From Cyanobium sp. M30B3 (GTDB lineage: Bacteria > Cyanobacteriota > Cyanobacteriia > PCC-6307 > Cyanobiaceae): a stretch of DNA of 64,000 bases. Shown one piece after another: positions 1 through 64,000 of this stretch (its first letter is position 1; each line of letters starts with the position of its first letter). Location of the stretch: positions 2,604,001-2,668,000 of the forward strand of contig CP073761.1 in the NCBI GenBank assembly GCA_018399015.1, read 5' to 3'. The notes under the pieces are model-generated. The model did no database searches, had not been told where the DNA came from, and was given only the letters and a program-made list of their open reading frames with translations. A program made the translations under genes and the position numbers.

Positions 1-347
1 CCAAGGCCCTGGTGGCCGCTGGCCTGGCCAGGAAGGCCGAAGTGCAGCTCAGCTACGCCATCGGCGTGGCCCGACCCGTGAGCATCCTGGTGGAGAGCTT
101 CGGCACCGGTGCCCTGGCGGATGCAGACCTCACCGCCCTCGTGCAGGAGCACTTCGACCTGCGGCCCGGCGCCATCATCGAGACCTTCGGCCTGCGCCAG
201 CTGCCCCAACAGCGTGGCGGCCGCTTCTATCAGGACGTGGCCGCCTACGGCCACTTCGGCCGCGGCGACCTCAACCTGCCCTGGGAGAACGTGGAGGCCA
301 TTGCCGCCACCCTCAAGCAGGCCACCGCCAGCCGCATCGCCGCCTGA
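1..347 (+). CDS. metK: S-adenosylmethionine synthetase, C-terminal part
   Basis: The reading frame is open from the left window edge (codons in phase from base 3) to a TGA at 345-347, so only about the last 115 residues are present. The motif [20 protein letters not shown] and the tail with [16 protein letters not shown] are characteristic of the C-terminal domain of MetK, which makes S-adenosylmethionine from methionine and ATP in the cytoplasm. The start lies outside the window. The family call is confident from sequence alone. Confidence 0.95.
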
Positions 348-363
348 TCCGGTCGCAGGCCCG

Positions 364-1638
364 ATGGCGGCAGCGCCCGGCCTGGCCCTGGGGGTGGACC
401 TGGGCAGCAGCGGCATGCGGATTGCCCTGGCAACCCCAGCAGGTGGGCGGATCGGGGAATGGGGCGGCGCCTATCCACGCCCATTCGTTGATCCGCACGG
501 CTGGCGCGAGGGGCTGATCACCCTCACCCGGCAACTGCCACCCCAGCTCCGCCAACAGGTGGGTGCCATCGCCATCGACGGCACCTCCGGCACCTTGCTG
601 CTCTGCCGCCCCAATGGCGACCTGGCCGCCGATCCGCTGCACCAGGCCCTGCCTTACCACCAGGCCTGCCCGGCGCAGGCCGCCGCAGCCCAGGCCATCG
701 CCGGGGGCGGATCGGCGGCCGGAGCCAGCGGCAGCCTGGCCCGTGCCCTGGCCCTGCTGGGGGCCGCCACAGCGGCCGGGCAGCCGGGCCCCTGGCTGCT
801 GCGCCATCAGGCCGACTGGCTGATGGGCTGGCTGCTGGGCGACTGGCGCTGGGGGGAGGAGGGCAACAACCTGCGTCTGGGCTGGGATCTGCAGGCGCGC
901 TGCTGGCGTGGAGCCATTGGCGAGCAGCCCTGGAGCGGCGGCCTGCCTGCGGTGCGCTCCAGCGGAGAGATGCTCGGCACCCTGCAGCCCAGCACAGCCA
1001 AGAGGCTGGGGCTCCCCCTGGCCTGCCGCGTGGTGGCGGGCAGCACGGATGCCAATGCGGCCGTGCTGGCGGCGGATCCCCAGCTCCGGGACGGCGTCGC
1101 CGTGCTGGGCACCACCCTGGTGCTCAAACAGTGGAGCCCGCGGCCGATCGAGGGGCCCGGCGTGAGCTGCCACCGGCTGGCCGGCCGCTGGCTGGTGGGC
1201 GGCGCCTCCAACGCCGGGGCCGGCGTGCTGCGGCGGTTCTACAACGACGCCCAACTCAGGGAGCTGAGCCGGCAGATCGACCCCAGTCGCCCCAGTGGCC
1301 TGCAGCTGCGCCCCCTGCCGCGCCGGGGCGAGCGGTTCCCGGTGGACGACCCCAGCCTGGAGCCCGTGCTGGAGCCCCGCCCCGTGAGCGATGTGCGCTA
1401 CCTGCAGGGGCTGCTGGAGGGCCTGGCCCGCATTGAGGCGGCGGGCTGGCAGCGCCTGCAGTCCCTGGGCGCCCCCGCGGTGGAACGGGTGATCAGCGTG
1501 GGCGGCGGGGCGGTGAACCCCCAGTGGCGGCACATCCGTGCCCAGCAACTGGGCGGCCTGCCGGTGCTCAACCGGCCTGGCTTGAGTGCCGCCCTGGGCA
1601 TGGCCAGACTGGCCGCAACCGCACTCTCGAGGCCATGA
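364..1638 (+). CDS. FGGY-family carbohydrate kinase
   Basis: The protein of about 424 residues starts at ATG 364, 16 bases after metK. The N-terminal GVDLGSSGMRIAL is the phosphate-1 motif of the actin-like ATPase fold, DGTSGTLLL follows near residue 75, and GSTDANAA and SVGGGAVNPQWRHI match the second FGGY lobe. These kinases phosphorylate sugars. Cyanobacterial relatives have been described as D-ribulose/D-xylulose-type kinases, but the substrate cannot be read from the sequence. The stop overlaps the next start (ATGA at 1635-1638), suggesting translational coupling. Confidence 0.85.
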   Translation: MAAAPGLALGVDLGSSGMRIALATPAGGRIGEWGGAYPRPFVDPHGWREGLITLTRQLPPQLRQQVGAIAIDGTSGTLLLCRPNGDLAADPLHQALPYHQACPAQAAAAQAIAGGGSAAGASGSLARALALLGAATAAGQPGPWLLRHQADWLMGWLLGDWRWGEEGNNLRLGWDLQARCWRGAIGEQPWSGGLPAVRSSGEMLGTLQPSTAKRLGLPLACRVVAGSTDANAAVLAADPQLRDGVAVLGTTLVLKQWSPRPIEGPGVSCHRLAGRWLVGGASNAGAGVLRRFYNDAQLRELSRQIDPSRPSGLQLRPLPRRGERFPVDDPSLEPVLEPRPVSDVRYLQGLLEGLARIEAAGWQRLQSLGAPAVERVISVGGGAVNPQWRHIRAQQLGGLPVLNRPGLSAALGMARLAATALSRP

Positions 1639-1754
1639 AGGATCAGCTACGCACCTGGCTGTCGATGGCCCTGTTCGTGGTGCTGGCCGGCTATGTGAGC
1701 TTCAGCGCCATCCGGCTGGGCTGGCTGCTGTGGCTGCGCTACGCGGGCAGCTGA
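1635..1754 (+). CDS. small single-span membrane protein
   Basis: A 39-residue ORF whose ATG overlaps the TGA of the sugar kinase gene. After a short polar N-terminus (MKDQLRTW) it has one hydrophobic stretch, LSMALFVVLAGYVSF, continuing to LGWLLWLRY, so it should be a small inner or thylakoid membrane protein. I do not recognise a family. Support comes from the ATGA overlap and the coherent transmembrane composition. It could still be a chance ORF. Confidence 0.5.
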   Translation: MKDQLRTWLSMALFVVLAGYVSFSAIRLGWLLWLRYAGS

Positions 1755-1794
1755 GGCCCATTCCAGAATCAGCCTGCCACCTCCCCCCTCTGCC

Positions 1795-2055
1795 ATGGCC
1801 GCCGACCCCCTCACCCCCGCCGTGAGCGATCGGATCTGTCGTCACATGAACGACGATCACCCTGAGGCCGTGCTGGCCTACGCCCGCCACTACGGATCCA
1901 TCAGCGCGGCGCAGCAGGCCCGCATGCTGACCATCCGTCCCGAGGCGATGGAGCTGGAGGTGGATGGAGCCCACGTGGAGGTGGCCTTTGACCACAAGCT
2001 CAGCGACAGCGAGGACGCCCACCGCACCCTGGTGGCCATGCTGCGGGCCATGTAG
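1795..2055 (+). CDS. DUF2470 domain protein
   Basis: An 86-residue protein. RICRHMNDDHPEAVLAYARH is the hallmark start of the DUF2470 fold, followed by the two-strand segment around MELEVDGAHVEVAFDHKL and an amphipathic C-terminal helix. DUF2470 is a small domain also found fused to FMN-binding, heme-oxygenase-like proteins, and its role as a stand-alone protein is not established. It starts at ATG 1795 and ends with TAG. The position between a sugar kinase gene and a comF-like gene gives no functional clue. Confidence 0.8.
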   Translation: MAADPLTPAVSDRICRHMNDDHPEAVLAYARHYGSISAAQQARMLTIRPEAMELEVDGAHVEVAFDHKLSDSEDAHRTLVAMLRAM

Positions 2056-2103
2056 GCGAGGCAATGCTGAGGGCAGGATTGCCTGCCTCCATTGCCTGCC
2101 TCC

Positions 2104-2745
2104 ATGGCCGCCCAGCCCAGCCCAGCGTCTCCACGCCCCGCGCAGGCCGCCCCGTGCTGGCTGAATCCGCTCCACTGGCTGCTGCCCCCGCTGCCAGCCC
2201 CCTGCCCCCTGCCACCCCGGGGGCTGCGGGGGTTCACCCCCCTGCCCTGGTGGGCCGCCGTCAGCTATTCAGGCCAGGGCCGCAGGGCGCTGCTGCGGCT
2301 TCGCCAACAGCCCCAGGCAACACGCCTGGCTCCCCTGCTGCCGGGACTGGTGCAGCGGCTGCAGCAGCTGGATCGACAGCCCCTGCTGCTGCCGATCCCC
2401 AGCTGGAAGCGCCGGGCCAATCCGTTGCCTGGACTGCTGGCGCGCCAGCTCCAGTCACGGCTGCGCTGGCCCTGCCGGCCAGCCCTGCTCAGCCGCAGCC
2501 ATCCGGTGCTGGGCCAGCACCGCCTGAACCGCGAGCTGCGCTGGCAGAACCAGCAAGGCGCCTTCACCTGCCTGCACCGCCCCGGCCACGACACACTGCC
2601 TGCCGGCTGCCGCAGCGTGCTGCTGGTGGATGACATCCTCACCACTGGAGCCACGGCCTGCGCTGCAGCCGCGGCCCTGGAAGCGATGGGCTGGCGGGTG
2701 GTGGGGATGGCCTGCCTGGGGCGCACGCCGCCGGACAGACGGTGA
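2104..2745 (+). CDS. ComF/GntX-family phosphoribosyltransferase-like protein
   Basis: A protein of about 213 residues starting at ATG 2104. The C-terminal VLLVDDILTTGATACAAA is the PRPP-binding loop of type I phosphoribosyltransferases, and the middle carries LGQHRLNRELRWQNQQGAF, typical of ComF proteins. The usual N-terminal zinc ribbon of ComF is replaced by a Pro/Leu-rich stretch, as I recall for other picocyanobacterial members. ComF proteins are linked to DNA uptake in competent bacteria. Whether it acts so here is inference. Confidence 0.8.
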   Translation: MAAQPSPASPRPAQAAPCWLNPLHWLLPPLPAPCPLPPRGLRGFTPLPWWAAVSYSGQGRRALLRLRQQPQATRLAPLLPGLVQRLQQLDRQPLLLPIPSWKRRANPLPGLLARQLQSRLRWPCRPALLSRSHPVLGQHRLNRELRWQNQQGAFTCLHRPGHDTLPAGCRSVLLVDDILTTGATACAAAAALEAMGWRVVGMACLGRTPPDRR

Positions 2746-2775
2746 TCTAAGATCTGAATGTCGCCAACGCGACGG

Positions 2776-2848
2776 GCCGGGATAGCTCAGTTGGTAGAGC
2801 AGGCGACTGAAAATCGCCGTGTCCCCAGTTCAAATCTGGGTCCTGGCA
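2776..2848 (+). tRNA. tRNA-Phe (GAA)
   Basis: A 73-nt cloverleaf. The acceptor arm GCCGGGA pairs with TCCTGGC (one G-T wobble), the D arm has AGCTCAGTTGGTAGAGC, the anticodon loop CTGAAAA gives GAA, and the T loop is GTTCAAATC. The CCA end is not encoded. Confidence 0.95.
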
Positions 2849-3011
2849 TTGTTCACACAGGATGGGTTTTCTGCCCCATCCACGCATCCATAGATTGTAT
2901 TGCTTGATGGCACTGATTTAGTCTTTAAAACAGTGCAAATCATTCCTTGCAGCAACCACCGAAAACCTACTGGCGAGAACCAAAACCTACTGCCGAGGGG
3001 CCAGGCGACGA

Positions 3012-3206
3012 TCAGCAGCCCATCAAACGGGCCTGCAGATCCTGTTCACACTGGCCCACAAGGTCGGCGAGGTCGTCCAGCAGGCCCAGCACACGGCCCA
3101 CCTGAACGGCGTTGGTTCGGCTCTTCAGCGCCAGCATCGCCATGCGGATCGCCAGATCGTTCTGGGCCAGCATGACGGCAGTGGTGACATCGGCGGGGGC
3201 ACCCAT
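3012..3206 (-). CDS. small conserved-looking hypothetical protein
   Basis: A 64-residue ORF from the ATG at 3206. It is strongly helical and rich in Ala, Leu and Val, with a central segment around MLALKSRTNAVQVGRVLGLL and an acidic run after it (DDLADLVGQCEQDL). No family is recognised. The frame is open further upstream, but the ATG chosen gives a compact helical protein. It stands alone between tRNA-Phe and a divergently read small gene. The coding call rests on codon use and helical periodicity. Confidence 0.5.
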   Translation of the reverse strand: MGAPADVTTAVMLAQNDLAIRMAMLALKSRTNAVQVGRVLGLLDDLADLVGQCEQDLQARLMGC

Positions 3207-3302
3207 GGTTGGGGCGCACCCTGAAGTCGAAGCAGGGCACCTGAGCATCACGATGGAGGAGCAACTGCCAGCAGTGTTGCCCCATCGGCGGAGGATGGCA
3301 GG

Positions 3303-3605
3303 ATGTCCCAAGCGCTCAGGACACCATGCGGTTCAGCCCCCATGCTTGAACCCCCCTCTCCCGGTGCCAGTCCCCTGTCACGCCTGGTGATTCAGAACCA
3401 GGTGTTCAACAACGCCGACAGCTACGCCCAGGCCTTCGACGAAGCCTGGCAGGAGCACGAGCGCCGCAACCCCGGCCACGGTCTGGGCGTGGCCGAGAAA
3501 CTTGCCTGGATTCAGGAGCAGTTGCACGAGCATCCGTTCCAGCTGAACCAACCCCAGCGGGCCGTCGAGGTGGCCGCCTTCCGGGTGAGGCTGCTTGGCC
3601 TCTGA
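3303..3605 (+). CDS. hypothetical protein (about 100 aa)
   Basis: The ATG at 3303 follows a GGAGG at 3290-3294 with suitable spacing, which decides this start over the internal ATG at 3342. After a Pro/Ser-rich N-terminus the protein is hydrophilic and helical, with LVIQNQVFNNADSYAQAFDE, an EHERRNPGHG turn and a final helix. No known domain is recognised. It lies upstream of cpcT and is read in the same direction. Confidence 0.6.
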   Translation: MSQALRTPCGSAPMLEPPSPGASPLSRLVIQNQVFNNADSYAQAFDEAWQEHERRNPGHGLGVAEKLAWIQEQLHEHPFQLNQPQRAVEVAAFRVRLLGL

Positions 3606-3742
3606 GCAGGGCACCCCCGCAGCCGCCCGCGCTCTCACGAGTGGTTCACCAAAGGGCCTCAACAAGGGGTTTCGGCAGGGTGGTTGAGGAGCGTGGGTCA
3701 AGATCATCCAGCGTTCCCGCCTTTCCCCAACAGGTCCCCGTC

Positions 3743-4345
3743 ATGGACACGTCCCTGAGCCGGCTGGTGCGCCTCCTGTGCGGGGGCTTCAGCAACCAGC
3801 AGCAGGCCTTTGAAAATCCCCCGCTCTACGCCCACATCCTGGTGAAGCTGAGGCCCCTGCCCCAGCTGGAGCCAGGATCCCTGCTGCTGGAACAGAGCTA
3901 CGCGATCAACCCTGCAGCCCCGTACCGCATCCGGGTGCTGCGGCCGGAGTGGAACGGGGAAGGACTGATCATCCACAACCAGGCCCTGGCCGATGACCAG
4001 CGCTTCTGGGGAGCGGTGGAGAACGCCGACCTGCGTCAGCAGATTCAGGCCTCCGACCTTCGCCCCCTGGACGGCTGTGCCTATCTGGTGCGCGAGCAGG
4101 GCAGCGGCTTTGTGGGTGAGGTGGAGCCAGGCTGCCGCTGCCTGGTGGAGCGCAAGGGCAATGTCACCTATCTGGTGAGCCGCCTGGAGCTGGATGAGCG
4201 CGGCATGCGCACGATCGACACGGGCCATGATCCGCAGACCCATGAGCAGCTCTGGGGGTCCCTGGCAGGCCCGTTTGAGTTCAGCCGCATCGACGACTTC
4301 AGCGGCGACATCCCCGAAACCTGGCTGTCGGCCTTCAGGCGGTGA
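3743..4345 (+). CDS. cpcT: phycocyanin beta-subunit lyase CpcT (CpcT/CpeT family)
   Basis: A protein of about 200 residues from ATG 3743. The layout is that of the CpcT/CpeT family: LVRLLCGGFSNQQQAFENP near the start, an LLEQSYAINPAAPYRIRVLR segment, the YLVREQGSGFVGEVEPG region and the late THEQLWGSLAGPFEF. CpcT attaches phycocyanobilin to Cys-153 of CpcB. A second family member (cpeT, 14353) sits in the PE part, so this one is assigned to phycocyanin by its distance from the PE lyase genes. The 3' end overlaps the next, opposite gene by 11 bases. Confidence 0.85.
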   Translation: MDTSLSRLVRLLCGGFSNQQQAFENPPLYAHILVKLRPLPQLEPGSLLLEQSYAINPAAPYRIRVLRPEWNGEGLIIHNQALADDQRFWGAVENADLRQQIQASDLRPLDGCAYLVREQGSGFVGEVEPGCRCLVERKGNVTYLVSRLELDERGMRTIDTGHDPQTHEQLWGSLAGPFEFSRIDDFSGDIPETWLSAFRR

Positions 4346-4811
4346 GGTCGTCCAGCTCCTCCAGGTCCAGCTGAGAATCGGGGATCGCGTCATCGTCCAT
4401 GAAGGGCTGCTCCGGCTCCTCCAGGAATGGGCCATCAATCGTGGCCGGCTGGTCCGGTTCCGACTGCATCCCCACGTTGCCCTGCACCGGTTGCAGGTGG
4501 CGAGCCGCCCCGGGGGAGGCGGTCGGCGCCATCCCATTCAGGAGCGACTCCAGGTGCAGCAGACGCACTTCGGTGTCGTCAAAGCGCTGCTCAACCCCCT
4601 CGCTGAGCTGAACGGCCTCGCTGGCAGGCTGATGGAGCTCCTGCAGCCGGGTCTCCTGCTCGCTGAGACGCTCCTCCAACTCCAGCAGCCGATAGGTGAT
4701 GGTTTCCACCACCTGGGTGAGGGTGTGCAACTGCTCGGCCAGCCGCTCGTAACACTCGGGACCTCCTGGGCCAGCGACAGCGGGAGGGGGAGCCGGATGG
4801 GATGACGTCAT
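4335..4811 (-). CDS. coiled-coil hypothetical protein
   Basis: A protein of about 158 residues from the ATG at 4811 (a GTG at 4835 is the alternative). Residues from about 20 to 90 form a heptad-like segment, ECYERLAEQLHTLTQVVETI through LELEERLSEQETRLQELH, predicting a coiled coil. The C-terminal third is very acidic (EEPEQPFMDDDAIPD, then LDLEELDDL). Function is unknown. It converges on cpcT with an 11-base overlap. Its coiled coil suggests a scaffold or partner protein, but nothing in the sequence names the partner. Confidence 0.65.
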   Translation of the reverse strand: MTSSHPAPPPAVAGPGGPECYERLAEQLHTLTQVVETITYRLLELEERLSEQETRLQELHQPASEAVQLSEGVEQRFDDTEVRLLHLESLLNGMAPTASPGAARHLQPVQGNVGMQSEPDQPATIDGPFLEEPEQPFMDDDAIPDSQLDLEELDDLTA

Positions 4812-5159
4812 AACCAGCAGCCGGGACGTGGACACAACCTCTGGCCGGATGGTACCGACTGCAGGCGAGCTGACCAGACCCAGCCTTTGTAACGATTCTG
4901 AAAGGGCTGCTTAGCGACCGAATCAGACCCATAGGATCCGCATCGTTGCGGTCCGATCCCTTCAGCTGACTGCTGGGCCGGCTTCAGTGGGTGCCACCTT
5001 CAGGCCATCCACCATCCAGCTCATCCAGCAGTCATCTGGGCCGGCGGCCATCCGCTCCGATCCCGGCTTCCATCCTCCCGGCGCGCCAGCCACTGGATGT
5101 CCCAGGGCATCCACTCCCAAGGCGCCGCTTTCTGGCCCCCTCACGCCCGCCCTCTTCCC
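4812..5159. other. intergenic region upstream of the cpcC remnant
   Basis: A stretch of about 350 bases between the divergent coiled-coil gene and cpcC. It must hold both promoters, but no confident -10/-35 pair or repeat was found. The segment nearest the cpcC start is pyrimidine-rich, ending TTCCC before the ATG. Confidence 0.4.
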
Positions 5160-6006
5160 ATGGCCCTTGCCAACGCTGCCTATCTGGGCATCGAACGCTT
5201 TGCCAATGCCCGCCCCAAGGAGAACTGGGGCAATGCCAGCTCCGACGACAAGGCAGCCCTGATCCGTGCTGTGTATCAGCAGGTTCTCGGCAACCAGTAC
5301 GTGATGGCCAGTGAGCGGCTTGAAGGTCCGGAATCACTGTTCAAGCGCGGCTACCTGAGCGTGCGCGAGCTCGTGCGTCAGGTGGCCAAGAGCGGTCTGT
5401 ATCGCAAGCGCTTCTTCGAGAGCAGCAATCCCTACCGCTTCATCGAGCTCAACTTCAAGCAGCTGCTGGGCCGCGCGCCCCAGAACAAGGCAGAGATGCT
5501 GCACCACTTCACCATCCTGCAGGAGCAGGGCTACGACGCCGAGATCGATTCCTAGCTCGACAGCGCCGAGTATCAGGATCGTTTCGGTGAAGAAGGTGTG
5601 CCCTATCTCCACGGCTGGAATTACTCCGTGGGTCAGCAGGGTCTGCAGTTCTCCTACATGCTGCAACTGGCCCGCGGTGCCGCCGCCTCCGTCAAGGGCG
5701 ACATCCTCAAGAACCAGACCCGCCTGAATCCCGCGGTGCATGCCGAGCAGCCCATGCCCGTTGTGGCTCCGGGCTCCAAGGCCGCCGGTTTCCGCAAGGT
5801 CGCCAGCGATGGCGTCACCAGTCATGGCGTGGGTTCCGGCGAAGAGGGCCGCACCTTCCGTGTGGAGATCACCGGGTTCAACAACTTCCGCCTGCACAAG
5901 CGCAGCAACCGCGTGCGCTTCAGCCCCTCCATTAAGGCTTCTCGAGTACCAGCAGCAGATCCACCGCGAAGGCGGCTGGGTCGCCAGTGTCACTCCGGTG
6001 AACTGA
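5160..6006 (+). pseudogene. cpcC: phycobilisome rod linker CpcC, broken by a stop and a frameshift
   Basis: The frame from ATG 5160 encodes a normal rod linker: AALIRAVYQQVLGNQYVMAS, then the LSVRELVRQVAKSGLYRKRF core of the linker domain. At 5553-5555 a TAG stands where linkers have a Tyr codon (EIDS-stop-LDSAEYQDRFGEEGVPY). The same frame then continues through the middle of the protein to about 5935, where a net +1 shift moves the CpcD-like tail EYQQQIHREGGWVASVTPVN into another frame ending at 6006. The combined length (about 280 codons) equals intact CpcC. This would be the linker between phycocyanin hexamers in rods. The two lesions make it a likely pseudogene, although assembly error cannot be excluded. 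Confidence 0.85.
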
Positions 6007-6042
6007 CCGGGTCCTTCGTTCCCCGTTAGCCCCGTAGCTCCG

Positions 6043-6299
6043 ATGAAGGTTTCTGCAGGCGACCGCGGCACCAGCTTCAGCAATGGCCGTTAGGTGACAT
6101 TCACTGTGACTGGCATCGCCAACAACGACTACTCCCGCACAGCGGATGTGTCATGAACGTGCCTTACACCCGGATGAATGAAACCATGCGCATGGTGCAG
6201 CGCATGGGTGGCAAGATCACCAGTGTTCACATCAGCGGTGGCATCGAAACCAATGCCCCCAATGCTGCAGCTCCGCCCAAGGCTGGCAAGAAGAAGTAA
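6043..6299 (+). pseudogene. cpcD: small rod-capping linker CpcD, decayed
   Basis: From ATG 6043 the frame reads MKVSAGDRGTSFSNGR, hits TAG at 6091-6093, continues VTFTVTGIANNDYSRTADV, then meets TGA at 6154. The rest (MNVPYTRMNETMRMVQRMGG and the Lys-rich end AGKKK) is in another frame from 6153 to a TAA at 6297-6299. Together they make a full CpcD, the small linker that caps rods. One nonsense codon and one frameshift mean it is not expressed as such. It lies 36 bases after the cpcC remnant, as in a cpcCD operon. Confidence 0.8.
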
Positions 6300-6327
6300 G
6301 CGGGCCAAGGCCCCGATCGTGCCCTCG

Positions 6328-6351
6328 GCCCTCTCTTGCAGGGGGCTTTTT
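6328..6351 (+). terminator. rho-independent terminator after cpcC-cpcD remnants
   Basis: The stem GCCCTC (6328-6333) pairs with GGGGGC (6341-6346, one T-G pair) around a 7-base loop, followed by TTTTT. Confidence 0.7.
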
Positions 6352-6715
6352 CATGGCTGCGCGCTGGGCAGGAGGGATCTGGGACAGGCGGGGAAGGGTG
6401 CGTGCTACCTCTCGCGCTGTTCTGTGGGGCACACAAGGCTCCCAAGGCACCCGCTTCGGGCTGTTTCGCAACCAGCTTTCATCCTGTAGAGGCCTTGCAG
6501 CGCAGGCGATCTGAGCCTGCCAATGACTGTTTGTTAAGCGCTGCTGACAGGGGCCATAGGTAGGGCCAACAATAACTGGGCCAAGCGGTGAGGCGGTCTT
6601 CGGCCTGCTCACTCGATTTGGTGCCGTGATCCCCTGGTAGCTGCCGCTGCCGGCAGGGCTCACATTCCCCTCTTCACCCTTCTCTGACCCAGTCGAGAAC
6701 AGGAGCCTCCCCCCA
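6352..6715. promoter_or_regulatory. leader/promoter region of cpcBA copy 1
   Basis: About 360 bases without a gene, between the cpcCD terminator and cpcB. A long 5' leader is usual for phycocyanin operons, so the promoter is expected here. No confident hexamer pair was identified. AGGAG occurs at 6701-6705, about 10 bases before the C-rich run that abuts the ATG, and may serve as a ribosome binding site. Confidence 0.45.
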
Positions 6716-7234
6716 ATGTTTGACGCCTTCACAAAGGTGGTCGCCCAGGCTGATGCCCGTGGCGAATTCATCAACGCCGGTCAGCTCGACGCCCTCGGCG
6801 CCATGGTGGCCGAGAGCAACAAGCGTATGGATGCCGTGAACCGCATCACCTCGAACGCGTCTAGCATCGTCACCAACGCTGCCCGCAGTCTCTTCGAGGC
6901 CCAACCTGCCCTGACAGCCCCGGGTGGCAACGCCTACACCAGCCGCCGCATGGCTGCTTGCCTGCGCGACATGGAGATCATCCTCCGCTACGTCACGTAC
7001 TCCGTGTTCAACGGCGACGCCTCCGTGCTGGAAGACCGCTGCCTGAACGGCCTGCGCGAGACCTACCTGGCCCTCGGCGTGCCCGGCGCTTCCGTCGCAG
7101 AAGGCGTCCGTAAGATGAAAGAATCCGCCATCTCGATCGCAAATGATCGCAACGGCATTACCGCCGGCGACTGCTCTGCACTGATGAGCGAGATCGGCAC
7201 CTACTTCGATCGTGCCGCTGCGGCAGTAGCCTAA
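6716..7234 (+). CDS. cpcB: C-phycocyanin beta subunit, copy 1
   Basis: A 172-residue CpcB with the bilin Cys-82 in [20 protein letters not shown], Cys-153 in [15 protein letters not shown] and the Asn-72 region [10 protein letters not shown] intact, so it should fold and bind two bilins. Its N-terminus [18 protein letters not shown] is normal, unlike copy 2. The first two-thirds is nearly identical at base level to copy 2 (including a 62-base exact match from about 6801), whereas the last third and cpcA copy 1 use AT-richer codons. That mosaic suggests gene conversion. It forms the alpha-beta unit with the downstream cpcA. Confidence 0.97.
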
Positions 7235-7272
7235 ATTTTAAGCACAAAGTAATTTTTTTGTCAGGTACTCCC

Positions 7273-7761
7273 ATGAAGACCCCTCTCACCGAAGCTGTTT
7301 CAGCAGCTGATTCCCAAGGCCGCTTTCTGAGCAACACTGAGATCAACTCGGCATTCGGTCGATACAACCGTGCAAAGAGCGCCCTCGCAGCAGCAAAGGG
7401 ATTAACAGCGAATGCGGACAGTCTTGTCAATGGTGCTGCACAAGCCGTTTACAGCAAGTTCCCTTACACCACCCAGATGCAGGGTGCCAACTACGCTGCT
7501 GATGCCCGTGGCAAAGCAAAATGCAGCCGTGATATCGGCTACTACCTGAGAATGGTTACGTATTGCCTCGTAGCTGGTGGCACTGGGCCGATGGATGAGT
7601 ATCTGATTGCTGGCATTGATGAAATCAACCGTGCCTTTGAGCTGTCTCCTTCGTGGTACGTAGAAGCCCTCAATTATATTAAAGCCAATCATGGACTTTC
7701 TGGTGAGCCAGCCACTGAAGCCAATAACTACTTGGACTATGCAATCAACGCCCTAGTTTGA
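7273..7761 (+). CDS. cpcA: C-phycocyanin alpha subunit, copy 1
   Basis: A 162-residue CpcA starting at ATG 7273, 38 bases after cpc[21 protein letters not shown] carries the single bilin Cys-84, and [18 protein letters not shown] is the typical C-terminal helix pair. The protein is close to copy 2, but its codons are AT-richer (for example GCA, ATT, GAA). The ATG is preceded by ACTCCC rather than a purine-rich site. Bilin attachment would need the CpcE/F lyase encoded at 29.8-31.3 kb. Confidence 0.97.
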
Positions 7762-7788
7762 TTGCATATAACGGATTTTTACAATCTC

Positions 7789-7816
7789 GGGCTCCCCATG
7801 TGGGAGCCCTTTCTTT
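7789..7816 (+). terminator. terminator of cpcBA copy 1
   Basis: GGGCTCCC (7789-7796) and GGGAGCCC (7802-7809) form a perfect 8-bp stem with a 5-base loop, followed by TTTCTTTT. Confidence 0.85.
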
Positions 7817-7988
7817 TGAAGGCTAGGGCTTGAAGCTGCAGTTTATAAAACAATAATGCAGCTAGCAAGTGCAGCTCAGGCAAGAATGCATGCCATCTGC
7901 TATAGCATTTGCGCACTACTATTTTAGGGCATAGATTATTCTGTTGGACCATTCGATATCATTCTGATAAGCAAAGAAGCCTCCGCAT

Positions 7989-8438
7989 TTGTCTTTACCT
8001 CATCTTTTCATTAACATGACGTTCCAGCAGCCCGAGCAGATCATACACTTAATAAAGCAAGCAGGAGAAGGAGCGGAGATTATATACAACTCAGGAGCTA
8101 TGCGTCTTCGCATTGACCTCAGGAGCGACGACATATCGCTTTGGAGATCTCATTTCTTGACTGATCCCAGTGAAGCTAATCTTCTCGTTGCATGCGAGGA
8201 TGGCGATGGCGAGTTAAAGCAGACGCGCCTCACCTGGGTCGTAGGTTCTTCTATTCGGACAACTTTTGTGTCTGGAAAGAAAGAAGCCAAGGCGCTTTTG
8301 GAAGCAATCGGTGTAGTAGCCCAGCTAGCCAGCCTAGCTTGCGATCGCTGCTATGGATTAGGCGAATCGACTGTATGGGCATTCTACTTGGACCGCAACA
8401 AGACATTGTCCGCAACTCCACTCGGCTCATGTTCATAA
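7989..8438 (+). CDS. unknown protein, first gene of an AT-rich phycobilisome-region operon
   Basis: The frame encodes up to 149 residues (an internal ATG at 8016 would give 140). I recognise no family. It has an N-terminal helical segment (PEQIIHLIKQAGEGAEIIYN), alternating strand-like stretches (AMRLRIDLRSDDISLW, TRLTWVVGSSIRTTFVSG), and a Cys-containing stretch ACDRCYGLG near the end, which might be an alpha/beta or small-barrel fold. The stop overlaps the next gene's start by 10 bases, so the two are probably translated together. Base composition is far lower in GC than the flanking core genes. A lyase, chaperone or regulator role next to the phycobiliprotein-like gene is only a guess. Confidence 0.65.
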   Translation: MSLPHLFINMTFQQPEQIIHLIKQAGEGAEIIYNSGAMRLRIDLRSDDISLWRSHFLTDPSEANLLVACEDGDGELKQTRLTWVVGSSIRTTFVSGKKEAKALLEAIGVVAQLASLACDRCYGLGESTVWAFYLDRNKTLSATPLGSCS

Positions 8439-9022
8439 CAACAGAAACCGAATATAGAGCGAAGATTAATCTTCTTGTCAGGCAGGCTAATGTATGCGGA
8501 CTTGGCTCAAGAGAGACGATACCCGTTGAAGTTCGAACGATTATCAGGACTGCTGATTCAGCAAGGCGTCCACTGAGCCTAAACGAGATAGAATATATCT
8601 GTGCGATTTGCAAAGGTTCAGAGAAAGCTGTTATCGAGTTAATCGAGAAGTCGCCTAAGATGATTGCTGAAGCGAGCGCGTCGCTACTACACAAGCAACC
8701 AGGATTGATAGCGCAAGGGGGAGAGCTTTTTCCTGAGCACAGAGCAGCGGCCTGCTGGAGAGACTGCGAGCAATTTATCAGAGTAGTGACTTATGGGGTG
8801 GCGTCTAATTGCACAGTAATTACCGACAAGGCAGGTATGAAATCATTATTGGAACTCTATATGGTATTGGGAGTTCCCGTAAAAGCGCTTTTGCACGTCT
8901 TGACAGAATTAAAGAATCTCTCAGTCAATAGACTTAGAAGATCAGGCTATGAGCGTGAAAGTACCTGCGCTCAAGGTGCGTTTGATGACTTGATATGCGC
9001 GCTAAACCCAAAGAGTGAATGA
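8429..9022 (+). CDS. divergent phycobiliprotein-like protein
   Basis: A 197-residue protein from ATG 8429, inside the end of the preceding gene. From about residue 40 it aligns along the whole phycobiliprotein fold: LLHKQPGLIAQGGELFPEHR matches the [12 protein letters not shown] region of CpcB, and AAACWRDCEQFIRVVTYGV keeps the bilin Cys (residue 109) with the Arg-Asp pair. LELYMVLGVPVKALLHVL matches the following helix, and Cys-180 falls near the place of Cys-153. The beta-type Asn-72 is replaced by Glu-99, and there is an extra N-terminal segment of about 38 residues with its own Cys. It is not CpcA/B, CpeA/B or any allophycocyanin I know. It may bind a bilin or act as a regulator or assembly factor. 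Confidence 0.75.
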   Translation: MFITTETEYRAKINLLVRQANVCGLGSRETIPVEVRTIIRTADSARRPLSLNEIEYICAICKGSEKAVIELIEKSPKMIAEASASLLHKQPGLIAQGGELFPEHRAAACWRDCEQFIRVVTYGVASNCTVITDKAGMKSLLELYMVLGVPVKALLHVLTELKNLSVNRLRRSGYERESTCAQGAFDDLICALNPKSE

Positions 9023-9861
9023 CTACTCGAGAACTACCATCAGGCATTAAGGTTGTAGCAGGACATTCGGCCAACCCGATTTGTCCTCTAGAATGCAAGA
9101 GGTATAAGAAATTCTTAAGACAACCAGAAAGAACTCTTCCTATGCATCCTGAAGCCCAACTCAAAATCACTTTGTTACCAGAGAATCCACAGCAATGGCA
9201 TCCCCCAGAGACCTGCGAACCTGAAATGGTCAATCAAGTGCCGCTTGATGCCCGCGGAGCCCGTTGGTCACATCGAGTACTAACCCCTCTAGACCTAAGA
9301 GAATCTAAACTATGCCGAGCTGATCTAAGGGGCGCTGATCTTTCTGGCTGCCAGCTTGATGGCTGCAATCTCAAGTTAGCTCGTTATGATATGAACAGCA
9401 AGTTTCCCGAGGGATTTAATCAATTCAGATCTGGAGCAGTCGGACCCAAGGCTTATCTGAATGGGGCATTTTGTAATGGTGCCGACTTAAGGAGTATGGA
9501 CTTAACTGAAAGTAGTTTCATGGGGGCCTATCTCAGTGGCTGCGACCTTAGTGGCTCTGTGCTAGTTGGTGCATGCTTGGTGGGGGCTGATCTTCGCTTT
9601 GCAAAGCTACAAGGGTGCAGCTGTAAAGGAGCACGCTTTACGGGTAGCCAGCTGAATCAGGCCGATTTACGCGCGGCTGATTTCAGTAACACATCCATAG
9701 AGACTGCAGAGAGCATTCAGGGGGCTGATTTTAGTTGGGCCTCCGGGATCAATTCTGAGCAACTGACAAACCTTTTATCACGGCCACACACCGAGCTTGA
9801 TTGCTGGAACCCATTCACTCGTACGACAACTCGGGCCTCTCTGGAGTCGCTTCGGTGCTGA
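9019..9861 (+). CDS. pentapeptide-repeat protein
   Basis: A 280-residue protein whose ATG overlaps the preceding TGA (ATGA at 9019-9022), making it the third gene of the operon. Two blocks of A(D/N)LxX repeats are visible: LDLRESKLCRADLRGADLSG near residues 90-120, and a longer block from about 143 to 222 including GADLRSMDLTESSFMGAYLS and GACLVGADLRFAKLQG. Such repeats fold as a right-handed quadrilateral beta-helix that mediates protein contacts. The N-terminal 80 residues have no repeat and no recognised domain. The repeats are rich in Cys. Function is unknown. The operon suggests a link to the phycobiliprotein-like protein. Confidence 0.85.
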   Translation: MTTRELPSGIKVVAGHSANPICPLECKRYKKFLRQPERTLPMHPEAQLKITLLPENPQQWHPPETCEPEMVNQVPLDARGARWSHRVLTPLDLRESKLCRADLRGADLSGCQLDGCNLKLARYDMNSKFPEGFNQFRSGAVGPKAYLNGAFCNGADLRSMDLTESSFMGAYLSGCDLSGSVLVGACLVGADLRFAKLQGCSCKGARFTGSQLNQADLRAADFSNTSIETAESIQGADFSWASGINSEQLTNLLSRPHTELDCWNPFTRTTTRASLESLRC

Positions 9862-10037
9862 GTGAAAGCGACACGAAAACTGCGAAGCGCTGAACTGCCA
9901 ACTAGGGCGTCCAAGGGACAAAAGGGCACCCACATCACTGGAGGGTGCAGTCAGTCAGAAGGAGTTGAGTTTTATAAAGCAACCAGCAAGCTTGTCCGAT
10001 GAGTCTTGGATAATGATATCGCTTCGCCCACGCACCC

Positions 10038-10919
10038 ATGCCATTCGGCCCCGCCTCGATTCTCGGTGTTGAACGCTTCGCTCAAGACTGCGAGGCACCC
10101 CTGGAGTTGGCGCCTGGTGATGATGACGCCACCAAGGAAGCTCTGATCCGTGCTGTATACAAGCAGGTCCTCGGAAATGCTTATGTCATGGACAGCGAGC
10201 GTCAGCTGGTTGCCGAATCACAATTCAAATTAGGCGAGATCAGCGTGCGTGAATTCGTGCGCACCATTGCAAAAAGTGAACTCTATCGCACACGTTTTTT
10301 TGATGCGTGCGCTCGATACCGCTATATAGAACTGGCGTTTCGCCATTTACTTGGGCGTGCGCCCGCTAGCTTTGAGGAAATGCGCCGCCACGCAGAGCGA
10401 CTTGATGCAAGCGGCTATGAATCAGACATCGACAGTTTTCTCGACTCTGATGAATACCAGAACACCTTTGGTGAATGGACAGTCCCGTACCAGCGGGGCT
10501 GGAGGACTGAATCCTGCGCCACTCTCCAGGAGTTCACATGGTCGTTCCAGCTACTGCGGGGAAACAGCAGCAGCAGCCTGAAGGGAAACCTCGCTGGGAT
10601 CCAGAGTCGGCTGGGAGGTGCAGCCTACCAAAACCGCCCACTCCCGGTGGTGGCACCGTCATCGATCGATTCACAGGGATGGAGTTTTCGTCCATCACCA
10701 AACCTCGGCGATGCCGCTACTCGCAGTGGCGTTGGCGCAGGGCAAGAAGGAAAAGTCTATCGGGTTGAAGTCACAGCATATCGTGCAAATAATGTGCGGC
10801 GTGTCTCCCGATACACGAAGTCCAATCGTGTCTATTTTGTTCCCTACAACAAGCTATCAGAGCAGTATCAGCGCATTCATCGTGAGGGAGGAAAAATAGC
10901 TAGTATTACCCCTGCTTGA
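10038..10919 (+). CDS. cpeC: phycoerythrin-associated rod linker CpeC
   Basis: A 293-residue linker. MPFGPASILGVERFA is a typical CpeC start, followed by the linker domain with ALIRAVYKQVLGNAYVMDSE and ISVREFVRTIAKSELYRTRF (residues about 35-165). A CpcD-type tail of about 55 residues includes VYRVEVTAYRA and ends HREGGKIASITPA. It would join phycoerythrin hexamers in the rod and link them inward. The ATG follows CGCACCC with no clear Shine-Dalgarno site. Base composition is intermediate. All reading-frame features are intact, unlike cpcC. Confidence 0.88.
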   Translation: MPFGPASILGVERFAQDCEAPLELAPGDDDATKEALIRAVYKQVLGNAYVMDSERQLVAESQFKLGEISVREFVRTIAKSELYRTRFFDACARYRYIELAFRHLLGRAPASFEEMRRHAERLDASGYESDIDSFLDSDEYQNTFGEWTVPYQRGWRTESCATLQEFTWSFQLLRGNSSSSLKGNLAGIQSRLGGAAYQNRPLPVVAPSSIDSQGWSFRPSPNLGDAATRSGVGAGQEGKVYRVEVTAYRANNVRRVSRYTKSNRVYFVPYNKLSEQYQRIHREGGKIASITPA

Positions 10920-11062
10920 CAAGTTCCGAGTGAGGGCAAAGATCGGCTCTCTTTTTCATGAATGTCCATAGACTTCTGTGCATCCACGTCAGCACTATGA
11001 CAGCTCTAAAAGACTGTTAAATGCCAGGACGACCACACCAAGTCCCTCATTCCTCCCTAGCC

Positions 11063-12685
11063 ATGTCAATGAATAAATCTCCGGCACTTGGATTTGGTGC
11101 TATTCAATTACTAGACTCACCTGCCAGCTTTTCGCGAAGGCCGAACCATCAGGCTACAGACGCAGCAACTAGCAATGATCGATACAGAAACCAGCAAGAT
11201 CTGAACGGACTTGGGGCGTTCACAGCCAGCGATAACGCCTCCTATCAGCTAGCGGTGATTGCTGCCTATCGCCAAGTATTCGGCAATGTTCAGCCGATGG
11301 AGAGTGAGCGTCTGCTGAGTGCCGAATCACAACTCCGTAATGGAGATATCAGCGTTCGTGAATTCGTGCGCCGCCTTGCGCTATCAAGTTTTTATCGCTC
11401 TCGCTATTTTGATGCGGTGTCTCCGCATCGTGCTGTTGAACTCAACTTCAAGCATCTCCTTGGTCGCCCGCCGCAGGACGAAGCCGAGATCAGTGCCCAT
11501 GTAGCAACGGTTGCCACCTCTGGTTTTGAAGGTGAGATTAACAGCTACCTTGATTCCGATGAGTATTTGCAGACATTTGGTGAAGACACTGTTCCTTATC
11601 CCACCAGCTGGAATTCTCCACTGGGTCAGCCACAGTCTGCCTTCAACCGGATGGCGGCTCTTGAGCAGAACTTCGCAGGAAGTGATACCGCTGTGGGGAA
11701 TAAGAGTCAGCTATTGGGTAACCTTGCAAGAGGCTACAGCCTCTCGATCAAGGTCCCGGCTCAAGTCTACAGGTCTGGAAACGCAGGCAGCGTGAATCGA
11801 TCATTGGCGGGAGGTACCCGTGGGATGTTTGAGCCCGTCAGGCGTATCAATGCCGATGGGGGTGACTCCGCACCGATGCGCGGCGATCTTTACGTCGGCT
11901 TCGGTCTTGGCCAACGAGATCAGGAGGTGTTTGAGCGCAGCGGTGGTGAGTCCGCTGATCAAATTGCCGGGCTGATACGTGCAGCCTATCGCCAGGTGAT
12001 GGGCAACCCCCATCTGATGGAAAGCGAGCGGAGCCTCACAGCAGAGAGCCAGTTCGCGGAGGGTCGGCTCAACACGCGTGAGTTTGTACGTGCAGTTGCT
12101 CTTTCTCCTGATTACCGGCGCCGCTTCTTTGAGAGCAACGCGCCCTATCGCTTTGTGGAGCTCAACTTCAAACATCTTCTGGGTCGAGCTCCACTCACTC
12201 AAGCAGAGGTAAGCGAGCACATCCAACGACTCGCCAACGAAGGCTACGAAGCCGAAATCAACAGCTATATTGATGGCGATGAATACCAGAATCTGTTTGG
12301 CGAGAACACCATCCCGTTTGCTCGTATCAGCTCAGAACAAGGTCGCTCCCAACTAGCATTCAACCGTCATCTTTCGCTGGTAGGGGGCTATGCATCGAGC
12401 GACACAGTCCAATCTGCATCGAATCTGGTGATGTCGGTGGCCACCAATACGGTGCCCAGCAATTGGTCTAACACGTCGCAAAGGATCAACCGCATCGGTG
12501 CCAACGCTGGCACCACCGAGCCAACAGGCAAGCGCTATCGGATTGTCGTTCAGGCCCAGCCTGCGGGAGGCCGGCAGCGCACGCCGAATGCGACCTATCT
12601 CGTCTCAGGGAAAGACATGACCAGCCAGCTCGGTTATGTCCATCGCCGAGGTGGTCGGATCCTCTCGATCACTGAAGTGCTCTGA
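11063..12685 (+). CDS. cpeE: double-domain phycoerythrin rod linker, CpeE-like
   Basis: A protein of about 540 residues with two complete linker domains. The first is near 60-190 (VIAAYRQVFGNVQPMESERL, VREFVRRLALSSFYRSRYFD), the second near 299-430 (LIRAAYRQVMGNPHLMESER, FRFVELNF-type core FVELNFKHLLGRAPL), and a CpcD-type tail ends RRGGRILSITEVL. It is the only linker here with duplicated domains. From memory, marine Synechococcus CpeE has this design, so the symbol is probable rather than certain. Start ATG 11063 is chosen over an upstream open frame. It lies between cpeC and the next linker gene on the same strand. Confidence 0.75.
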   Translation: MSMNKSPALGFGAIQLLDSPASFSRRPNHQATDAATSNDRYRNQQDLNGLGAFTASDNASYQLAVIAAYRQVFGNVQPMESERLLSAESQLRNGDISVREFVRRLALSSFYRSRYFDAVSPHRAVELNFKHLLGRPPQDEAEISAHVATVATSGFEGEINSYLDSDEYLQTFGEDTVPYPTSWNSPLGQPQSAFNRMAALEQNFAGSDTAVGNKSQLLGNLARGYSLSIKVPAQVYRSGNAGSVNRSLAGGTRGMFEPVRRINADGGDSAPMRGDLYVGFGLGQRDQEVFERSGGESADQIAGLIRAAYRQVMGNPHLMESERSLTAESQFAEGRLNTREFVRAVALSPDYRRRFFESNAPYRFVELNFKHLLGRAPLTQAEVSEHIQRLANEGYEAEINSYIDGDEYQNLFGENTIPFARISSEQGRSQLAFNRHLSLVGGYASSDTVQSASNLVMSVATNTVPSNWSNTSQRINRIGANAGTTEPTGKRYRIVVQAQPAGGRQRTPNATYLVSGKDMTSQLGYVHRRGGRILSITEVL

Positions 12686-12748
12686 TTGCTACAAGGCGAT
12701 CAAGACTACGTTCTCGCCAACTCAAAAACATTCAATCTGTCTCCTCCC

Positions 12749-13489
12749 ATGCCTGAAGCTACAATCGCTATAGCTGATGCCAGTCTCCGTCAAGAGTCGG
12801 CACAAGCCATTATCCGTGCGGCCTACCGCCAGGTATTCGGCAATGCCCATCTGATGGAGGAAGATCGTAACGCCACTGCAGAAAGCCTTTACATCAACGG
12901 CGATCTCAACGTCCAGGGGCTGGTGACCGCCCTTGCCCTATCAGACAGCTACCGCCGTCTTTTCCTGGACAAGAATGGACCCTATCGCTTCGTGGAGCTC
13001 AACTTCAAGCACCTCCTAGGTCGCGCACCCCGCAATCAAGCTGAGGTTAGCGAGCATGTGCAGCGACTTGCAAACGAAGGTTATGAAGCTGAAATCAACA
13101 GCTACACCTTCAGCGTGGAATACATCGACGCCTTTGGGCTCGATGATGTACCCCACATGCGCGGCAGCCAAAGCCAAATCGGTGAAAGCAACGCCACTTA
13201 CGTCCGTTCGAAGGCCCTTGGCAACGGCTTCGCCGGATTTGACGGAAGCCATCAGTCCGTGCTTCTGAGCAGCATTGGCACCGGCACTGCATTCTTTGCT
13301 GGCAGCAAGGTCCCAGGGCCTGGAAATCGAGACAGCAAGCGTTACGCCATCACCTGGACCACTGCGAACCCAGTGGGCATGCGTCGCCGTTCCGTGCAGA
13401 CATCGATCGCTCCCTACAGTTCCCTGACGACAGCGATTCAAGGCATCCAGAAACGAGGCGGACGCATCCTTTCTATTGCAAATACTTAA
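12749..13489 (+). CDS. cpeD: phycoerythrin rod linker, CpeD-like
   Basis: A 246-residue linker from ATG 12749, which is preceded by TCCTCCC. It has one linker domain (IIRAAYRQVFGNAHLMEEDR, then FVELNFKHLLGRAPRNQAEV, residues about 15-150) and a CpcD-type tail ending KRGGRILSIANT. The segment FKHLLGRAPxxxAEVSEH with QRLANEGYEAEINSY is almost the same as in the second domain of the upstream linker, suggesting a recent shared origin. Assignment to CpeD among the PE linkers rests on size and order and is moderate. Confidence 0.7.
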   Translation: MPEATIAIADASLRQESAQAIIRAAYRQVFGNAHLMEEDRNATAESLYINGDLNVQGLVTALALSDSYRRLFLDKNGPYRFVELNFKHLLGRAPRNQAEVSEHVQRLANEGYEAEINSYTFSVEYIDAFGLDDVPHMRGSQSQIGESNATYVRSKALGNGFAGFDGSHQSVLLSSIGTGTAFFAGSKVPGPGNRDSKRYAITWTTANPVGMRRRSVQTSIAPYSSLTTAIQGIQKRGGRILSIANT

Positions 13490-13496
13490 CGACCAC

Positions 13497-13523
13497 GGGC
13501 CTGGAGTCAATCCAGGCCCCATT
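13497..13523 (+). terminator. hairpin after the PE linker operon
   Basis: GGGCCTGGA (13497-13505) pairs perfectly with TCCAGGCCC (13511-13519) around GTCAA. The following T-run is short (ATTT), so termination may be partial. Confidence 0.6.
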
Positions 13524-13799
13524 TCCCAGTAGCGTCAGTAAACGGCTGGATAGTTGGGAATGGTTATTTTCCCAAAGCTCAATCGCCATCGAATTCTGCT
13601 TGAACAAGTCAAATGCCTCTATCCCCGCGCCAATACAAACAGAAAAAGGGCCCATGTGAAAGGCCTGCAGGACATTCAGGGAGTGGCATTTCCATGGCTA
13701 CGGCCCTAATGGTGGAGTCCCTCGTTTACATGGTACACAACTCTCAAACTCTGCAGAAAGGCGAACGTTGAATCTGACGCTTGGAAATCGAGGTAAAGA
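13524..13799. other. intergenic region before cpeS
   Basis: About 275 bases after the hairpin. It probably holds the promoter of the cpeS-cpeT-cpeR group. No convincing ORF, repeat or promoter motif could be identified by eye. Confidence 0.4.
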
Positions 13800-14333
13800 A
13801 TGAATCTCGAAACATTTGTCTTGCAGAGCGAAGGGAATTGGCGCTGTATGAGAAGTGGCCATTCGCTTGCATTTCGACAATTTGAGGAAGTACTGAGTCA
13901 TATTACGATCAAGCAGCTTTCACTTGATGATCCCAAGGTAACTGATCTGATAGCAATCGCTGAAGAGCCAAACGTCAAGCCTTGTTCACCCTTTTATATG
14001 GAGTGGAGTGCGGAGAGTGACTGGGAGCCTGATGATCCATCGCTCGTCAGTCAGGGATCATGTGTGTTGGTGCCATTTCCTACAAATGCAGAAGAAGGTC
14101 TTTTGCTTCGCAGTGTAGGGTACGCTGAACCTGAGCAAGCCATCGGGAAATATTGCTTTCTTTCCGATGGCACGTTTACACTCACAACGCGCTACGGGCA
14201 ATCCATCGCAGAGGAGAGAATCTGGTTCGTATCAGAACATGTGCGCTGTCGTTCTTCGGTGCTGAGAACCTCGGAAGGCTCTGGTGTTCTACAGACTTCA
14301 TTTTCGTCAGAAGTCCGGCGCCTTAGTCTCTAA
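13800..14333 (+). CDS. cpeS: phycoerythrin lyase CpeS (CpcS/CpeS family)
   Basis: A 177-residue member of the lipocalin-like S-type bilin lyases. It opens MNLETFVLQSEGNWRCMRSG HSLAF-like, contains MEWSAESDWEP and shows the conserved late strand pair FLSDGTFTLTTRYGQSIAEE followed by RIWFVSEHVRCRSSV. In Fremyella CpeS attaches phycoerythrobilin to the central Cys of CpeB. Start ATG 13800 follows an AGGTAAAG stretch. The next gene, cpeT, begins 19 bases downstream. A second S-type lyase gene (20934) differs in sequence class. Confidence 0.85.
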   Translation: MNLETFVLQSEGNWRCMRSGHSLAFRQFEEVLSHITIKQLSLDDPKVTDLIAIAEEPNVKPCSPFYMEWSAESDWEPDDPSLVSQGSCVLVPFPTNAEEGLLLRSVGYAEPEQAIGKYCFLSDGTFTLTTRYGQSIAEERIWFVSEHVRCRSSVLRTSEGSGVLQTSFSSEVRRLSL

Positions 14334-14352
14334 GATAGGAGGTGTTCTAGTC

Positions 14353-14952
14353 ATGGACTCCTCTCTTCTCTTCGCCAGAACTCTTTGCGGCCATTATAGC
14401 AACCTTGATCAGGCCCAGCAAGATCCTTCAAAATTTGCGCGCATTAATATCTTCTTCATGCCCCTCCCCTGGGAGGTGCTCCGTGCACCGGGCATTTATT
14501 CTGAACAGAGCTACGACCACGATCCGTGGCGCCCATACCGACAAGGAGTTCATCGCCTGAGCCGATGTGATGATGTTCACATTGTTGAGAATTTTGGGCT
14601 TGAGCAGCCGGAACGGACCGCCGGAGCTGGGCTGTATCCTGAACTTCTCCAGTCGATTGATGCCAATTCCCTCATCAAGCGATGCGGGTGCGCCATGCAT
14701 TTTCGATGCGTTGAGCCTGGATCGTACCTTGGTGAGCTTGAGCCGGGTCACAACTGTGTGATTCCTCGCGATGGGAAACTCACCTATCTTGTCAGCGAAG
14801 TGCAGCTCAATCAGGAGCGTTGGAGCAGTCGAGATCGTGGCTTTGACCCACTCACTGACGCCCCGATCTGGGGTTCAGAGCATGGGATGCTACATTTTGC
14901 AAGAATTCAATCTTTTGCAGACCAGTTAGACGATAGCTGGCTGCAAACATAA
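14353..14952 (+). CDS. cpeT: CpeT, phycobiliprotein lyase-like protein
   Basis: A 199-residue CpcT/CpeT-family protein from ATG 14353. FARTLCGHYSNLDQAQQDP, the YSEQSYDHDPWRPYRQGVHR segment and CVEPGSYLGELEPGHNC line up with CpcT at 3743, showing common descent. CpeT is thought to serve phycoerythrin beta, probably its third Cys (165), which CpeB in this window has. It sits between cpeS and cpeR with short spacings, as in PE regulons. Confidence 0.85.
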   Translation: MDSSLLFARTLCGHYSNLDQAQQDPSKFARINIFFMPLPWEVLRAPGIYSEQSYDHDPWRPYRQGVHRLSRCDDVHIVENFGLEQPERTAGAGLYPELLQSIDANSLIKRCGCAMHFRCVEPGSYLGELEPGHNCVIPRDGKLTYLVSEVQLNQERWSSRDRGFDPLTDAPIWGSEHGMLHFARIQSFADQLDDSWLQT

Positions 14953-14979
14953 CAGGATGAGTCGCGAAGATACGCTGTG

Positions 14980-15291
14980 ATGCGCAAAAATGATGCTCAC
15001 AAGTTACTGAAAGCGTGGATCCGATCGCAGCATTTGATCTGCCTAGGCACAGACTTCATCTTTGAAACTGTTGATCAATCGCACGTGGAACGATTCGAAC
15101 AGTGCATGCTGGATTGTGGTGGGCACGTGAGGGAGGTGCGCGCCGTGGGAAATTGGCCAATGGGACCGAACCGATCATTCAAAGTGTTGAGGGCTGTGGC
15201 TTCTATACCTAGACCTGGCGGAGAAGAACTTGTCCAGTATTGGGCCAGCCGTGGAGGCAAGAGCACCCGTTTTTCGGAAATTAACCGCTGA
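14980..15291 (+). CDS. cpeR: phycoerythrin operon activator CpeR
   Basis: A protein of about 103 residues. LLKAWIRSQHLICLGTDFIF and FETVDQSHVERFEQC, then FKVLRAVASIPRPGGEELVQ and YWASRGGKSTRF, match what I know of CpeR, the activator needed for PE gene expression in Fremyella. It has no classical helix-turn-helix that I can see. The ATG at 14980 is preferred over the GTG just before it. Its 3' end overlaps the convergent cpeY by 11 bases. The family match is good. The DNA target is not shown by the sequence. Confidence 0.8.
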   Translation: MRKNDAHKLLKAWIRSQHLICLGTDFIFETVDQSHVERFEQCMLDCGGHVREVRAVGNWPMGPNRSFKVLRAVASIPRPGGEELVQYWASRGGKSTRFSEINR

Positions 15292-16585
15292 TGGGCCGCA
15301 ACAATTGAAGGCGAGCCTCCACGTAGGGATGGTTTTCTTTACCATGGATTACTTTACTATCTTCGCCAGAATCGATCAATTCTTGAGCCATTGCTGCCGC
15401 ATAGCGACATTCCCACCAGGGTGTGACTTCGACATCTTCCCATCGGCTGAGATGCCTCTTACAAAGTAGGGGATTTAATGATGCCAAAGCCAATAGTGCT
15501 GCAGCCTTTGATTTCACGAATTGCGGCCTTGGGTTGTCAACCGCCTCTACGAGCCACTCTGTAATCATCGCCATCGCTTCCATGGGCCATCGCTTATGGG
15601 AACCAAAAAGTCGAATAAAAAAGTAATGCGCACCATAATCATTATGTGCATCCTCGAGCCAGCCTCGACGCAACAGAGGCCAGAGAGCCTCAGTTGACCG
15701 TTGCCGCAGTGTCTGAAGTGCCAGATAGCAGCGGCTGAAGTCAGTTCCAAAAAACTCCTGGATCAGGAATGCATTGTCAGGCTCATCGTCATAGCGATGC
15801 ACCAACACCAAAGCGCTTGGATCATCACGCATGAGAGCATCAAGTGCATCCGTCAATGCCATCCCGTCGCATTCCATTGCACCCTCCGGCCAGAGAGCCT
15901 TGAGAGCACGCATCCGAAATACGGGGGAAACCGGTGCCTGTAGGACACTCGGGAGAAGATTAGTAGCTCCAGCATTGATCACATCCTGAATAGCCGATTG
16001 GCGATCCATCTGATTCGGCAGAGTGAGATGGTCTTCAAGGGCCAGTAACTGATCACGCTGATCTGATAGCAGGGCAATGGCGCATAGAGCTGCCCCGCGA
16101 ACACCAGGATTGGAATCGTTCTGGAGGCTTTGAATCGCAGCCAAGGCAGAGCGAACCTTCAATCCAGCCAGGCTCTGGATTAAAACCCGACGATTCTGGG
16201 CAGGATCAGCCAGGCAATCGATCATCACCTGATGCAACATTGAATCCATACAACCCAATTGCTCAAGAGCCCAGGCACTATTTTCAACGAGGTAGGGATC
16301 GTCACTCTTGAGGCAACAACCGATAGCCGATATTGCTTGTTGTGCATTCAGACGACCAAGCACCTCCACCGCCTTACGCTGGGCTAAACGGATGGGCTGC
16401 TCTTCGGAATCAACGGCAAGGAGTTGCAGGAGGGCTTTCTCGGTGGAGTCTCCAGGAAAATTAATCAGGTGGGAGGCCGCCATGTAGTAATCGCTGGCCG
16501 ATTCAAGTGCCTCAAGAGGCTGTTCTAAAATCCGCAGAGCCTCCTGCTGGGTGAGGCCAAGATGGATGTTGTCGAAACGGCTCAC
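15281..16585 (-). CDS. cpeY: phycoerythrobilin lyase CpeY (E/Z family)
   Basis: A HEAT-repeat lyase of about 434 residues. The chosen GTG at 16585 gives MSRFDNIHLGLTQQEALRIL, matching known CpeY starts. An open frame back to 16648 would add 21 residues of poor quality. Repeats such as AVEVLGRLNAQQAISAIGCC and SAWALEQLG are spaced by about 30 residues, and the Trp/Cys-rich WWECRYAAAMAQELI lies near the end. CpeY with CpeZ attaches phycoerythrobilin to Cys-82 of CpeA. Both partners are in this window. Confidence 0.88.
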   Translation of the reverse strand: MSRFDNIHLGLTQQEALRILEQPLEALESASDYYMAASHLINFPGDSTEKALLQLLAVDSEEQPIRLAQRKAVEVLGRLNAQQAISAIGCCLKSDDPYLVENSAWALEQLGCMDSMLHQVMIDCLADPAQNRRVLIQSLAGLKVRSALAAIQSLQNDSNPGVRGAALCAIALLSDQRDQLLALEDHLTLPNQMDRQSAIQDVINAGATNLLPSVLQAPVSPVFRMRALKALWPEGAMECDGMALTDALDALMRDDPSALVLVHRYDDEPDNAFLIQEFFGTDFSRCYLALQTLRQRSTEALWPLLRRGWLEDAHNDYGAHYFFIRLFGSHKRWPMEAMAMITEWLVEAVDNPRPQFVKSKAAALLALASLNPLLCKRHLSRWEDVEVTPWWECRYAAAMAQELIDSGEDSKVIHGKENHPYVEARLQLLRPISG

Positions 16586-16731
16586 GGATGGCGCTGCAGG
16601 GCGGGCCCTAGATTCACACCTAGTACCATTGCAGGTCAGGTCGCCCAAGCAGGCCGTTCGTTAAGAACTTTCCATATATTGGCGGTCTGCTTGATGTTGG
16701 TGAAGAATGGGACATCGTTGTTCCTGCCAGC

Positions 16732-17004
16732 ATGGGGCCTTTTCTAACCAACTCCTATGTGATCAAATTGAGCCTTGGCAAGGGTGCAAGGCTGAATTCA
16801 CCACAACAGTTGTGCGTTCCTTACGAACTACTCAGCCGCACACTGGATCTCATCAATCACCAAGGAGCAGGGGTGCAGGATGTGTCCGTGCAGGGGGCCA
16901 CAAGCACTCAAGCTCCTCCAGCCCAGACCCCCCCTGAAGCGGTGTCAACGGAGAAACAGCCTCTGGTTGCTGGAAAGAGGCAGCGTCGGTCGCGCGTCTC
17001 CTAA
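16732..17004 (+). CDS. small CpcD-domain-like protein with basic tail
   Basis: A 90-residue protein. Residues about 6-55 (SYVIKLSLGKGARLNSPQQL, CVPYELLSRTLDLINHQGAG, VQDVSV) resemble the CpcD fold: a first strand, a VPY turn, a helix, then a G-x-x-(I/V)-x-x-(I/V) strand. The second half is Pro/Ala/Gln-rich and ends KRQRRSRVS. It could be a small rod cap or terminator linker for PE rods, made more interesting because the true cpcD is broken here. It is divergent from cpeY. The match is by pattern, so confidence is moderate. Confidence 0.6.
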   Translation: MGPFLTNSYVIKLSLGKGARLNSPQQLCVPYELLSRTLDLINHQGAGVQDVSVQGATSTQAPPAQTPPEAVSTEKQPLVAGKRQRRSRVS

Positions 17005-17430
17005 TCAGCCTTGCATCGCGAACACGGCATCGGCAGGACGCCCCTGCTTCAGGGCCTCCCAGCCGATAGCGCGCAAAAACGTTGGGCCGTCCATCGTTTC
17101 CACCACATCCACACCCCAGGCCCCAAGCGTCAGGGGAGAACCCGCTGAGCTGGGACTGTCCTTGCGCCCGCCAAGGGCCAGCAATTGATGCCCATCGGTA
17201 TGGCCGCAGGCCCGCCGAAACCCCCGCCATGCCTGGATCAAGTCAAGGGCCAGATCCGCAGGTGCCAGATCCGATTCGATGCGAATGAGCCAATGGGGAT
17301 GATCCAACGGCTCTGCCGAAACAATCGCAGAAGCGTGCGCCTTCAACCCTGCTGCAAGGTCCACCGCGTTGAAGGGTGGTACGCCCGGCTCTTGTACCTG
17401 GAGGTTATGGGACAGAACGAAGCAGGTCAT
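17005..17430 (-). CDS. hypothetical protein of the phycobilisome region
   Basis: A protein of about 141 residues from the ATG at 17430, MTCFVLSHNLQVQEPGVPPF, with a central HWLIRIESDLAPADLALDLI and GFRRACGHTDGHQLLALGG and a final helix RAIGWEALKQGRPADAVFAM. I recognise no domain. The frame continues open upstream, but there it is antisense to cpeF, so the ATG inside the intergenic space is preferred. Its end abuts the CpcD-like gene, tail to tail. Being fixed among cpeY, cpeF and cpeZ suggests a PE-related role, which is inference only. Confidence 0.6.
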   Translation of the reverse strand: MTCFVLSHNLQVQEPGVPPFNAVDLAAGLKAHASAIVSAEPLDHPHWLIRIESDLAPADLALDLIQAWRGFRRACGHTDGHQLLALGGRKDSPSSAGSPLTLGAWGVDVVETMDGPTFLRAIGWEALKQGRPADAVFAMQG

Positions 17431-17508
17431 GCCGATGCCGTGTGTTACAACGACCCTAGGCGGCCGCCAATGGAACTTGATAATGCTTCCACCCGCTAGC
17501 CAGCAACC

Positions 17509-18402
17509 GTGAATGACAGCCAATGCTCGCCGATCAGCGGGCAACCCCTCCAACTGAGCGAAGAGGAAGCCAGCCAACTGGCGGAGGAGCTCAAGCACCA
17601 GCTCCGGTGCGGACAGGTGCCTGATGCCAGCAGCAGCAGCATCGAAAGAATGGTGGCGGGCCTGGGCGACCGGCGTGGTCTGATGCGACTCACCTTCGCT
17701 GAAAGCCTCGGTGTCGTTGGCGAAGCAGCCGTGCCAGCCCTTTGCAAGGCCCTTGAAGGCCACGACAACGTCACGGTGCGGCGTGCCGCCGCCAAGACCC
17801 TCACGCTGATCGAAGATCCACAGGCTTTACCAGTCCTGCTGAACGCCCTCCTGCATGACCCTGACCCTGTGGTTCAGGGGTCTGCCGTGGGAGCTATGGC
17901 TGCACTGGGCGCGGAAGCCGTTGATGCACTCCTGGGCGTCCTGATCAACCCCAAAAGCAGTTCAATGCAACTGGGCTTGGCCAGTTGGGGGCTTGCTTTT
18001 GTTGGCGCGCGGGCCCCTGAAGCCTTGCGCGAGGCCGCAGGCTCCGAGCATGCGGAGATCAGAGCTGCCGCAATTGCTGCATTGGGCGATCAAATCCAGG
18101 CTCAGGGGGATGAATCCGCAAGAGATCTCCTGATTCGTGCGCTCAGCGATCAGCATGTCGATGTGCGGGCCGAGGCAACCACCTTGCTCGGCAAGCTGCA
18201 TGATTCTTGTTGGGCAACACCACACCTCATCCCGCTCCTCAATGACGAAGCGGGCCAGGTGCGCAAGAACGCAGCTCTTTCACTGATGAAGCTAAAAGCA
18301 AGCGACGCGTTACCAGCCCTGCGCGAGCACCTCCAGTGCGAGCACGAATCAGATGTGTCGGCCGTGTTACGAGTTTCCATCAGCCAGCTCGAAAGGATCT
18401 GA
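17509..18402 (+). CDS. cpeF: phycoerythrin beta lyase CpeF (MpeV-like, E/Z family)
   Basis: A 297-residue HEAT-repeat lyase. SSSIERMVAGLGDRRGLMRL and TVRRAAAKTLTLIEDPQALP, then DPVVQGSAVGAMAALG and AAIAALGDQIQAQGD, fit the CpeF/MpeV group as I know it. CpeF is reported to attach the doubly linked phycoerythrobilin at Cys-50/61 of CpeB, and CpeB here keeps both Cys. It converges on cpeZ with a 19-base gap. Length (about 300) separates it from CpeY (about 430) and CpeZ (about 205). Confidence 0.8.
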   Translation: MNDSQCSPISGQPLQLSEEEASQLAEELKHQLRCGQVPDASSSSIERMVAGLGDRRGLMRLTFAESLGVVGEAAVPALCKALEGHDNVTVRRAAAKTLTLIEDPQALPVLLNALLHDPDPVVQGSAVGAMAALGAEAVDALLGVLINPKSSSMQLGLASWGLAFVGARAPEALREAAGSEHAEIRAAAIAALGDQIQAQGDESARDLLIRALSDQHVDVRAEATTLLGKLHDSCWATPHLIPLLNDEAGQVRKNAALSLMKLKASDALPALREHLQCEHESDVSAVLRVSISQLERI

Positions 18403-18421
18403 TCTTGATCCTCAAGCCAAG

Positions 18422-19042
18422 TCAGCTATCGTATTGACGCGCCTTTAGATCCTCGATCCTGATCAGGGCCGAGCTCACAGTCTCCCGCACGTAATCATCA
18501 GTTGCCGGGTCATCAAGCAGCTGCTGTAAGGCTGGCTCAATAGCAGGATGATCGATCTGTGCCAACGCATTGACCGCTGCAACTCCTTGAGCTGGATTGT
18601 TACCGCGACTCACCTGCAGCAAGAGAGGCACCGCTTGGCGACCCACCTGACCTAACGCCATGACGGCTGCGACCGCAACCACAGGTGAGCGATCATCAAG
18701 GGCTTCACGCAAAACCGCCATGGCCTGCTCAGTAAACGCTTGACCTGCGTAGTTGGAAGCCAACTGGGCGTAGGCTTTAATGCAACTTGCCCTCACCGTG
18801 TCATCGCTACTGGTGCTGAAGCACTCAGCAATCGGCTGCATCGAGCGCGCACCGAAGGCCCCAAGCCCCCGAACAGAAGCTCGACGCAGAGAGACATCCG
18901 GCTGATCCAGGAGCGCGATCAAACGCGGGATTGCTTCGTCTGGCCAGTGTTCGACCATAGCCGTGAAGGCGCGCGTTTGAATGTAGGGGTTGGGATGGGC
19001 AAGATCTGCAAACAGTTGATCGAGATCGGGGGGGTGTGGCAT
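18422..19042 (-). CDS. cpeZ: CpeZ, partner/chaperone of PE lyases (E/Z family)
   Basis: A 206-residue HEAT-repeat protein, the usual CpeZ length. Repeats include IPRLIALLDQPDVSLRRASV, RGLGAFGARSMQPIAE and VVAVAAVMALGQVGRQAVPL. CpeZ assists CpeY on CpeA and CpeF on CpeB and stabilises phycoerythrin subunits. It lies 128 bases downstream of cpeA on the same strand, behind the cpeBA terminator, so it may be expressed by read-through. Confidence 0.85.
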   Translation of the reverse strand: MPHPPDLDQLFADLAHPNPYIQTRAFTAMVEHWPDEAIPRLIALLDQPDVSLRRASVRGLGAFGARSMQPIAECFSTSSDDTVRASCIKAYAQLASNYAGQAFTEQAMAVLREALDDRSPVVAVAAVMALGQVGRQAVPLLLQVSRGNNPAQGVAAVNALAQIDHPAIEPALQQLLDDPATDDYVRETVSSALIRIEDLKARQYDS

Positions 19043-19123
19043 TGAAGTAGTCGCTCTTTTGAGGCTGGGAAGGGGAACCTAGACCGCCACGACCCGCCGA
19101 TGGAAAGCCTGAAACAAGACATG

Positions 19124-19146
19124 AAAAAGGGGGCCTTGGGGCCCCC
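19124..19146 (-). terminator. terminator of cpeBA
   Basis: Read on the minus strand, GGGGGCC, a CCAA loop and GGCCCCC form a perfect stem followed by TTTTT. It lies 25 bases past the cpeA stop. Confidence 0.85.
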
Positions 19147-19170
19147 AGATGTCATCATCAAAAATGAGGC

Positions 19171-19695
<525 letters not shown>

Positions 19696-19725
19696 TTAAA
19701 AGATCAAAGCTGATACCTTGTGGGC

Positions 19726-20647
<922 letters not shown>

Positions 20648-20902
20648 ATGTCCAGCGCCAGTTTTGATCCGGTCACGGCCGACGCCATTGCTGAGCCGTC
20701 TCCGAGCCGCGAGGAGCTGCAGGAGGCCATTGAGCAGCTCATGGCGTTCCGAGATCGGATTGTGAGCGACGTCACAGGCATGGGCCAGAAGCTGAAAATG
20801 CCGCAGCAGCAGGTGGCCTTCACCCTGTCCCAGCATCCCGAGCTTCAGAGGATCGAGTCGGTTCTGGCCCAGCTCCAGCTCCAGATCGCTGAGCTGGCCT
20901 AG
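20648..20902 (+). CDS. small helical hypothetical protein upstream of cpeU
   Basis: An 84-residue acidic, helical protein. After a flexible start, residues about 20-84 form two long helices (REELQEAIEQLMAFRDRIVS, then LKMPQQQVAFTLSQHPELQR and IESVLAQLQLQIAEL). No known family. It is the first gene of a co-directional run with the S-type lyase (31-base gap), pebA and pebB, so a role in PE assembly is plausible but unproven. Start ATG 20648, stop TAG. Confidence 0.65.
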   Translation: MSSASFDPVTADAIAEPSPSREELQEAIEQLMAFRDRIVSDVTGMGQKLKMPQQQVAFTLSQHPELQRIESVLAQLQLQIAELA

Positions 20903-20933
20903 CCCTTTCCCATTCACTGCTGCCTCTGCAACC

Positions 20934-23045
<2,112 letters not shown>

Positions 23046-23052
23046 TCCGAGA

Positions 23053-24240
23053 TCAAAGCAGGCCGAGCGTATGGAGGGGGCCCCGTCCGCTGATCAGCTC
23101 CAGCAGGAAAGCGGAAAAACCCACCATCGCCAAGCGACCATTCCAAACCTCCGAGCTGTTGTTCCAGCCCCAGGCCCACTTGTCCTGGGGATAGAGCTTC
23201 ACCTTGGTGGGCAGGGCCGCCGCCTGATCCAGGTTCACTTCCGGGCCTTCGAGGGCGTGTTGCACCAGGTGGGCGAGGCCATCGATGAAGGCGGGGCTGG
23301 TGTCCAGCGCCGGCACGCGCCGGAAGTTGGTGATGCCTGCTTCGGTGGCGATCTCGCGGTACTCGATGTCGATCTCTTCGAGCGTTTCGATGTGCTCGCT
23401 CACGAAACTGATCGGCACCACCACCAGGTCCTTCACCCCCGATTCCCCCAGTTCATGCAGGGCGTCATCGGTGTAGGGCTTCAGCCACTCCACCGGGCCG
23501 ACGCGGCTCTGATAGGCGAGGGTGAACGGGTTGGCGTGGCCGAGATCCCGCTCCAGCCGCTCCATGATCAGCCGGGCGCAAGCCTCGATCTCCTGCTGGT
23601 AGGGATCGCCCGCCTCCTCCACATAGCTCTTGGGGACGCCGTGGGCGCTGAAGAACACATGGGCCGTGGCGGGTTCAGGGCAGGCGCTGATCTCGCGGGC
23701 GATCAACTCGGCCATGGCGCCGATGTAGCCGGGGTCGTCGTAGTAGCTGCGGATGCAGCGGATCGGCAGGCGGGCGAAGGCGGGATCGGCCTGGCGCAGG
23801 CGCTGCAGCTCGCGGAAGCTGGAGCCGCTGGTGCTGATCGAGAAGTGGGGGTAGAGCGGCAGCACCACCACCTGATCGATGCCGTCGGCCTTGATTTCGG
23901 CCACGGCCGACTCGGTGAACGGATGCCAGTAGCGCATCGCCACGTAGCTGGTGGCCTCGATGCCCCGCTGGCGCAGGGTGCTCTGCAGCTCCCGGGCCTG
24001 CTGCTCGGTGATGCGCCGCAGCGGAGAACCGCCGCCGATCGAGCGGTAGGCCTGCTGCGACTTGCCGGCCCGCAGGCTGCTGACCAACCAGGCCAGGGGC
24101 TTCTGCAGGGCCGGGTTCGGCAGCCGGATGATCTCCGGATCGGCGAACAGGTTGTAGAGGAAGGGACCGACGTCCTGGATGCGCTCAGGGCCGCCGAGGT
24201 TCAGCAACAGCACGCCGACCTTGCCGCACACCTTGGACAT
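23053..24240 (-). CDS. hemH: ferrochelatase with C-terminal chlorophyll-binding-like helix
   Basis: A 395-residue ferrochelatase. [20 protein letters not shown], the catalytic region [20 protein letters not shown] and [20 protein letters not shown] are family signatures. The last 40 residues ([29 protein letters not shown]) form the CAB-type transmembrane tail known from cyanobacterial HemH. It inserts iron into protoporphyrin IX, giving heme, the substrate of heme oxygenase and so of the bilin pathway encoded next door. Confidence 0.95.
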
Positions 24241-24446
24241 GGCCTACCGATCCAGCTATCCCTTCATGGTATGACCGGATCTGGGGTCAACAGTGCGATC
24301 TCAATGGAACGGTATCAGCCGCGGAAAAGCAGTCATGGTTTTGCAGCAGAGATGACGATAATCACTGCCCACTGCCAAAGGGAATCATCTTGCATCTGGG
24401 AGTTGAGGGGCAAGCATTCATCTGAGGCGATCATCAGCCTGCCAAA

Positions 24447-25313
24447 ATGGGTCAGTCAAAAATCAAGGATGATCTCATGACCGAGGAGGGCTTATCCAAA
24501 CAGACTAGATCAGGTTCTGATCGGCAGTGGGAGTTAATGCGAGCCAGCTTCGATGGTGACTGGCTAGGGACGACGACGTGGTACGACAGAATCGCCAACG
24601 GCATGGATCTGAACCACGGCATGTGCAGCCCTACAGAATCGCTGTACGCCATTCGGTTTTCTGATGCTGATACAGGAGAGTGGCATGGAACAGGTCTTCG
24701 ATTTGCCCCGGGTGGAGAACGCCGATTCCCCCTGGATCGACACCACTACAACCTCGGCCATCACTGCTGGCATTTCCCGGAGACCGCAGGCCAGTCAAGC
24801 CTTGAGGTTGGCGGGAACACAACGCGAGCGGGCTATGAAGTGAATTTTTTCAATGGCCGCTCCCGATCGATGGTGGTTGCCCTCTATCAGCGCTAGGGTG
24901 ACTGCCGGATGATCCTGGATTCAATCGCAGCCACCCCGTTTCGCTGTCAACGGGCAAGCCCCGATCCCGTCCGTGAACAGATGCAGTCTGTAGACGCCTT
25001 ATTATCGGCTGTCGCAGGATGGCGTGGGATCGAGCAGGAGCTGAGACCGGGCGTGCAGTATGGAGCGTTTGTATCAACCAAAGTGGCACCTGAATTAGAT
25101 GCAAACAGCTTCTGCTCGCAGGATGTAAATGGCATGTTTGCAGATAATTTGATTTGCAGCCTTCCCGATGAAATTCCAAAGTGTGAATTCAATCTCCAAT
25201 TTGGTTGCTTGCTAAATCCAAAGAGTTTTGCCCAACTCATTATCGCTTACGATGCAAATTACAAACTGAGTCGCTGGGTAGAGCGTCGATATCAACCAAC
25301 CATGCACGGATAA
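24447..25313 (+). pseudogene. DUF3598 family gene with one in-frame TAG
   Basis: Two adjacent ORFs lie in the same frame, separated only by TAG at 24894-24896. The first half has RQWELMRASFDGDWLGTTTW YDR, FAPGGERRFPLDRHHYN, CWHFPE and SRSMVVALYQR. The second has MILDSIAATPFRCQRA, FADNLICSLPDEIP and LQFGCLLNPKSF. Together they make one protein of about 288 residues of the DUF3598 family (lipocalin-like, distantly related to S-type lyases). Translation may start at 24447 or at ATG 24477. No other lesion is seen, so this is either a very recent pseudogene, an assembly error or read-through. Confidence 0.7.
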
Positions 25314-26245
25314 CTGAAGGTGAAGCCAATTTGCTTCAGCTTTTCGTTGCTAACGCGCGCATTTAGAATCCGATCAGTCGTGTCTATTGTCAACCACTTG
25401 GCCAAAGGCAAGCCAGCTCTCTCGCAGAGGCGATCCGTAAGCTCTTGGCCACTCAGTTGTGTATCGTTAACAAGATTATAGGTCTCATCCAGGCCTTGAT
25501 CGAACGCGAAGCAAACACCCTGGACAATGTCATCGCGGTGAATCCAGCACGGAACATTCTAGCCGTTGCGTTGCACCAATCCACCAGCCGCTGATAACAG
25601 CATGGATGGGATGTCACGCCCGGGGCCGTAGATGCCTCCCAGACGAAGCACGCAGACCTTGGTTTTGTCAGAGCGGATGGATCCCATCATCTCTTCTGCT
25701 TGGAGCAGAACCTGATTGACCGGATGTATATCGCTTATCGGGGCCGTTTCGTTGGTGAGGGCACCATGGCGGTTGCCGTACACGCCGCAGCTGCTCAGAT
25801 GGACGATCTGCAGAGGTGTGTTGCGGGGGCGTCGATCCAGCGTCTCGACGAGTCGTTGCAAACCACCGAGAAAGGTTTTCCGGTATTGGCCCAGATCAAC
25901 CTCGGAACCCTTCGAGGGCGCGAAGGAAACCAGAATGCCATCCAGATCAGCGGTGAAGTCAAGGTTGGTGCTGGGGTCCGTCGAGTCAAAGATCAGCGGG
26001 GTTTCCACAAGCTCGGCCAACTCGCCGAGGCGCTCACGCCGGGTGGTGGTAGCCCACAGCGCGTGACCCTCCTGCTTCCAAGCCCTGGCCACCTCCTCGC
26101 CCACGTAGCCGCAGCCGAGGATGGCACGCCGTTCGCCCGAGGGCAGGACGGGTCTCTCCTGCTTGGCCAGCAGCTGGTAGAGGGAGGCCAAATCTGGGGA
26201 AGTTGTCACAGCGGGCAACTCAACAAGTGAATATTTGTAAAGCAT
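25292..26245 (-). pseudogene. NAD(P)-dependent sugar epimerase-like gene with one in-frame TAG
   Basis: The minus-strand frame from the ATG at 26245 encodes a Rossmann domain (AILGCGYVGEEVARAWKQEG, then LSSCGVYGNRHGALTNET, VLRLGGIYGPGRDIPSMLL) and stops at TAG 25559-25561 after LVQRNG. The same frame then continues with a coherent C-terminal domain: NVPCWIHRDDIVQGVCFAFD, ETYNLVNDTQLSGQELTDRL, ending at TGA 25292-25294. This is the usual layout of short-chain epimerases of cyanobacteria. Only the TAG interrupts it. The N-terminal 35 residues before the Rossmann motif look extra. The 3' end overlaps the DUF3598 gene by 22 bases. Confidence 0.7.
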
Positions 26246-26346
26246 AGGAGTCCAGGCCGCTGCCGCTGTGCTGCTGAAAACCGTCTTGCCAGGACAGGCT
26301 GAAAAGGCCCTCCCGTGGGAGGGTTGATCACCGATGCGGTGCTTTC

Positions 26347-26589
26347 ATGCCCACCTATCGAGTTGCTGCCGCAGGCCTGGAGGCCATGCAGGTCAACGTG
26401 CCCGGCTGCAGTGGAGATGCTCTCAGCCTGGCACTGGGGCCGCTGGGGCTCAGCGACTTCAGGGTCGAGCGGCGCAGTCAGGACGGGCGCCAATGGTTTT
26501 TTCAGGCAACCTTCAAGCCCGGCGGCATCGAGGCACCGGCCGCCGGGCTTGTCACGAGGTTGGTGAGCGTCGATCGCATTCTCGACTGA
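26347..26589 (+). CDS. hypothetical protein upstream of cpcL
   Basis: An 80-residue ORF from ATG 26347 with core-like GC-rich codons. It alternates strands and turns (MPTYRVAAAGLEAMQVNVPG, FRVERRSQDGRQWFFQATFK) and ends TRLVSVDRILD. No family recognised. It lies 237 bases before the GTG of cpcL on the same strand, after a short perfect hairpin at 26308-26323. Coding status rests on codon use and position. Confidence 0.5.
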   Translation: MPTYRVAAAGLEAMQVNVPGCSGDALSLALGPLGLSDFRVERRSQDGRQWFFQATFKPGGIEAPAAGLVTRLVSVDRILD

Positions 26590-26826
26590 CGCCATGGGAG
26601 CCCCGCAATGGCCCACGGCCTCTGCGCAGTTGTGGATCGCCTGCCTGTCCTGCAACAGCCCTGCAGGAAGCTGGTCCTGGAGGGGACACCAGCACGGTGC
26701 CCGCCTCAGCCCCCAATCAATCGCGAGCTGGTACGGAAGATTAAGTTCTTTATGGTTTTTACTTGCCCCAAGCCTGAGCCCATCGCAGCAGTCAATACTT
26801 TCTTTCGTTTTCGTTCTGTCTGCCCA

Positions 26827-27585
26827 GTGACCCTGCCTGTTCTGGCCACCAAACCTCTCACCAACAACGCCAGGGTCAGCAATTTTCTGGCAGCCAGCGA
26901 AGAGACCTCTCGCCAGTTTGGTCGGCAGGCCAGTCAGCTTGATGGAGCTGCCGCCGATGCCCTGATCGAGCAGGCCTATCGCCAGGTGTACTTCCACGCC
27001 TTCAAGCGCGACCGCGATGCGATGCTCGAGTCGCAGCTGCGCTCCGGCCAGATCAGCACCCGCGAGTTCGTGCGCCAACTGCTGCGCTCGGAGAAATTCC
27101 GCAACGACTTTTACCGCTGCAATAGCAATTACCGCGTGGTGGAACAGGTGGTTGGCCGGGTGCTGGGCCGACCGGTGCACGGCCAGCAGGAACGCATCGC
27201 CTGGTCGATCGTGATCGCGGAGCAAGGGCTGCCGGCCTTCATCGATGCTCTGATCGATTCAACGGAATATCTGGAAACCTTCGGGGAAGACCTTGTGCCC
27301 TATCAACGCGCCCGGGTGCTGGCTGGCCAGTCGGTGGGCACAATCCCCTTCAACCAGCAAGCCCCCCGCTACGACGCCTACTGGCGTGACACCATGGCCG
27401 TTCGCGCTCCCGGGGTCGGCAGTGGCAGCTGGGCAGGCTGGCCGCGTCCGGCTTGGCTGGTCAACCAGCCCACCCCGGCTGTGCAGAACGCTTGGCGGTA
27501 TTTTGTGGCGACTGGCGGCTTCGTGCTGACCGGACTCGTGCTCTGGATAGCCCTGGTGATGTTGAGTACGGGAGCTAAGGGCTAA
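26827..27585 (+). CDS. cpcL: membrane-anchored rod linker CpcL (CpcG2-type)
   Basis: A 252-residue linker from GTG 26827 (TLPVLATKPLTNNARVSNFL). The linker domain spans about 40-170: LIEQAYRQVYFHAFKRDRDA, ISTREFVRQLLRSEKFRNDF, YRVVEQVVGRVLGRPV, and EYLETFGEDLVPYQRARVLA. PRYDAYWRDTM is typical of CpcG proteins. Instead of the core-binding tail it ends in a hydrophobic segment, FVATGGFVLTGLVLWIALVM, a transmembrane anchor. CpcL rods attach to the membrane without an allophycocyanin core and feed photosystem I in other cyanobacteria. The GTG fits homologous starts. No ATG is available nearby. Confidence 0.85.
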   Translation: MTLPVLATKPLTNNARVSNFLAASEETSRQFGRQASQLDGAAADALIEQAYRQVYFHAFKRDRDAMLESQLRSGQISTREFVRQLLRSEKFRNDFYRCNSNYRVVEQVVGRVLGRPVHGQQERIAWSIVIAEQGLPAFIDALIDSTEYLETFGEDLVPYQRARVLAGQSVGTIPFNQQAPRYDAYWRDTMAVRAPGVGSGSWAGWPRPAWLVNQPTPAVQNAWRYFVATGGFVLTGLVLWIALVMLSTGAKG

Positions 27586-27726
27586 CCCGAGTCTCAGGTT
27601 TCCCGATGCGCAGCCGAGACCGCAGTACGCGCGGCTCCGATACTGCTGGTTTGACGTGACAGCGCAAGCAGGCCTGCCGGTGCCGCTGGCGCTCACCGGC
27701 ATCAGCAGTGTCTGACCCACCCGCCC

Positions 27727-28446
27727 TCAGGCCACCACTGCCTCGGTGCTGCCGCTGCGCTGGCGGCGGGTGAGGAAGCCGAACAGCACCTTGCCGATGG
27801 CAGCAATCAGGTTGCCCTCCAGTTCCTGGAACATCGTCATGTTCAGGTGGAAGGCGTGGTTGGCCTCCGCCACGATCCGATCGGCCGTGGCCTGATCGAT
27901 CGGCAGGGCGTCAAGGGTGGCGCGGTAGTTGGCCTTGAAGCCCTTTTCGTCGGGAATGGCGTCGAACGCGTAGAAGCGCAGGCCGTCGTGCTCGCCGAGG
28001 TTCATCGCCTTCTGGGCGATGGCCTTAAGGATCTGGCCGCCGGAGAGGTCGCCGATGTAGCGGGTGTAGTGGTGGCCCACCAGCAGTTCGGGCGACTCAT
28101 GGGCGATCTGATGAATGCGAGCGACATACTCCTGGGCGGCCGGGGTGGCCTTGACGCTGTTGCGCCAGCCTTCGCCGAAGTAAAAGGCCAGGTCCTGCTC
28201 CAGGCTCTCGCGCCGGTTCAGTTCAGGGAAGCCCACCGGGCCCACCACCGGATGGCCGGCGGCTCGCAGCTTGCCGATTTCCTGCTCCATCGCGTCATAC
28301 ACGAAGTAGAGGTCGGCCACCAGGGTGCGGTAGCTGGCCTTGTCCACCACGCCCTTGAGAAAGCAGCTCACGAAGCCGGTGTTTTCGGCCATGGTGTGGG
28401 CTTTCTTGGTGCCTTCACGCAGCTGGGAGGCAAGGGCAATGGTCAT
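27727..28446 (-). CDS. ho1: heme oxygenase
   Basis: A 239-residue heme oxygenase. [20 protein letters not shown] contains the proximal heme-ligand His, [20 protein letters not shown] is the distal-helix signature, and [18 protein letters not shown] follows. It opens heme to biliverdin IX-alpha using ferredoxin, supplying PebA/PebB and phycocyanobilin synthesis. It is divergent from cpcBA copy 2 and shares a 137-base intergenic region with it. Confidence 0.96.
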
Positions 28447-28583
28447 GGTTGGCGATCAGGAGGTCAGTCGTGCCGGTAAAGCACGTCGTCAACTTAATGG
28501 GCGCAACAAGTACGGGCCTTTTTCTTTGCAAAGGATTGCCTGTCTTCACAGCGCGACCAGCCCCCTTGATACTCACGACTCCC
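28447..28583. promoter_or_regulatory. divergent promoter space between ho1 and cpcBA copy 2
   Basis: 137 bases between two divergent, presumably highly expressed genes. No defined promoter hexamers could be assigned by eye. It is much shorter than the leader of cpcBA copy 1 (about 360 bases). Confidence 0.4.
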
Positions 28584-29123
28584 ATGACAAGAACGTTCTC
28601 CGCAGAGTGTGACGTGTTTGCCAAGGTGGTCGCCCAGGCCGACGCCCGCGGCGAATTCATCAACGCCGGTCAGATCGACGCTCTCGCCGCCATGGTGGCC
28701 GAGAGCAACAAGCGTATGGATGCCGTGAACCGCATCACCTCGAACGCGTCCAAGATCGTCACCAACGCTGCCCGCGATCTGTTCGAGGCCCAGCCCGCCC
28801 TGATCGCCCCCGGCGGCAACGCTTACACCCATCGCCGCATGGCCGCCTGCCTGCGCGACATGGAGATCATCCTCCGCTACGTCACCTACGCCGTGTTCAC
28901 CGGTGACGCTTCCGTGCTGGAAGACCGCTGCCTCAACGGCCTGCGCGAGACCTACCTGGCTCTCGGCGTCCCCGGCGCTTCCGTGGCTGAAGGCGTTCGC
29001 AAAATGAAGGACGCTGCCGTCGCCATCGCCAACGACCGCAACGGCATCACCCCCGGCGACTGCTCCGCTCTGATGAGCGAAATCGGCACCTACTTCGACC
29101 GCGCCGCCGCCGCTGTCGGCTGA
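28584..29123 (+). CDS. cpcB: C-phycocyanin beta subunit, copy 2, with altered N-terminus
   Basis: CpcB with both bilin Cys ([20 protein letters not shown] and [17 protein letters not shown]) and normal Asn-72. Codons are GC-rich like the core genome. The canonical start MFDVFAKVV is missing. The codons before DVFAKVV read GAG-TGT, so the nearest ATG (28584) gives [20 protein letters not shown], about 8 residues longer. A GTG at 28614 would instead remove the first three residues. The altered 5' end may reflect a recombination junction next to ho1 or a local sequence error. Confidence 0.92.
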
Positions 29124-29163
29124 GCGACCTGAATTCACGCTTCAATCCTTCTCCTTCCATCCC

Positions 29164-29652
29164 ATGAAGACCCCCCTCACCGAAGCCGTCGCCGCCGCTG
29201 ATTCCCAGGGCCGCTTCCTCTCCAACACCGAGCTCAACGCCGCTTTCGGTCGTTTCGAGCGCGCCAAGAACGCCCTCGAGGCCGCCAAGGTGCTCACCGC
29301 CAAGGCCGATGAGCTGGTGAACGGCGCCGCCCAGGCCGTTTACAACAAGTTCCCCTACACCACCCAGATGCAGGGGGCCAACTACGCCTCCGACGCCCGC
29401 GGCAAGGCCAAGTGCGCCCGTGACATCGGTTACTACCTGCGCATGGTCACCTACTGCCTCGTGGCTGGTGGCACCGGCCCCATGGATGAGTACCTGATCG
29501 CCGGTCTCGATGAGATCAACCGCGCCTTCGAACTCTCCCCCTCCTGGTACGTCGAGGCCCTGAACTACATCAAGGCCAACCACGGCATCTCCGGCGACCC
29601 CGGTGTGATCGCCAACAACTACATCGACTACGCCATCGGCGCCCTCGTCTGA
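29164..29652 (+). CDS. cpcA: C-phycocyanin alpha subunit, copy 2
   Basis: A 162-residue CpcA, ATG preceded by [28 protein letters not shown] holds Cys-84, and the C-terminal helices are intact. Protein identity with copy 1 is high (differences such as [20 protein letters not shown] versus [20 protein letters not shown]), but codon choice is strongly GC-biased here. It is followed by a strong terminator and then the lyase genes cpcE and cpcF, the classic phycocyanin operon order. Confidence 0.97.
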
Positions 29653-29694
29653 TCCGGCCACTGCCGCTTCAGCCGATCCTTTGGCTTCCTTCAC

Positions 29695-29719
29695 ACCTCC
29701 CCCACCGGGGAGGTTTTTT
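29695..29719 (+). terminator. terminator of cpcBA copy 2
   Basis: ACCTCCCC and GGGGAGGT pair around CACC and are followed by a T-run (TTTTTTA). It lies about 43 bases past the cpcA stop. Confidence 0.9.
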
Positions 29720-29804
29720 ATTTGCTTTCTTGTTGGCCCGATTTGTGTTGGCTGTGGATTGCCGAACCGCAGGTGTGATGGGATGTGGTGAGTAGACAAG
29801 GGCT

Positions 29805-29810
29805 AGGGAG
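29805..29810 (+). promoter_or_regulatory. Shine-Dalgarno site of cpcE
   Basis: AGGGAG lies 4 bases before the ATG at 29815. It decides this start over the GTG at 29785 and the internal ATGs at 29848 and 29866. Confidence 0.6.
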
Positions 29811-29814
29811 AAAC

Positions 29815-30693
29815 ATGCAGCCAGCGACCTGCGATCATCAAGCCCTGATGATTGGCCGAAGCAGCATGGCGGCGCCGCAGCAGCAGGCTGGAGCTCCGAT
29901 CTCCGAGGCAGAAGCCCTGGCCCGTCTGCGCCAGAGCCACGAACCCTCCCAGCAGTACTACGCCGCCTGGTGGTTGGGGCGCATGCGCAGCCAGCATCCC
30001 GATGCCGTTCCCCTGCTGATCGCGGCCCTTCAGCAGCGGCGGCCCCGCGATCCCGGGGCAGGCGTGGAGGAAAATGCCGTGGCCCGCAATGCGGCCCGGG
30101 CCCTGGGCAAGCTGGGGCTGGCTGCCCAGCCGGCGATCAACGAGCTGCTCACCGTGCTCGACGACCCCGACGATGGCCTGCGCGAAGCCGCCGCCCGGGC
30201 CCTGGGTGAGCTGGGGGCCGAGCAGGCCGTGGAGCCGATCTGCAGGCGCCTGGCCAGTGGTCTGGAGGGGGCCGGCGCGCCCCGGTGCGGCACACCGCGG
30301 CTGATGGAGCCCTGCGAGGCCCTGCTGGAGGCCCTCGGTGACATCGGCTGCTCCCCCACCAACGCCGCCCAGGTGCTGGCGGTGGTGGAACCCTTCGTGG
30401 GCCACGGGCGTCCCCTGATCCGCAGCGCCGCGGCCCGCACCCTGCTGCGGCTGAGCGGGGAGGCCCGCTGGGCCGATCTGCTGGTGGGCCTGCTCGACCA
30501 CCCCCAGCTGCAGGTGCGCCGGGCGGCCCTGATGGACCTGGGTGCCGCCGGCTGGCGGCCGGCCCTGGAGCCGATTCGCCGCACCCTCGCCGAGAACAGC
30601 CTGAAATTGATCGCCCTCAGGGGACTGGTGGAACGCGGCAGCGGCGAGCCGGGTGAGGAGGCCCTGCTGGCCTGCATGGACGCCTTGCTGTGA
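29815..30693 (+). CDS. cpcE: phycocyanobilin lyase subunit CpcE
   Basis: A HEAT-repeat protein of about 292 residues. EAEALARLRQSHEPSQQYYA and AWWLGRMRSQHPDAVPLLI are typical of CpcE, followed by repeats such as VARNAARALGKLGLAAQPAI and GLREAAARALGELGAEQAVE. With CpcF it forms the heterodimer that attaches phycocyanobilin to Cys-84 of CpcA. It lies 162 bases after cpcA copy 2, behind the terminator. cpcF starts 8 bases after its stop. Confidence 0.92.
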   Translation: MQPATCDHQALMIGRSSMAAPQQQAGAPISEAEALARLRQSHEPSQQYYAAWWLGRMRSQHPDAVPLLIAALQQRRPRDPGAGVEENAVARNAARALGKLGLAAQPAINELLTVLDDPDDGLREAAARALGELGAEQAVEPICRRLASGLEGAGAPRCGTPRLMEPCEALLEALGDIGCSPTNAAQVLAVVEPFVGHGRPLIRSAAARTLLRLSGEARWADLLVGLLDHPQLQVRRAALMDLGAAGWRPALEPIRRTLAENSLKLIALRGLVERGSGEPGEEALLACMDALL

Positions 30694-30701
30694 GGGACGC
30701 C

Positions 30702-31346
30702 ATGACTGATGCGCAGGCAGTCCAGCAGCTGATCAGCAGGCTGCGCCAGGCCAGCAGCAGCCAGGAGTTGCTGCTGGCCACCCGCGAGCTGGCCGGTTGC
30801 GCCGCGGCCAGCGCCGCCCCTGTGCTGGTGGAGGTGCTCGGCTACAACAACCCGGGGGCGGCCGTGGCCGCCGTGGATGGTCTGATTGCCCTGGGCCCAG
30901 AGGCCGTCCCCCCCCTGCTGCAGCTCGACCCCGAGAACTACGGCGCCCGGGCCTGGGCCGTGCGGGCCCTGGCCGGCATCGGCGATGTGCGGGGCCTCGA
31001 TCTGCTGATCGAGGCCCTCGGCACCGACGTGGCGGCCAGCGTGCGCCGTGCCGCTGCCCGCGGACTCGGCAACCTGCGCCTGGGTGCCCTTGAAGCGGAA
31101 CAGCGCCTGACTGTGCAGAATCGCTGCCTGCAGGCCCTGCTGGCGGCCACCGCCGATGGCGAATGGGTGGTGCGTTACGCCGTAGCCGTGGGCCTGGAAG
31201 GTCTGGCCGAGGGCCTGGCACCCACCTGCCACGCCCTGGCCCGGGTGCGGCAGGGGCTGGTTGCGCTCAGCGAAGCGGCTGAAGCCAACCCACCCGTGGT
31301 GGTGCTGCGCGCCAGGCTGGCCCAGTCGCGCCTCCCCCTGCCATGA
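30702..31346 (+). CDS. cpcF: phycocyanobilin lyase subunit CpcF
   Basis: A 214-residue HEAT-repeat protein. LISRLRQASSSQELLLATRE, LDPENYGARAWAVRALAGIG, VRRAAARGLGNLRLGALEAE and GEWVVRYAVAVGLEGLAEGL are typical of CpcF. It acts with CpcE. The stop overlaps the phosphatase start (ATGA at 31343-31346). No rpcG- or pecEF-like isomerising lyase gene is seen in the window, so phycocyanin alpha probably carries plain phycocyanobilin. Confidence 0.92.
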   Translation: MTDAQAVQQLISRLRQASSSQELLLATRELAGCAAASAAPVLVEVLGYNNPGAAVAAVDGLIALGPEAVPPLLQLDPENYGARAWAVRALAGIGDVRGLDLLIEALGTDVAASVRRAAARGLGNLRLGALEAEQRLTVQNRCLQALLAATADGEWVVRYAVAVGLEGLAEGLAPTCHALARVRQGLVALSEAAEANPPVVVLRARLAQSRLPLP

Positions 31347-31834
31347 CGCCTGACCGACGGGTGCTGTTTGTGTGCCTGGGCAACATCTGCCGCTCCCCAG
31401 CCGCGGAGGGGGTGTTCCGCCACCATCTCAGCCAGGCGGGCCTCAGCGACAGCGTGCTGGTGGATTCCGCCGGCACCGGCGGCTGGCATGTGGGCAAACC
31501 GGCCGATTCCCGCATGCGGGCCGCCGCGGCCCGTCGGGGCCTGGAGCTCACCAGCAGGGCCCGCCAGCTGGAGGCGAGCGACCTCGGCCGCTTCGACCAC
31601 ATCCTCACCATGGACGACGACAACCTGGCGACAGTGCTGGAGATGGCCCGGCGGGCTGCCGCAGCGGGCCTCAGCCAGCGGGCGACGGTGGAACCCCTGG
31701 TGCGCTACTGCCGCCTGCACAGCGTGCGGGAGGTGCCGGATCCGTACTACGGCGGCGAGCAGGGCTTCGAGCACGTGCTCGACCTGCTCGACGATGCCTG
31801 CGCTGGCCTGCTGGAGGCCCTCAGAGGCCGCTAG
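31343..31834 (+). CDS. low-molecular-weight protein tyrosine phosphatase
   Basis: A 163-residue phosphatase. VLFVCLGNICRSPAAEGVFR contains the P-loop CxxxxxR(S/T) with the catalytic Cys, and VREVPDPYYGGEQGFEHVLD contains the general-acid Asp. It dephosphorylates protein tyrosines or related substrates. The target is unknown. From memory, a phosphatase of this kind marks the edge of the phycobilisome region in marine Synechococcus, consistent with its place here. The 3' end overlaps panC-cmk by 14 bases. Confidence 0.92.
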   Translation: MTPDRRVLFVCLGNICRSPAAEGVFRHHLSQAGLSDSVLVDSAGTGGWHVGKPADSRMRAAAARRGLELTSRARQLEASDLGRFDHILTMDDDNLATVLEMARRAAAAGLSQRATVEPLVRYCRLHSVREVPDPYYGGEQGFEHVLDLLDDACAGLLEALRGR

Positions 31835-33395
31835 AGGCGGGGCTGGCGGCGGCGGGCCCAGGCCAGGCCTCTTCGGGAATGCGCTGGCGGAACAGATCCA
31901 CCAGGGCCTGGATCACCGCCTCGATGGCCAGGCCATCGGTGATCAGTTCCTGGGCATCGACCGCCATGCACAGGGGTGCCACCTCCCGGCTGGAATCGCG
32001 CCGATCGCGCTCGGCGATCTGGGATTCCAGCTCCTGCAGCGGCGGCACGGGGAAGCCGCGCTGCTCCAGATCCAGGGCCCGGCGGCGGGCCCGTTCGGCC
32101 ACGCTGGCGGTGAGAAACACCTTGAGGTCGGCATCGGGGAACACGGCCGTACCGATGTCCCGGCCCTCGGCCACCAGCCCCCCCCGCTGGCCCATCGCCT
32201 GCTGCTGGGCCGTGAGCGCCTCGCGCACACAGCTGTGGGCGGCCACCTGCGACACCTGCTCCGTCACCCCGGGGCTGCGGATCGCCTCGGTGACCTCATG
32301 GCCGTTGATGCGCACGCGCTGCTGGCCATCGGCGGCCGTGGCGAGATCCAGATCGAGATCCTGCAGGCAGGCGGCCACGGCGGTGGCGTCATCGGGATCG
32401 GCCCCCTGGCGCTGCAGCCACCAGGTGACGGCCCGGTACATGGCGCCGGTGTCGAGATACACCAGGCCGAGGCGCCGGGCAAAGGCCCGGGTCACGGTGC
32501 TCTTGCCGGCGCCGGCCGGTCCATCGATGGCGACGAGTGGAGAACGGCTCATCAGAAAGGTGTGGTCGATCAGGCGGGCCGGACCGCAGCGGATGGCGGC
32601 CGCCAGCAGGCAGAGGCCCTGGGGTTCCGGCAGCGGCTCCAGGGTATGGGCCGCCACCAACTGGGCATACTCCACCACACAGCCGGCCGCCTGCAGATGC
32701 CGATGCAGGCGCTGGGCCAACACAAACCTGCCGGCATGATCGGCTGCCCCGGCCTTGATGGCCCCCAGGGCAGCGGGCAGGGCGGCAGCCTGGCGGCGTT
32801 GCGCCTCGGAGAGATAGCGATTGCGCGAGCTGCAGGCCAGGCCATCGGGCTCCCGCACCGTGCCGCATCCCTCCACCAGCACCGGCAACCCCAGATCGGC
32901 CACCACCCGCCGCAGGATCACCAGCTGCTGCCAGTCCTTCTCACCCAGCAGCAGCCGCTGGGGGCGCATCAGGGCCAGCAGGTGGGCCACCACCGTGGCC
33001 ACGCCGTCGAAATGGCCTGGCCTGCCCGGTGCGCACAGGCTGTGCTGCAGGCAGGCGGGTGGCAGCACCCGGGTGATCTGATCGGGACCACCGGGCAGCA
33101 TGTCGGCCTGGGCCGGGGCGAAGAGGGCATGGGCGCCGGCCGCAGCCGCCAGGGCCGCGTCGCCATCGAGATCGCGGGGATAACGCGCAAAGTCCTCCCC
33201 CGGACCGAACTGCAGCGGATTCACGTACACGCTCACCAGCACGGCTGGCCGCTGGGCAGCGCGGGGCAGGCTGGCCCTGGCGATCAGCTGGCCATGGCCG
33301 CGGTGCAGGGCACCCATCGTGGGCACGAAGTGCAAGGGCCGATCCAGGCCACGTCGCCAGGCCAGCAGCTGGGAGCGGGTGCGGAGCAACTGCAT
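31821..33395 (-). CDS. panC-cmk: bifunctional pantoate-beta-alanine ligase / cytidylate kinase
   Basis: A 524-residue fusion, the usual arrangement in cyanobacteria. The N-terminal half is PanC: LHFVPTMGALHRGHGQLI, SVYVNPLQFGPGEDFARYPR, LLLGEKDWQQLVILRRVVAD, ACSSRNRYLSEAQRRQAAAL. The C-terminal half from about residue 285 is cytidylate kinase: VAIDGPAGAGKSTVTRAFAR (P-loop), YLDTGAMYRAVTWW, VAEGRDIGTAVFPDADLKVF, RDRRDSSREVAPL. It makes pantothenate and phosphorylates CMP/dCMP. Start is the ATG at 33395. Confidence 0.96.
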   Translation of the reverse strand: MQLLRTRSQLLAWRRGLDRPLHFVPTMGALHRGHGQLIARASLPRAAQRPAVLVSVYVNPLQFGPGEDFARYPRDLDGDAALAAAAGAHALFAPAQADMLPGGPDQITRVLPPACLQHSLCAPGRPGHFDGVATVVAHLLALMRPQRLLLGEKDWQQLVILRRVVADLGLPVLVEGCGTVREPDGLACSSRNRYLSEAQRRQAAALPAALGAIKAGAADHAGRFVLAQRLHRHLQAAGCVVEYAQLVAAHTLEPLPEPQGLCLLAAAIRCGPARLIDHTFLMSRSPLVAIDGPAGAGKSTVTRAFARRLGLVYLDTGAMYRAVTWWLQRQGADPDDATAVAACLQDLDLDLATAADGQQRVRINGHEVTEAIRSPGVTEQVSQVAAHSCVREALTAQQQAMGQRGGLVAEGRDIGTAVFPDADLKVFLTASVAERARRRALDLEQRGFPVPPLQELESQIAERDRRDSSREVAPLCMAVDAQELITDGLAIEAVIQALVDLFRQRIPEEAWPGPAAASPASSGL

Positions 33396-33418
33396 GGCGG
33401 GCAAGACGTCAGAACAGC

Positions 33419-33450
33419 AAAAAACCCACCCGCCAGATTGGCGGATGGGT
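33419..33450 (-). terminator. terminator of the rlpA-like gene
   Basis: On the minus strand ACCCATCCGCC and GGCGGGTGGGT form an 11-bp stem around AATCT, followed by TTTTTT. Confidence 0.9.
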
Positions 33451-33507
33451 CGGATCAGGCCATGGGGTGGATCGGCCGGGGCCCGCTGCGGCCGGCCTGA
33501 GCTGCGA

Positions 33508-34035
33508 TCAGCGCAGCACTTCGAGGCGCACAGGAGCCACTCCGCTGGAGACCAGGCCAACCTGCTGGGCGGCGCCGTGGCCCAGATCGATCACCCGGCT
33601 GCCCACGAAGGGACCGCGGTCGTTGATGCGCACGACTGTGCTGCGGCCGTTGTTGAGGTTGGTGACCCGCACGCGGGTACCGAAGGGCAGGCTGCGGTGG
33701 GCAGCGGTGAGGGTGCCGGGACGGTAGATCTCGCCGCTGGCCGTGCGGTTGCCGAAAAATCCGGGGCCATACCAGCTGGCGGTGCCTTCAATCACCTTGG
33801 AGACCTGCTGGGAGGGGGCCATCGCCACGGTTGAGGCCAGGCGTACCGGCGAAACGGTGGGCCGGAGCAGGTCGTCGTTGAAATGCAGGGGCTCGACGTC
33901 CCGGATGGCCAGGGAACCCCGGACGGGCACCTGGCTGAAGGAAGGATCTGCGCTGCGGGCCTGGGCCGGCGCGGCGGAGAAGGCAGAGCCGGCGATCAGG
34001 AGGGCGAAGGCACCCAGAGGAATGGAGAACGGCAT
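33508..34035 (-). CDS. rlpA: RlpA-like septal ring lytic transglycosylase family protein
   Basis: A 175-residue protein with a signal peptide (MPFSIPLGAFALLIAGSAFS, cleavage likely after AQA). Residues about 80-175 form the double-psi beta-barrel: EGTASWYGPGFFGNRTASGE, LTAAHRSLPFGTRVRVTNLN, RINDRGPFVGSRVIDLGHGA. The conserved Asp and His are present. RlpA proteins cleave or bind naked glycan strands at the septum. The SPOR domain of longer homologs is absent, which is common for short cyanobacterial members. It ends before its own terminator. Confidence 0.9.
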   Translation of the reverse strand: MPFSIPLGAFALLIAGSAFSAAPAQARSADPSFSQVPVRGSLAIRDVEPLHFNDDLLRPTVSPVRLASTVAMAPSQQVSKVIEGTASWYGPGFFGNRTASGEIYRPGTLTAAHRSLPFGTRVRVTNLNNGRSTVVRINDRGPFVGSRVIDLGHGAAQQVGLVSSGVAPVRLEVLR

Positions 34036-34543
34036 AACAGGCGGAACTCAAGCGAATCCGGAAAGCAGGGCCTTCGACACCAGAAATGGAGGCGGAGCAC
34101 TACCTGCGGATGCATCCAGCTGCTTCAAACCTGATCGCTGGTAATCCATGGCCTGAAGGCCCGAATCGAGGCGATTTCAGATATGACCTGGAGTTCCTCT
34201 AAGAAATCCCGGGCTGAAACGCTGGTGGAGTTCCTGTCACAAATAACAACGTCGCAAACGTAGACGCCCGGAGCGCAGCGCGGAAGATGCTCGCTCGCGG
34301 CGCTTGCGATCAGTTTTTGTGATCAAAGCCTCCCAGCCCTTTGCTGCCCTGCCCGATCGGGCCAGCCACACCCCCGGCCCAATCAGACAGAGCAATCACT
34401 CCCATAAGGCAAGCTGATCGACGCTTGTGTCAATCCTGGCTCCGTCCATCCTTCATCGGCCATCCGTCCGCGGCTGGCAGGCCCCTTGGCCCCACGGCGT
34501 CGCAGGATCGGGGGGAGATGTGCGGATCACCCAGGGGCCAGGT
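34036..34543. other. intergenic region between rlpA-like and purM
   Basis: About 500 bases between divergent genes, presumably with both promoters. A frame open from 34427 into purM lacks family similarity before 34544. No RNA gene, repeat or clear promoter could be identified. Confidence 0.4.
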
Positions 34544-35581
34544 ATGGATTACCGGACGGCAGGCGTCGATGTACTGGCGGGCCGCGCCTTTGTGGAGCGC
34601 ATCCGCGGCAGTGTGGAGTCCACGCGGCGGCCGGAGGTGGTGGGGGGGCTTGGCGGCTTCGGCGGACTGTGCCGGCTGCCGGCAGGGCTCAAGCAGCCGC
34701 TGCTCGTGGCCGGCAGCGACGGGGTGGGCACCAAGCTGGAACTGGCCCAGGCCCATGGCCGTCACCACGAGGTGGGCATCGATCTGGTGGCAATGTGCGT
34801 CAACGACGTGATCACCAGCGGCGCCGAACCCCTGTTTTTCCTGGATTACATCGCCACGGGCAAGCTCAGCCCGGAGGCGATGGCGGAGGTGGTGGAGGGC
34901 ATCGCCGACGGCTGCCGCCAGAGCGGCTGTGCCCTGCTCGGGGGTGAAACCGCTGAGATGCCCGGGTTCTACGGTCCCGGTCGCTACGACCTGGCCGGCT
35001 TCTGCGTGGCCGTGGTGGAGGCCGAGGCCATCATTGATGGCCGGGCCATGGCGGCAGGCGACCGGATCCTGGCGGTGGCCAGCAGCGGCGTGCACAGCAA
35101 TGGCTTCAGCCTCGTGCGGCGCATCCTCACGGACAACCGCATCGATCCCACGGCGCCACTGCCCGGCGGCGAGGGGAGCCTGATCGAGGCCCTGCTCAGG
35201 CCCACCCGGCTGTACGGCGCCCTGGTGAAAGCCCTGCTGACGCAGGGCGTGCCCGTGCACGGCATGGCCCACATCACCGGCGGTGGACTGCCGGAGAACC
35301 TGCCACGCTGCCTGCCCAGCCACCTGCATGCCGCCATCGACCGGCACAGCTGGGAGCGTCCGCCCCTGTTCCGCTGGCTGCAGCACGCCGGCCAGATCCC
35401 CGAGGTCGACATCTGGAACACGTTCAACCTGGGCGTCGGCTTCTGCCTCGTGGTGCCGGCCGCGACCGAACAGCGGGCCCTCCAGGTCTGCAGGGAGGCG
35501 GGGTACACCGCCTGGAGCCTGGGGGAGGTGCGCCCCGGCGCCCCGGCACCGCAAACCCCGCTCGTGGGTGTGCCGGTCTGA
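34544..35581 (+). CDS. purM: phosphoribosylformylglycinamidine cyclo-ligase
   Basis: A 345-residue Pur[81 protein letters not shown] and the later [14 protein letters not shown] are family landmarks. It closes the imidazole ring of the purine precursor (FGAM to AIR). ATG 34544 matches the usual N-terminus. Upstream in-frame starts would add unconserved residues. Confidence 0.96.
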
Positions 35582-35810
35582 GGAGGAGGCTGGCGGGCGC
35601 GCCATCGCAGCGGCCTTTCATTGCAACGCGCACCGCAGCGGCGAACCTGTCAGGGCCCATGCCTAGGGTGCCCCTCAGGTATCGGGGCGGGCCCAGCAGG
35701 CTGGCCGCCTTCAGAACCAGGGACTGAGTTCCCCGGGAGCGACTGGCCGGCCATCCCGCCAGGCCCCCGCAGACGCCCAATCACATCCGCGATCGTTGAG
35801 GTTCATCCGC

Positions 35811-36434
35811 ATGCTCAATAGCCGTCTCCAGAATCCGTTCAGCGGAGGGCAGCGCGTCACCCGCCGCCGCAGTTCGGCCGGGCCCGTCCCGCCCATCCGG
35901 CCCCAGCGCCCCCGGGAACCCCTCAACCGTCCCCAGCGCCCCACCTTCCTGACACTGCGCGACCACGGCAAGGTGTACGTGGCGGATCTGCCCCGCCTCT
36001 CCGATGGTCAGCTGGCCCACGTGGCCAAGGAGGCCAGAGATGTGCTGGAGAGCCTCAGCCGCCGGCTCACCGAGCTCTCCAACCAGCTCCAGCTGAACCA
36101 GATGGAGCAGGACAGCCGCATCCGGGCTGCCACCAAGCGGGATGTCACCGAGCGCTTCATCCGTGCCATCGAGGAAGAGCAGGAATTGCGCCGCAACAAC
36201 CCCCTGCTGCGTGCCGCCGCCGGGGAATCCGTGGCCCGGGCTTTTCTGGAACTGGCCCGCCACCGGCTCAGTGGTGCCACCTTCGATTCGCTGTTGCAGG
36301 AGGCCCTGGCCGCCTGCGGGCCCAGCGCCGCCACCCCGGAACCGGAGGAGAGCGCCGCGCCGGCCCCGGCGCCCCCCGCCCACCCCCTGCCTGTGGTGCT
36401 CACGCCGGAGACCAGGCCAGCCCAGGCCTGCTGA
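35811..36434 (+). CDS. hypothetical protein with central helical domain
   Basis: A protein of about 207 residues. The first 50 are basic and Pro-rich, the middle (TFLTLRDHGKVYVADLPRLS, AKEARDVLESLSRRLTELSN QL, then a charged helix) looks folded and helical, and the last 45 are a Pro/Ala/Glu-rich tail. No known domain recognised. ATG 35811 is taken as start; the frame is open slightly upstream. It ends 5 bases before the convergent aldo/keto reductase gene. Confidence 0.65.
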   Translation: MLNSRLQNPFSGGQRVTRRRSSAGPVPPIRPQRPREPLNRPQRPTFLTLRDHGKVYVADLPRLSDGQLAHVAKEARDVLESLSRRLTELSNQLQLNQMEQDSRIRAATKRDVTERFIRAIEEEQELRRNNPLLRAAAGESVARAFLELARHRLSGATFDSLLQEALAACGPSAATPEPEESAAPAPAPPAHPLPVVLTPETRPAQAC

Positions 36435-36439
36435 ACCCA

Positions 36440-37432
36440 TCAGGAACTCTGGAAGGGATTGGCCGGCATGCGCAGGGCCGAGACCCGGGCCAGCCGATCC
36501 AGCTCCAGACGTTCAGGCTCGGTGAGCCGCCAGCCCAGAGCGGCCACAACCCCGTCCACCTGCTGGGGTGTGCGCAGCCCTGGGATCGGCATGGCCCCAT
36601 GGGCCCGGCACCAGTTCAGTGCCACGGCCGCCAGCGACGCCCCATGGGGTCGCGCGATCGCTGCCATGGCCTGCCGCAACGGGACCAGGGCGGGTTGCAG
36701 ACGACGCGACAGGAGTTGGCGGGCCCCCCGCAGACCCACCGCTGGGTCCGCTGCTTCCTCGCTGCGGGCAAGCAGCCCCAGGGCCAAGGGGCTGTAGGCG
36801 ATCAGGCGGATGCCCAGGTCCCGGCAGACCTCCGCCACACCCCCCGGGTCGAGGGGCTCCGGCGCCAGCAGCGACAACTGCACCTGGAGGCTGGCGATGG
36901 GCACTCCCCGCTCAGCCAAGCGCGCCTGCAGCCAGCGCAGCCGCCCGGGCCCCATGTTGGACAGCCCCAGCTCGGCCACCAGGCCGGCCTCCACCAGATC
37001 GGCCAGGCCATCGAGCAGGGCCACCTCCTGCCAGGGGGCGTAGCGGGCCGTGCTCCAGTGGAGCTGCACGCGATCCAGCTGGCCCCGCAGGCGCTCCCGC
37101 GAGGCGTGGAAGGCCCGCTTCAATCCCTGGCGGCCGATCCGCCAGGGGAAGGGGGCCAATTTGGTGGCCACGCACAGCTCCCGGCGCAAGCCTGCGGGCA
37201 GGGCGGAGCAGAACGTGCCCAGCAGCTGCTCACTGCGGCCATTGAACCGCCCGGTGCCATAGGAATCGGCGGTATCGAAGAAGCGCAGGCCGCAGCCGAT
37301 GGCGCGCTCGAAGGTGGCCCGCAGCAGCGTGTCCTGACCAGGCTCGTAACCCCAGAGGAACTGGTTGCCCCAGGCCCAGGTGCCCACCCCGATGCCGGGA
37401 TCGCTCAGCGCCGCTGGGGGGGAATCGGTCAT
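36440..37432 (-). CDS. aldo/keto reductase
   Basis: A 330-residue AKR-fold oxidoreductase. GVGTWAWGNQFLWGYEP, then RFFDTADSYGTGRFNGRSEQ with catalytic Asp and Tyr, CVATKLAPFPWR with the Lys, and VQLHWSTARY with the His complete the tetrad. LNWCRAHGAMPIPGLRTPQQ is the NADPH-phosphate-binding end. The substrate is unknown. Start ATG 37432. Confidence 0.92.
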   Translation of the reverse strand: MTDSPPAALSDPGIGVGTWAWGNQFLWGYEPGQDTLLRATFERAIGCGLRFFDTADSYGTGRFNGRSEQLLGTFCSALPAGLRRELCVATKLAPFPWRIGRQGLKRAFHASRERLRGQLDRVQLHWSTARYAPWQEVALLDGLADLVEAGLVAELGLSNMGPGRLRWLQARLAERGVPIASLQVQLSLLAPEPLDPGGVAEVCRDLGIRLIAYSPLALGLLARSEEAADPAVGLRGARQLLSRRLQPALVPLRQAMAAIARPHGASLAAVALNWCRAHGAMPIPGLRTPQQVDGVVAALGWRLTEPERLELDRLARVSALRMPANPFQSS

Positions 37433-37466
37433 CGTGGATGGGCAAGTCAGTCTGCGCACAGTCAAT

Positions 37467-37649
37467 ATGGGCGACCCATCCCGGCCTGCGGAGCAGGCCG
37501 CACCAGCCGGGAGCTCTGCCGAACCCGGTCCGCGTCAACCCGCCAGCGTCGTCCCTGCGCCGGAGCCGGTGCTGTGCCATCACTGCGGCCGCACGGCGAC
37601 CAACGGCATCAGCTGCCAGGGGAGCTGCGTGGCCGATTCGGGGTACTGA
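37467..37649 (+). CDS. small zinc-binding-like protein
   Basis: A 60-residue ORF from ATG 37467, divergent from the reductase gene. The first 35 residues are Pro/Ala-rich and probably disordered. The rest has four Cys in CHHCGRTATNGISCQGSC, arranged as CxxC...CxxxC, suggesting a small metal site. The next gene starts 5 bases after its stop, supporting an operon. No known family is recognised. Confidence 0.6.
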   Translation: MGDPSRPAEQAAPAGSSAEPGPRQPASVVPAPEPVLCHHCGRTATNGISCQGSCVADSGY

Positions 37650-37654
37650 GAGCC

Positions 37655-38188
37655 ATGGCGTGGCGAGGGCGGCAACGGAACAGGCTGGCCCTGGCCATCG
37701 GCCTGGGCAGCGCCCTGAGCTGGCTCTGCTGCCAGAGCGCCGGGACTGCCGGCGGTTTCGGTCGCTGGCAGTCCCGGGCCCAGCAGTGCCGGTTGGAACG
37801 CAGCCCTGCCGTCGGCAGCTCCGGCAATCAGGCAAGGAGCTGCCATGTGGTGCGCCTGGAGCAGAACCTGGAGGGGCTGCTGAGCGTGCGTTTTCTGGCC
37901 GATGGCTCAGGCCCCCAGGACGGGGCCGAGCAGCTGCTGTTCGCCGGCGTGCTGGAGCGGGGCCAACGGCCGATGCGCTGCCGTCCGGATGGACGCTGCG
38001 TGCCCCGCTGGCCCACCCGGCTGGTGGTGGCCACGGTTGCCGCGACCAGCTTTGACGGGCGCGGCCTGGCCACCACCGTGCCGCGCACCCTGCTGGCCAG
38101 AGGCGACTGCGAGGTGAAGCGTGCCGTGGTGCGCTGCCAGGCCAGGAACGACTCGGGCGAGTCGTGGACCGCCGAGGCCCGGCTCTGA
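37655..38188 (+). CDS. exported hypothetical protein
   Basis: A 177-residue protein with an N-terminal signal-like segment (RNRLALAIGLGSALSWLCCQ) and five further Cys after it (QQCRLERSP, SCHVVRLEQ, MRCRPDGRCVPRW, GDCEVKRAVVRCQAR), compatible with disulfides in a periplasmic or lumenal beta-rich domain. No family is recognised. It follows the small zinc-binding-like gene after 5 bases. Confidence 0.65.
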   Translation: MAWRGRQRNRLALAIGLGSALSWLCCQSAGTAGGFGRWQSRAQQCRLERSPAVGSSGNQARSCHVVRLEQNLEGLLSVRFLADGSGPQDGAEQLLFAGVLERGQRPMRCRPDGRCVPRWPTRLVVATVAATSFDGRGLATTVPRTLLARGDCEVKRAVVRCQARNDSGESWTAEARL

Positions 38189-38255
38189 GGGGCATCCTCA
38201 GCGACGCCCATCGGCACGCAGAGCACGGGTGACGGCGTGACGAGATGAAAATTCA

Positions 38256-38327
38256 GAGGCGGCACCCAGATTCGAACTGGGGGTAAAGGATTTGCAATCC
38301 TCTGCCTTACCACTTGGCCATGCCGCC
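38256..38327 (-). tRNA. tRNA-Cys (GCA)
   Basis: A 72-nt cloverleaf on the minus strand. GGCGGCA pairs with TGCCGCC in the acceptor arm, the anticodon loop contains ATTGCAA with anticodon GCA, and the T loop is GTTCGAATC. Confidence 0.95.
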
Positions 38328-38371
38328 AGCCTGGGAGCAAACTCCCAGGAGCGGATCGTATCAGCCATGGC

Positions 38372-39637
38372 ATGCCCCCCCGGCTGCTGGTTCTGACCAA
38401 TGGCCACGGGGAGGATCAGATTGCCCTGCAACTGATCGCGGCCCTGCGGCAGCGCACAGCGCAGCAGGGGTTACCCCCCCGGCAGGTGGTGGTGCTGCCG
38501 CTGGTGGGCCAGGGCCAGGCCTTCGCCGCCGCCGAGGCCCACGGCCTGCTGCAGCGCCAGGGACCGCGCCAGACCCTCCCCAGTGGCGGCTTCAGCAACC
38601 AGAGCCTGGGGGGCCTGCTGCGGGACCTGGGGGCAGGCCTGGCCGGGCTGAGCCTGCGCCAGTGGCGCTGGCTGCGGCACTGGGGCCGCGGCGGCCAGCC
38701 GGTGCTGGCGGTGGGGGATCTGCTGCCCCTGCTGCTCGCCTGGGGCAGCGGCAGCCCCTTCGCCTTTGTGGGCACGCCGAAGAGCGATTACACCTGGGCG
38801 TCGCCATCGCCACCCGGCTGGGGGCACAGCCCCCTCGCCGACGCCTACCACCGCTGCAAGGGCAGTGAGTGGGACCCCTGGGAGTGGCGACTGATGGCCA
38901 GTGGGCGCTGCCGGCTGGTGGCGGTGCGTGATGCCCTCACGGCGCGGGGCCTGCGCCGGCACGGCATCCCTGCCCTCGCTCCGGGGAACCCGATGCTGGA
39001 TGGCTTTCCGCCATCGGTGCTGCCCCCCTGGCTGGCCGGCCAGCGGCGGCTGCTGCTGCTGCCCGGCAGCCGCATGCCCGAAGCACTCCACAACGGCAGG
39101 AGGCTGCTGGCGGGCCTGGCGGCCTGGCACTCTCCCCAGCCCAGCACGGTGTTACTCACCTGCGGCGACCAGCCCAGCAGTGCCGCCTGGAGCGCGGTGC
39201 TGCTCGCCGCAGGCTGGCGGGAGGCCGCTGTCACGCCGGAAGCGGCAGCGGCCGGCGCCAGCCGCTGCTGGCGCCGCGGCCCCCTCACCCTGCTGCTGGG
39301 GGTGGGGCGGTTCATGGGCTGGGCCCCGTGGGGCGAGGTGGGCCTGGCCACGGCCGGCACCGCCACCGAACAGCTGGTCGGGCTGGGGATTCCCGTGCTC
39401 TCCAGCCCCGGCCCCGGCCCCCAGTTCAAGGCTGGCTTCGCCCGCCGTCAGAGCCGCCTGCTGGGGGGGGCCGTGCAACCCTGCCACACCCCAGCCGACC
39501 TGGCCGCCGGCCTGGAGCACTTGCTGGCAGACGCCACTCGGCGCGCCCAGCTGGGGCGCATCGGCCGCCGGCGGATGGGCCCAGAGGGCGGCAGCGGGCG
39601 CCTGGCCCAGCTGTTGCTGCACCACCTGCTGGGATGA
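38372..39637 (+). CDS. lipid-A-disaccharide synthase-related glycosyltransferase-like protein
   Basis: A 421-residue protein. LLVLTNGHGEDQIALQLIAA at the start, FVGTPKSDYTWASPSPPGW, LAPGNPMLDGFPP, LLLLPGSRMPEALHN and the late LATAGTATEQLVGLGIPVLS match the cyanobacterial LpxB-related group. These resemble LpxB but occur in organisms without standard lipid A, so the acceptor is unknown. It probably acts at the cytoplasmic membrane surface on an envelope lipid. Confidence 0.85.
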   Translation: MPPRLLVLTNGHGEDQIALQLIAALRQRTAQQGLPPRQVVVLPLVGQGQAFAAAEAHGLLQRQGPRQTLPSGGFSNQSLGGLLRDLGAGLAGLSLRQWRWLRHWGRGGQPVLAVGDLLPLLLAWGSGSPFAFVGTPKSDYTWASPSPPGWGHSPLADAYHRCKGSEWDPWEWRLMASGRCRLVAVRDALTARGLRRHGIPALAPGNPMLDGFPPSVLPPWLAGQRRLLLLPGSRMPEALHNGRRLLAGLAAWHSPQPSTVLLTCGDQPSSAAWSAVLLAAGWREAAVTPEAAAAGASRCWRRGPLTLLLGVGRFMGWAPWGEVGLATAGTATEQLVGLGIPVLSSPGPGPQFKAGFARRQSRLLGGAVQPCHTPADLAAGLEHLLADATRRAQLGRIGRRRMGPEGGSGRLAQLLLHHLLG

Positions 39638-39665
39638 TGACTCAGCACCCTGGGCGATTCCTGCC

Positions 39666-39923
39666 ATGGCTGGCATCTCCGACCGGGCCTTCAACACCGC
39701 CTGTGGCCGTCTGGCCAGCCTGCTGGGGGTGAGCCTGGCCTCAGCGCGCCGCAAGGTGGACATCCGCGCAGCCCGGGACGGCATCCGCGACAACGCCGGC
39801 AAGCTGGCCCTGGCCGAGCAGTTGCTGGCCGAGGCAGAGGCCAGCGGTCACGACAACCACACCCTGCTCACCTCCCTGCTGGAGGCCGTGGGCAGCGATG
39901 AGAACTTCATGGTGGAGGACTGA
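39666..39923 (+). CDS. small conserved-looking hypothetical protein
   Basis: An 85-residue, mostly helical acidic protein. SDRAFNTACGRLASLLGVSL, ASARRKVDIRAARDGIRDNA and AEQLLAEAEASG form helices, and the C-terminus is acidic (VGSDENFMVED). Family unknown. It starts 28 bases after the lpxB-like gene and converges with the RNase D gene. Confidence 0.65.
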   Translation: MAGISDRAFNTACGRLASLLGVSLASARRKVDIRAARDGIRDNAGKLALAEQLLAEAEASGHDNHTLLTSLLEAVGSDENFMVED

Positions 39924-39962
39924 GCAGGCCAGGTCTGAACTTCAGCCTGGCAGCGCCGAGCG

Positions 39963-40637
39963 TCAGCGGTTGCCACCGCTGGAGTGCTCGAACAGCAGGT
40001 GAAAGCGCTGGCGATCCAGCTCCGCCATCACCGGCAGACAGCCAAAGCAGCGCTGGGCCAGCTCCCAGCGGCCCTCCCGCTGCAACATCGCCTCCAGCTG
40101 ATCGCGGGCCGGCAGCAGATAGCGCACATCGCCGGCCGCATAGGCCAGCTGGGCCTCGCTGAGGTCCTCCACCCGACCCCAGTCGGAGCTCTGGGCCTGC
40201 TTGTCGAGCTCCACGCCCACCAGCTCCTGCACCACCTCCTTGAGCCCGTGCCTGGGGCTGTAGGTGCGCCCCAGGCGACTGGCCACCTTGGTGCAGAAGA
40301 TCGGCGCCACGGTGATGCCCAGGTTCTCGGCCAGGGCAGCCACATCGAAGCGGGCGAAGTGGAACACTTTCTCGATCGCCCCGTCCTCCATCAGGGCCTG
40401 CAGCCTGGGGGCCTGGCGCTGGCCGAGGGCCAGGCGGATGCAGCACACGTTGTCGTGGTCGTCGCAGATCTGCACCAGACAGAGCCGATCGCGGCCGTGG
40501 ATCAGACCCATCGCCTCCGTATCCACCGCCAGGGCGCGGGCCCCGGCGTAGAGCGCCGCCCACTCGGCGTCCAGGTCGCCGTCAAACACGGCGAAACGGG
40601 CGGGGGCGGGCAGGTTGCTGGAGGGTGCGGCAGTCAT
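39963..40637 (-). CDS. rnd: ribonuclease D-like 3'-5' exonuclease
   Basis: A 224-residue DEDD exonuclease domain. ALAVDTEAMGLIHGRDRLCL provides the DE pair, VFHFARFDVAALAENLGI the second Asp, and AQLAYAAGDVRYLLPARDQL the final Tyr/Asp motif. It lacks the HRDC domains of full-length RNase D, as is usual for short cyanobacterial members. Likely role: 3' trimming of tRNA or other RNA. Confidence 0.9.
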   Translation of the reverse strand: MTAAPSSNLPAPARFAVFDGDLDAEWAALYAGARALAVDTEAMGLIHGRDRLCLVQICDDHDNVCCIRLALGQRQAPRLQALMEDGAIEKVFHFARFDVAALAENLGITVAPIFCTKVASRLGRTYSPRHGLKEVVQELVGVELDKQAQSSDWGRVEDLSEAQLAYAAGDVRYLLPARDQLEAMLQREGRWELAQRCFGCLPVMAELDRQRFHLLFEHSSGGNR

Positions 40638-40709
40638 CGCGGGGCTGAGGGGGCCAGATCACCCATCGTGACAAGCCATCGCCCCGGAGCCTGGGGGCAG
40701 AATGGCGCG

Positions 40710-41261
40710 ATGGCCACCACCGGCTCCACCCTGCTGCTCACCCTGCTCCTGGCCGTTGGCCTGGTGTTTTTTCTGCGGGCCGCCAGCAAGGACCGCACCA
40801 CCACGGTGGAGGTGCGGTCCTCGAAGCCCCCTCTGGAGGTGCTGCCGCGCCTCAGCGACTGGCTGCAGCAGCGCGGCTGGCAGGCCGAGTTCAGCGACCC
40901 GGAGCGCCGCACGCTGCGCTTTCGCGGCCAGGTGAGCTCCAGCCTCCCCCTGGCAGTGCTGCTCTCCTGCCTGGGCGGCCTGGGGGCCGGCTGCCTCGGC
41001 CTGGTGCTGCGCCAGCTGCTGCCCCAGCTGGGCTGGTGGCCCCTGGTGCTGATCGCCCTGGGGCCCCTGGCCGGCCTGCTCTACCGCCGCCGGGCCAGCC
41101 GCAATGAAACCGTGGAGCTGCGGCTGGTGAGCCACGACCTGGCCACGGGCAGCGCCCTGCGCCTGCGGGCCCACCGGGACGAGCTGATCGCCCTGGAGCT
41201 GGAGCTGGGCCCGCAGCTGGGCCTGTTCAGCGACGGCAACCTGCTCAGCTCGCCGATCTGA
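40710..41261 (+). CDS. cofactor assembly of complex C subunit B (DUF2930-like)
   Basis: A 183-residue membrane protein. An N-terminal helix (LLLTLLLAVGLVFFLRAASK) precedes a polar domain starting DRTTTVEVRSS, and two more hydrophobic segments lie near residues 80-130 (LAVLLSCLGGLGAGCLGLVL, WPLVLIALGPLAGLLYRRR). This matches the CCB-type proteins needed to attach heme c(i) to cytochrome b6 of the b6f complex. The stop overlaps the next start (TGATG at 41259-41263). Confidence 0.7.
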   Translation: MATTGSTLLLTLLLAVGLVFFLRAASKDRTTTVEVRSSKPPLEVLPRLSDWLQQRGWQAEFSDPERRTLRFRGQVSSSLPLAVLLSCLGGLGAGCLGLVLRQLLPQLGWWPLVLIALGPLAGLLYRRRASRNETVELRLVSHDLATGSALRLRAHRDELIALELELGPQLGLFSDGNLLSSPI

Positions 41262-42160
41262 TGGCTGTGATCCGCTCCGCCACCTCCCCCCTGCGCCGGC
41301 GCCGGGTGCTGGCCCTGATCCTGTTGTTCTGCCTGGGGGTGGGGCTGGCGGCAGCGGCCCAGGCCCCCTCCGCCCTCGGCCCCGACCCGCTCACCGGCCC
41401 CCGCAGTCGCCTGAGCGAGCGGAAGGACTGGCTGGGCGTGCTGCCGCTGCCCCCCCAGACCGAGATCCTGGTGCTGGCGGGCCATGCCGATTCCCAGGGG
41501 ATGCCCGGCGCCGGCACCTCCGGCGAGGCGGTGGCCCTGCGCGGTGCGGCTCCGATGCAACCCGGCATCAGGGATGAGCTGTACTGGAACCTGCTCACGG
41601 CCCAGGCGGTGGTGGAGCTGGGCCAGCAACGGGGGCTGCGCATCCGCTTCTACGACCCGCCCGAGCGCAGCATTGCCGATGGCAACGATCCACGCACCAA
41701 CTGGAGTGTGGGCAAGACCCACGCGGCTGCCGGTGGCTATGCCCTGGAGATCCACTACGACGCCTATGGCCCCGATGGGGTGGGGTCGGGTCTGATCCCG
41801 CCGCTGCACCGCCACACCACCCGCCTCGATGAGAGCCTGGCCCAGGCCTTCGGCGCCTACCCGCTGCTCTACCGGGAGGGACTGGGTGCCCCCCGGCGCG
41901 GCATCGCCATCCTGGAGATCGGCAAGCTGGAGGGGAGCCTGGAGGCGGCCCTGCGCGATCCCCGCCGGAGAGAGGTCACCATCAACGCCATTGCCCTGCG
42001 GGTGGTGGAGGCCCTGGAGCGGGGGCTGGAGCCCGCTCCAGGGCCGGTGGTCAGCCCCGCTTTGCCGGTGGCCGTGGGGGCATCAGAGCCGCAGCCCGTT
42101 CAGCGGATCAGCCCACCGCCCCGTGGGGGGCGCAGCGCTCGGCCAGCGCGGCGTCGCTGA
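41261..42160 (+). CDS. N-acetylmuramoyl-L-alanine amidase-like protein
   Basis: A 299-residue protein with an N-terminal hydrophobic signal ([23 protein letters not shown]). Zinc-amidase-type positions are visible: [38 protein letters not shown] and [14 protein letters not shown], corresponding to the His, Glu, His and Glu of Amidase_3. It would cleave peptide stems from peptidoglycan in the periplasm. The start overlaps the previous stop. The last 53 bases overlap the convergent hemF, encoding only a Pro/Arg-rich tail. Confidence 0.7.
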
Positions 42161-43160
42161 GCCAGGCCTGGGGCCTGGTGAACACCTCGGTGAGCAGGGC
42201 CTCGCGGCTGCCGGGCTCACTCCGATAGCCATACTCCCAGCGCACAAGCGGCGGCAACGACATCAGGATCGACTCGGTGCGGCCATTGGTCTGCAGGCCG
42301 AAGATCGTGCCGCGGTCGAACACCAGGTTGAACTCCACGTAGCGGCCGCGGCGGTAGAGCTGGAACTCCCGCTCCCGCTCGCCGTAGGCGGTGTGCTGGC
42401 GCTTCTCGGCGATCGGCACGTAGCTGGGCAGAAAGGCGTTGCCGCAGGCACTGGCCAGGGCGAACAGCTGCTCCCAGCTCTGCTCGATCGCACCGATCCG
42501 GCCGCTCTCGGCTGCCGCCGGACCCGTGGGGTCCTGGCCCTTGTAGAGCACGCCACCGGGGTCCTGGTAGTCGTAGAAGATGCCGCCCACGCCGCGGGTC
42601 TCGCAGCGGTGCTTCAGAAAGAAGTATTCGTCGCACCAGGGCTTGAACACCTGGTAGTAGGCCGGATGCACGCTGTCGCAGGCCCCCTTGAGGCTGCGGT
42701 GGAAGTGCTGGGCGTCCTCCAGAAAGGGGTAGTAGGGGGTGAGGTCGGCACCGCCGCCGAACCACCACACCGGACCGGCCTCGAAATAGCGGTAGTTGAG
42801 GTGAACGGTGGGGATGTAGGGGTTGCGGGGGTGGAGCACCATCGAGGTGCCGGTGGCGAACCAGCGGTGGCCCTTGGCCTCGGGCCGCTGGCTGAGGATC
42901 GAGGGCGGCAGCTCTGAGCCCTCCACCTCGGAGAAGTTCACGCCGCCCTGCTCGAACACCCGGCCGGCCTTCATCACCCGCGAGCGGCCGCCGCCGCCCT
43001 CGGGCCGCTCCCAGCTCTCCTCGGCGAAGCGGCCCTCGCCATCGAGCTGCTCCAGGCCGGCGCAGATGGAATCCTGCAGGCCCATCAGCAGGGCCTTGGC
43101 CCGCTGGCGGGAGTCGCTGGGGGGAGCCTCAAGGGCCTGGAGCATCGGTGCCACGCCCAT
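42108..43160 (-). CDS. hemF: oxygen-dependent coproporphyrinogen III oxidase
   Basis: A 350-residue Hem[74 protein letters not shown] and [20 protein letters not shown] are family signatures. It decarboxylates coproporphyrinogen III to protoporphyrinogen IX for heme, chlorophyll and bilins. Start ATG 43160. The 3' end overlaps the amidase-like gene. Confidence 0.96.
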
Positions 43161-43285
43161 CCGGCGTCAGGAAATCCCCCTCACCTTTTCAGGCGGCCGG
43201 GCCCCTCCACAAGCGATCGAGAGGCTCTGTCATGCCTGCCGGGCCGGTTGCCCTCCTTAGGATCGCAGTCCGTTGCAGCGCATGG

Positions 43286-44389
43286 ATGGCATCCCTGGAA
43301 CAGGCGACCGAAGCCCTGGGCCGTCTCAGAGATGCCGGCAGCGGCCGCAACCTGATCGAACTGGGCTGGATCGAGCAGCCGCGCCTGCAGGGGGACCGGC
43401 TGGTGTTCCGCCTCAGCCTGCCCTCCTTCGCCCAGAGCCAGCAGGGGCGGATCGCCGCTGAAGCCAGGGAAGCAGCCCTGGCCCTGGAGGGCATCAACGA
43501 CGTGCAGATCGAGGTGGGTCAACCCGCCGCCCACCAGGGGGCTCCGATCGGCGGCGCCGGCCACGGGCCCGCCCCTGGACCCGGGGGGCAGCTGCCGGCC
43601 CGCCAGCCGATCCCGGGCGTGAGACAGGTGATCGCCGTGAGCAGCGGCAAGGGCGGCGTGGGCAAGAGCACGGTGGCGGTGAACCTGGCCTGTGCCCTGG
43701 CTCGCCGCGGCCTGCGGGTGGGCCTGCTCGACGCCGACATCTACGGACCCAACGCCCCCACCATGCTGGGGGTGGCCGAGCGCACACCGGAGGTGCGTGG
43801 CGAGGGGGCCAGCCAGGTGCTCACGCCGATCGAGAGCTGCGGCATCGCCATGGTGTCGATGGGGCTGCTGATCGACGCCAACCAACCGGTGATCTGGCGG
43901 GGCCCGATGCTCAACGGCATCATCCGCCAGTTCCTCTACCAGGTGGACTGGGGCGAGCGCGACGTGCTGGTGGTGGACCTGCCCCCCGGCACCGGCGACG
44001 CCCAGCTCACCCTGGCCCAGGCCGTGCCCATGGCCGGGGTCGTGGTGGTCACCACCCCCCAGCTGGTTTCACTGGCTGACGCCCGCCGCGGCCTGGCGAT
44101 GTTCCTGCAGATGGGCGTGCCGGTGCTGGGGGTGGTGGAGAACATGAGCGCCTTCATCCCTCCCGATGCGCCGGAGAAGCGCTACGCGATCTTCGGCAGC
44201 GGCGGCGGCGCCACCCTGGCTGAGGAGGCCGCCGTGCCGCTGCTGGCGGAACTGCCCCTGGAGCTGCCGGTGCGGGAAGGCGGCGACCGGGGCCAGCCGG
44301 TGGTGCTCTCGGCGCCGGAGTCGGCCACGGCCCAGGCCTTCATCGCCCTGGCCGACCGGCTGCAGTCGCTCCAGCCCGTGCCGGCCTGA
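43286..44389 (+). CDS. mrp: Mrp/NBP35-family iron-sulfur carrier ATPase
   Basis: A 367-residue protein. The first 85 residues form a MIP18/FSCA-like domain (ATEALGRLRDAGSGRNLIEL), then comes a P-loop VIAVSSGKGGVGKSTVAVNL, LLDADIYGPNAPTMLGVAER and VVDLPPGTGDAQLTLAQAVP. In place of the CxxC of many Mrp proteins it has VENMSAFIPPDAPEKRYAIF, as in plastid/cyanobacterial HCF101-type members. It probably carries 4Fe-4S clusters, for example to photosystem I or other acceptors. Start is the second of two nearby ATGs. Confidence 0.93.
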   Translation: MASLEQATEALGRLRDAGSGRNLIELGWIEQPRLQGDRLVFRLSLPSFAQSQQGRIAAEAREAALALEGINDVQIEVGQPAAHQGAPIGGAGHGPAPGPGGQLPARQPIPGVRQVIAVSSGKGGVGKSTVAVNLACALARRGLRVGLLDADIYGPNAPTMLGVAERTPEVRGEGASQVLTPIESCGIAMVSMGLLIDANQPVIWRGPMLNGIIRQFLYQVDWGERDVLVVDLPPGTGDAQLTLAQAVPMAGVVVVTTPQLVSLADARRGLAMFLQMGVPVLGVVENMSAFIPPDAPEKRYAIFGSGGGATLAEEAAVPLLAELPLELPVREGGDRGQPVVLSAPESATAQAFIALADRLQSLQPVPA

Positions 44390-44393
44390 GTCG

Positions 44394-45671
44394 ATGCTCA
44401 CCCTGCCGGGCCGCAGCCGATCGATGTTCGGCGGACAGGCCCGCAGCCGCCGCAGCCGCCTGGCCTCCATCGACTGGATGCTGTGGGGCATCCCCCTGGC
44501 GATGGTTGGGCTTTCCGGCGTGCTGATCGCCAGCACCCAGCGCCAGGCCGACTACGCCGACTGGTACCAGCACTGGATCACGGGCGCCGTGGGACTGGGG
44601 GTGGCCCTGCTGCTCGCCCGGCTGCCGCTGCAGCGGCTGGCCCGGCTCCAGGGGCCGATCTTTGCGGGCACCGTGCTGAGCCTGGTGGCGGTGCGGCTGG
44701 TGGGCACCACCGCCCTGGGCGCGCAGCGCTGGATCAGCATCGGCGGGGTGCACGTGCAGCCCTCCGAGTTCGCCAAGCTGGCCGCGATCCTGCTGCTGGC
44801 GGGCATCCTGGCCCGCCACCCGGTCGAGCGTCCCGTGGATCTGCTGCGGCCCACCGCCATGATCAGCCTGCCCTGGCTGCTGGTGTTCATCCAGCCCGAT
44901 CTGGGCACCTCGCTGGTGTTCGGCTGCGTGCTGCTGGTGATGCTGTTCTGGGCGGGCATGCCGGGAGCCTGGCTGGTGCTGCTGCTCTCCCCACTGGTGA
45001 GTGCGGTGCTGGCCGGCACCTGGGCCTGGGGGCTGATCGGCTGGCTGCCGCTCACCGGCTGGCTGGCCCGCACCAGCCTGCCCTGGAAGCGCATGGCTCC
45101 CCCTCTGGTGATGGCGGTTCAGGGGGTGTGCGCCATCATCACCCCCTGGTTGTGGCTGAACGTCCTGCAGGACTATCAGCGCGACCGGCTGGTGCTGTTC
45201 CTCGATCCGGCCAAGGACCCCCTCGGCGGCGGCTATCACCTGTTGCAGAGCACGGTGGGCATCGGCAGCGGCCAGCTCTGGGGCACGGGGCTGATGCGCG
45301 GCGCCCTCACCAAACTGCGCTTCATTCCCGAGCAACACACCGACTTCATCTTCAGCGCCCTCGGCGAGGAAACCGGCTTCATCGGCTCGGTGCTGGTGGT
45401 GGTGGGCTTTGTGCTGCTGATGTGGCGCCTGCTGCAGATCGCCGCCCAGGCCCGCAGCGACTTCGAGTCACTCGTGGTGGTGGGGGTGGGGGCGATGCTG
45501 ATGTTCCAGGTGGTGGTGAACATCAACATGACCATCGGCCTCGGGCCCGTCACCGGCATCCCCCTTCCCTTCCTGAGCTACGGCCGCTCCGCCATGCTGA
45601 TGAGCTTCATGGCCCTGGGGCTCTGCGCCTCGGTGGCCAGACACGGCCAGGCCAGCCGGGGCCGCTGGTAG
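44394..45671 (+). CDS. rodA: rod shape/peptidoglycan polymerase RodA (SEDS family)
   Basis: A 425-residue integral membrane protein with about ten hydrophobic segments. GAQRWISIGGVHVQPSEFAK, FIQPDLGTSLVFGCVLLVM, DYQRDRLVLFLDPAKDPLGG, FIPEQHTDFIFSALGEETGF and GIPLPFLSYGRSAMLMSFMA are SEDS hallmarks. It polymerises glycan strands with a class B PBP during elongation. It starts 4 bases after mrp and ends 2 bases before the kinase-like gene. Confidence 0.95.
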   Translation: MLTLPGRSRSMFGGQARSRRSRLASIDWMLWGIPLAMVGLSGVLIASTQRQADYADWYQHWITGAVGLGVALLLARLPLQRLARLQGPIFAGTVLSLVAVRLVGTTALGAQRWISIGGVHVQPSEFAKLAAILLLAGILARHPVERPVDLLRPTAMISLPWLLVFIQPDLGTSLVFGCVLLVMLFWAGMPGAWLVLLLSPLVSAVLAGTWAWGLIGWLPLTGWLARTSLPWKRMAPPLVMAVQGVCAIITPWLWLNVLQDYQRDRLVLFLDPAKDPLGGGYHLLQSTVGIGSGQLWGTGLMRGALTKLRFIPEQHTDFIFSALGEETGFIGSVLVVVGFVLLMWRLLQIAAQARSDFESLVVVGVGAMLMFQVVVNINMTIGLGPVTGIPLPFLSYGRSAMLMSFMALGLCASVARHGQASRGRW

Positions 45672-45673
45672 CC

Positions 45674-47062
45674 ATGGCTGCCACCACCCTTCAGGCCGTG
45701 CGCACCTGCCTCACGGCTGGCGTGCCGCCTGGTCGCAACGACGACGACTGTGCCCGTCGCCAGTGGTGGGCCGCCCTGGCCACCCTGCAGAACGACCTGC
45801 TGCTGCCGGCGGCGGACAGCCGGGGCATCTGGCTGGCGGCTCCCTTGCCGGCTCTGTATGAGCCCCAGTTGCTGGATCGGCTGCAGGGCTGGGTGTGGAC
45901 ACCCGCGCCGATCGAGGGACTGATCGGCCCCCAGCCCCCGCGGTTGCCGGGCAGTGACGGGGTGGTGGAGAGCGGCAGCCATGGTGGTGCCGCTTTTCAA
46001 CGGCTCAGCCTGCTGGCGGAGGACGGCACCGACCCCCTGCTGCTGGTGATCACGCCCAGCGTGCAGGCCGGGCTGTGCCTGGATGGTCCGCCAGGCGGCC
46101 GGCGGCTGGTGGTGCGCTTTGAGCCGGCCGTGCTGAGCGAGGCCCTCGCCCTGATCCATCGGCAACTCGCGGCGCGGGACGCCAGCCAGGCCCGGCAGCT
46201 GCGTCTGGTGCTGGGGGGGCTGGGTGACCTGCGCAGCGACCCGGAACTGGGCCTGCGCTTCTGGCCCCGGCTGGCCGACCGGCTGGCGTCCATGGCGCCC
46301 AGCGTCACGCTGCAGCCGGTGCTGGGCCGGACAACCAGCTCTGCCCAGGCCGGCGCCGGCGGGGAGCTGGCCCTGCTGGAGGCCCTCACCCACGAGGTGC
46401 GCACCCCCCTGGCCACCATCCGCACCCTGATCCGCTCCCTGCTGCGCCGCCAGGACCTCTCCACCCTGGTGCGCCAACGGCTGGAGCAGATCGATGGCGA
46501 GTGCAGCGAACAGATCGACCGCTTCGGGCTGATCTTCCTGGCGGCCGAGCTGCAGCGCCAGGCGCCGGAGCAGGGGCCCCTCCACGACGGCGGCGGCGGG
46601 GACACCCGGCTGGCCCGCACCGACCTGAGCGCACTGTTGGGCCAGCTGGCCGAACTGTGGCAGCGGCAGCTGGATCGGCGCAGCCTGCAGCTCGACCTGC
46701 AGATCCCGCCGGGCCTGCCCACGGTGCTCAGCGATCCCGCCCGACTGGAAACCATGCTGGGCGGGTTGATGGATCGCTTCAGCCGCGGCCTGCCGGCGGG
46801 CAGCAGTGTGCGCGTGAGTCTGCAGCCAGCCGGTTCACGCCTGAAACTGCAACTGAGCAGCAGCGCCTGGCCCGACGGGGGCGCCCGGACCGAGACCGAA
46901 CGCGACAGCCGGCGATCCATCGGCCCGGTGCTGAGCTGGAATCCCAGCACCGGCAGCCTGCACCTCAGCCGCCAGGCCACCCAGCAACTGTTCCGCCAGC
47001 TGGGGGGGCGGCTCACCGAACGCAATGGCAGCGCGCTCACGGTGTTCTTCCCGATCGGCTGA
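45674..47062 (+). CDS. histidine-kinase-like protein with degenerate ATPase domain
   Basis: A 462-residue soluble protein. The first 230 residues look like a sensory domain of unknown type. The dimerisation helix with phosphoacceptor His is clear: LLEALTHEVRTPLATIRTLI. The expected N-box Asn is not seen (LETMLGGLMDRFSRGLPAGS aligns where NLLxNA should be), and a DxGxG motif is absent before the G-rich end (QLGGRLTERNGSALTVFFPI). It may signal without normal kinase activity. No response regulator gene is adjacent; rodA lies 2 bases upstream and psaD 109 bases downstream. Confidence 0.75.
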   Translation: MAATTLQAVRTCLTAGVPPGRNDDDCARRQWWAALATLQNDLLLPAADSRGIWLAAPLPALYEPQLLDRLQGWVWTPAPIEGLIGPQPPRLPGSDGVVESGSHGGAAFQRLSLLAEDGTDPLLLVITPSVQAGLCLDGPPGGRRLVVRFEPAVLSEALALIHRQLAARDASQARQLRLVLGGLGDLRSDPELGLRFWPRLADRLASMAPSVTLQPVLGRTTSSAQAGAGGELALLEALTHEVRTPLATIRTLIRSLLRRQDLSTLVRQRLEQIDGECSEQIDRFGLIFLAAELQRQAPEQGPLHDGGGGDTRLARTDLSALLGQLAELWQRQLDRRSLQLDLQIPPGLPTVLSDPARLETMLGGLMDRFSRGLPAGSSVRVSLQPAGSRLKLQLSSSAWPDGGARTETERDSRRSIGPVLSWNPSTGSLHLSRQATQQLFRQLGGRLTERNGSALTVFFPIG

Positions 47063-47171
47063 GCACGGCCTTTTCTTGACGGGGTGTGAAGACTCGCCGC
47101 CCTGCGGGAAAAGCGTCAAAACCACGGTGCTAGCTTCCCGCTGAACAAGTCTGCCGACACCTGAATCAGCC

Positions 47172-47603
47172 ATGACAGCAACGGCGCTCAGCGGTCAACT
47201 CCCGAAGTACATCGGCAGCACAGGTGGCCTGCTGAATTCGGCCGAAACAGAGGAGAAATACGCCATCACCTGGACCAGCCCCAAGGGCCAGGTCTTTGAA
47301 CTCCCCACGGGGGGTGCAGCCGAAATGAACGAGGGCGAAAACATCATGTACTTCGCCCGCAAGGAGCAGTGCCTGGCCCTTGGCACCCAGCTGCGCACCA
47401 AGTTCAAGCCGCGCATCGAGGACTACAAGATCTATCGCATCTATCCCGGCGGTGACACTGAGTTCCTGCATCCCAAAGATGGCGTTTTCCCTGAAAAGGT
47501 GAACGAGGGCCGCACCATGGTGGGCCACAACTCCCGTAGCATCGGCGCCAACCCCAATCCGGCCAACCTCAAGTTCACCGGCAAGAACACCTACGACTCC
47601 TGA
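47172..47603 (+). CDS. psaD: photosystem I subunit II
   Basis: A 143-residue Psa[21 protein letters not shown], the acidic/basic ferredoxin-docking region [20 protein letters not shown] and [20 protein letters not shown] are diagnostic. It sits on the stromal side of photosystem I and docks ferredoxin, the electron donor for PebA, PebB and heme oxygenase. A strong terminator follows. Confidence 0.98.
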
Positions 47604-47630
47604 TCGCCGAACCGCATCAGCCATGCGCAA

Positions 47631-47653
47631 CGGGGCCCCGGGCCCCGTTTTTT
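47631..47653 (+). terminator. terminator of psaD
   Basis: CGGGGC (47631-47636) pairs with GCCCCG (47642-47647), within a self-complementary GC run, followed by TTTTTTA. Confidence 0.88.
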
Positions 47654-47728
47654 ATTGGGTTCTGCGTCACCTTCGCCCTGAGCGGACACGACCGGCGCCT
47701 ATAAAGGCAAGGCCTGCAGCCGCCCCCC

Positions 47729-49258
47729 TTGGACACCGGTGCCCCGGATCAGGCCTTCCGCGAGCAGGTTGCCGCTGGCCACACCTTCGTCCCTGTGTGG
47801 AAGCGCTGGCCGGCCGACCTGGAAACCCCCCTCACCACCTGGCTGAAGGTGGGAGCCGCCAGCGACCATGGCGTGCTGCTGGAGTCGGTGGAGGGGGGCG
47901 AGCGGATCGGCCGCTGGAGTTTCGTGGTGGCCGATCCGCTCTGGACCCTCACCAGCCGGGGAGAGCACAGTGAGCGGGTGTGGCGGGATGGTCGCCGGCA
48001 GAGCCTCAGTGGCAACCCCTTTGACCTGTTGCAGGAGTGCCTGGCGCCGCTGTGCTGCGGTGCCGTGCCCGACCTCCCCCCGACGGGCCAGCTGTTCGGC
48101 TTCTGGGGCTACGAGCTGATCCGCTGGGTGGAGCCCAGCGTGCCGGTTCACCCCGCCGCCGAGGGGGCACCGCCGGATGGCTGCTGGATGCTGGCCGACA
48201 GCCTGCTGGTGTTCGACCAGGTGAAGCGTCAGATCACCGCCGTGGCCTACGCCGATCTCAGCAACGGCGCCGATCCTGAGCAGGCCCACCGCGCCGCCTG
48301 CGCCCGGATCGCCCGGCTGGAAGAGCGGATGCATGCCCCCCTGCCGGCAGGCGTCACGCCCCTGCGCTGGCACGACGCGCCGGTGGCGGCCATCGGCCAA
48401 AGGCTGCAGCCGGTGAGCAACCGCAGTCAGGCCGATTTCGAAGCTGCCGTGGTCCAGGCACGGGACCACATCGCCGCGGGGGATGTGTTCCAGCTGGTGA
48501 TCAGCCAGCGGCTGGAAACCCGCATCCAGAGGGACCCCTTCGAGCTGTACCGCAGCCTGCGGATGGTGAATCCCTCGCCGTACATGGCCTTCTTCAACTT
48601 CGGCGGCTGGTATCTGATCGGCTCCAGTCCGGAGGTGATGGTGAAGGCCGATCCGCTGCCGGGCGGCGGCATCAGGGCCTCCCTGCGGCCGATCGCCGGC
48701 ACCCGCCCCCGGGGCCTGGATGAGGCGGAGGATCTGGCCCTGGAGGCCGAACTGCTCGCCGATCCCAAGGAGCGGGCGGAGCACGTCATGCTGGTGGATC
48801 TGGGTCGCAACGACCTGGGCCGGGTGTGCCAGCCCGGCAGCGTCACCGTGACCGACCTGATGGTGATCGAGCGCTACTCCCATGTGATGCACATCGTGAG
48901 CCAGGTGGAGGGGCTGATGGCCGAGGGCAAGACCGTGTGGGACCTGCTGATGGCCTCCTTCCCGGCGGGAACCGTGAGCGGCGCCCCCAAGATCCGGGCC
49001 ATGCAGCTGATCCACGCCCTGGAACCGGATGCCCGGGGGCCCTACTCCGGGGTGTACGGCGCCGTGGACCTGGCTGGTGCCCTCAACACCGCCATCACGA
49101 TCCGCACCATGGTGGTGCTGCCCAGCGGGGAGGGGGACTGGCGGGTGCAGGTGCAGGCCGGGGCCGGCCTGGTGGCCGATTCCCAGCCCGCCGCCGAATA
49201 CCAGGAAACGCTCAACAAGGCCCGGGGCATGCTCAAGGCCCTGGCCTGCCTGCAGTGA
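47729..49258 (+). CDS. trpE: anthranilate synthase component I
   Basis: A 509-residue chorismate-utilising enzyme. GVLLESVEGGERIGRWSFVV carries the Trp-feedback LLES element. DVFQLVISQRLETRIQRDPF, SPEVMVKADPLPGGGIRASL, PIAGTRPRGLDEAEDLALEA, VDLGRNDLGRVCQPGSVTV and FPAGTVSGAPKIRAMQLIHA form the catalytic domain. It makes anthranilate with a TrpG partner not seen here. The start is a TTG (47729); no ATG fits. Confidence 0.94.
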   Translation: MDTGAPDQAFREQVAAGHTFVPVWKRWPADLETPLTTWLKVGAASDHGVLLESVEGGERIGRWSFVVADPLWTLTSRGEHSERVWRDGRRQSLSGNPFDLLQECLAPLCCGAVPDLPPTGQLFGFWGYELIRWVEPSVPVHPAAEGAPPDGCWMLADSLLVFDQVKRQITAVAYADLSNGADPEQAHRAACARIARLEERMHAPLPAGVTPLRWHDAPVAAIGQRLQPVSNRSQADFEAAVVQARDHIAAGDVFQLVISQRLETRIQRDPFELYRSLRMVNPSPYMAFFNFGGWYLIGSSPEVMVKADPLPGGGIRASLRPIAGTRPRGLDEAEDLALEAELLADPKERAEHVMLVDLGRNDLGRVCQPGSVTVTDLMVIERYSHVMHIVSQVEGLMAEGKTVWDLLMASFPAGTVSGAPKIRAMQLIHALEPDARGPYSGVYGAVDLAGALNTAITIRTMVVLPSGEGDWRVQVQAGAGLVADSQPAAEYQETLNKARGMLKALACLQ

Positions 49259-49262
49259 GCGC

Positions 49263-50501
49263 ATGGTGCCGATGACCGCAGCAGCCATCACGCCGGCCCG
49301 GGCCACCCCGGCGTTACTCAAGGGCTTTGAAGTGGAGCTGTTCACCGGCCGGCCCGACGGCAAGGTGGTGGGCTGCAGTGCCGAGGCAGCGGCCGCCCTG
49401 GAGGGCTTTGTCACCGAACCCGACCACCGCAACCTGGAGTACATCACGCCGCCGGCGAGCGATTACGGCAGACAGCTGGCGCTGCTGCTGGAACCCCGGC
49501 ATCGGCTGCGGCCCTGGCTGGCGGAACGGGGCCTCACCCTGCTGCCGGGCAGCACCCTCAGCCTGGGGGACAGCGGCCGGTTTGAGCGCTCCGATCCCAG
49601 CCACCCCTACCACAGCTACATCGAGCGCACCTACGGCACCCGGGTGGTCACGGCGAGTGTGCACATCAACCTGGGGCTCACCGCCGGCAGCGGCTTCGAG
49701 GGCATGGGGGCCCTGTTCGCCGGCCTGCGGCTGCTGCGCTGCGAGGCCGCCCTGCTGCTGGCCCTCAGCGCCAGCTCGCCGTTCCTCGATGGCCGGCCCA
49801 CCGGCGCCCACTCCCAGCGCTGGCTGCAATTCCCGCTCACCCCGCCCGTGGTGCCGCTGTTTCTCAACCACGCCCACTACGTGGCCTGGATGGACGAGCA
49901 ACTGGCCATCGGCAGCATGCAGAACGTGCGCCACCTGTGGACCTCCGTGCGGCCCAACGGCGATCAGCGGCCCCACGACCTCAACCGGCTGGAGATCCGC
50001 ATCTGCGATCTGGTCACCGACCCGCTGCTGCTGCTGGCGATCACCGCCTTCGCCGAGCTGCGCCTGCTGCAACTGGTGGCCGATCCCCAGCGCTGGGATC
50101 CCCTCCAGGCCAGCCAGCTCTCCCCCGCCGCCCTCTCAGCCCTGGCCGACCGCAACGACCAGGCCTGTGCCCGCGCCAGCCTGGATGCCGAGCTCCACCA
50201 CTGGAGGGATGGGCGCCCCGTGCGCTGCGCCGACTGGCTGGCGGCCAGCCTGGCCGATCTCCAGCCGCTGGCCGAGGAGCTGCAACTCACCGCCACCATC
50301 GAGCCACTGCGGCAGGTGCTGCGGGATGGCAACCAGGCCATGCGCTGGCTGGCCCGGTATCGGGCAGGGGAGACGATCGCGGGGATCCTGGAGCAGGAGG
50401 TGGCAGGCATGGCGGCCCAGGAGCGGCAGCTTCAGCTCCGGCCCGACCCGCCCCAGTCCGCTACCAGCCACACAGACGCAGGTGCCGGTGTTTTGGGATG
50501 A
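49263..50501 (+). CDS. gshA: glutamate-cysteine ligase (cyanobacterial type)
   Basis: A protein of about 412 residues. [65 protein letters not shown] and [20 protein letters not shown] match the cyanobacterial glutamate-cysteine ligase family. It makes gamma-glutamylcysteine, the first step of glutathione synthesis. ATG 49263 lies 4 bases after the trpE stop, with a second ATG at 49272. Confidence 0.9.
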
Positions 50502-50533
50502 TCCATCCATCCCACGCTGCCAGTTCATCCCCC

Positions 50534-53518
50534 ATGCGGCAGTTCGTGCCTCCCGTTGCCGAACCTTCCCCCAGGGCCACCCGACTGCTGGGTGAACGCC
50601 TGGAACTGGTGGAAGATCTCTGGAAGGCGGTGCTGTTGAGCGAGTGTCCCCCGGAGCAGGCCGAGCGCCTGCTGCGCCTCAAGCATCTCAGCGATCCCAC
50701 GGAGAGCGGAGAGGGGCTGGCCCAGGCGGGCAGCGAGGCGAGCGCCGCCATCGTGCAGCTCATCCGGGAGATGGATCTGGCCGAGGCGATTGCCGCAGCC
50801 CGGGCCTTCTCGCTCTATTTCCAGCTGGTGAACATCCTCGAGCAGCACATCGAGGAGGACAGCTACCTCGACAGCCTCAAGCATCTCAACGAGCCCACGG
50901 TCGCCGATCCCTTCCTGCCTGCCCTGGCCAGCCAGAGCGAGCCAGCCACCTTCCGCCAGCTGTTCGAGCGCCTGCGCAGCCTCAACGTGCCGCCGGCCCA
51001 GCTGGAAACCCTGCTGCGCCACCTCGACCTGCGCCTGGTGTTCACGGCCCACCCCACCGAAATCGTGCGCCACACCGTGCGCCACAAACAGCGGCGCGTG
51101 GCCAGCCTGATCCAGAGGCTGGAGCAGGGCAGTGGGCTCAACCCCCTGGAGCGCCACAACCTGCGCCAGCAGCTCGAAGAAGAGATCCGCCTGTGGTGGC
51201 GCACCGACGAGCTGCACCAGTTCAAGCCCACCGTGCTCGACGAGGTGGACTACGCCCTGCACTACTTCCAGCAGGTGCTGTTCGATGCCATGCCCCTGCT
51301 GCGCCAGCGGGTGAGCACCGCCCTGGCCCAGAGCTATCCGGATGTGGAGGTGCCGCGGGACGCCTTCTGCACCTTCGGCTCCTGGGTGGGCTCCGACCGC
51401 GACGGCAATCCGTCGGTCACCCCGGAGATCACCTGGCGCACGGCCTGCTATCAGCGCCAGCTGATGCTGGAGCGCTACATCCGCTCCGTGGCCGAGCTGC
51501 GCGACCAGCTGAGCATCTCCATGCAGTGGAGCCAGGTGAGTCCGGCCCTGCTGGAATCCCTGGAGCTGGACCGGCTGCGTTTCCCGGAGATCTACGAGGA
51601 ACGGGCAGCCCGCTACCGGCTCGAGCCCTACCGGCTCAAACTCAGCTACGTGCTCGAGCGCTTGCGGCTCACCGAAGCCCGCAACCGGCTGCTGGCCGAT
51701 GCCGGCTGGGAATCCCCCTGCGACAGCAGCACCAGCGTGCCGCTGACCGGCGGCAACCTGGGGGCGAGCACCGGCCCCACCGCCCAGGAGCTCCACTACG
51801 GCTCCGTGGATGAATTCCGCAGCGACCTGGAACTGGTGCTCGAAAGCCTGGAGAGCACCGGGCTGAGTTGTGAGGCGCTGCAACACCTGATCAGCCAGGT
51901 GCAGATCTTCGCCTTCTGCCTGGCCAGTCTCGACATCCGCCAGGAGAGCACCCGCCACAGCGATGCCCTCGATGAGCTGAGCCGCTATCTGCAGCTGCCG
52001 GTGCCCTACGGGGAGATGGACGAACAGCAGCGGATCGACTGGCTGCTCTCCGAACTGCAGACCCGCAGGCCGCTGGTGCCCGCGGCCAGCACCTGGACTG
52101 ATGCCACGGCCCAGACCTTTGCCGTGCTGCGCATGGTGAAGCGGCTGCAGGCCGAGTTCGGCACCCGCATCTGCCACACCTACGTGATCTCGATGAGTCA
52201 CACGGTGTCCGACCTGCTGGAGGTGCTGCTGCTGGCCAAGGAGGCCGGACTGGTGGATCCGGTGGCCCAGCGCTCCTCCCTGCTGGTGGTGCCCCTGTTC
52301 GAGACGGTGGAAGACCTGCAGGGGGCACCGGCGGTGATGGACGCTCTCTTCCAGCAACCCTCCTACCGGCAGCTGCTGGCGGGTCGCGACGGCCAGGAGC
52401 CCCTGCAGGAGGTGATGCTCGGCTACTCCGACAGCAACAAGGACTCCGGCTTCCTCTCCAGCAACTGGGAGATCCACAAGGCCCAGATCGCCCTGCAGCG
52501 CCTGGCCACCCGCCACGATGTCGCCCTGCGCATCTTCCATGGCCGGGGCGGTTCGGTGGGCCGCGGTGGCGGCCCCGCCTACCAGGCGATCCTCGCCCAG
52601 CCCAGCGGCACCCTGCGGGGCCGCATCAAGATCACCGAGCAGGGGGAGGTGCTGGCCTCCAAATACTCCCTGCCCGAACTGGCCCTCTTCAACCTGGAGA
52701 CGGTGACCACGGCGGTGATCCAGAACAGCCTGGTGAGCACGCCGGTGGACGACACCCCCAGCTGGAATGAGCTGATGGGCCGGCTGGCGGCACGATCGCG
52801 CGACTTCTACCGGGCCCTGGTGCACGACAACCCCGAGCTGGTGGCCTTCTTCCAGCAGTGCACGCCGATCGAGGAGATCAGCAAGCTGCAGATCTCCAGT
52901 CGGCCGGCCCGGCGCAAGAGCGGCGCCAAGGACCTCTCCAGCCTGCGGGCGATCCCCTGGGTGTTCGGCTGGACCCAGAGCCGCTTCCTGCTGCCCAGTT
53001 GGTTCGGGGTGGGGGCTGCCCTCCAGGAGGAACTGGAGCGGGATCCGGCCCAGATGGAGCTGCTGCGGCTGCTCTACCAGCGCTGGCCCTTCTTCCGCAT
53101 GCTGATCTCCAAGGTGGAGATGACCCTCTCCAAGGTGGACATCGACCTGGCCCACCACTACGTGCAGGCCCTGGGCCGCGACAGCCATCGCCAGGCCTTC
53201 GAACAGATCTTCCAGACCATCGCCGCCGAGTTCGGCCTCACCCGCGATCTGGTGCTGCAGATCACCGGCCACCAGCGCCTGCTGGATGGGGATCCGGCCC
53301 TGCAGCTCTCGGTTGATCTGCGCAACCGCACGATCGTGCCCCTGGGTTTTCTGCAGGTGGCGCTGCTACGCCGCCTGCGCGATCAGAACCGCCAGCCACC
53401 AATGCGCGAGCCCGACAGCCCGGGGCACGACGGCCGCACCTATTCCCGCAGCGAGCTGTTGCGCGGCGCGCTGCTCACCATCAACGGCATCGCCGCCGGC
53501 ATGCGCAATACCGGCTGA
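50534..53518 (+). CDS. ppc: phosphoenolpyruvate carboxylase
   Basis: A 994-residue [24 protein letters not shown] has the first catalytic His, [20 protein letters not shown] the substrate loop, [20 protein letters not shown] and [20 protein letters not shown] the active-site loops, and it ends [10 protein letters not shown] as PEPCs do. It fixes bicarbonate onto PEP to give oxaloacetate for anaplerosis. ATG 50534 starts 32 bases after gshA. Confidence 0.97.
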
Positions 53519-53547
53519 ATCGCCACGAGGTCACCCTGGGCTCCCTG

Positions 53548-54018
53548 TTGCTCCCCTTCCGCCACCTCACGCCCGCCCCGCGCCTGCCGGCGGGCTACCG
53601 GCTGCTGAGCGATGGCCAGCCAACGCCCGCAGCCCTCGACGCCCTGCTGCTGCAGGCCGGCGATCGGCCCCGTGGGGCTGAGCGCTGGCAGCGGGTGCTG
53701 GAGCGCAGCCTCTGGCATCTGCGCATCGAAACCGATGCCGGCCAGCTGGTGGGCTTCGTGCGCGCCACCAGCGACCGGGCCCTCAATGCCAACCTCTGGG
53801 ATCTCTGGGCCGATCTCCACGACCCCCTGCAGGAGGAACTGATGCAGGCCCTGGTGCAGGCCGCGCTTGGGCGCATGCGCCGGGAACTCCCGGGGTGCAG
53901 CATCTCCCTGTCGGCCCCGCCGGGCGCCCAGGCGGCCCTGGAGCGCTGCGGCTTCCTGGTCGACCCCAATGGCATCCGGGCCATGGGTCTGGCCCTGCAG
54001 CCGGAGCACAACGCCTGA
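53548..54018 (+). CDS. GNAT-family acetyltransferase-like protein
   Basis: A protein of about 156 residues starting at TTG 53548. WHLRIETDAGQLVGFVRATS, ALNANLWDLWADLHDPLQEE and LMQALVQAALGRMRREL, then AALERCGFLVDPNGIRAMGL, fit the strand-helix layout of a small GNAT fold. The acetyl-CoA loop is not a classic Q/RxxGxG/A. Substrate is unknown. The start is uncertain because no ATG is available in frame. Confidence 0.65.
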   Translation: MLPFRHLTPAPRLPAGYRLLSDGQPTPAALDALLLQAGDRPRGAERWQRVLERSLWHLRIETDAGQLVGFVRATSDRALNANLWDLWADLHDPLQEELMQALVQAALGRMRRELPGCSISLSAPPGAQAALERCGFLVDPNGIRAMGLALQPEHNA

Positions 54019-54033
54019 GCCCGGGCGCTCCAC

Positions 54034-54062
54034 AAAAAATCCCCTCCACGGCTGTGGAGGGG
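54034..54062 (-). terminator. terminator downstream of tRNA-Arg
   Basis: CCCCTCCAC (54041-54049) and GTGGAGGGG (54054-54062) form a perfect 9-bp stem with a GGCT loop. On the minus strand it is followed by ATTTTTT, so it ends transcripts of the tRNA gene. Confidence 0.85.
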
Positions 54063-54094
54063 ACGGTGCAACTCTCGGATCCCGCAGCAGCCAA

Positions 54095-54168
54095 CGAGCA
54101 TGGAGGGACTCGAACCCCCGACCCTCAGAACCGGAATCTGATGCTCTATCCAACTGAGCTACATGCCC
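54095..54168 (-). tRNA. tRNA-Arg (CCG)
   Basis: A 74-nt cloverleaf on the minus strand. GGGCATG pairs with CATGCTC (one G-T), D arm AGCTCAGTTGGATAGAGC, anticodon loop TTCCGGT giving CCG, T loop GTTCGAGTC. Confidence 0.94.
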
Positions 54169-54252
54169 GCGAAGGAGGCCGGAGTCCGGACCTTGGCAGG
54201 CGGGGGCTGGTGGCCCGAGAGACAGGCCAGACGGGGAGCTGATCAGGAACCT

Positions 54253-55500
54253 GTGGATCGAACCCGTGGATGGATCCGAGGGTCGATTCCGTGGATTCGC
54301 TGGTTTCGCCGGGTTTGCCCGCGGAGAGCCCGTTCAGAGCCCGCCTCGGATGGACCTACCTTAACCGCTCATCGCACCAGGGCCATCCGGCTACAACGCC
54401 TCAGCCTGCAGCAGTTCCGCAACATCGAGCGGCTGGAGCTCAGCCTGGACGCGCCGCGGCTGCTGGTGGTGGGGCCGAACGGGGAGGGCAAGTCCAACCT
54501 GCTGGAGGCGGTGGAGCTGCTGGGCAGCCTGCGCTCCCACCGCAGCGGCAGCGATCGCGACCTGATCCGTCACGGTCAGCCCGGCGCCGTGCTGCGGGGT
54601 CACACCGCCAGCGACGACCTGCTGCAGCTGGAGCTGCGGCGCCAGGGTGGGCGCAGGGCCAGCCGCAACGGCAAGCAGCTGGAGCGGCAGCACGAGCTGC
54701 TGGGCTCCCTGCGCTGCGTGGGCTTCAGCACCCTCGACCTGGAATTGGTGCGGGGAGAGCCGGCCATCCGCCGCCACTGGCTCGACCGGGTGGTGCTGCA
54801 GCTGGAGCCGGTCTATGCCGACCTGCTGAGCCGCTACGGGCGGCTGTTGCGCCAGCGCAGCCAGCTGCTGCGCCGGCGGCTGGGCGGAGAGGCCCTCGAT
54901 GCCCTGCTCGACAGCTTTGATCTGCAGATGGCGGTGATCGGCACCCGGCTGCACCGCCGCCGCCACCGGGCCCTGCAACGCCTGGAGCCCCTGGCCGCCG
55001 CCTGGCAGAGCCGCCTCAGCGGAGGGCGGGAGGCGTTGCAACTGGGCTACCGCAGCGGCACCGCGCTGCAGGGCCCGGATGCGGAAGAGCCCTGGCGCCA
55101 GGCCATGGCCAGCCAATTGCTGGCCCAGCGGCCGGAGGAACTGCGCCTGGGCCAGTGCGGGGTCGGCCCCCAGCGCGACGAGGTGGACCTGTTGCTGGCG
55201 CAGCAGCCCGCCCGCCGCTATGGCTCCGCCGGCCAGCAGCGCACCCTGGTGCTGGCCCTCAAGCTGGCGGAGCTGGAGCTGGTGCAGCAGGTGGTGGGCC
55301 AGCCGCCGCTGCTGCTGCTGGACGACGTGCTGGCGGAACTCGACCCCCAGCGCCAGGGGTTGCTGCTGGATGCGGTGGGAGAGGGCCACCAGTGCCTGGT
55401 GAGCACCACCCATCTGGATGCCTTCACCGGCGGCTGGCGCCACCACTGCCAGGTGATCCGCATGCAAGCCGGCAGCGCACTCCCGTCGATCGACACGTAA
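54253..55500 (+). CDS. recF: DNA replication and repair protein RecF
   Basis: RecF by [20 protein letters not shown] (Walker A), [60 protein letters not shown] (signature) and [20 protein letters not shown] (Walker B). It loads RecA at gaps. Homology begins only around 54385 ([20 protein letters not shown]), where no ATG, GTG or TTG exists. The nearest in-frame start is GTG 54253, which would add 44 unconserved residues, so the true start is unresolved. Confidence 0.85.
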
Positions 55501-55526
55501 GGTGTGGCGCCTATCGGCCGTGTTCG

Positions 55527-56021
55527 ATGACCCAGAGCCTGCCCTGCCTCCACCCCAACCCGGGATGGACCGGAGCCACCCCCACCTCCCCCCCACAGCC
55601 CAGCTCTCCGATAGCGAACAGCGCCACCAGCTCCGACACGGTGGGCAAGCACTGCATCCTCGAGCTCTACGCCTGCGACAGCTCCAGGCTCGACGACGAG
55701 GCCTTCCTCAGGGACACCATCACCTCCGCCGCGAAACGGGCTGGTGCCACCCTGCTCAACCTGATCACCCACCGCTTCGAGCCCCAGGGCGTCACCGGCC
55801 TGGCCCTGCTGGCCGAGTCGCACATCTCCATCCACACCTGGCCGGAATCGGGCTATGCCGCCGTGGATGTGTTCACCTGCGGTGACCACACCATGCCCGA
55901 GCGGGCCTGTGCCGTGCTCGCCGCCGAACTGGGCGCCGGCACCCACAAGCTCACCAGCTTCCGCCGCGAAACCCCGGCCGCCATCGCCGGCAGTGAACGG
56001 GAGCCGGCCCTGGCGGCCTGA
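55527..56021 (+). CDS. speD: S-adenosylmethionine decarboxylase proenzyme
   Basis: A 164-residue prokaryotic AdoMet[42 protein letters not shown] with the Glu-Ser self-cleavage site that creates the pyruvoyl group, and [20 protein letters not shown] are diagnostic. It supplies decarboxylated AdoMet for spermidine-type polyamines. The N-terminal 38 residues are a Pro/Ser-rich extension. Confidence 0.95.
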
Positions 56022-56036
56022 GCCCGCACACCGGGC

Positions 56037-56882
56037 TTACAGCTCCCGATTGAGTTTGCCGCTCACCAGGCCCTCGAGATCGAGGGCCACCGCAGTGAAG
56101 CCCAGGGCCAGCAGCCCCTGCACCACGTCCCGCCGCAGCCGGTCATCCCCCCAGCGGGTGAAGGCCTCCACCAGGCTGGCCGCAGGCAGTTCGATGCGGG
56201 CCGTCAGCCCCTGGCTGCGCACCCGCACCTCCCGCCAGCCCTGCTGGCGCAACAGATCTTCAGCGGCCGCCACCTGCTGCAGCCGGGCGGCCGTGATCGG
56301 CTCGCCATAGGGAACGCGGGAGGCCAGGCAGGGCTGGGCCGGCTTGTCCCACCAGGGCAGCCCCAGGGCCCGGGAGAGGCAACGCACCCCGGCCTTGTCG
56401 ATCCCCAGGTCGGCGAGGGGGGAGCGCACGCCGAACTCCCGGGCTGCCCGGATTCCGGGACGGTGGTCGAGCAGATCGTCGGCGTTCACGCCGTCCAGCA
56501 CCTGGACGGCGCCCGCCTCGTGGGCAATCGGCGCCAGCAGCTGGTGCAGTTCCCGCTTGCAGGCGTAGCAGCGGTCGCTGGGATTGCTGGCGTAGGCGGG
56601 GTCGGCGAGCTCGGCCGTGGGGATCTCCCGGTGGACCATCCCCAGCCAGCGCGCCTGCTCGGCCGCCTCCCGGCGCAGGTGGGGAGCCAGGGCGGGCGAC
56701 ACCCCGGTGATCGCCACCGCCGCCGGCCCCAGCTGTTCCGCGGCGATGGCGGCCACCAGGGCGCTGTCCACGCCCCCGGAATAGGCCACCACCACCCGTT
56801 CCAGCGCGGCCAGCTCAGCGCGCAGGGCGGCCAGGGCCTCCTCCAGGGGCGGGGGAAGCGGCTCCAGCAGGGACAACACCAT
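56037..56882 (-). CDS. larE: LarE-like ATP-dependent sulfur transferase
   Basis: A 281-residue PP-loop protein. VVVAYSGGVDSALVAAIAAE is the ATP-binding loop. NPSDRCYACKRELHQLLAPI, VLDGVNADDLLDHRPGIRAA, and KPAQPCLASRVPYGEPITAA with the conserved Cys follow. In lactobacilli LarE donates its Cys sulfur to the nickel-pincer cofactor of lactate racemase. No larA, larB or larC is seen here, so the acceptor is unknown. Confidence 0.9.
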   Translation of the reverse strand: MVLSLLEPLPPPLEEALAALRAELAALERVVVAYSGGVDSALVAAIAAEQLGPAAVAITGVSPALAPHLRREAAEQARWLGMVHREIPTAELADPAYASNPSDRCYACKRELHQLLAPIAHEAGAVQVLDGVNADDLLDHRPGIRAAREFGVRSPLADLGIDKAGVRCLSRALGLPWWDKPAQPCLASRVPYGEPITAARLQQVAAAEDLLRQQGWREVRVRSQGLTARIELPAASLVEAFTRWGDDRLRRDVVQGLLALGFTAVALDLEGLVSGKLNREL

Positions 56883-56984
56883 CAACCTGGGCCAGGCCCG
56901 TGGGCAGACCGGATCCTGGCAAACTCCGCCGCAGGCTGACGCCCAGCTGAACCCCGATAGCATCGGCGCACGCACCTGCCCGCC

Positions 56985-58166
56985 ATGAGCCCCAGCAGCA
57001 CCCAGACGCCGCAGCGGGGCACCGGCCGGGGCATCGGCATCCGCACCGCCGCCGGCAGCGATGAGCGGGCCCACGGGCAGCTGCACGTGTACGACGGCGA
57101 CGGCAAAGGCAAGAGCCAGGCCGCTCTCGGGGTGGTGCTGCGCACGATCGGCCTGGGCATCTGCGAGCAGAAACGCACCCGCGTGCTGCTGCTGCGCTTC
57201 CTCAAAGGCCCCGGCCGGGCCTACGACGAGGACGCCGCCATCGAGGCGCTGCAGCAGGGCTTTCCGCACCTGATCGACCAGGTGCGCACCGGCCGCGGTG
57301 ACTTCTTCACCGCCGAGGAGGCCACCCAGTTCGATCGCCAGGAGGCCCAGCGAGGCTGGGACATCGCCAAGGGCGCCATCGCCTCCGACCTCTATTCCGT
57401 GGTGGTGCTCGACGAGCTCAACCCCGTGCTCGATCTGGGCCTGCTCGACGCCGAGGAGGTGTGCCGCACCCTGGCCGCCAAGCCGGCCGGCATGGAGGTG
57501 ATCTGCACGGGCCGGGGCGCGCCGCGGCAGCTGGTGCAGCTGGCCGACCTGCATTCCGAGATGCGCGCCCACCGCCGCCATGGCCAGGGGGCCGAGGAGG
57601 CGATTCCCCTCGGCCTCGACGGCATCGAGATCTACACAGGCGAAGGCAAGGGCAAGAGCACCAGTGCCCTGGGCAAGGCCCTGCAGGCGATCGGCCGGGG
57701 CATCAGCCAGGACAAGAGCCACCGGGTGCTGATCCTGCAGTGGCTCAAGGGGGGCAGCGGCTACACCGAGGACGCCGCCATTGCCGCCCTGCGCGAGAGC
57801 TACCCCCACCTGGTGGACCACCTGCGCTCGGGCCGCGACGCGATCGTGTGGCGCGGCCAGCAGCAGCCGATCGACTACGTGGAGGCTGAACGGGCCTGGG
57901 AGATCGCCCGAGCAGCGATCTCCAGCGGTCTCTACAAAACCGTGATCCTCGATGAGATCAACCCCACCGTGGATCTGGAACTCCTGCCGGTGGAACCGAT
58001 CGTGCAGACCCTGCTGCGCAAGCCCGCTGAAACCGAGGTGATCCTCACCGGCCGCTGCAAGAACCGCCCCGCCTACTTCGACCTGGCGTCGGTGCACTCA
58101 GAGATGGTGTGCCACAAGCACTACGCCGAACGCGGCATTGATCTCAAGCGCGGGGTGGATTACTGA
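56985..58166 (+). CDS. tandem-duplicated CobO/BtuR-like P-loop protein
   Basis: A 393-residue protein made of two similar halves. Half one (about 30-195): LHVYDGDGKGKSQAALGVVL, AAIEALQQGFPHLIDQVRTG, YSVVVLDELNPVLDLGLLDA, EVICTGRGAPRQLVQLADLH. Half two (about 210-385): IEIYTGEGKGKSTSALGKAL, AAIAALRESYPHLVDHLRSG, KTVILDEINPTVDLELLPVE, EVILTGRCKNRPAYFDLASV. Each resembles cob(I)alamin adenosyltransferase of the CobO type, with two intact P-loops. It may adenosylate corrinoids or have a new role. Confidence 0.82.
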   Translation: MSPSSTQTPQRGTGRGIGIRTAAGSDERAHGQLHVYDGDGKGKSQAALGVVLRTIGLGICEQKRTRVLLLRFLKGPGRAYDEDAAIEALQQGFPHLIDQVRTGRGDFFTAEEATQFDRQEAQRGWDIAKGAIASDLYSVVVLDELNPVLDLGLLDAEEVCRTLAAKPAGMEVICTGRGAPRQLVQLADLHSEMRAHRRHGQGAEEAIPLGLDGIEIYTGEGKGKSTSALGKALQAIGRGISQDKSHRVLILQWLKGGSGYTEDAAIAALRESYPHLVDHLRSGRDAIVWRGQQQPIDYVEAERAWEIARAAISSGLYKTVILDEINPTVDLELLPVEPIVQTLLRKPAETEVILTGRCKNRPAYFDLASVHSEMVCHKHYAERGIDLKRGVDY

Positions 58167-58185
58167 AGCGGAGTGCACGACTGAA

Positions 58186-59358
58186 TCAGTAGCGCGGCAC
58201 CTCGGGATCGACGTGCTGGCTCCAGGCGTCGATGCCGCCGCTCACGTTCACGCCCTCGATGCCGTGCCGGCCCAGGGCGATCAGGGCCTTGGCGCTGCGG
58301 CCGCCGAGCTTGCAGTGCACATAGAGCTGCTTGCCAGCGGCCAGCTGGCGCAGATCGTCGATCGCCTCGCCGCTCTCGATCCGGTCGAGCGGCACCAGCA
58401 CCGAGCCGGGGATCACGGCGATATCGGCCTCCTGGGGATTGCGCACATCCAGCAGCAGGATGTCCTCGATCTGGCCATCGATCACGGTCTTGAGCTCGGC
58501 CACGGTGATGCTGGGCACAGCGCCCGCCTCCTCCTGGCCCGGGGCGGTGCCGCCCACGCCGCAGAACTCCTGGTAGTCGATCAGAGAGTCGATCACCGGC
58601 CGCTCAGGGCTGGGCCGCAGCTTGAGCTCGCGGAACTTCATGCCCAGGGCATCAAACAGCAGCAGCCGGCCGCTGAGGGTGGTGCCGATGCCGGTGATGA
58701 TCTTCACGGCCTCGGTGGCCTGAATCACGCCGATGATCCCGGGCAGCACCCCCACCACGCCGCCCTCGGCGCAGGAGGGCACCATGCCCGGCGGCGGCGG
58801 TTCGGGGAACAGGTCGCGGTAGTTGGGGCTCTCGGCATCGAGGTTGAACACCGTGGCCTGGCCCTCGAAGCGGAAGATCGAGCCGTACACGTTGGGCTTG
58901 CCCAGCAGCACGCAGGCGTCGTTCACCAGGTAGCGGGTGGGGAAGTTGTCGGTGCCGTCGCAGACGATGTCATAGGGCTCGATGATCGCCAGGGCGTTCT
59001 CGCTGCTGAGGGCCGTCTCATAGAGATCCACCTGGCAGTGGGGGTTGATCTCCAGGATCCGCGCCTTGGCCGATTCGATCTTCGGCTTGCCCACCCAACT
59101 GGTGCCGTGGATCACCTGGCGCTGCAGGTTGGAGTGGTCCACCACGTCGAAATCGACGATGCCGATGCGGCCCACCCCGGCCGCGGCCAGATAGAGCAGC
59201 AGCGGCGAACCCAGGCCGCCCGTGCCCACGCACAGCACCGAGGCGGCCTTGAGCCGCTTCTGTCCGTCCATGCCCACTTCCGGCAGGATCAGGTGGCGCG
59301 AGAAGCGGGCCACCTCATCGGGGCTGAGCTGAACGCCGCTGATATCGGGAGGAAGCAA
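58186..59358 (-). CDS. moeB: MoeB/ThiF-like adenylyltransferase with rhodanese domain
   Basis: A 390-residue protein. The E1-like domain has SRHLILPEVGMDGQKRLKAA, VLCVGTGGLGSPLLLYLAAA, GRIGIVDFDVVDHSNLQRQV, VCDGTDNFPTRYLVNDACVL and VPSCAEGGVVGVLPGIIGVI. A rhodanese domain from about 280 carries ILLLDVRNPQEADIAVIPGS and the active Cys in LYVHCKLGGRSAKALIALG. It activates and thiolates ubiquitin-like sulfur carriers (MoaD/ThiS type). It starts with TTG 59358, 15 bases after the JAMM gene. Confidence 0.93.
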   Translation of the reverse strand: MLPPDISGVQLSPDEVARFSRHLILPEVGMDGQKRLKAASVLCVGTGGLGSPLLLYLAAAGVGRIGIVDFDVVDHSNLQRQVIHGTSWVGKPKIESAKARILEINPHCQVDLYETALSSENALAIIEPYDIVCDGTDNFPTRYLVNDACVLLGKPNVYGSIFRFEGQATVFNLDAESPNYRDLFPEPPPPGMVPSCAEGGVVGVLPGIIGVIQATEAVKIITGIGTTLSGRLLLFDALGMKFRELKLRPSPERPVIDSLIDYQEFCGVGGTAPGQEEAGAVPSITVAELKTVIDGQIEDILLLDVRNPQEADIAVIPGSVLVPLDRIESGEAIDDLRQLAAGKQLYVHCKLGGRSAKALIALGRHGIEGVNVSGGIDAWSQHVDPEVPRY

Positions 59359-59373
59359 GGCCGGCTGGCGCGA

Positions 59374-59811
59374 TCAATCCACCATTCTCCATGGCAGCGG
59401 CCGGGGATGGCGATCCCCGTCCCCCAGCCACCAGGCCCGCAGGTCCCCCTCCTGCCCCTGAATCACCATCAGGGCCGGAGGCAGGCAGAGGCGGCAATCG
59501 GTGCCGGAGGGCACCGCCGCACTGGTGGGATGGCTGTGGGCCACCCCGAGCACCTGCCAGCCCCGCTGCCGGGCCCAGCGCTGGGCCACCAGCTGCTCGC
59601 GGGGATCGATGGCGAAACGCTCACAGCGCTCCTGCCGCTGGGGCCACACGTTGCGGCAGGGCCACAGCCTCTGGATGTGCCACAGGCTGCTGCCGGCCTC
59701 CCCCAGCAGCAGGGCACACCCCTCCTCGGGATGGGCAGCGGCCAGGAGCCGACCGAGAACGATCAGCACCCCACCATCTGCCGCCAGGCCGGTTGGCGCG
59801 AAGCTGGTCAC
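59374..59811 (-). CDS. JAMM/MPN-family metallopeptidase-like protein
   Basis: A 145-residue protein starting at GTG 59811. The zinc motif HSHPTSAAVPSGTD gives HxH...SxxD, with a Glu in HPEEGCALLLGEA completing the JAMM set. Bacterial JAMM proteins next to MoeB/ThiF and ubiquitin-like carriers remove C-terminal extensions from the carrier or cleave conjugates. It is the first gene of a two-gene operon with moeB. No carrier gene is seen beside it. Confidence 0.85.
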   Translation of the reverse strand: MTSFAPTGLAADGGVLIVLGRLLAAAHPEEGCALLLGEAGSSLWHIQRLWPCRNVWPQRQERCERFAIDPREQLVAQRWARQRGWQVLGVAHSHPTSAAVPSGTDCRLCLPPALMVIQGQEGDLRAWWLGDGDRHPRPLPWRMVD

Positions 59812-59856
59812 ACCGATACCTTATGGAGCATTGTCGCGGCTTTGCTGCCCAGGTTC

Positions 59857-60258
59857 ATGACCGAGACCCCCGTCACCAGCCAGGATCAGGACGCCGTTGA
59901 CCAGACCACCCAGGCGGTCGGTGACACCGCTGCCGAGGGTGACGCCGCCGGCGTGAACTTCACCGAGCGCTACAGCGAGATCCTGGGCAAGGTGAACCAG
60001 ACCCTTGACAAGGTGGACTGGAGCCAGATGGGCCGCATCGGCAAGTCGGTGGGCATTCTGCTGGCCGTGATCATTGCCCAGGTGCTGATCAAGGGGGTAC
60101 TGGACACCATCAATCTGCTGCCGATCGTGCCCGGCCTGCTGGAGCTGCTCGGCCTGGTGGTGGTGGGTCAGTGGAGCTGGAAAAACCTCACCACCAGCGA
60201 AAAGCGCAATGCCGTGGTGGCCAAGCTGCAGCACCTGCGCCAGGAATACCTGGGCTGA
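59857..60258 (+). CDS. CAAD/CURT1-like thylakoid membrane protein
   Basis: A 133-residue protein. After an acidic N-terminus, VDWSQMGRIGKSVGILLAVI IAQV and INLLPIVPGLLELLGLVVVG are two hydrophobic helices of the CAAD fold, followed by QWSWKNLTTSEKRNAVVAKL. Such proteins include CURT1, which bends thylakoid margins, and the CAAD domain of some tRNA synthetases. It is divergent from the JAMM gene (45-base gap). Confidence 0.85.
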   Translation: MTETPVTSQDQDAVDQTTQAVGDTAAEGDAAGVNFTERYSEILGKVNQTLDKVDWSQMGRIGKSVGILLAVIIAQVLIKGVLDTINLLPIVPGLLELLGLVVVGQWSWKNLTTSEKRNAVVAKLQHLRQEYLG

Positions 60259-60350
60259 CCCCCCCATGGGACCCACGCTTGCGGCTGCATCAACCCAGCT
60301 GTGCAGAGCCGTCCAGCCCTGCAAGGCCACACAGCTCTGCCAAGCCGCCC

Positions 60351-61262
60351 TCAACGGGGCGGCGTCATCCGCAGAACAGAGCTGATGCACTGCTGGGCCC
60401 GGCGCCAGTAGCCGCCGCCAAACAGGTTGGCATGGTTCAGCAGGTGATACAGGTTGTAGATGGGCCTGCGCTCCCGGTACCCCTGCGGCAGGGGCCACTG
60501 GGCTTCATAGCCGGCAAAGAACGCGGGGGGAAAGCCCCCGAACAGCTCCGCCATGGCCAGATCCACTTCCCGGTCTGCCCAGTGGCAAGAGGGATCGAAG
60601 AGGGCGCCATCACCGCCGCGCAGCAGGGCGGCATTGCCGCTCCAGAGATCACCGTGCACCAGCACCGGCATCGGGCCATGGCCGTTCAGCCATTCGGGCA
60701 GCAGCGCCAGCAACCGCTCGGCCCCCGTGAGCGCCTGCCCTGCCGCCGCCGCCCAGGCCAGCTGGGGCTCCAGCCGCTCTGAGCGGAAAAACTCCGCCCA
60801 GTCCGGGGTCCAGCCGTTGCGCTGGGGCGCGAGGCCGATGAAGTTGTCGTGGTCCAGGCCATAGCCGCGGCCGCCGTTGCCCCCGGCGCTGGCCCGGTGC
60901 AGGCGGGCCAGGCTCTCGCCCAGCTGCCGCCAGCCGGCGCCGGCCCCACTGCCGTGCGCCAGATCGAGCCAGGAGAGCAGCAGCAGGGCCTGACCCTCCA
61001 GCGTGGTGAGGGCCAGGGGCTGGGGCAGCCGCAAGGGCGGCTCGGCCCAGGCCGCCAGCACCCGCAGGCCCTCCACCTCCGCCTGCAGCAGCGGTAAGCG
61101 CTCGGCGCTGTTGGTCTTGGCGAACAGCTGGCGGCCGCTGGCCAGCCGCAGACACCAGCTGCTGTGGATGCACCCCCCACCCACGGGAGCCACGCCCAGC
61201 AGCGTCTCATCCAGTTCGCTCGCCAGCCAGGCAGCAAGGGCAGGGGTGGAAACGGCAGCCAC
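60351..61262 (-). CDS. fructosamine/ketosamine-3-kinase family protein
   Basis: A protein of about 303 residues. VGGGCIHSSWCLRLASGRQL, FAKTNSAERLPLLQAEVEGL, DNFIGLAPQRNGW, VLVHGDLWSGNAALLRGGDG and ALFDPSCHWADREVDLAMAE define the fructosamine kinase family, which phosphorylates sugar adducts on amines to reverse glycation. GTG 61262 gives the family length. An ATG at 61304 is possible and would overlap the start codon of crtD in a CCATGG palindrome. Confidence 0.9.
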   Translation of the reverse strand: MAAVSTPALAAWLASELDETLLGVAPVGGGCIHSSWCLRLASGRQLFAKTNSAERLPLLQAEVEGLRVLAAWAEPPLRLPQPLALTTLEGQALLLLSWLDLAHGSGAGAGWRQLGESLARLHRASAGGNGGRGYGLDHDNFIGLAPQRNGWTPDWAEFFRSERLEPQLAWAAAAGQALTGAERLLALLPEWLNGHGPMPVLVHGDLWSGNAALLRGGDGALFDPSCHWADREVDLAMAELFGGFPPAFFAGYEAQWPLPQGYRERRPIYNLYHLLNHANLFGGGYWRRAQQCISSVLRMTPPR

Positions 61263-61302
61263 GGGCGGCGCGGTGCGGGGAGCCAGCTGCCAGCATGCCG
61301 CC

Positions 61303-62808
61303 ATGGAGCGCAACCAGCCGGTGGTGGTGGTGGGGGCCGGCATCGCCGGACTCACGGCTGCAGCCCTGCTCGCCAAAGCCGGCCTGGAGGTGCTGCTGCT
61401 GGAGGCCCACCACCAGAGCGGTGGCTGTGCCGGCACCTTCCGCCGCGGGCCTTACACCTTCGACGTGGGGGCCACCCAGGTGGCGGGCCTGGAGCCCGGC
61501 GGCAGCCACGCCCGCCTGTTTGCCCACCTGGGCATCCCCCTGCCGGCCGCCGCCCCCCTCGATCCGGGTTGCGCGGTGGATCTGGGCGATGGCTCGCCAG
61601 CCGTGCGGCTGTGGCGCGACCCCCAGCGCTGGCGCCAGGAGCGACAGCGGCAGTTCCCCGGCAGCGAGCGGTTCTGGCAGCTCTGCAGCTGGCTGCACCA
61701 GGCCAACTGGCGCTTTGCCGCCCGGGATCCGGTGCTGCCGCCCCGCAGCGGCTGGGACCTGGCCCGGCTGCTGGGGGCCCTGGGCCCCGCCAATCTGCTC
61801 AGTGCGCCGCTGGCCGCGGCCACGGTGGCCGATCTGCAGCGCCTCTGCGGCTGCGGCAACGACCAACGGCTGCGGCGCTTCCTCGATCTGCAGCTGCGGC
61901 TCTACTCCCAGGAGCCTGCCGATCGCACCGCCGCTCTCTACGGCGCCACCGTGCTGGCCATGGCCCAGGAACCCCTGGGCCTGTGGCACCTGGAGGGCTC
62001 GATGCAGGTGCTCAGCGCCGCGCTGGAGCAGGGCCTGCGGGCAGCGGGGGGGCAGCTGCGCCTGCGCCATCGGGTGAGCGCGCTGCGCCGCCAGGCCAAT
62101 GGCGGCTGGCTGGTGGAGGGCGAGCGGGACGGCGGCCGCGCCCCGTTCCGCCTGGAGGCCAGCGAGCTGGTGCTGGCCGTGCCGCCCCAGCTGCTGCCGG
62201 AGCTGCTCGGGGAGGCCCTGCCAGCTCCCTACCGCCAGCGTCTGGCTGCACTGCCCGACCCCTCCGGGGCCCTGGTGTTCTACGGGGCCCTGGAGCGCAG
62301 CCACCTGCCGGCCGCCACCCCCGGCCACCTGCAGTTCGCCTGGGACGACCCCGGCTCCCTGTTCGTCTCGGTGAGCCGGGAGGGGGATGGCCGCGCCCCG
62401 GCAGGCCAGGCCACCGTGATCGCCAGCGTGTTCACGGCCGCCCGCCCCTGGTTCAGCGGCGATCGCCAGGGCTACGAGGCCGCCAAGCAGCAGGCCATGG
62501 CGGGAATTCGCCGCGGCCTGGAGCGGGGCCTGGGGCTGGATCCCGGTGCCTGGTTGCACCAGGAACTGGCCACACCGCGGGGCTTTGCCCGCTGGACTGG
62601 CCGCCCCTTCGGCTTTGTGGGCGGGCTGGGCCAGCGGCCCCGGCTGTTCGGCCCCTTCGGCCTGGCCAGCCGCACCCCCATCCCCGGGCTCTGGCTCTGC
62701 GGCGATGCGATCTACCCCGGCGAGGGCACCGCCGGGGTCAGCCTGTCGGCCCTGATGTGCTGCCGCCAGCTGCTGGCGCGGCGGGGGCAGGTGCTGGAGC
62801 TGGCCTGA
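61303..62808 (+). CDS. crtD: C-3',4' carotenoid desaturase-like protein CrtD
   Basis: A 501-residue FAD-dependent enzyme. VVVVGAGIAGLTAAALLAKA binds FAD, GGCAGTFRRGPYTFDVGATQ is typical of CrtD/CrtISO-type proteins, MQVLSAALEQGLRAAGGQLR follows, and LWLCGDAIYPGEGTAGVSLS closes the fold. The absence of CrtISO features and the AGLEPGG segment favour CrtD (myxoxanthophyll pathway). The 3' end overlaps tyrA by 71 bases. Confidence 0.8.
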   Translation: MERNQPVVVVGAGIAGLTAAALLAKAGLEVLLLEAHHQSGGCAGTFRRGPYTFDVGATQVAGLEPGGSHARLFAHLGIPLPAAAPLDPGCAVDLGDGSPAVRLWRDPQRWRQERQRQFPGSERFWQLCSWLHQANWRFAARDPVLPPRSGWDLARLLGALGPANLLSAPLAAATVADLQRLCGCGNDQRLRRFLDLQLRLYSQEPADRTAALYGATVLAMAQEPLGLWHLEGSMQVLSAALEQGLRAAGGQLRLRHRVSALRRQANGGWLVEGERDGGRAPFRLEASELVLAVPPQLLPELLGEALPAPYRQRLAALPDPSGALVFYGALERSHLPAATPGHLQFAWDDPGSLFVSVSREGDGRAPAGQATVIASVFTAARPWFSGDRQGYEAAKQQAMAGIRRGLERGLGLDPGAWLHQELATPRGFARWTGRPFGFVGGLGQRPRLFGPFGLASRTPIPGLWLCGDAIYPGEGTAGVSLSALMCCRQLLARRGQVLELA

Positions 62809-63745
62809 GCTCCCCCGCAGGCGCGAGAAACTGGGGACGGAGCTGCTGGCTCTCCGCCAGCAGGGCCTGCAGGGCACGCCAATCGCCCTGCTCCAGCTGG
62901 CACTCCAGGGCCTCCAGGCTGCGGCGGTAGCCGGCCAGGGCCTGGCGCAGGGCCGCCCGGTTGCAGCGGGCCATCAACGTGCCCAGCTCCGGGTTGCCCC
63001 CACCCACCCGACTGGTGTCGGCAAAGCCACTGGAGGCCAGCTGCCGCACCAGGGCGGGCAGCTGGCCCTCGGGATCGGCGGCCGCCTGCCCGTGGGCGGT
63101 GTGGATCAGGGCGGCACTCACCAGCACCGGCAGGTGGGAGATCAGGGCCACGGCACGGTCGTGCTCAGCGGCGCCGCAGCACAGCCACTGGGCGCCCACG
63201 GCCGCGGCCAGCGCCTCCACCCGCCGCAGGGCGGCGGGGTCGGTGGCGGCCGTAGGGGTGGCCACCCAGGGCCGCCCCTGGAAGAGCTGGGGCACGCCGG
63301 CCTCCACCCCGGCCAGGGCCGTGCCGGCCATCGGATGGCTGGCCACGAAGCGGGGATGCAGGGCCTGCCAGCGCTCCAGCACCGGCAGCTTCACCGAGCC
63401 CACATCGGTGACCACCGCCTGGGCGGGCAGGGCTGCCACCAGGGCCGCATCCGGCTCCAGCAGGCGATCCAGGGGCAGCGCCAGCACCACCAGGCGGCAG
63501 TCGGCCAGCAGCTGGGGATCGGTGGACACCTGCTGGGCCAGTCCCCGGGCCCGGGCCCGCTCGACAGTGGCCTGGCGATGCACCACCCCCCGCACCTCCA
63601 CACCGAGGCGCTGCAGGTCGAGCCCAAGGGAGCCCCCGATCAGCCCCAGGCCCACGATCCCCACCGGACCGCCCAGGCAAGCGGAAGCATCGGAAGAGGG
63701 CGGATCCATTGGCTTGGTGGCGGATCCGGCGGAAGGGGATGTCAT
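62738..63745 (-). CDS. tyrA: prephenate/arogenate dehydrogenase
   Basis: A 335-residue protein. GIVGLGLIGGSLGLDLQRLG is the NAD(P)-binding site, VVTDVGSVKLPVLERWQALH, RFVASHPMAGTALAGVEAGV with the conserved His, EHDRAVALISHLPVLVSAAL and GFADTSRVGGGNPELGTLM follow. It forms tyrosine precursors from arogenate or prephenate. The last 25 residues are a Pro/Ala tail that lies opposite the end of crtD. Confidence 0.94.
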   Translation of the reverse strand: MTSPSAGSATKPMDPPSSDASACLGGPVGIVGLGLIGGSLGLDLQRLGVEVRGVVHRQATVERARARGLAQQVSTDPQLLADCRLVVLALPLDRLLEPDAALVAALPAQAVVTDVGSVKLPVLERWQALHPRFVASHPMAGTALAGVEAGVPQLFQGRPWVATPTAATDPAALRRVEALAAAVGAQWLCCGAAEHDRAVALISHLPVLVSAALIHTAHGQAAADPEGQLPALVRQLASSGFADTSRVGGGNPELGTLMARCNRAALRQALAGYRRSLEALECQLEQGDWRALQALLAESQQLRPQFLAPAGELRPAPAPAPAAPAAGGSTSGPTG

Positions 63746-63804
63746 CGCTGCTGCAGTGCGATCCGGCCAGCTTCCTACGATTCGAGCCCATCGGCTGACA
63801 GCGG

Positions 63805-64000
63805 ATGCTCGAAGCCCGAGCCCACCACCAGCTCAAGGCACTGCTGCGGCAGGAGGGGGGCGAGCGCTGGCCCCACCACCTCAGCCTCAGCCGGCTGGTG
63901 GCCCGCAGCCTGCACCGCGGCGACCAGACCCTGGTGCGGCTGGTGCCCGGCAGTGATCCCAGCTGGCTGATCAGCCTGCTGGTGCCCCTGGCCCTGAGCG
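63805..64000 (+). CDS. helicase-like protein, N-terminal fragment
   Basis: An ORF starting at ATG 63805 and open to the right window edge (65 codons). MLEARAHHQLKALLRQEGGE, WPHHLSLSRLVARSLHRGDQ and LVRLVPG resemble the start of a cyanobacterial DinG/Rad3-like helicase as I remember it. The motor motifs lie outside the window, so the call is tentative. Confidence 0.5.
   Translation, partial: MLEARAHHQLKALLRQEGGERWPHHLSLSRLVARSLHRGDQTLVRLVPGSDPSWLISLLVPLALS

Follow-up and report, generated by a model that had tools for sequence, protein, structure and literature searches.

AplA and Unk5 of a type IIB phycobilisome gene cluster as a pair tracking phycoerythrin genes across sampled cyanobacteria

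Introduction

What does a phycobiliprotein-like protein do when it is encoded without a partner subunit in the midst of a phycobilisome gene cluster? This question is raised by the stretch of DNA analysed here (the window; 64,000 nucleotides of a 3.18 Mb genome), which carries three genes on the + strand downstream of cpcBA. A sequence-only reading had proposed that the middle gene codes for a divergent phycobiliprotein of no known class. We identified the three genes as unk4, aplA and unk5, in that order, and determined the distribution of their relatives. AplA and Unk5 are a pair whose distribution follows that of phycoerythrin genes in the sampled cyanobacteria, with almost all occurrences in CpeB carriers. 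The operon and the AplA class are already known; the cyanobacteria-wide link of AplA and Unk5 to phycoerythrin looks less known.

Results

Organization of the operon and its cluster

The relevant features of the window are the following.

cpcB, 6716..7234, + strand: TIGR01339 at 320.9 bits, above the cut-off
cpcA, 7273..7761, + strand: TIGR01338 at 297.8 bits, above the cut-off; gives the order cpcA-unk4
Stem resembling an intrinsic terminator, after cpcA, 7789..7809, + strand: eight pairs, seven of them G-C, and a T-rich tail
unk4, 8016..8438, + strand: conserved protein of 140 residues, aligned with 21 relatives
aplA, 8429..9022, + strand: allophycocyanin-like phycobiliprotein of 197 residues with bilin Cys-109 and an N-terminal extension
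unk5, 9019..9861, + strand: pentapeptide repeats and a conserved C-terminus outside the repeats; translation likely begins near 9142
Rod linker, 10038..10919, + strand: PBS_linker_poly (PF00427) and CpcD (PF01383) domains
cpeA, 19171-19665, - strand, and cpeB, 19726-20286, - strand: NF058506 and NF058508 above the cut-offs
pebA and pebB, 21550..23045, + strand: phycoerythrobilin synthesis; NF009720 and NF009722 above the cut-offs
hemH, 23053..24240, - strand: after pebAB, on the opposite strand; TIGR00109 above the cut-off
CpcG-type linker, 26608-27585: its C-terminus is a hydrophobic stretch, presumably as in CpcL-type linkers
Second cpcBA copy, 28608-29652: inside the cluster

The three-gene set predicted from the sequence proved to be real, and both its + strand location and the 10-base overlap of its first two genes (8429-8438) were read in the letters. 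The start of the first gene, however, was moved from TTG 7989 to ATG 8016, which matches the start of its relatives in the alignment; the TTG is not needed. The unk4/aplA overlap in type IIB relatives suggests coupled translation. The ATGA overlap of aplA and unk5 at 9019 is likewise present in the letters, but it is not conserved, and coupling of these two genes through it was dropped. In L039 and L041, stops close the pentapeptide frame just upstream of the conserved part of unk5, and translation of Unk5 therefore probably starts near 9142. Evidence for a start at the corresponding position comes from L041; L010 and L039 are devoid of that ATG.

The other genes of the cluster code for rod linkers, CpeS- and CpeT-family proteins and a heme oxygenase. 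A third cpcB is found elsewhere in the genome (1111886-1112377), besides the cpcBA copies at 6716-7761 and 28608-29652. The stem after cpcA makes it less likely that the operon is read through from cpcBA, although terminator-like sites in the region were not above chance (one found versus 2.3 expected).

The cluster has the organization described for type IIB phycobilisome clusters. The cpcA-unk4 order is reported for such clusters by Larsson 2014 (PMC4139726), cpcBA is placed upstream of aplA in PMC6363710, and hemH is located on the strand opposite pebAB in both. The window has all three features, and it also shares unk5 with these clusters and, towards the far end, a CpcG-type linker and a heme oxygenase. 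It differs from the description of Larsson 2014 by a second cpcBA, which those authors could not find. Four phycocyanin subunits inside the cluster have been described for Black Sea strains (PMC6776005). The unk4-aplA-unk5 region (8016-9861) has a G+C content of 48% and the window one of 65%, which fits the proposal of PMC4139726 that type IIB clusters were transferred horizontally.

A related arrangement, unk4-aplA-cpcGII-unk5, is known from marine Synechococcus. According to Six 2007 (PMC2246261), unk4 lies upstream of aplA in phycoerythrin strains, and unk5 codes for a pentapeptide-repeat protein, is generally found downstream of cpcGII and has the same distribution as unk4. Both unk genes are present in phycoerythrin strains, and aplA in those with phycoerythrin II. 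In the window, unk4 similarly precedes aplA directly, with a pentapeptide gene close by. In contrast, its genome and the nearest relatives (L010-L017 and L039) have no cpcG between aplA and unk5, and unk4 follows cpcA.

Assignment of the middle gene to the AplA class

The phycobiliprotein fold ascribed to the 197-residue middle protein was confirmed by HMM searches, in which residues 38-192 matched PF00502 (E 3.2e-27; 95.8 bits versus a cut-off of 22.2). AplA has this fold and the bilin site in common with ApcA, ApcD, ApcF and the other antenna subunits. It nevertheless reaches none of the NCBIfam equivalog cut-offs for ApcA, ApcB, CpcA, CpcB, CpeA and CpeB, with a best score of 69.3 of 270 bits for ApcA, and it falls in a separate group in phylogenetic trees.

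In a tree of 91 rows computed from 154 well-filled columns, a selection that omits the N-terminal extension, one branch (100/100) splits 38 AplA-type rows from 53 classical ones. The same split was obtained with 195 columns (support 100). The branch separating the AplA-type rows corresponds to 1.7 changes per column in the 154-column tree, and both trees carry a program warning of long branches. The classical rows comprise ApcA, ApcB, ApcD, ApcF, CpcA, CpcB, CpeA and CpeB proteins, labelled by sequence motifs and best BLAST match rather than from curated records. Seven of the 60 loci were dropped as near-copies or second AplA copies; 22 of 27 picocyanobacterial and 16 of 20 other AplA rows were used. 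The sequence-only reading had named a firm placement inside a known class such as ApcF or ApcD as an outcome that would speak against it. The five ApcD and six ApcF rows form their own groups away from the AplA of the window, and both trees exclude these two identities.

Among 14 PF00502 matches in the genome, a single one is AplA-type and the others score like antenna subunits or pieces of ApcE; one of these matches, the gene at 1687441-1687923, was left out of the tree.

The claim that the protein belongs to no known class did not survive. The middle gene is almost certainly the aplA gene of the type IIB phycobilisome cluster, and a class new to science is ruled out by Six 2007, Larsson 2014 and PMC6363710. 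AplA is also labelled in the picocyanobacterial clusters of PMC6776005 and PMC5478717, and in the published clusters aplA has the same neighbours as in the window.

The tie to AplA of Fremyella diplosiphon rests on the published name and gene order. The AplA class was reportedly named in a 2004 study, which first described it in that organism. The Fremyella protein is reported to be about 28 residues longer than allophycocyanin at its N-terminus, to have a covalently bound chromophore and to be absent from phycobilisomes. The AplA of the window similarly has a phycobiliprotein domain, an N-terminal extension and a bilin Cys with Arg-Asp.

Conserved features of AplA

The central bilin Cys-109 followed by Arg-111 and Asp-112, and the replacement of Asn-72 by Glu, were predicted from the sequence and borne out by the alignment of 47 AplA-type proteins (27 picocyanobacterial and 20 other). 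The bilin Cys and Asp-112 are present in 47/47 and Arg-111 in 46/47 of them, and none has Asn at the position of the methylated Asn. Trp-110, directly after the bilin Cys, is found in all 47 AplA-type proteins versus 0/53 classical phycobiliproteins. The picocyanobacterial proteins differ from the other members of the class by a Cys at +4 from the bilin Cys (27/27 versus 1/20).

Cys-180 is also present, but it sits two to three residues off the Cys-153 column (alignment A3), and its position is occupied by Cys in only 7/27 picocyanobacterial and 0/20 other AplA proteins. A second bilin site at Cys-180 was therefore rejected as a family feature. The N-terminal extension was confirmed and amounts to ~30 residues relative to the CpcB of the window, with 42 residues before the shared Asp-43 in AplA and 12 in CpcB. 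The corresponding segments are 34-44 residues long in the 27 picocyanobacterial proteins and 35-56 in the 20 others, these lengths being approximate since the starts of the relatives were picked by script near the expected place.

Asp-43, Arg-118 and Tyr-122, which we take to be the classical alpha-beta contact residues, are mostly kept in the AplA-type proteins, making pairing of AplA with another subunit possible. The AlphaFold model of AplA has a mean pLDDT of 78.9, with averages of 45 to 55 for the first 30 residues. It matches chains of allophycocyanin, phycocyanin and phycoerythrin (best Foldseek E 1.1e-5; VIA-align Z up to 18.2 over 162 residues at 4.2 A), and the PDB matches listed for the AplA profile all begin at profile position 30 or later.

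AplA is 29-46% identical to all but its two nearest relatives (alignment A1). The comparison with L039 gave a dN of 0.147 and a dS of 0.796. The resulting dN/dS of about 0.18 speaks for selection. The aplA gene changes much faster than cpcA, which has a dN of 0.003 and a dS of 0.236 relative to the same locus. Decay of aplA, which had been named as a sign to look for, is disfavoured by the dN/dS value and by residue conservation.

The flanking proteins Unk4 and Unk5

Unk4, identified by the position of its gene directly upstream of aplA, is a conserved protein of 140 codons. The protein of the window has no Pfam or NCBIfam match, no Pfam family common to all 22 Unk4 proteins was found, and the search for PDB relatives yielded none (best E 0.49). 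The mean pLDDT of its predicted model is 60.5. Unk4 was found in 20 of 338 genomes of the class, all of them in the picocyanobacterial family of the window, and is broken or in pieces in two of the 20. In one locus of genome G096 (L038, 1375-2589, - strand), an uninterrupted frame of 405 codons spans both Unk4 and AplA. It may be a natural fusion, hinting that the two proteins act jointly, or else an assembly error. A Unk4 copy 100% identical to that of the window over 140 residues was also found on a metagenome-assembled Cyanobium contig (L042, 11283-11747), which ends there.

The third protein was correctly recognized as a Cys-rich pentapeptide-repeat protein, with a PF00805 match (E 5.8e-27) and 13 Cys in 280 residues. 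Its non-repeat C-terminus is conserved in the alignment of 19 proteins (alignment A4). The name Unk5 was given on the basis of the pentapeptide repeats and the place of the gene in the phycoerythrin rod region, and the genes of its relatives adjoin phycoerythrin genes.

Distribution of AplA and Unk5 relative to phycoerythrin

In the family of the window, clear relatives of AplA were detected in 49 of 201 genomes, its own included (E under 1e-21; next match 1.3e-20). The survey of 29 loci of other genomes (L010-L038) showed that the operon is present in relatives, with unk4 in 29/29 and a pentapeptide gene in 22/29; these stretches are about 3.5 kb long in all but two, and genes further off would be missed. 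Several of these loci have a CpcG/CpcL-type linker gene between aplA and the pentapeptide gene.

We then considered 338 genomes of the class, in which AplA was counted in 88, Unk5 in 97 and CpeB in 99. AplA occurs together with CpeB in 80 genomes (80/88 AplA genomes) and with Unk5 in 82 (82/88), and Unk5 occurs with CpeB in 87 (87/97 Unk5 genomes). All three are present in 78 genomes, and none of them in 225. AplA was counted at E 1e-30 or better, a cut-off set after seeing the gap in E-values (next match 4e-28), and weaker or broken pieces such as those of G266, G443, G347 and G450 were counted as absent. The thresholds were 1e-70 for CpeB, with 98 of the 99 genomes also over the curated cut-off, and 1e-50 for Unk5, which is partial in G437 and G472. 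Absences are less sure than presences, because at most nine candidates per genome were scored for AplA and CpeB and seven for Unk5. When genomes were shuffled within families, the observed overlap was reached in 0/20,000 shuffles for each of the three pairs; this test covers 13 families, all other than that of the window, which together account for 225 of the 338 genomes.

The two genes are frequently close to each other. Of the 82 genomes that have both AplA and Unk5, 55 carry them on the same contig and 48 within 5 kb of each other; 31 of these 48 are outside the family of the window. The two are on different contigs in 27/82, and a distance of more than 4 Mb separates them on the shared contig of G343 and of G470. 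Among 20 AplA stretches outside the family, Unk5 is present in 12 and pebA (42% identity or more) in 13. In L084, pebA, pebB and aplA are consecutive on one strand.

The exceptions were also analysed. Fourteen genomes have AplA or Unk5 without a CpeB match, and eight of these harbour two or more bilin reductases. Eight of the 14 have AplA. Four of these (G280, G393, G457 and G476) have two to four bilin reductases, one of them a fragment in G393; these genomes probably make phycoerythrobilin, and their CpeB was either lost or left out of the assembly. In the remaining four (G210, G229, G277 and G311) there is one bilin reductase and no CpeB or Unk5 match, so AplA does not depend on phycoerythrobilin there. 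The AplA-type gene of G229 (L100) has a long branch in the tree and may serve a different function. Of the ten Unk5 genomes without a CpeB match, eight contain at least two reductases when fragments are included, G437 contains one and G222 contains none.

Conversely, no AplA match was obtained in 19 of the 99 CpeB genomes, nine of which belong to the family of the window and nine of which have Unk5. Phycoerythrin can thus be made without AplA. Twelve CpeB genomes are without a Unk5 match, eight of them in the family of the window, with genomes of 1.7 to 2.6 Mb. Unk5 tracks phycoerythrin somewhat more closely than AplA does.

Discussion

We propose that AplA binds a bilin covalently and serves the phycoerythrin system as an accessory, probably together with Unk5, and we give this reading, including the biochemical step that we infer, a probability of about 0.45. 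AplA would bind one bilin covalently at Cys-109 and, lacking an alpha or beta partner, would stay out of the antenna rods. As a soluble protein it might assist phycoerythrin production, either by promoting assembly or acting as a chaperone in its bilin-loaded form, or by gauging how much bilin is available, and Unk5 would serve as a scaffold. We favour this role over those of a light sensor or a rare antenna subunit because AplA lacks a partner subunit, follows phycoerythrin genes in its distribution and is missing from some phycoerythrin genomes. The initial suggestion that the protein binds bilin as a sensor or helps in assembly is plausible.

AplA is listed as a photosensor of unknown function in Six 2007 (PMC2246261). 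As a photoreceptor outside the phycobilisome, it would carry a light-switched bilin, and its N-terminal extension, or Unk4 and Unk5, would signal to the control of phycoerythrin genes. The universally kept bilin site and the kept extension fit with this idea, as does the second Cys four residues past the bilin Cys in all picocyanobacterial proteins. However, none of AplA, Unk4 and Unk5 matched an output domain, and we consider a photoreceptor unlikely.

It is less likely still that AplA replaces one alpha or beta chain of phycocyanin or phycoerythrin at a special place in the rods. Its modelled phycobiliprotein fold, the mostly kept contact residues and the rod linkers among the gene neighbours would agree with such a rare antenna subunit. 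The length of the branch leading to the AplA group, the low identity to most relatives and the absence of Asn at the methylated position argue against it. In addition, the Fremyella homologue is stated not to be linked to the phycobilisome in Six 2007. Finally, a leftover of gene duplication drifting without function, to which the low G+C content, the fast divergence and the CpeB genomes without an AplA match might point, is very improbable given the dN/dS value, the invariant bilin Cys and Asp and the within-family co-occurrence with phycoerythrin.

The accessory role can be extended to a broader, doubtful scenario. AplA and Unk5 might form an old phycoerythrin-specific module, with Unk5 as its near-obligatory part, in which a bilin-loaded mimic and a scaffold charge or assemble phycoerythrin. 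Unk4 would have joined the module in picocyanobacteria, where AplA would have gained, beside its bilin pocket, a second Cys that could tune the bilin or attach it by a double link.

No later function for AplA was found in the open-access literature searched, and no class-wide link of AplA, Unk5 and phycoerythrin beyond the cluster papers in that literature, the coverage of which is incomplete. A term search of the text of PMC10151467 and PMC9916406 retrieved no mention of Apl, and passages of PMC11633204 that treat a pentapeptide protein had no bearing on these genes. The tight link of AplA to phycoerythrin genes and to one pentapeptide protein across many families provides a testable claim on the making or control of phycoerythrin, and it draws attention to Unk5, a phycoerythrin-system gene that has received little notice.

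Some genomes also code for other divergent phycobilisome-domain proteins (G291:C2:406943-407380, G291:C2:2499906-2500316, G489:C1:4607412-4607822 and G470:C1:4468319-4468741; E 1e-29 to 1e-16), which score unlike the antenna subunits and the AplA of their own genomes.
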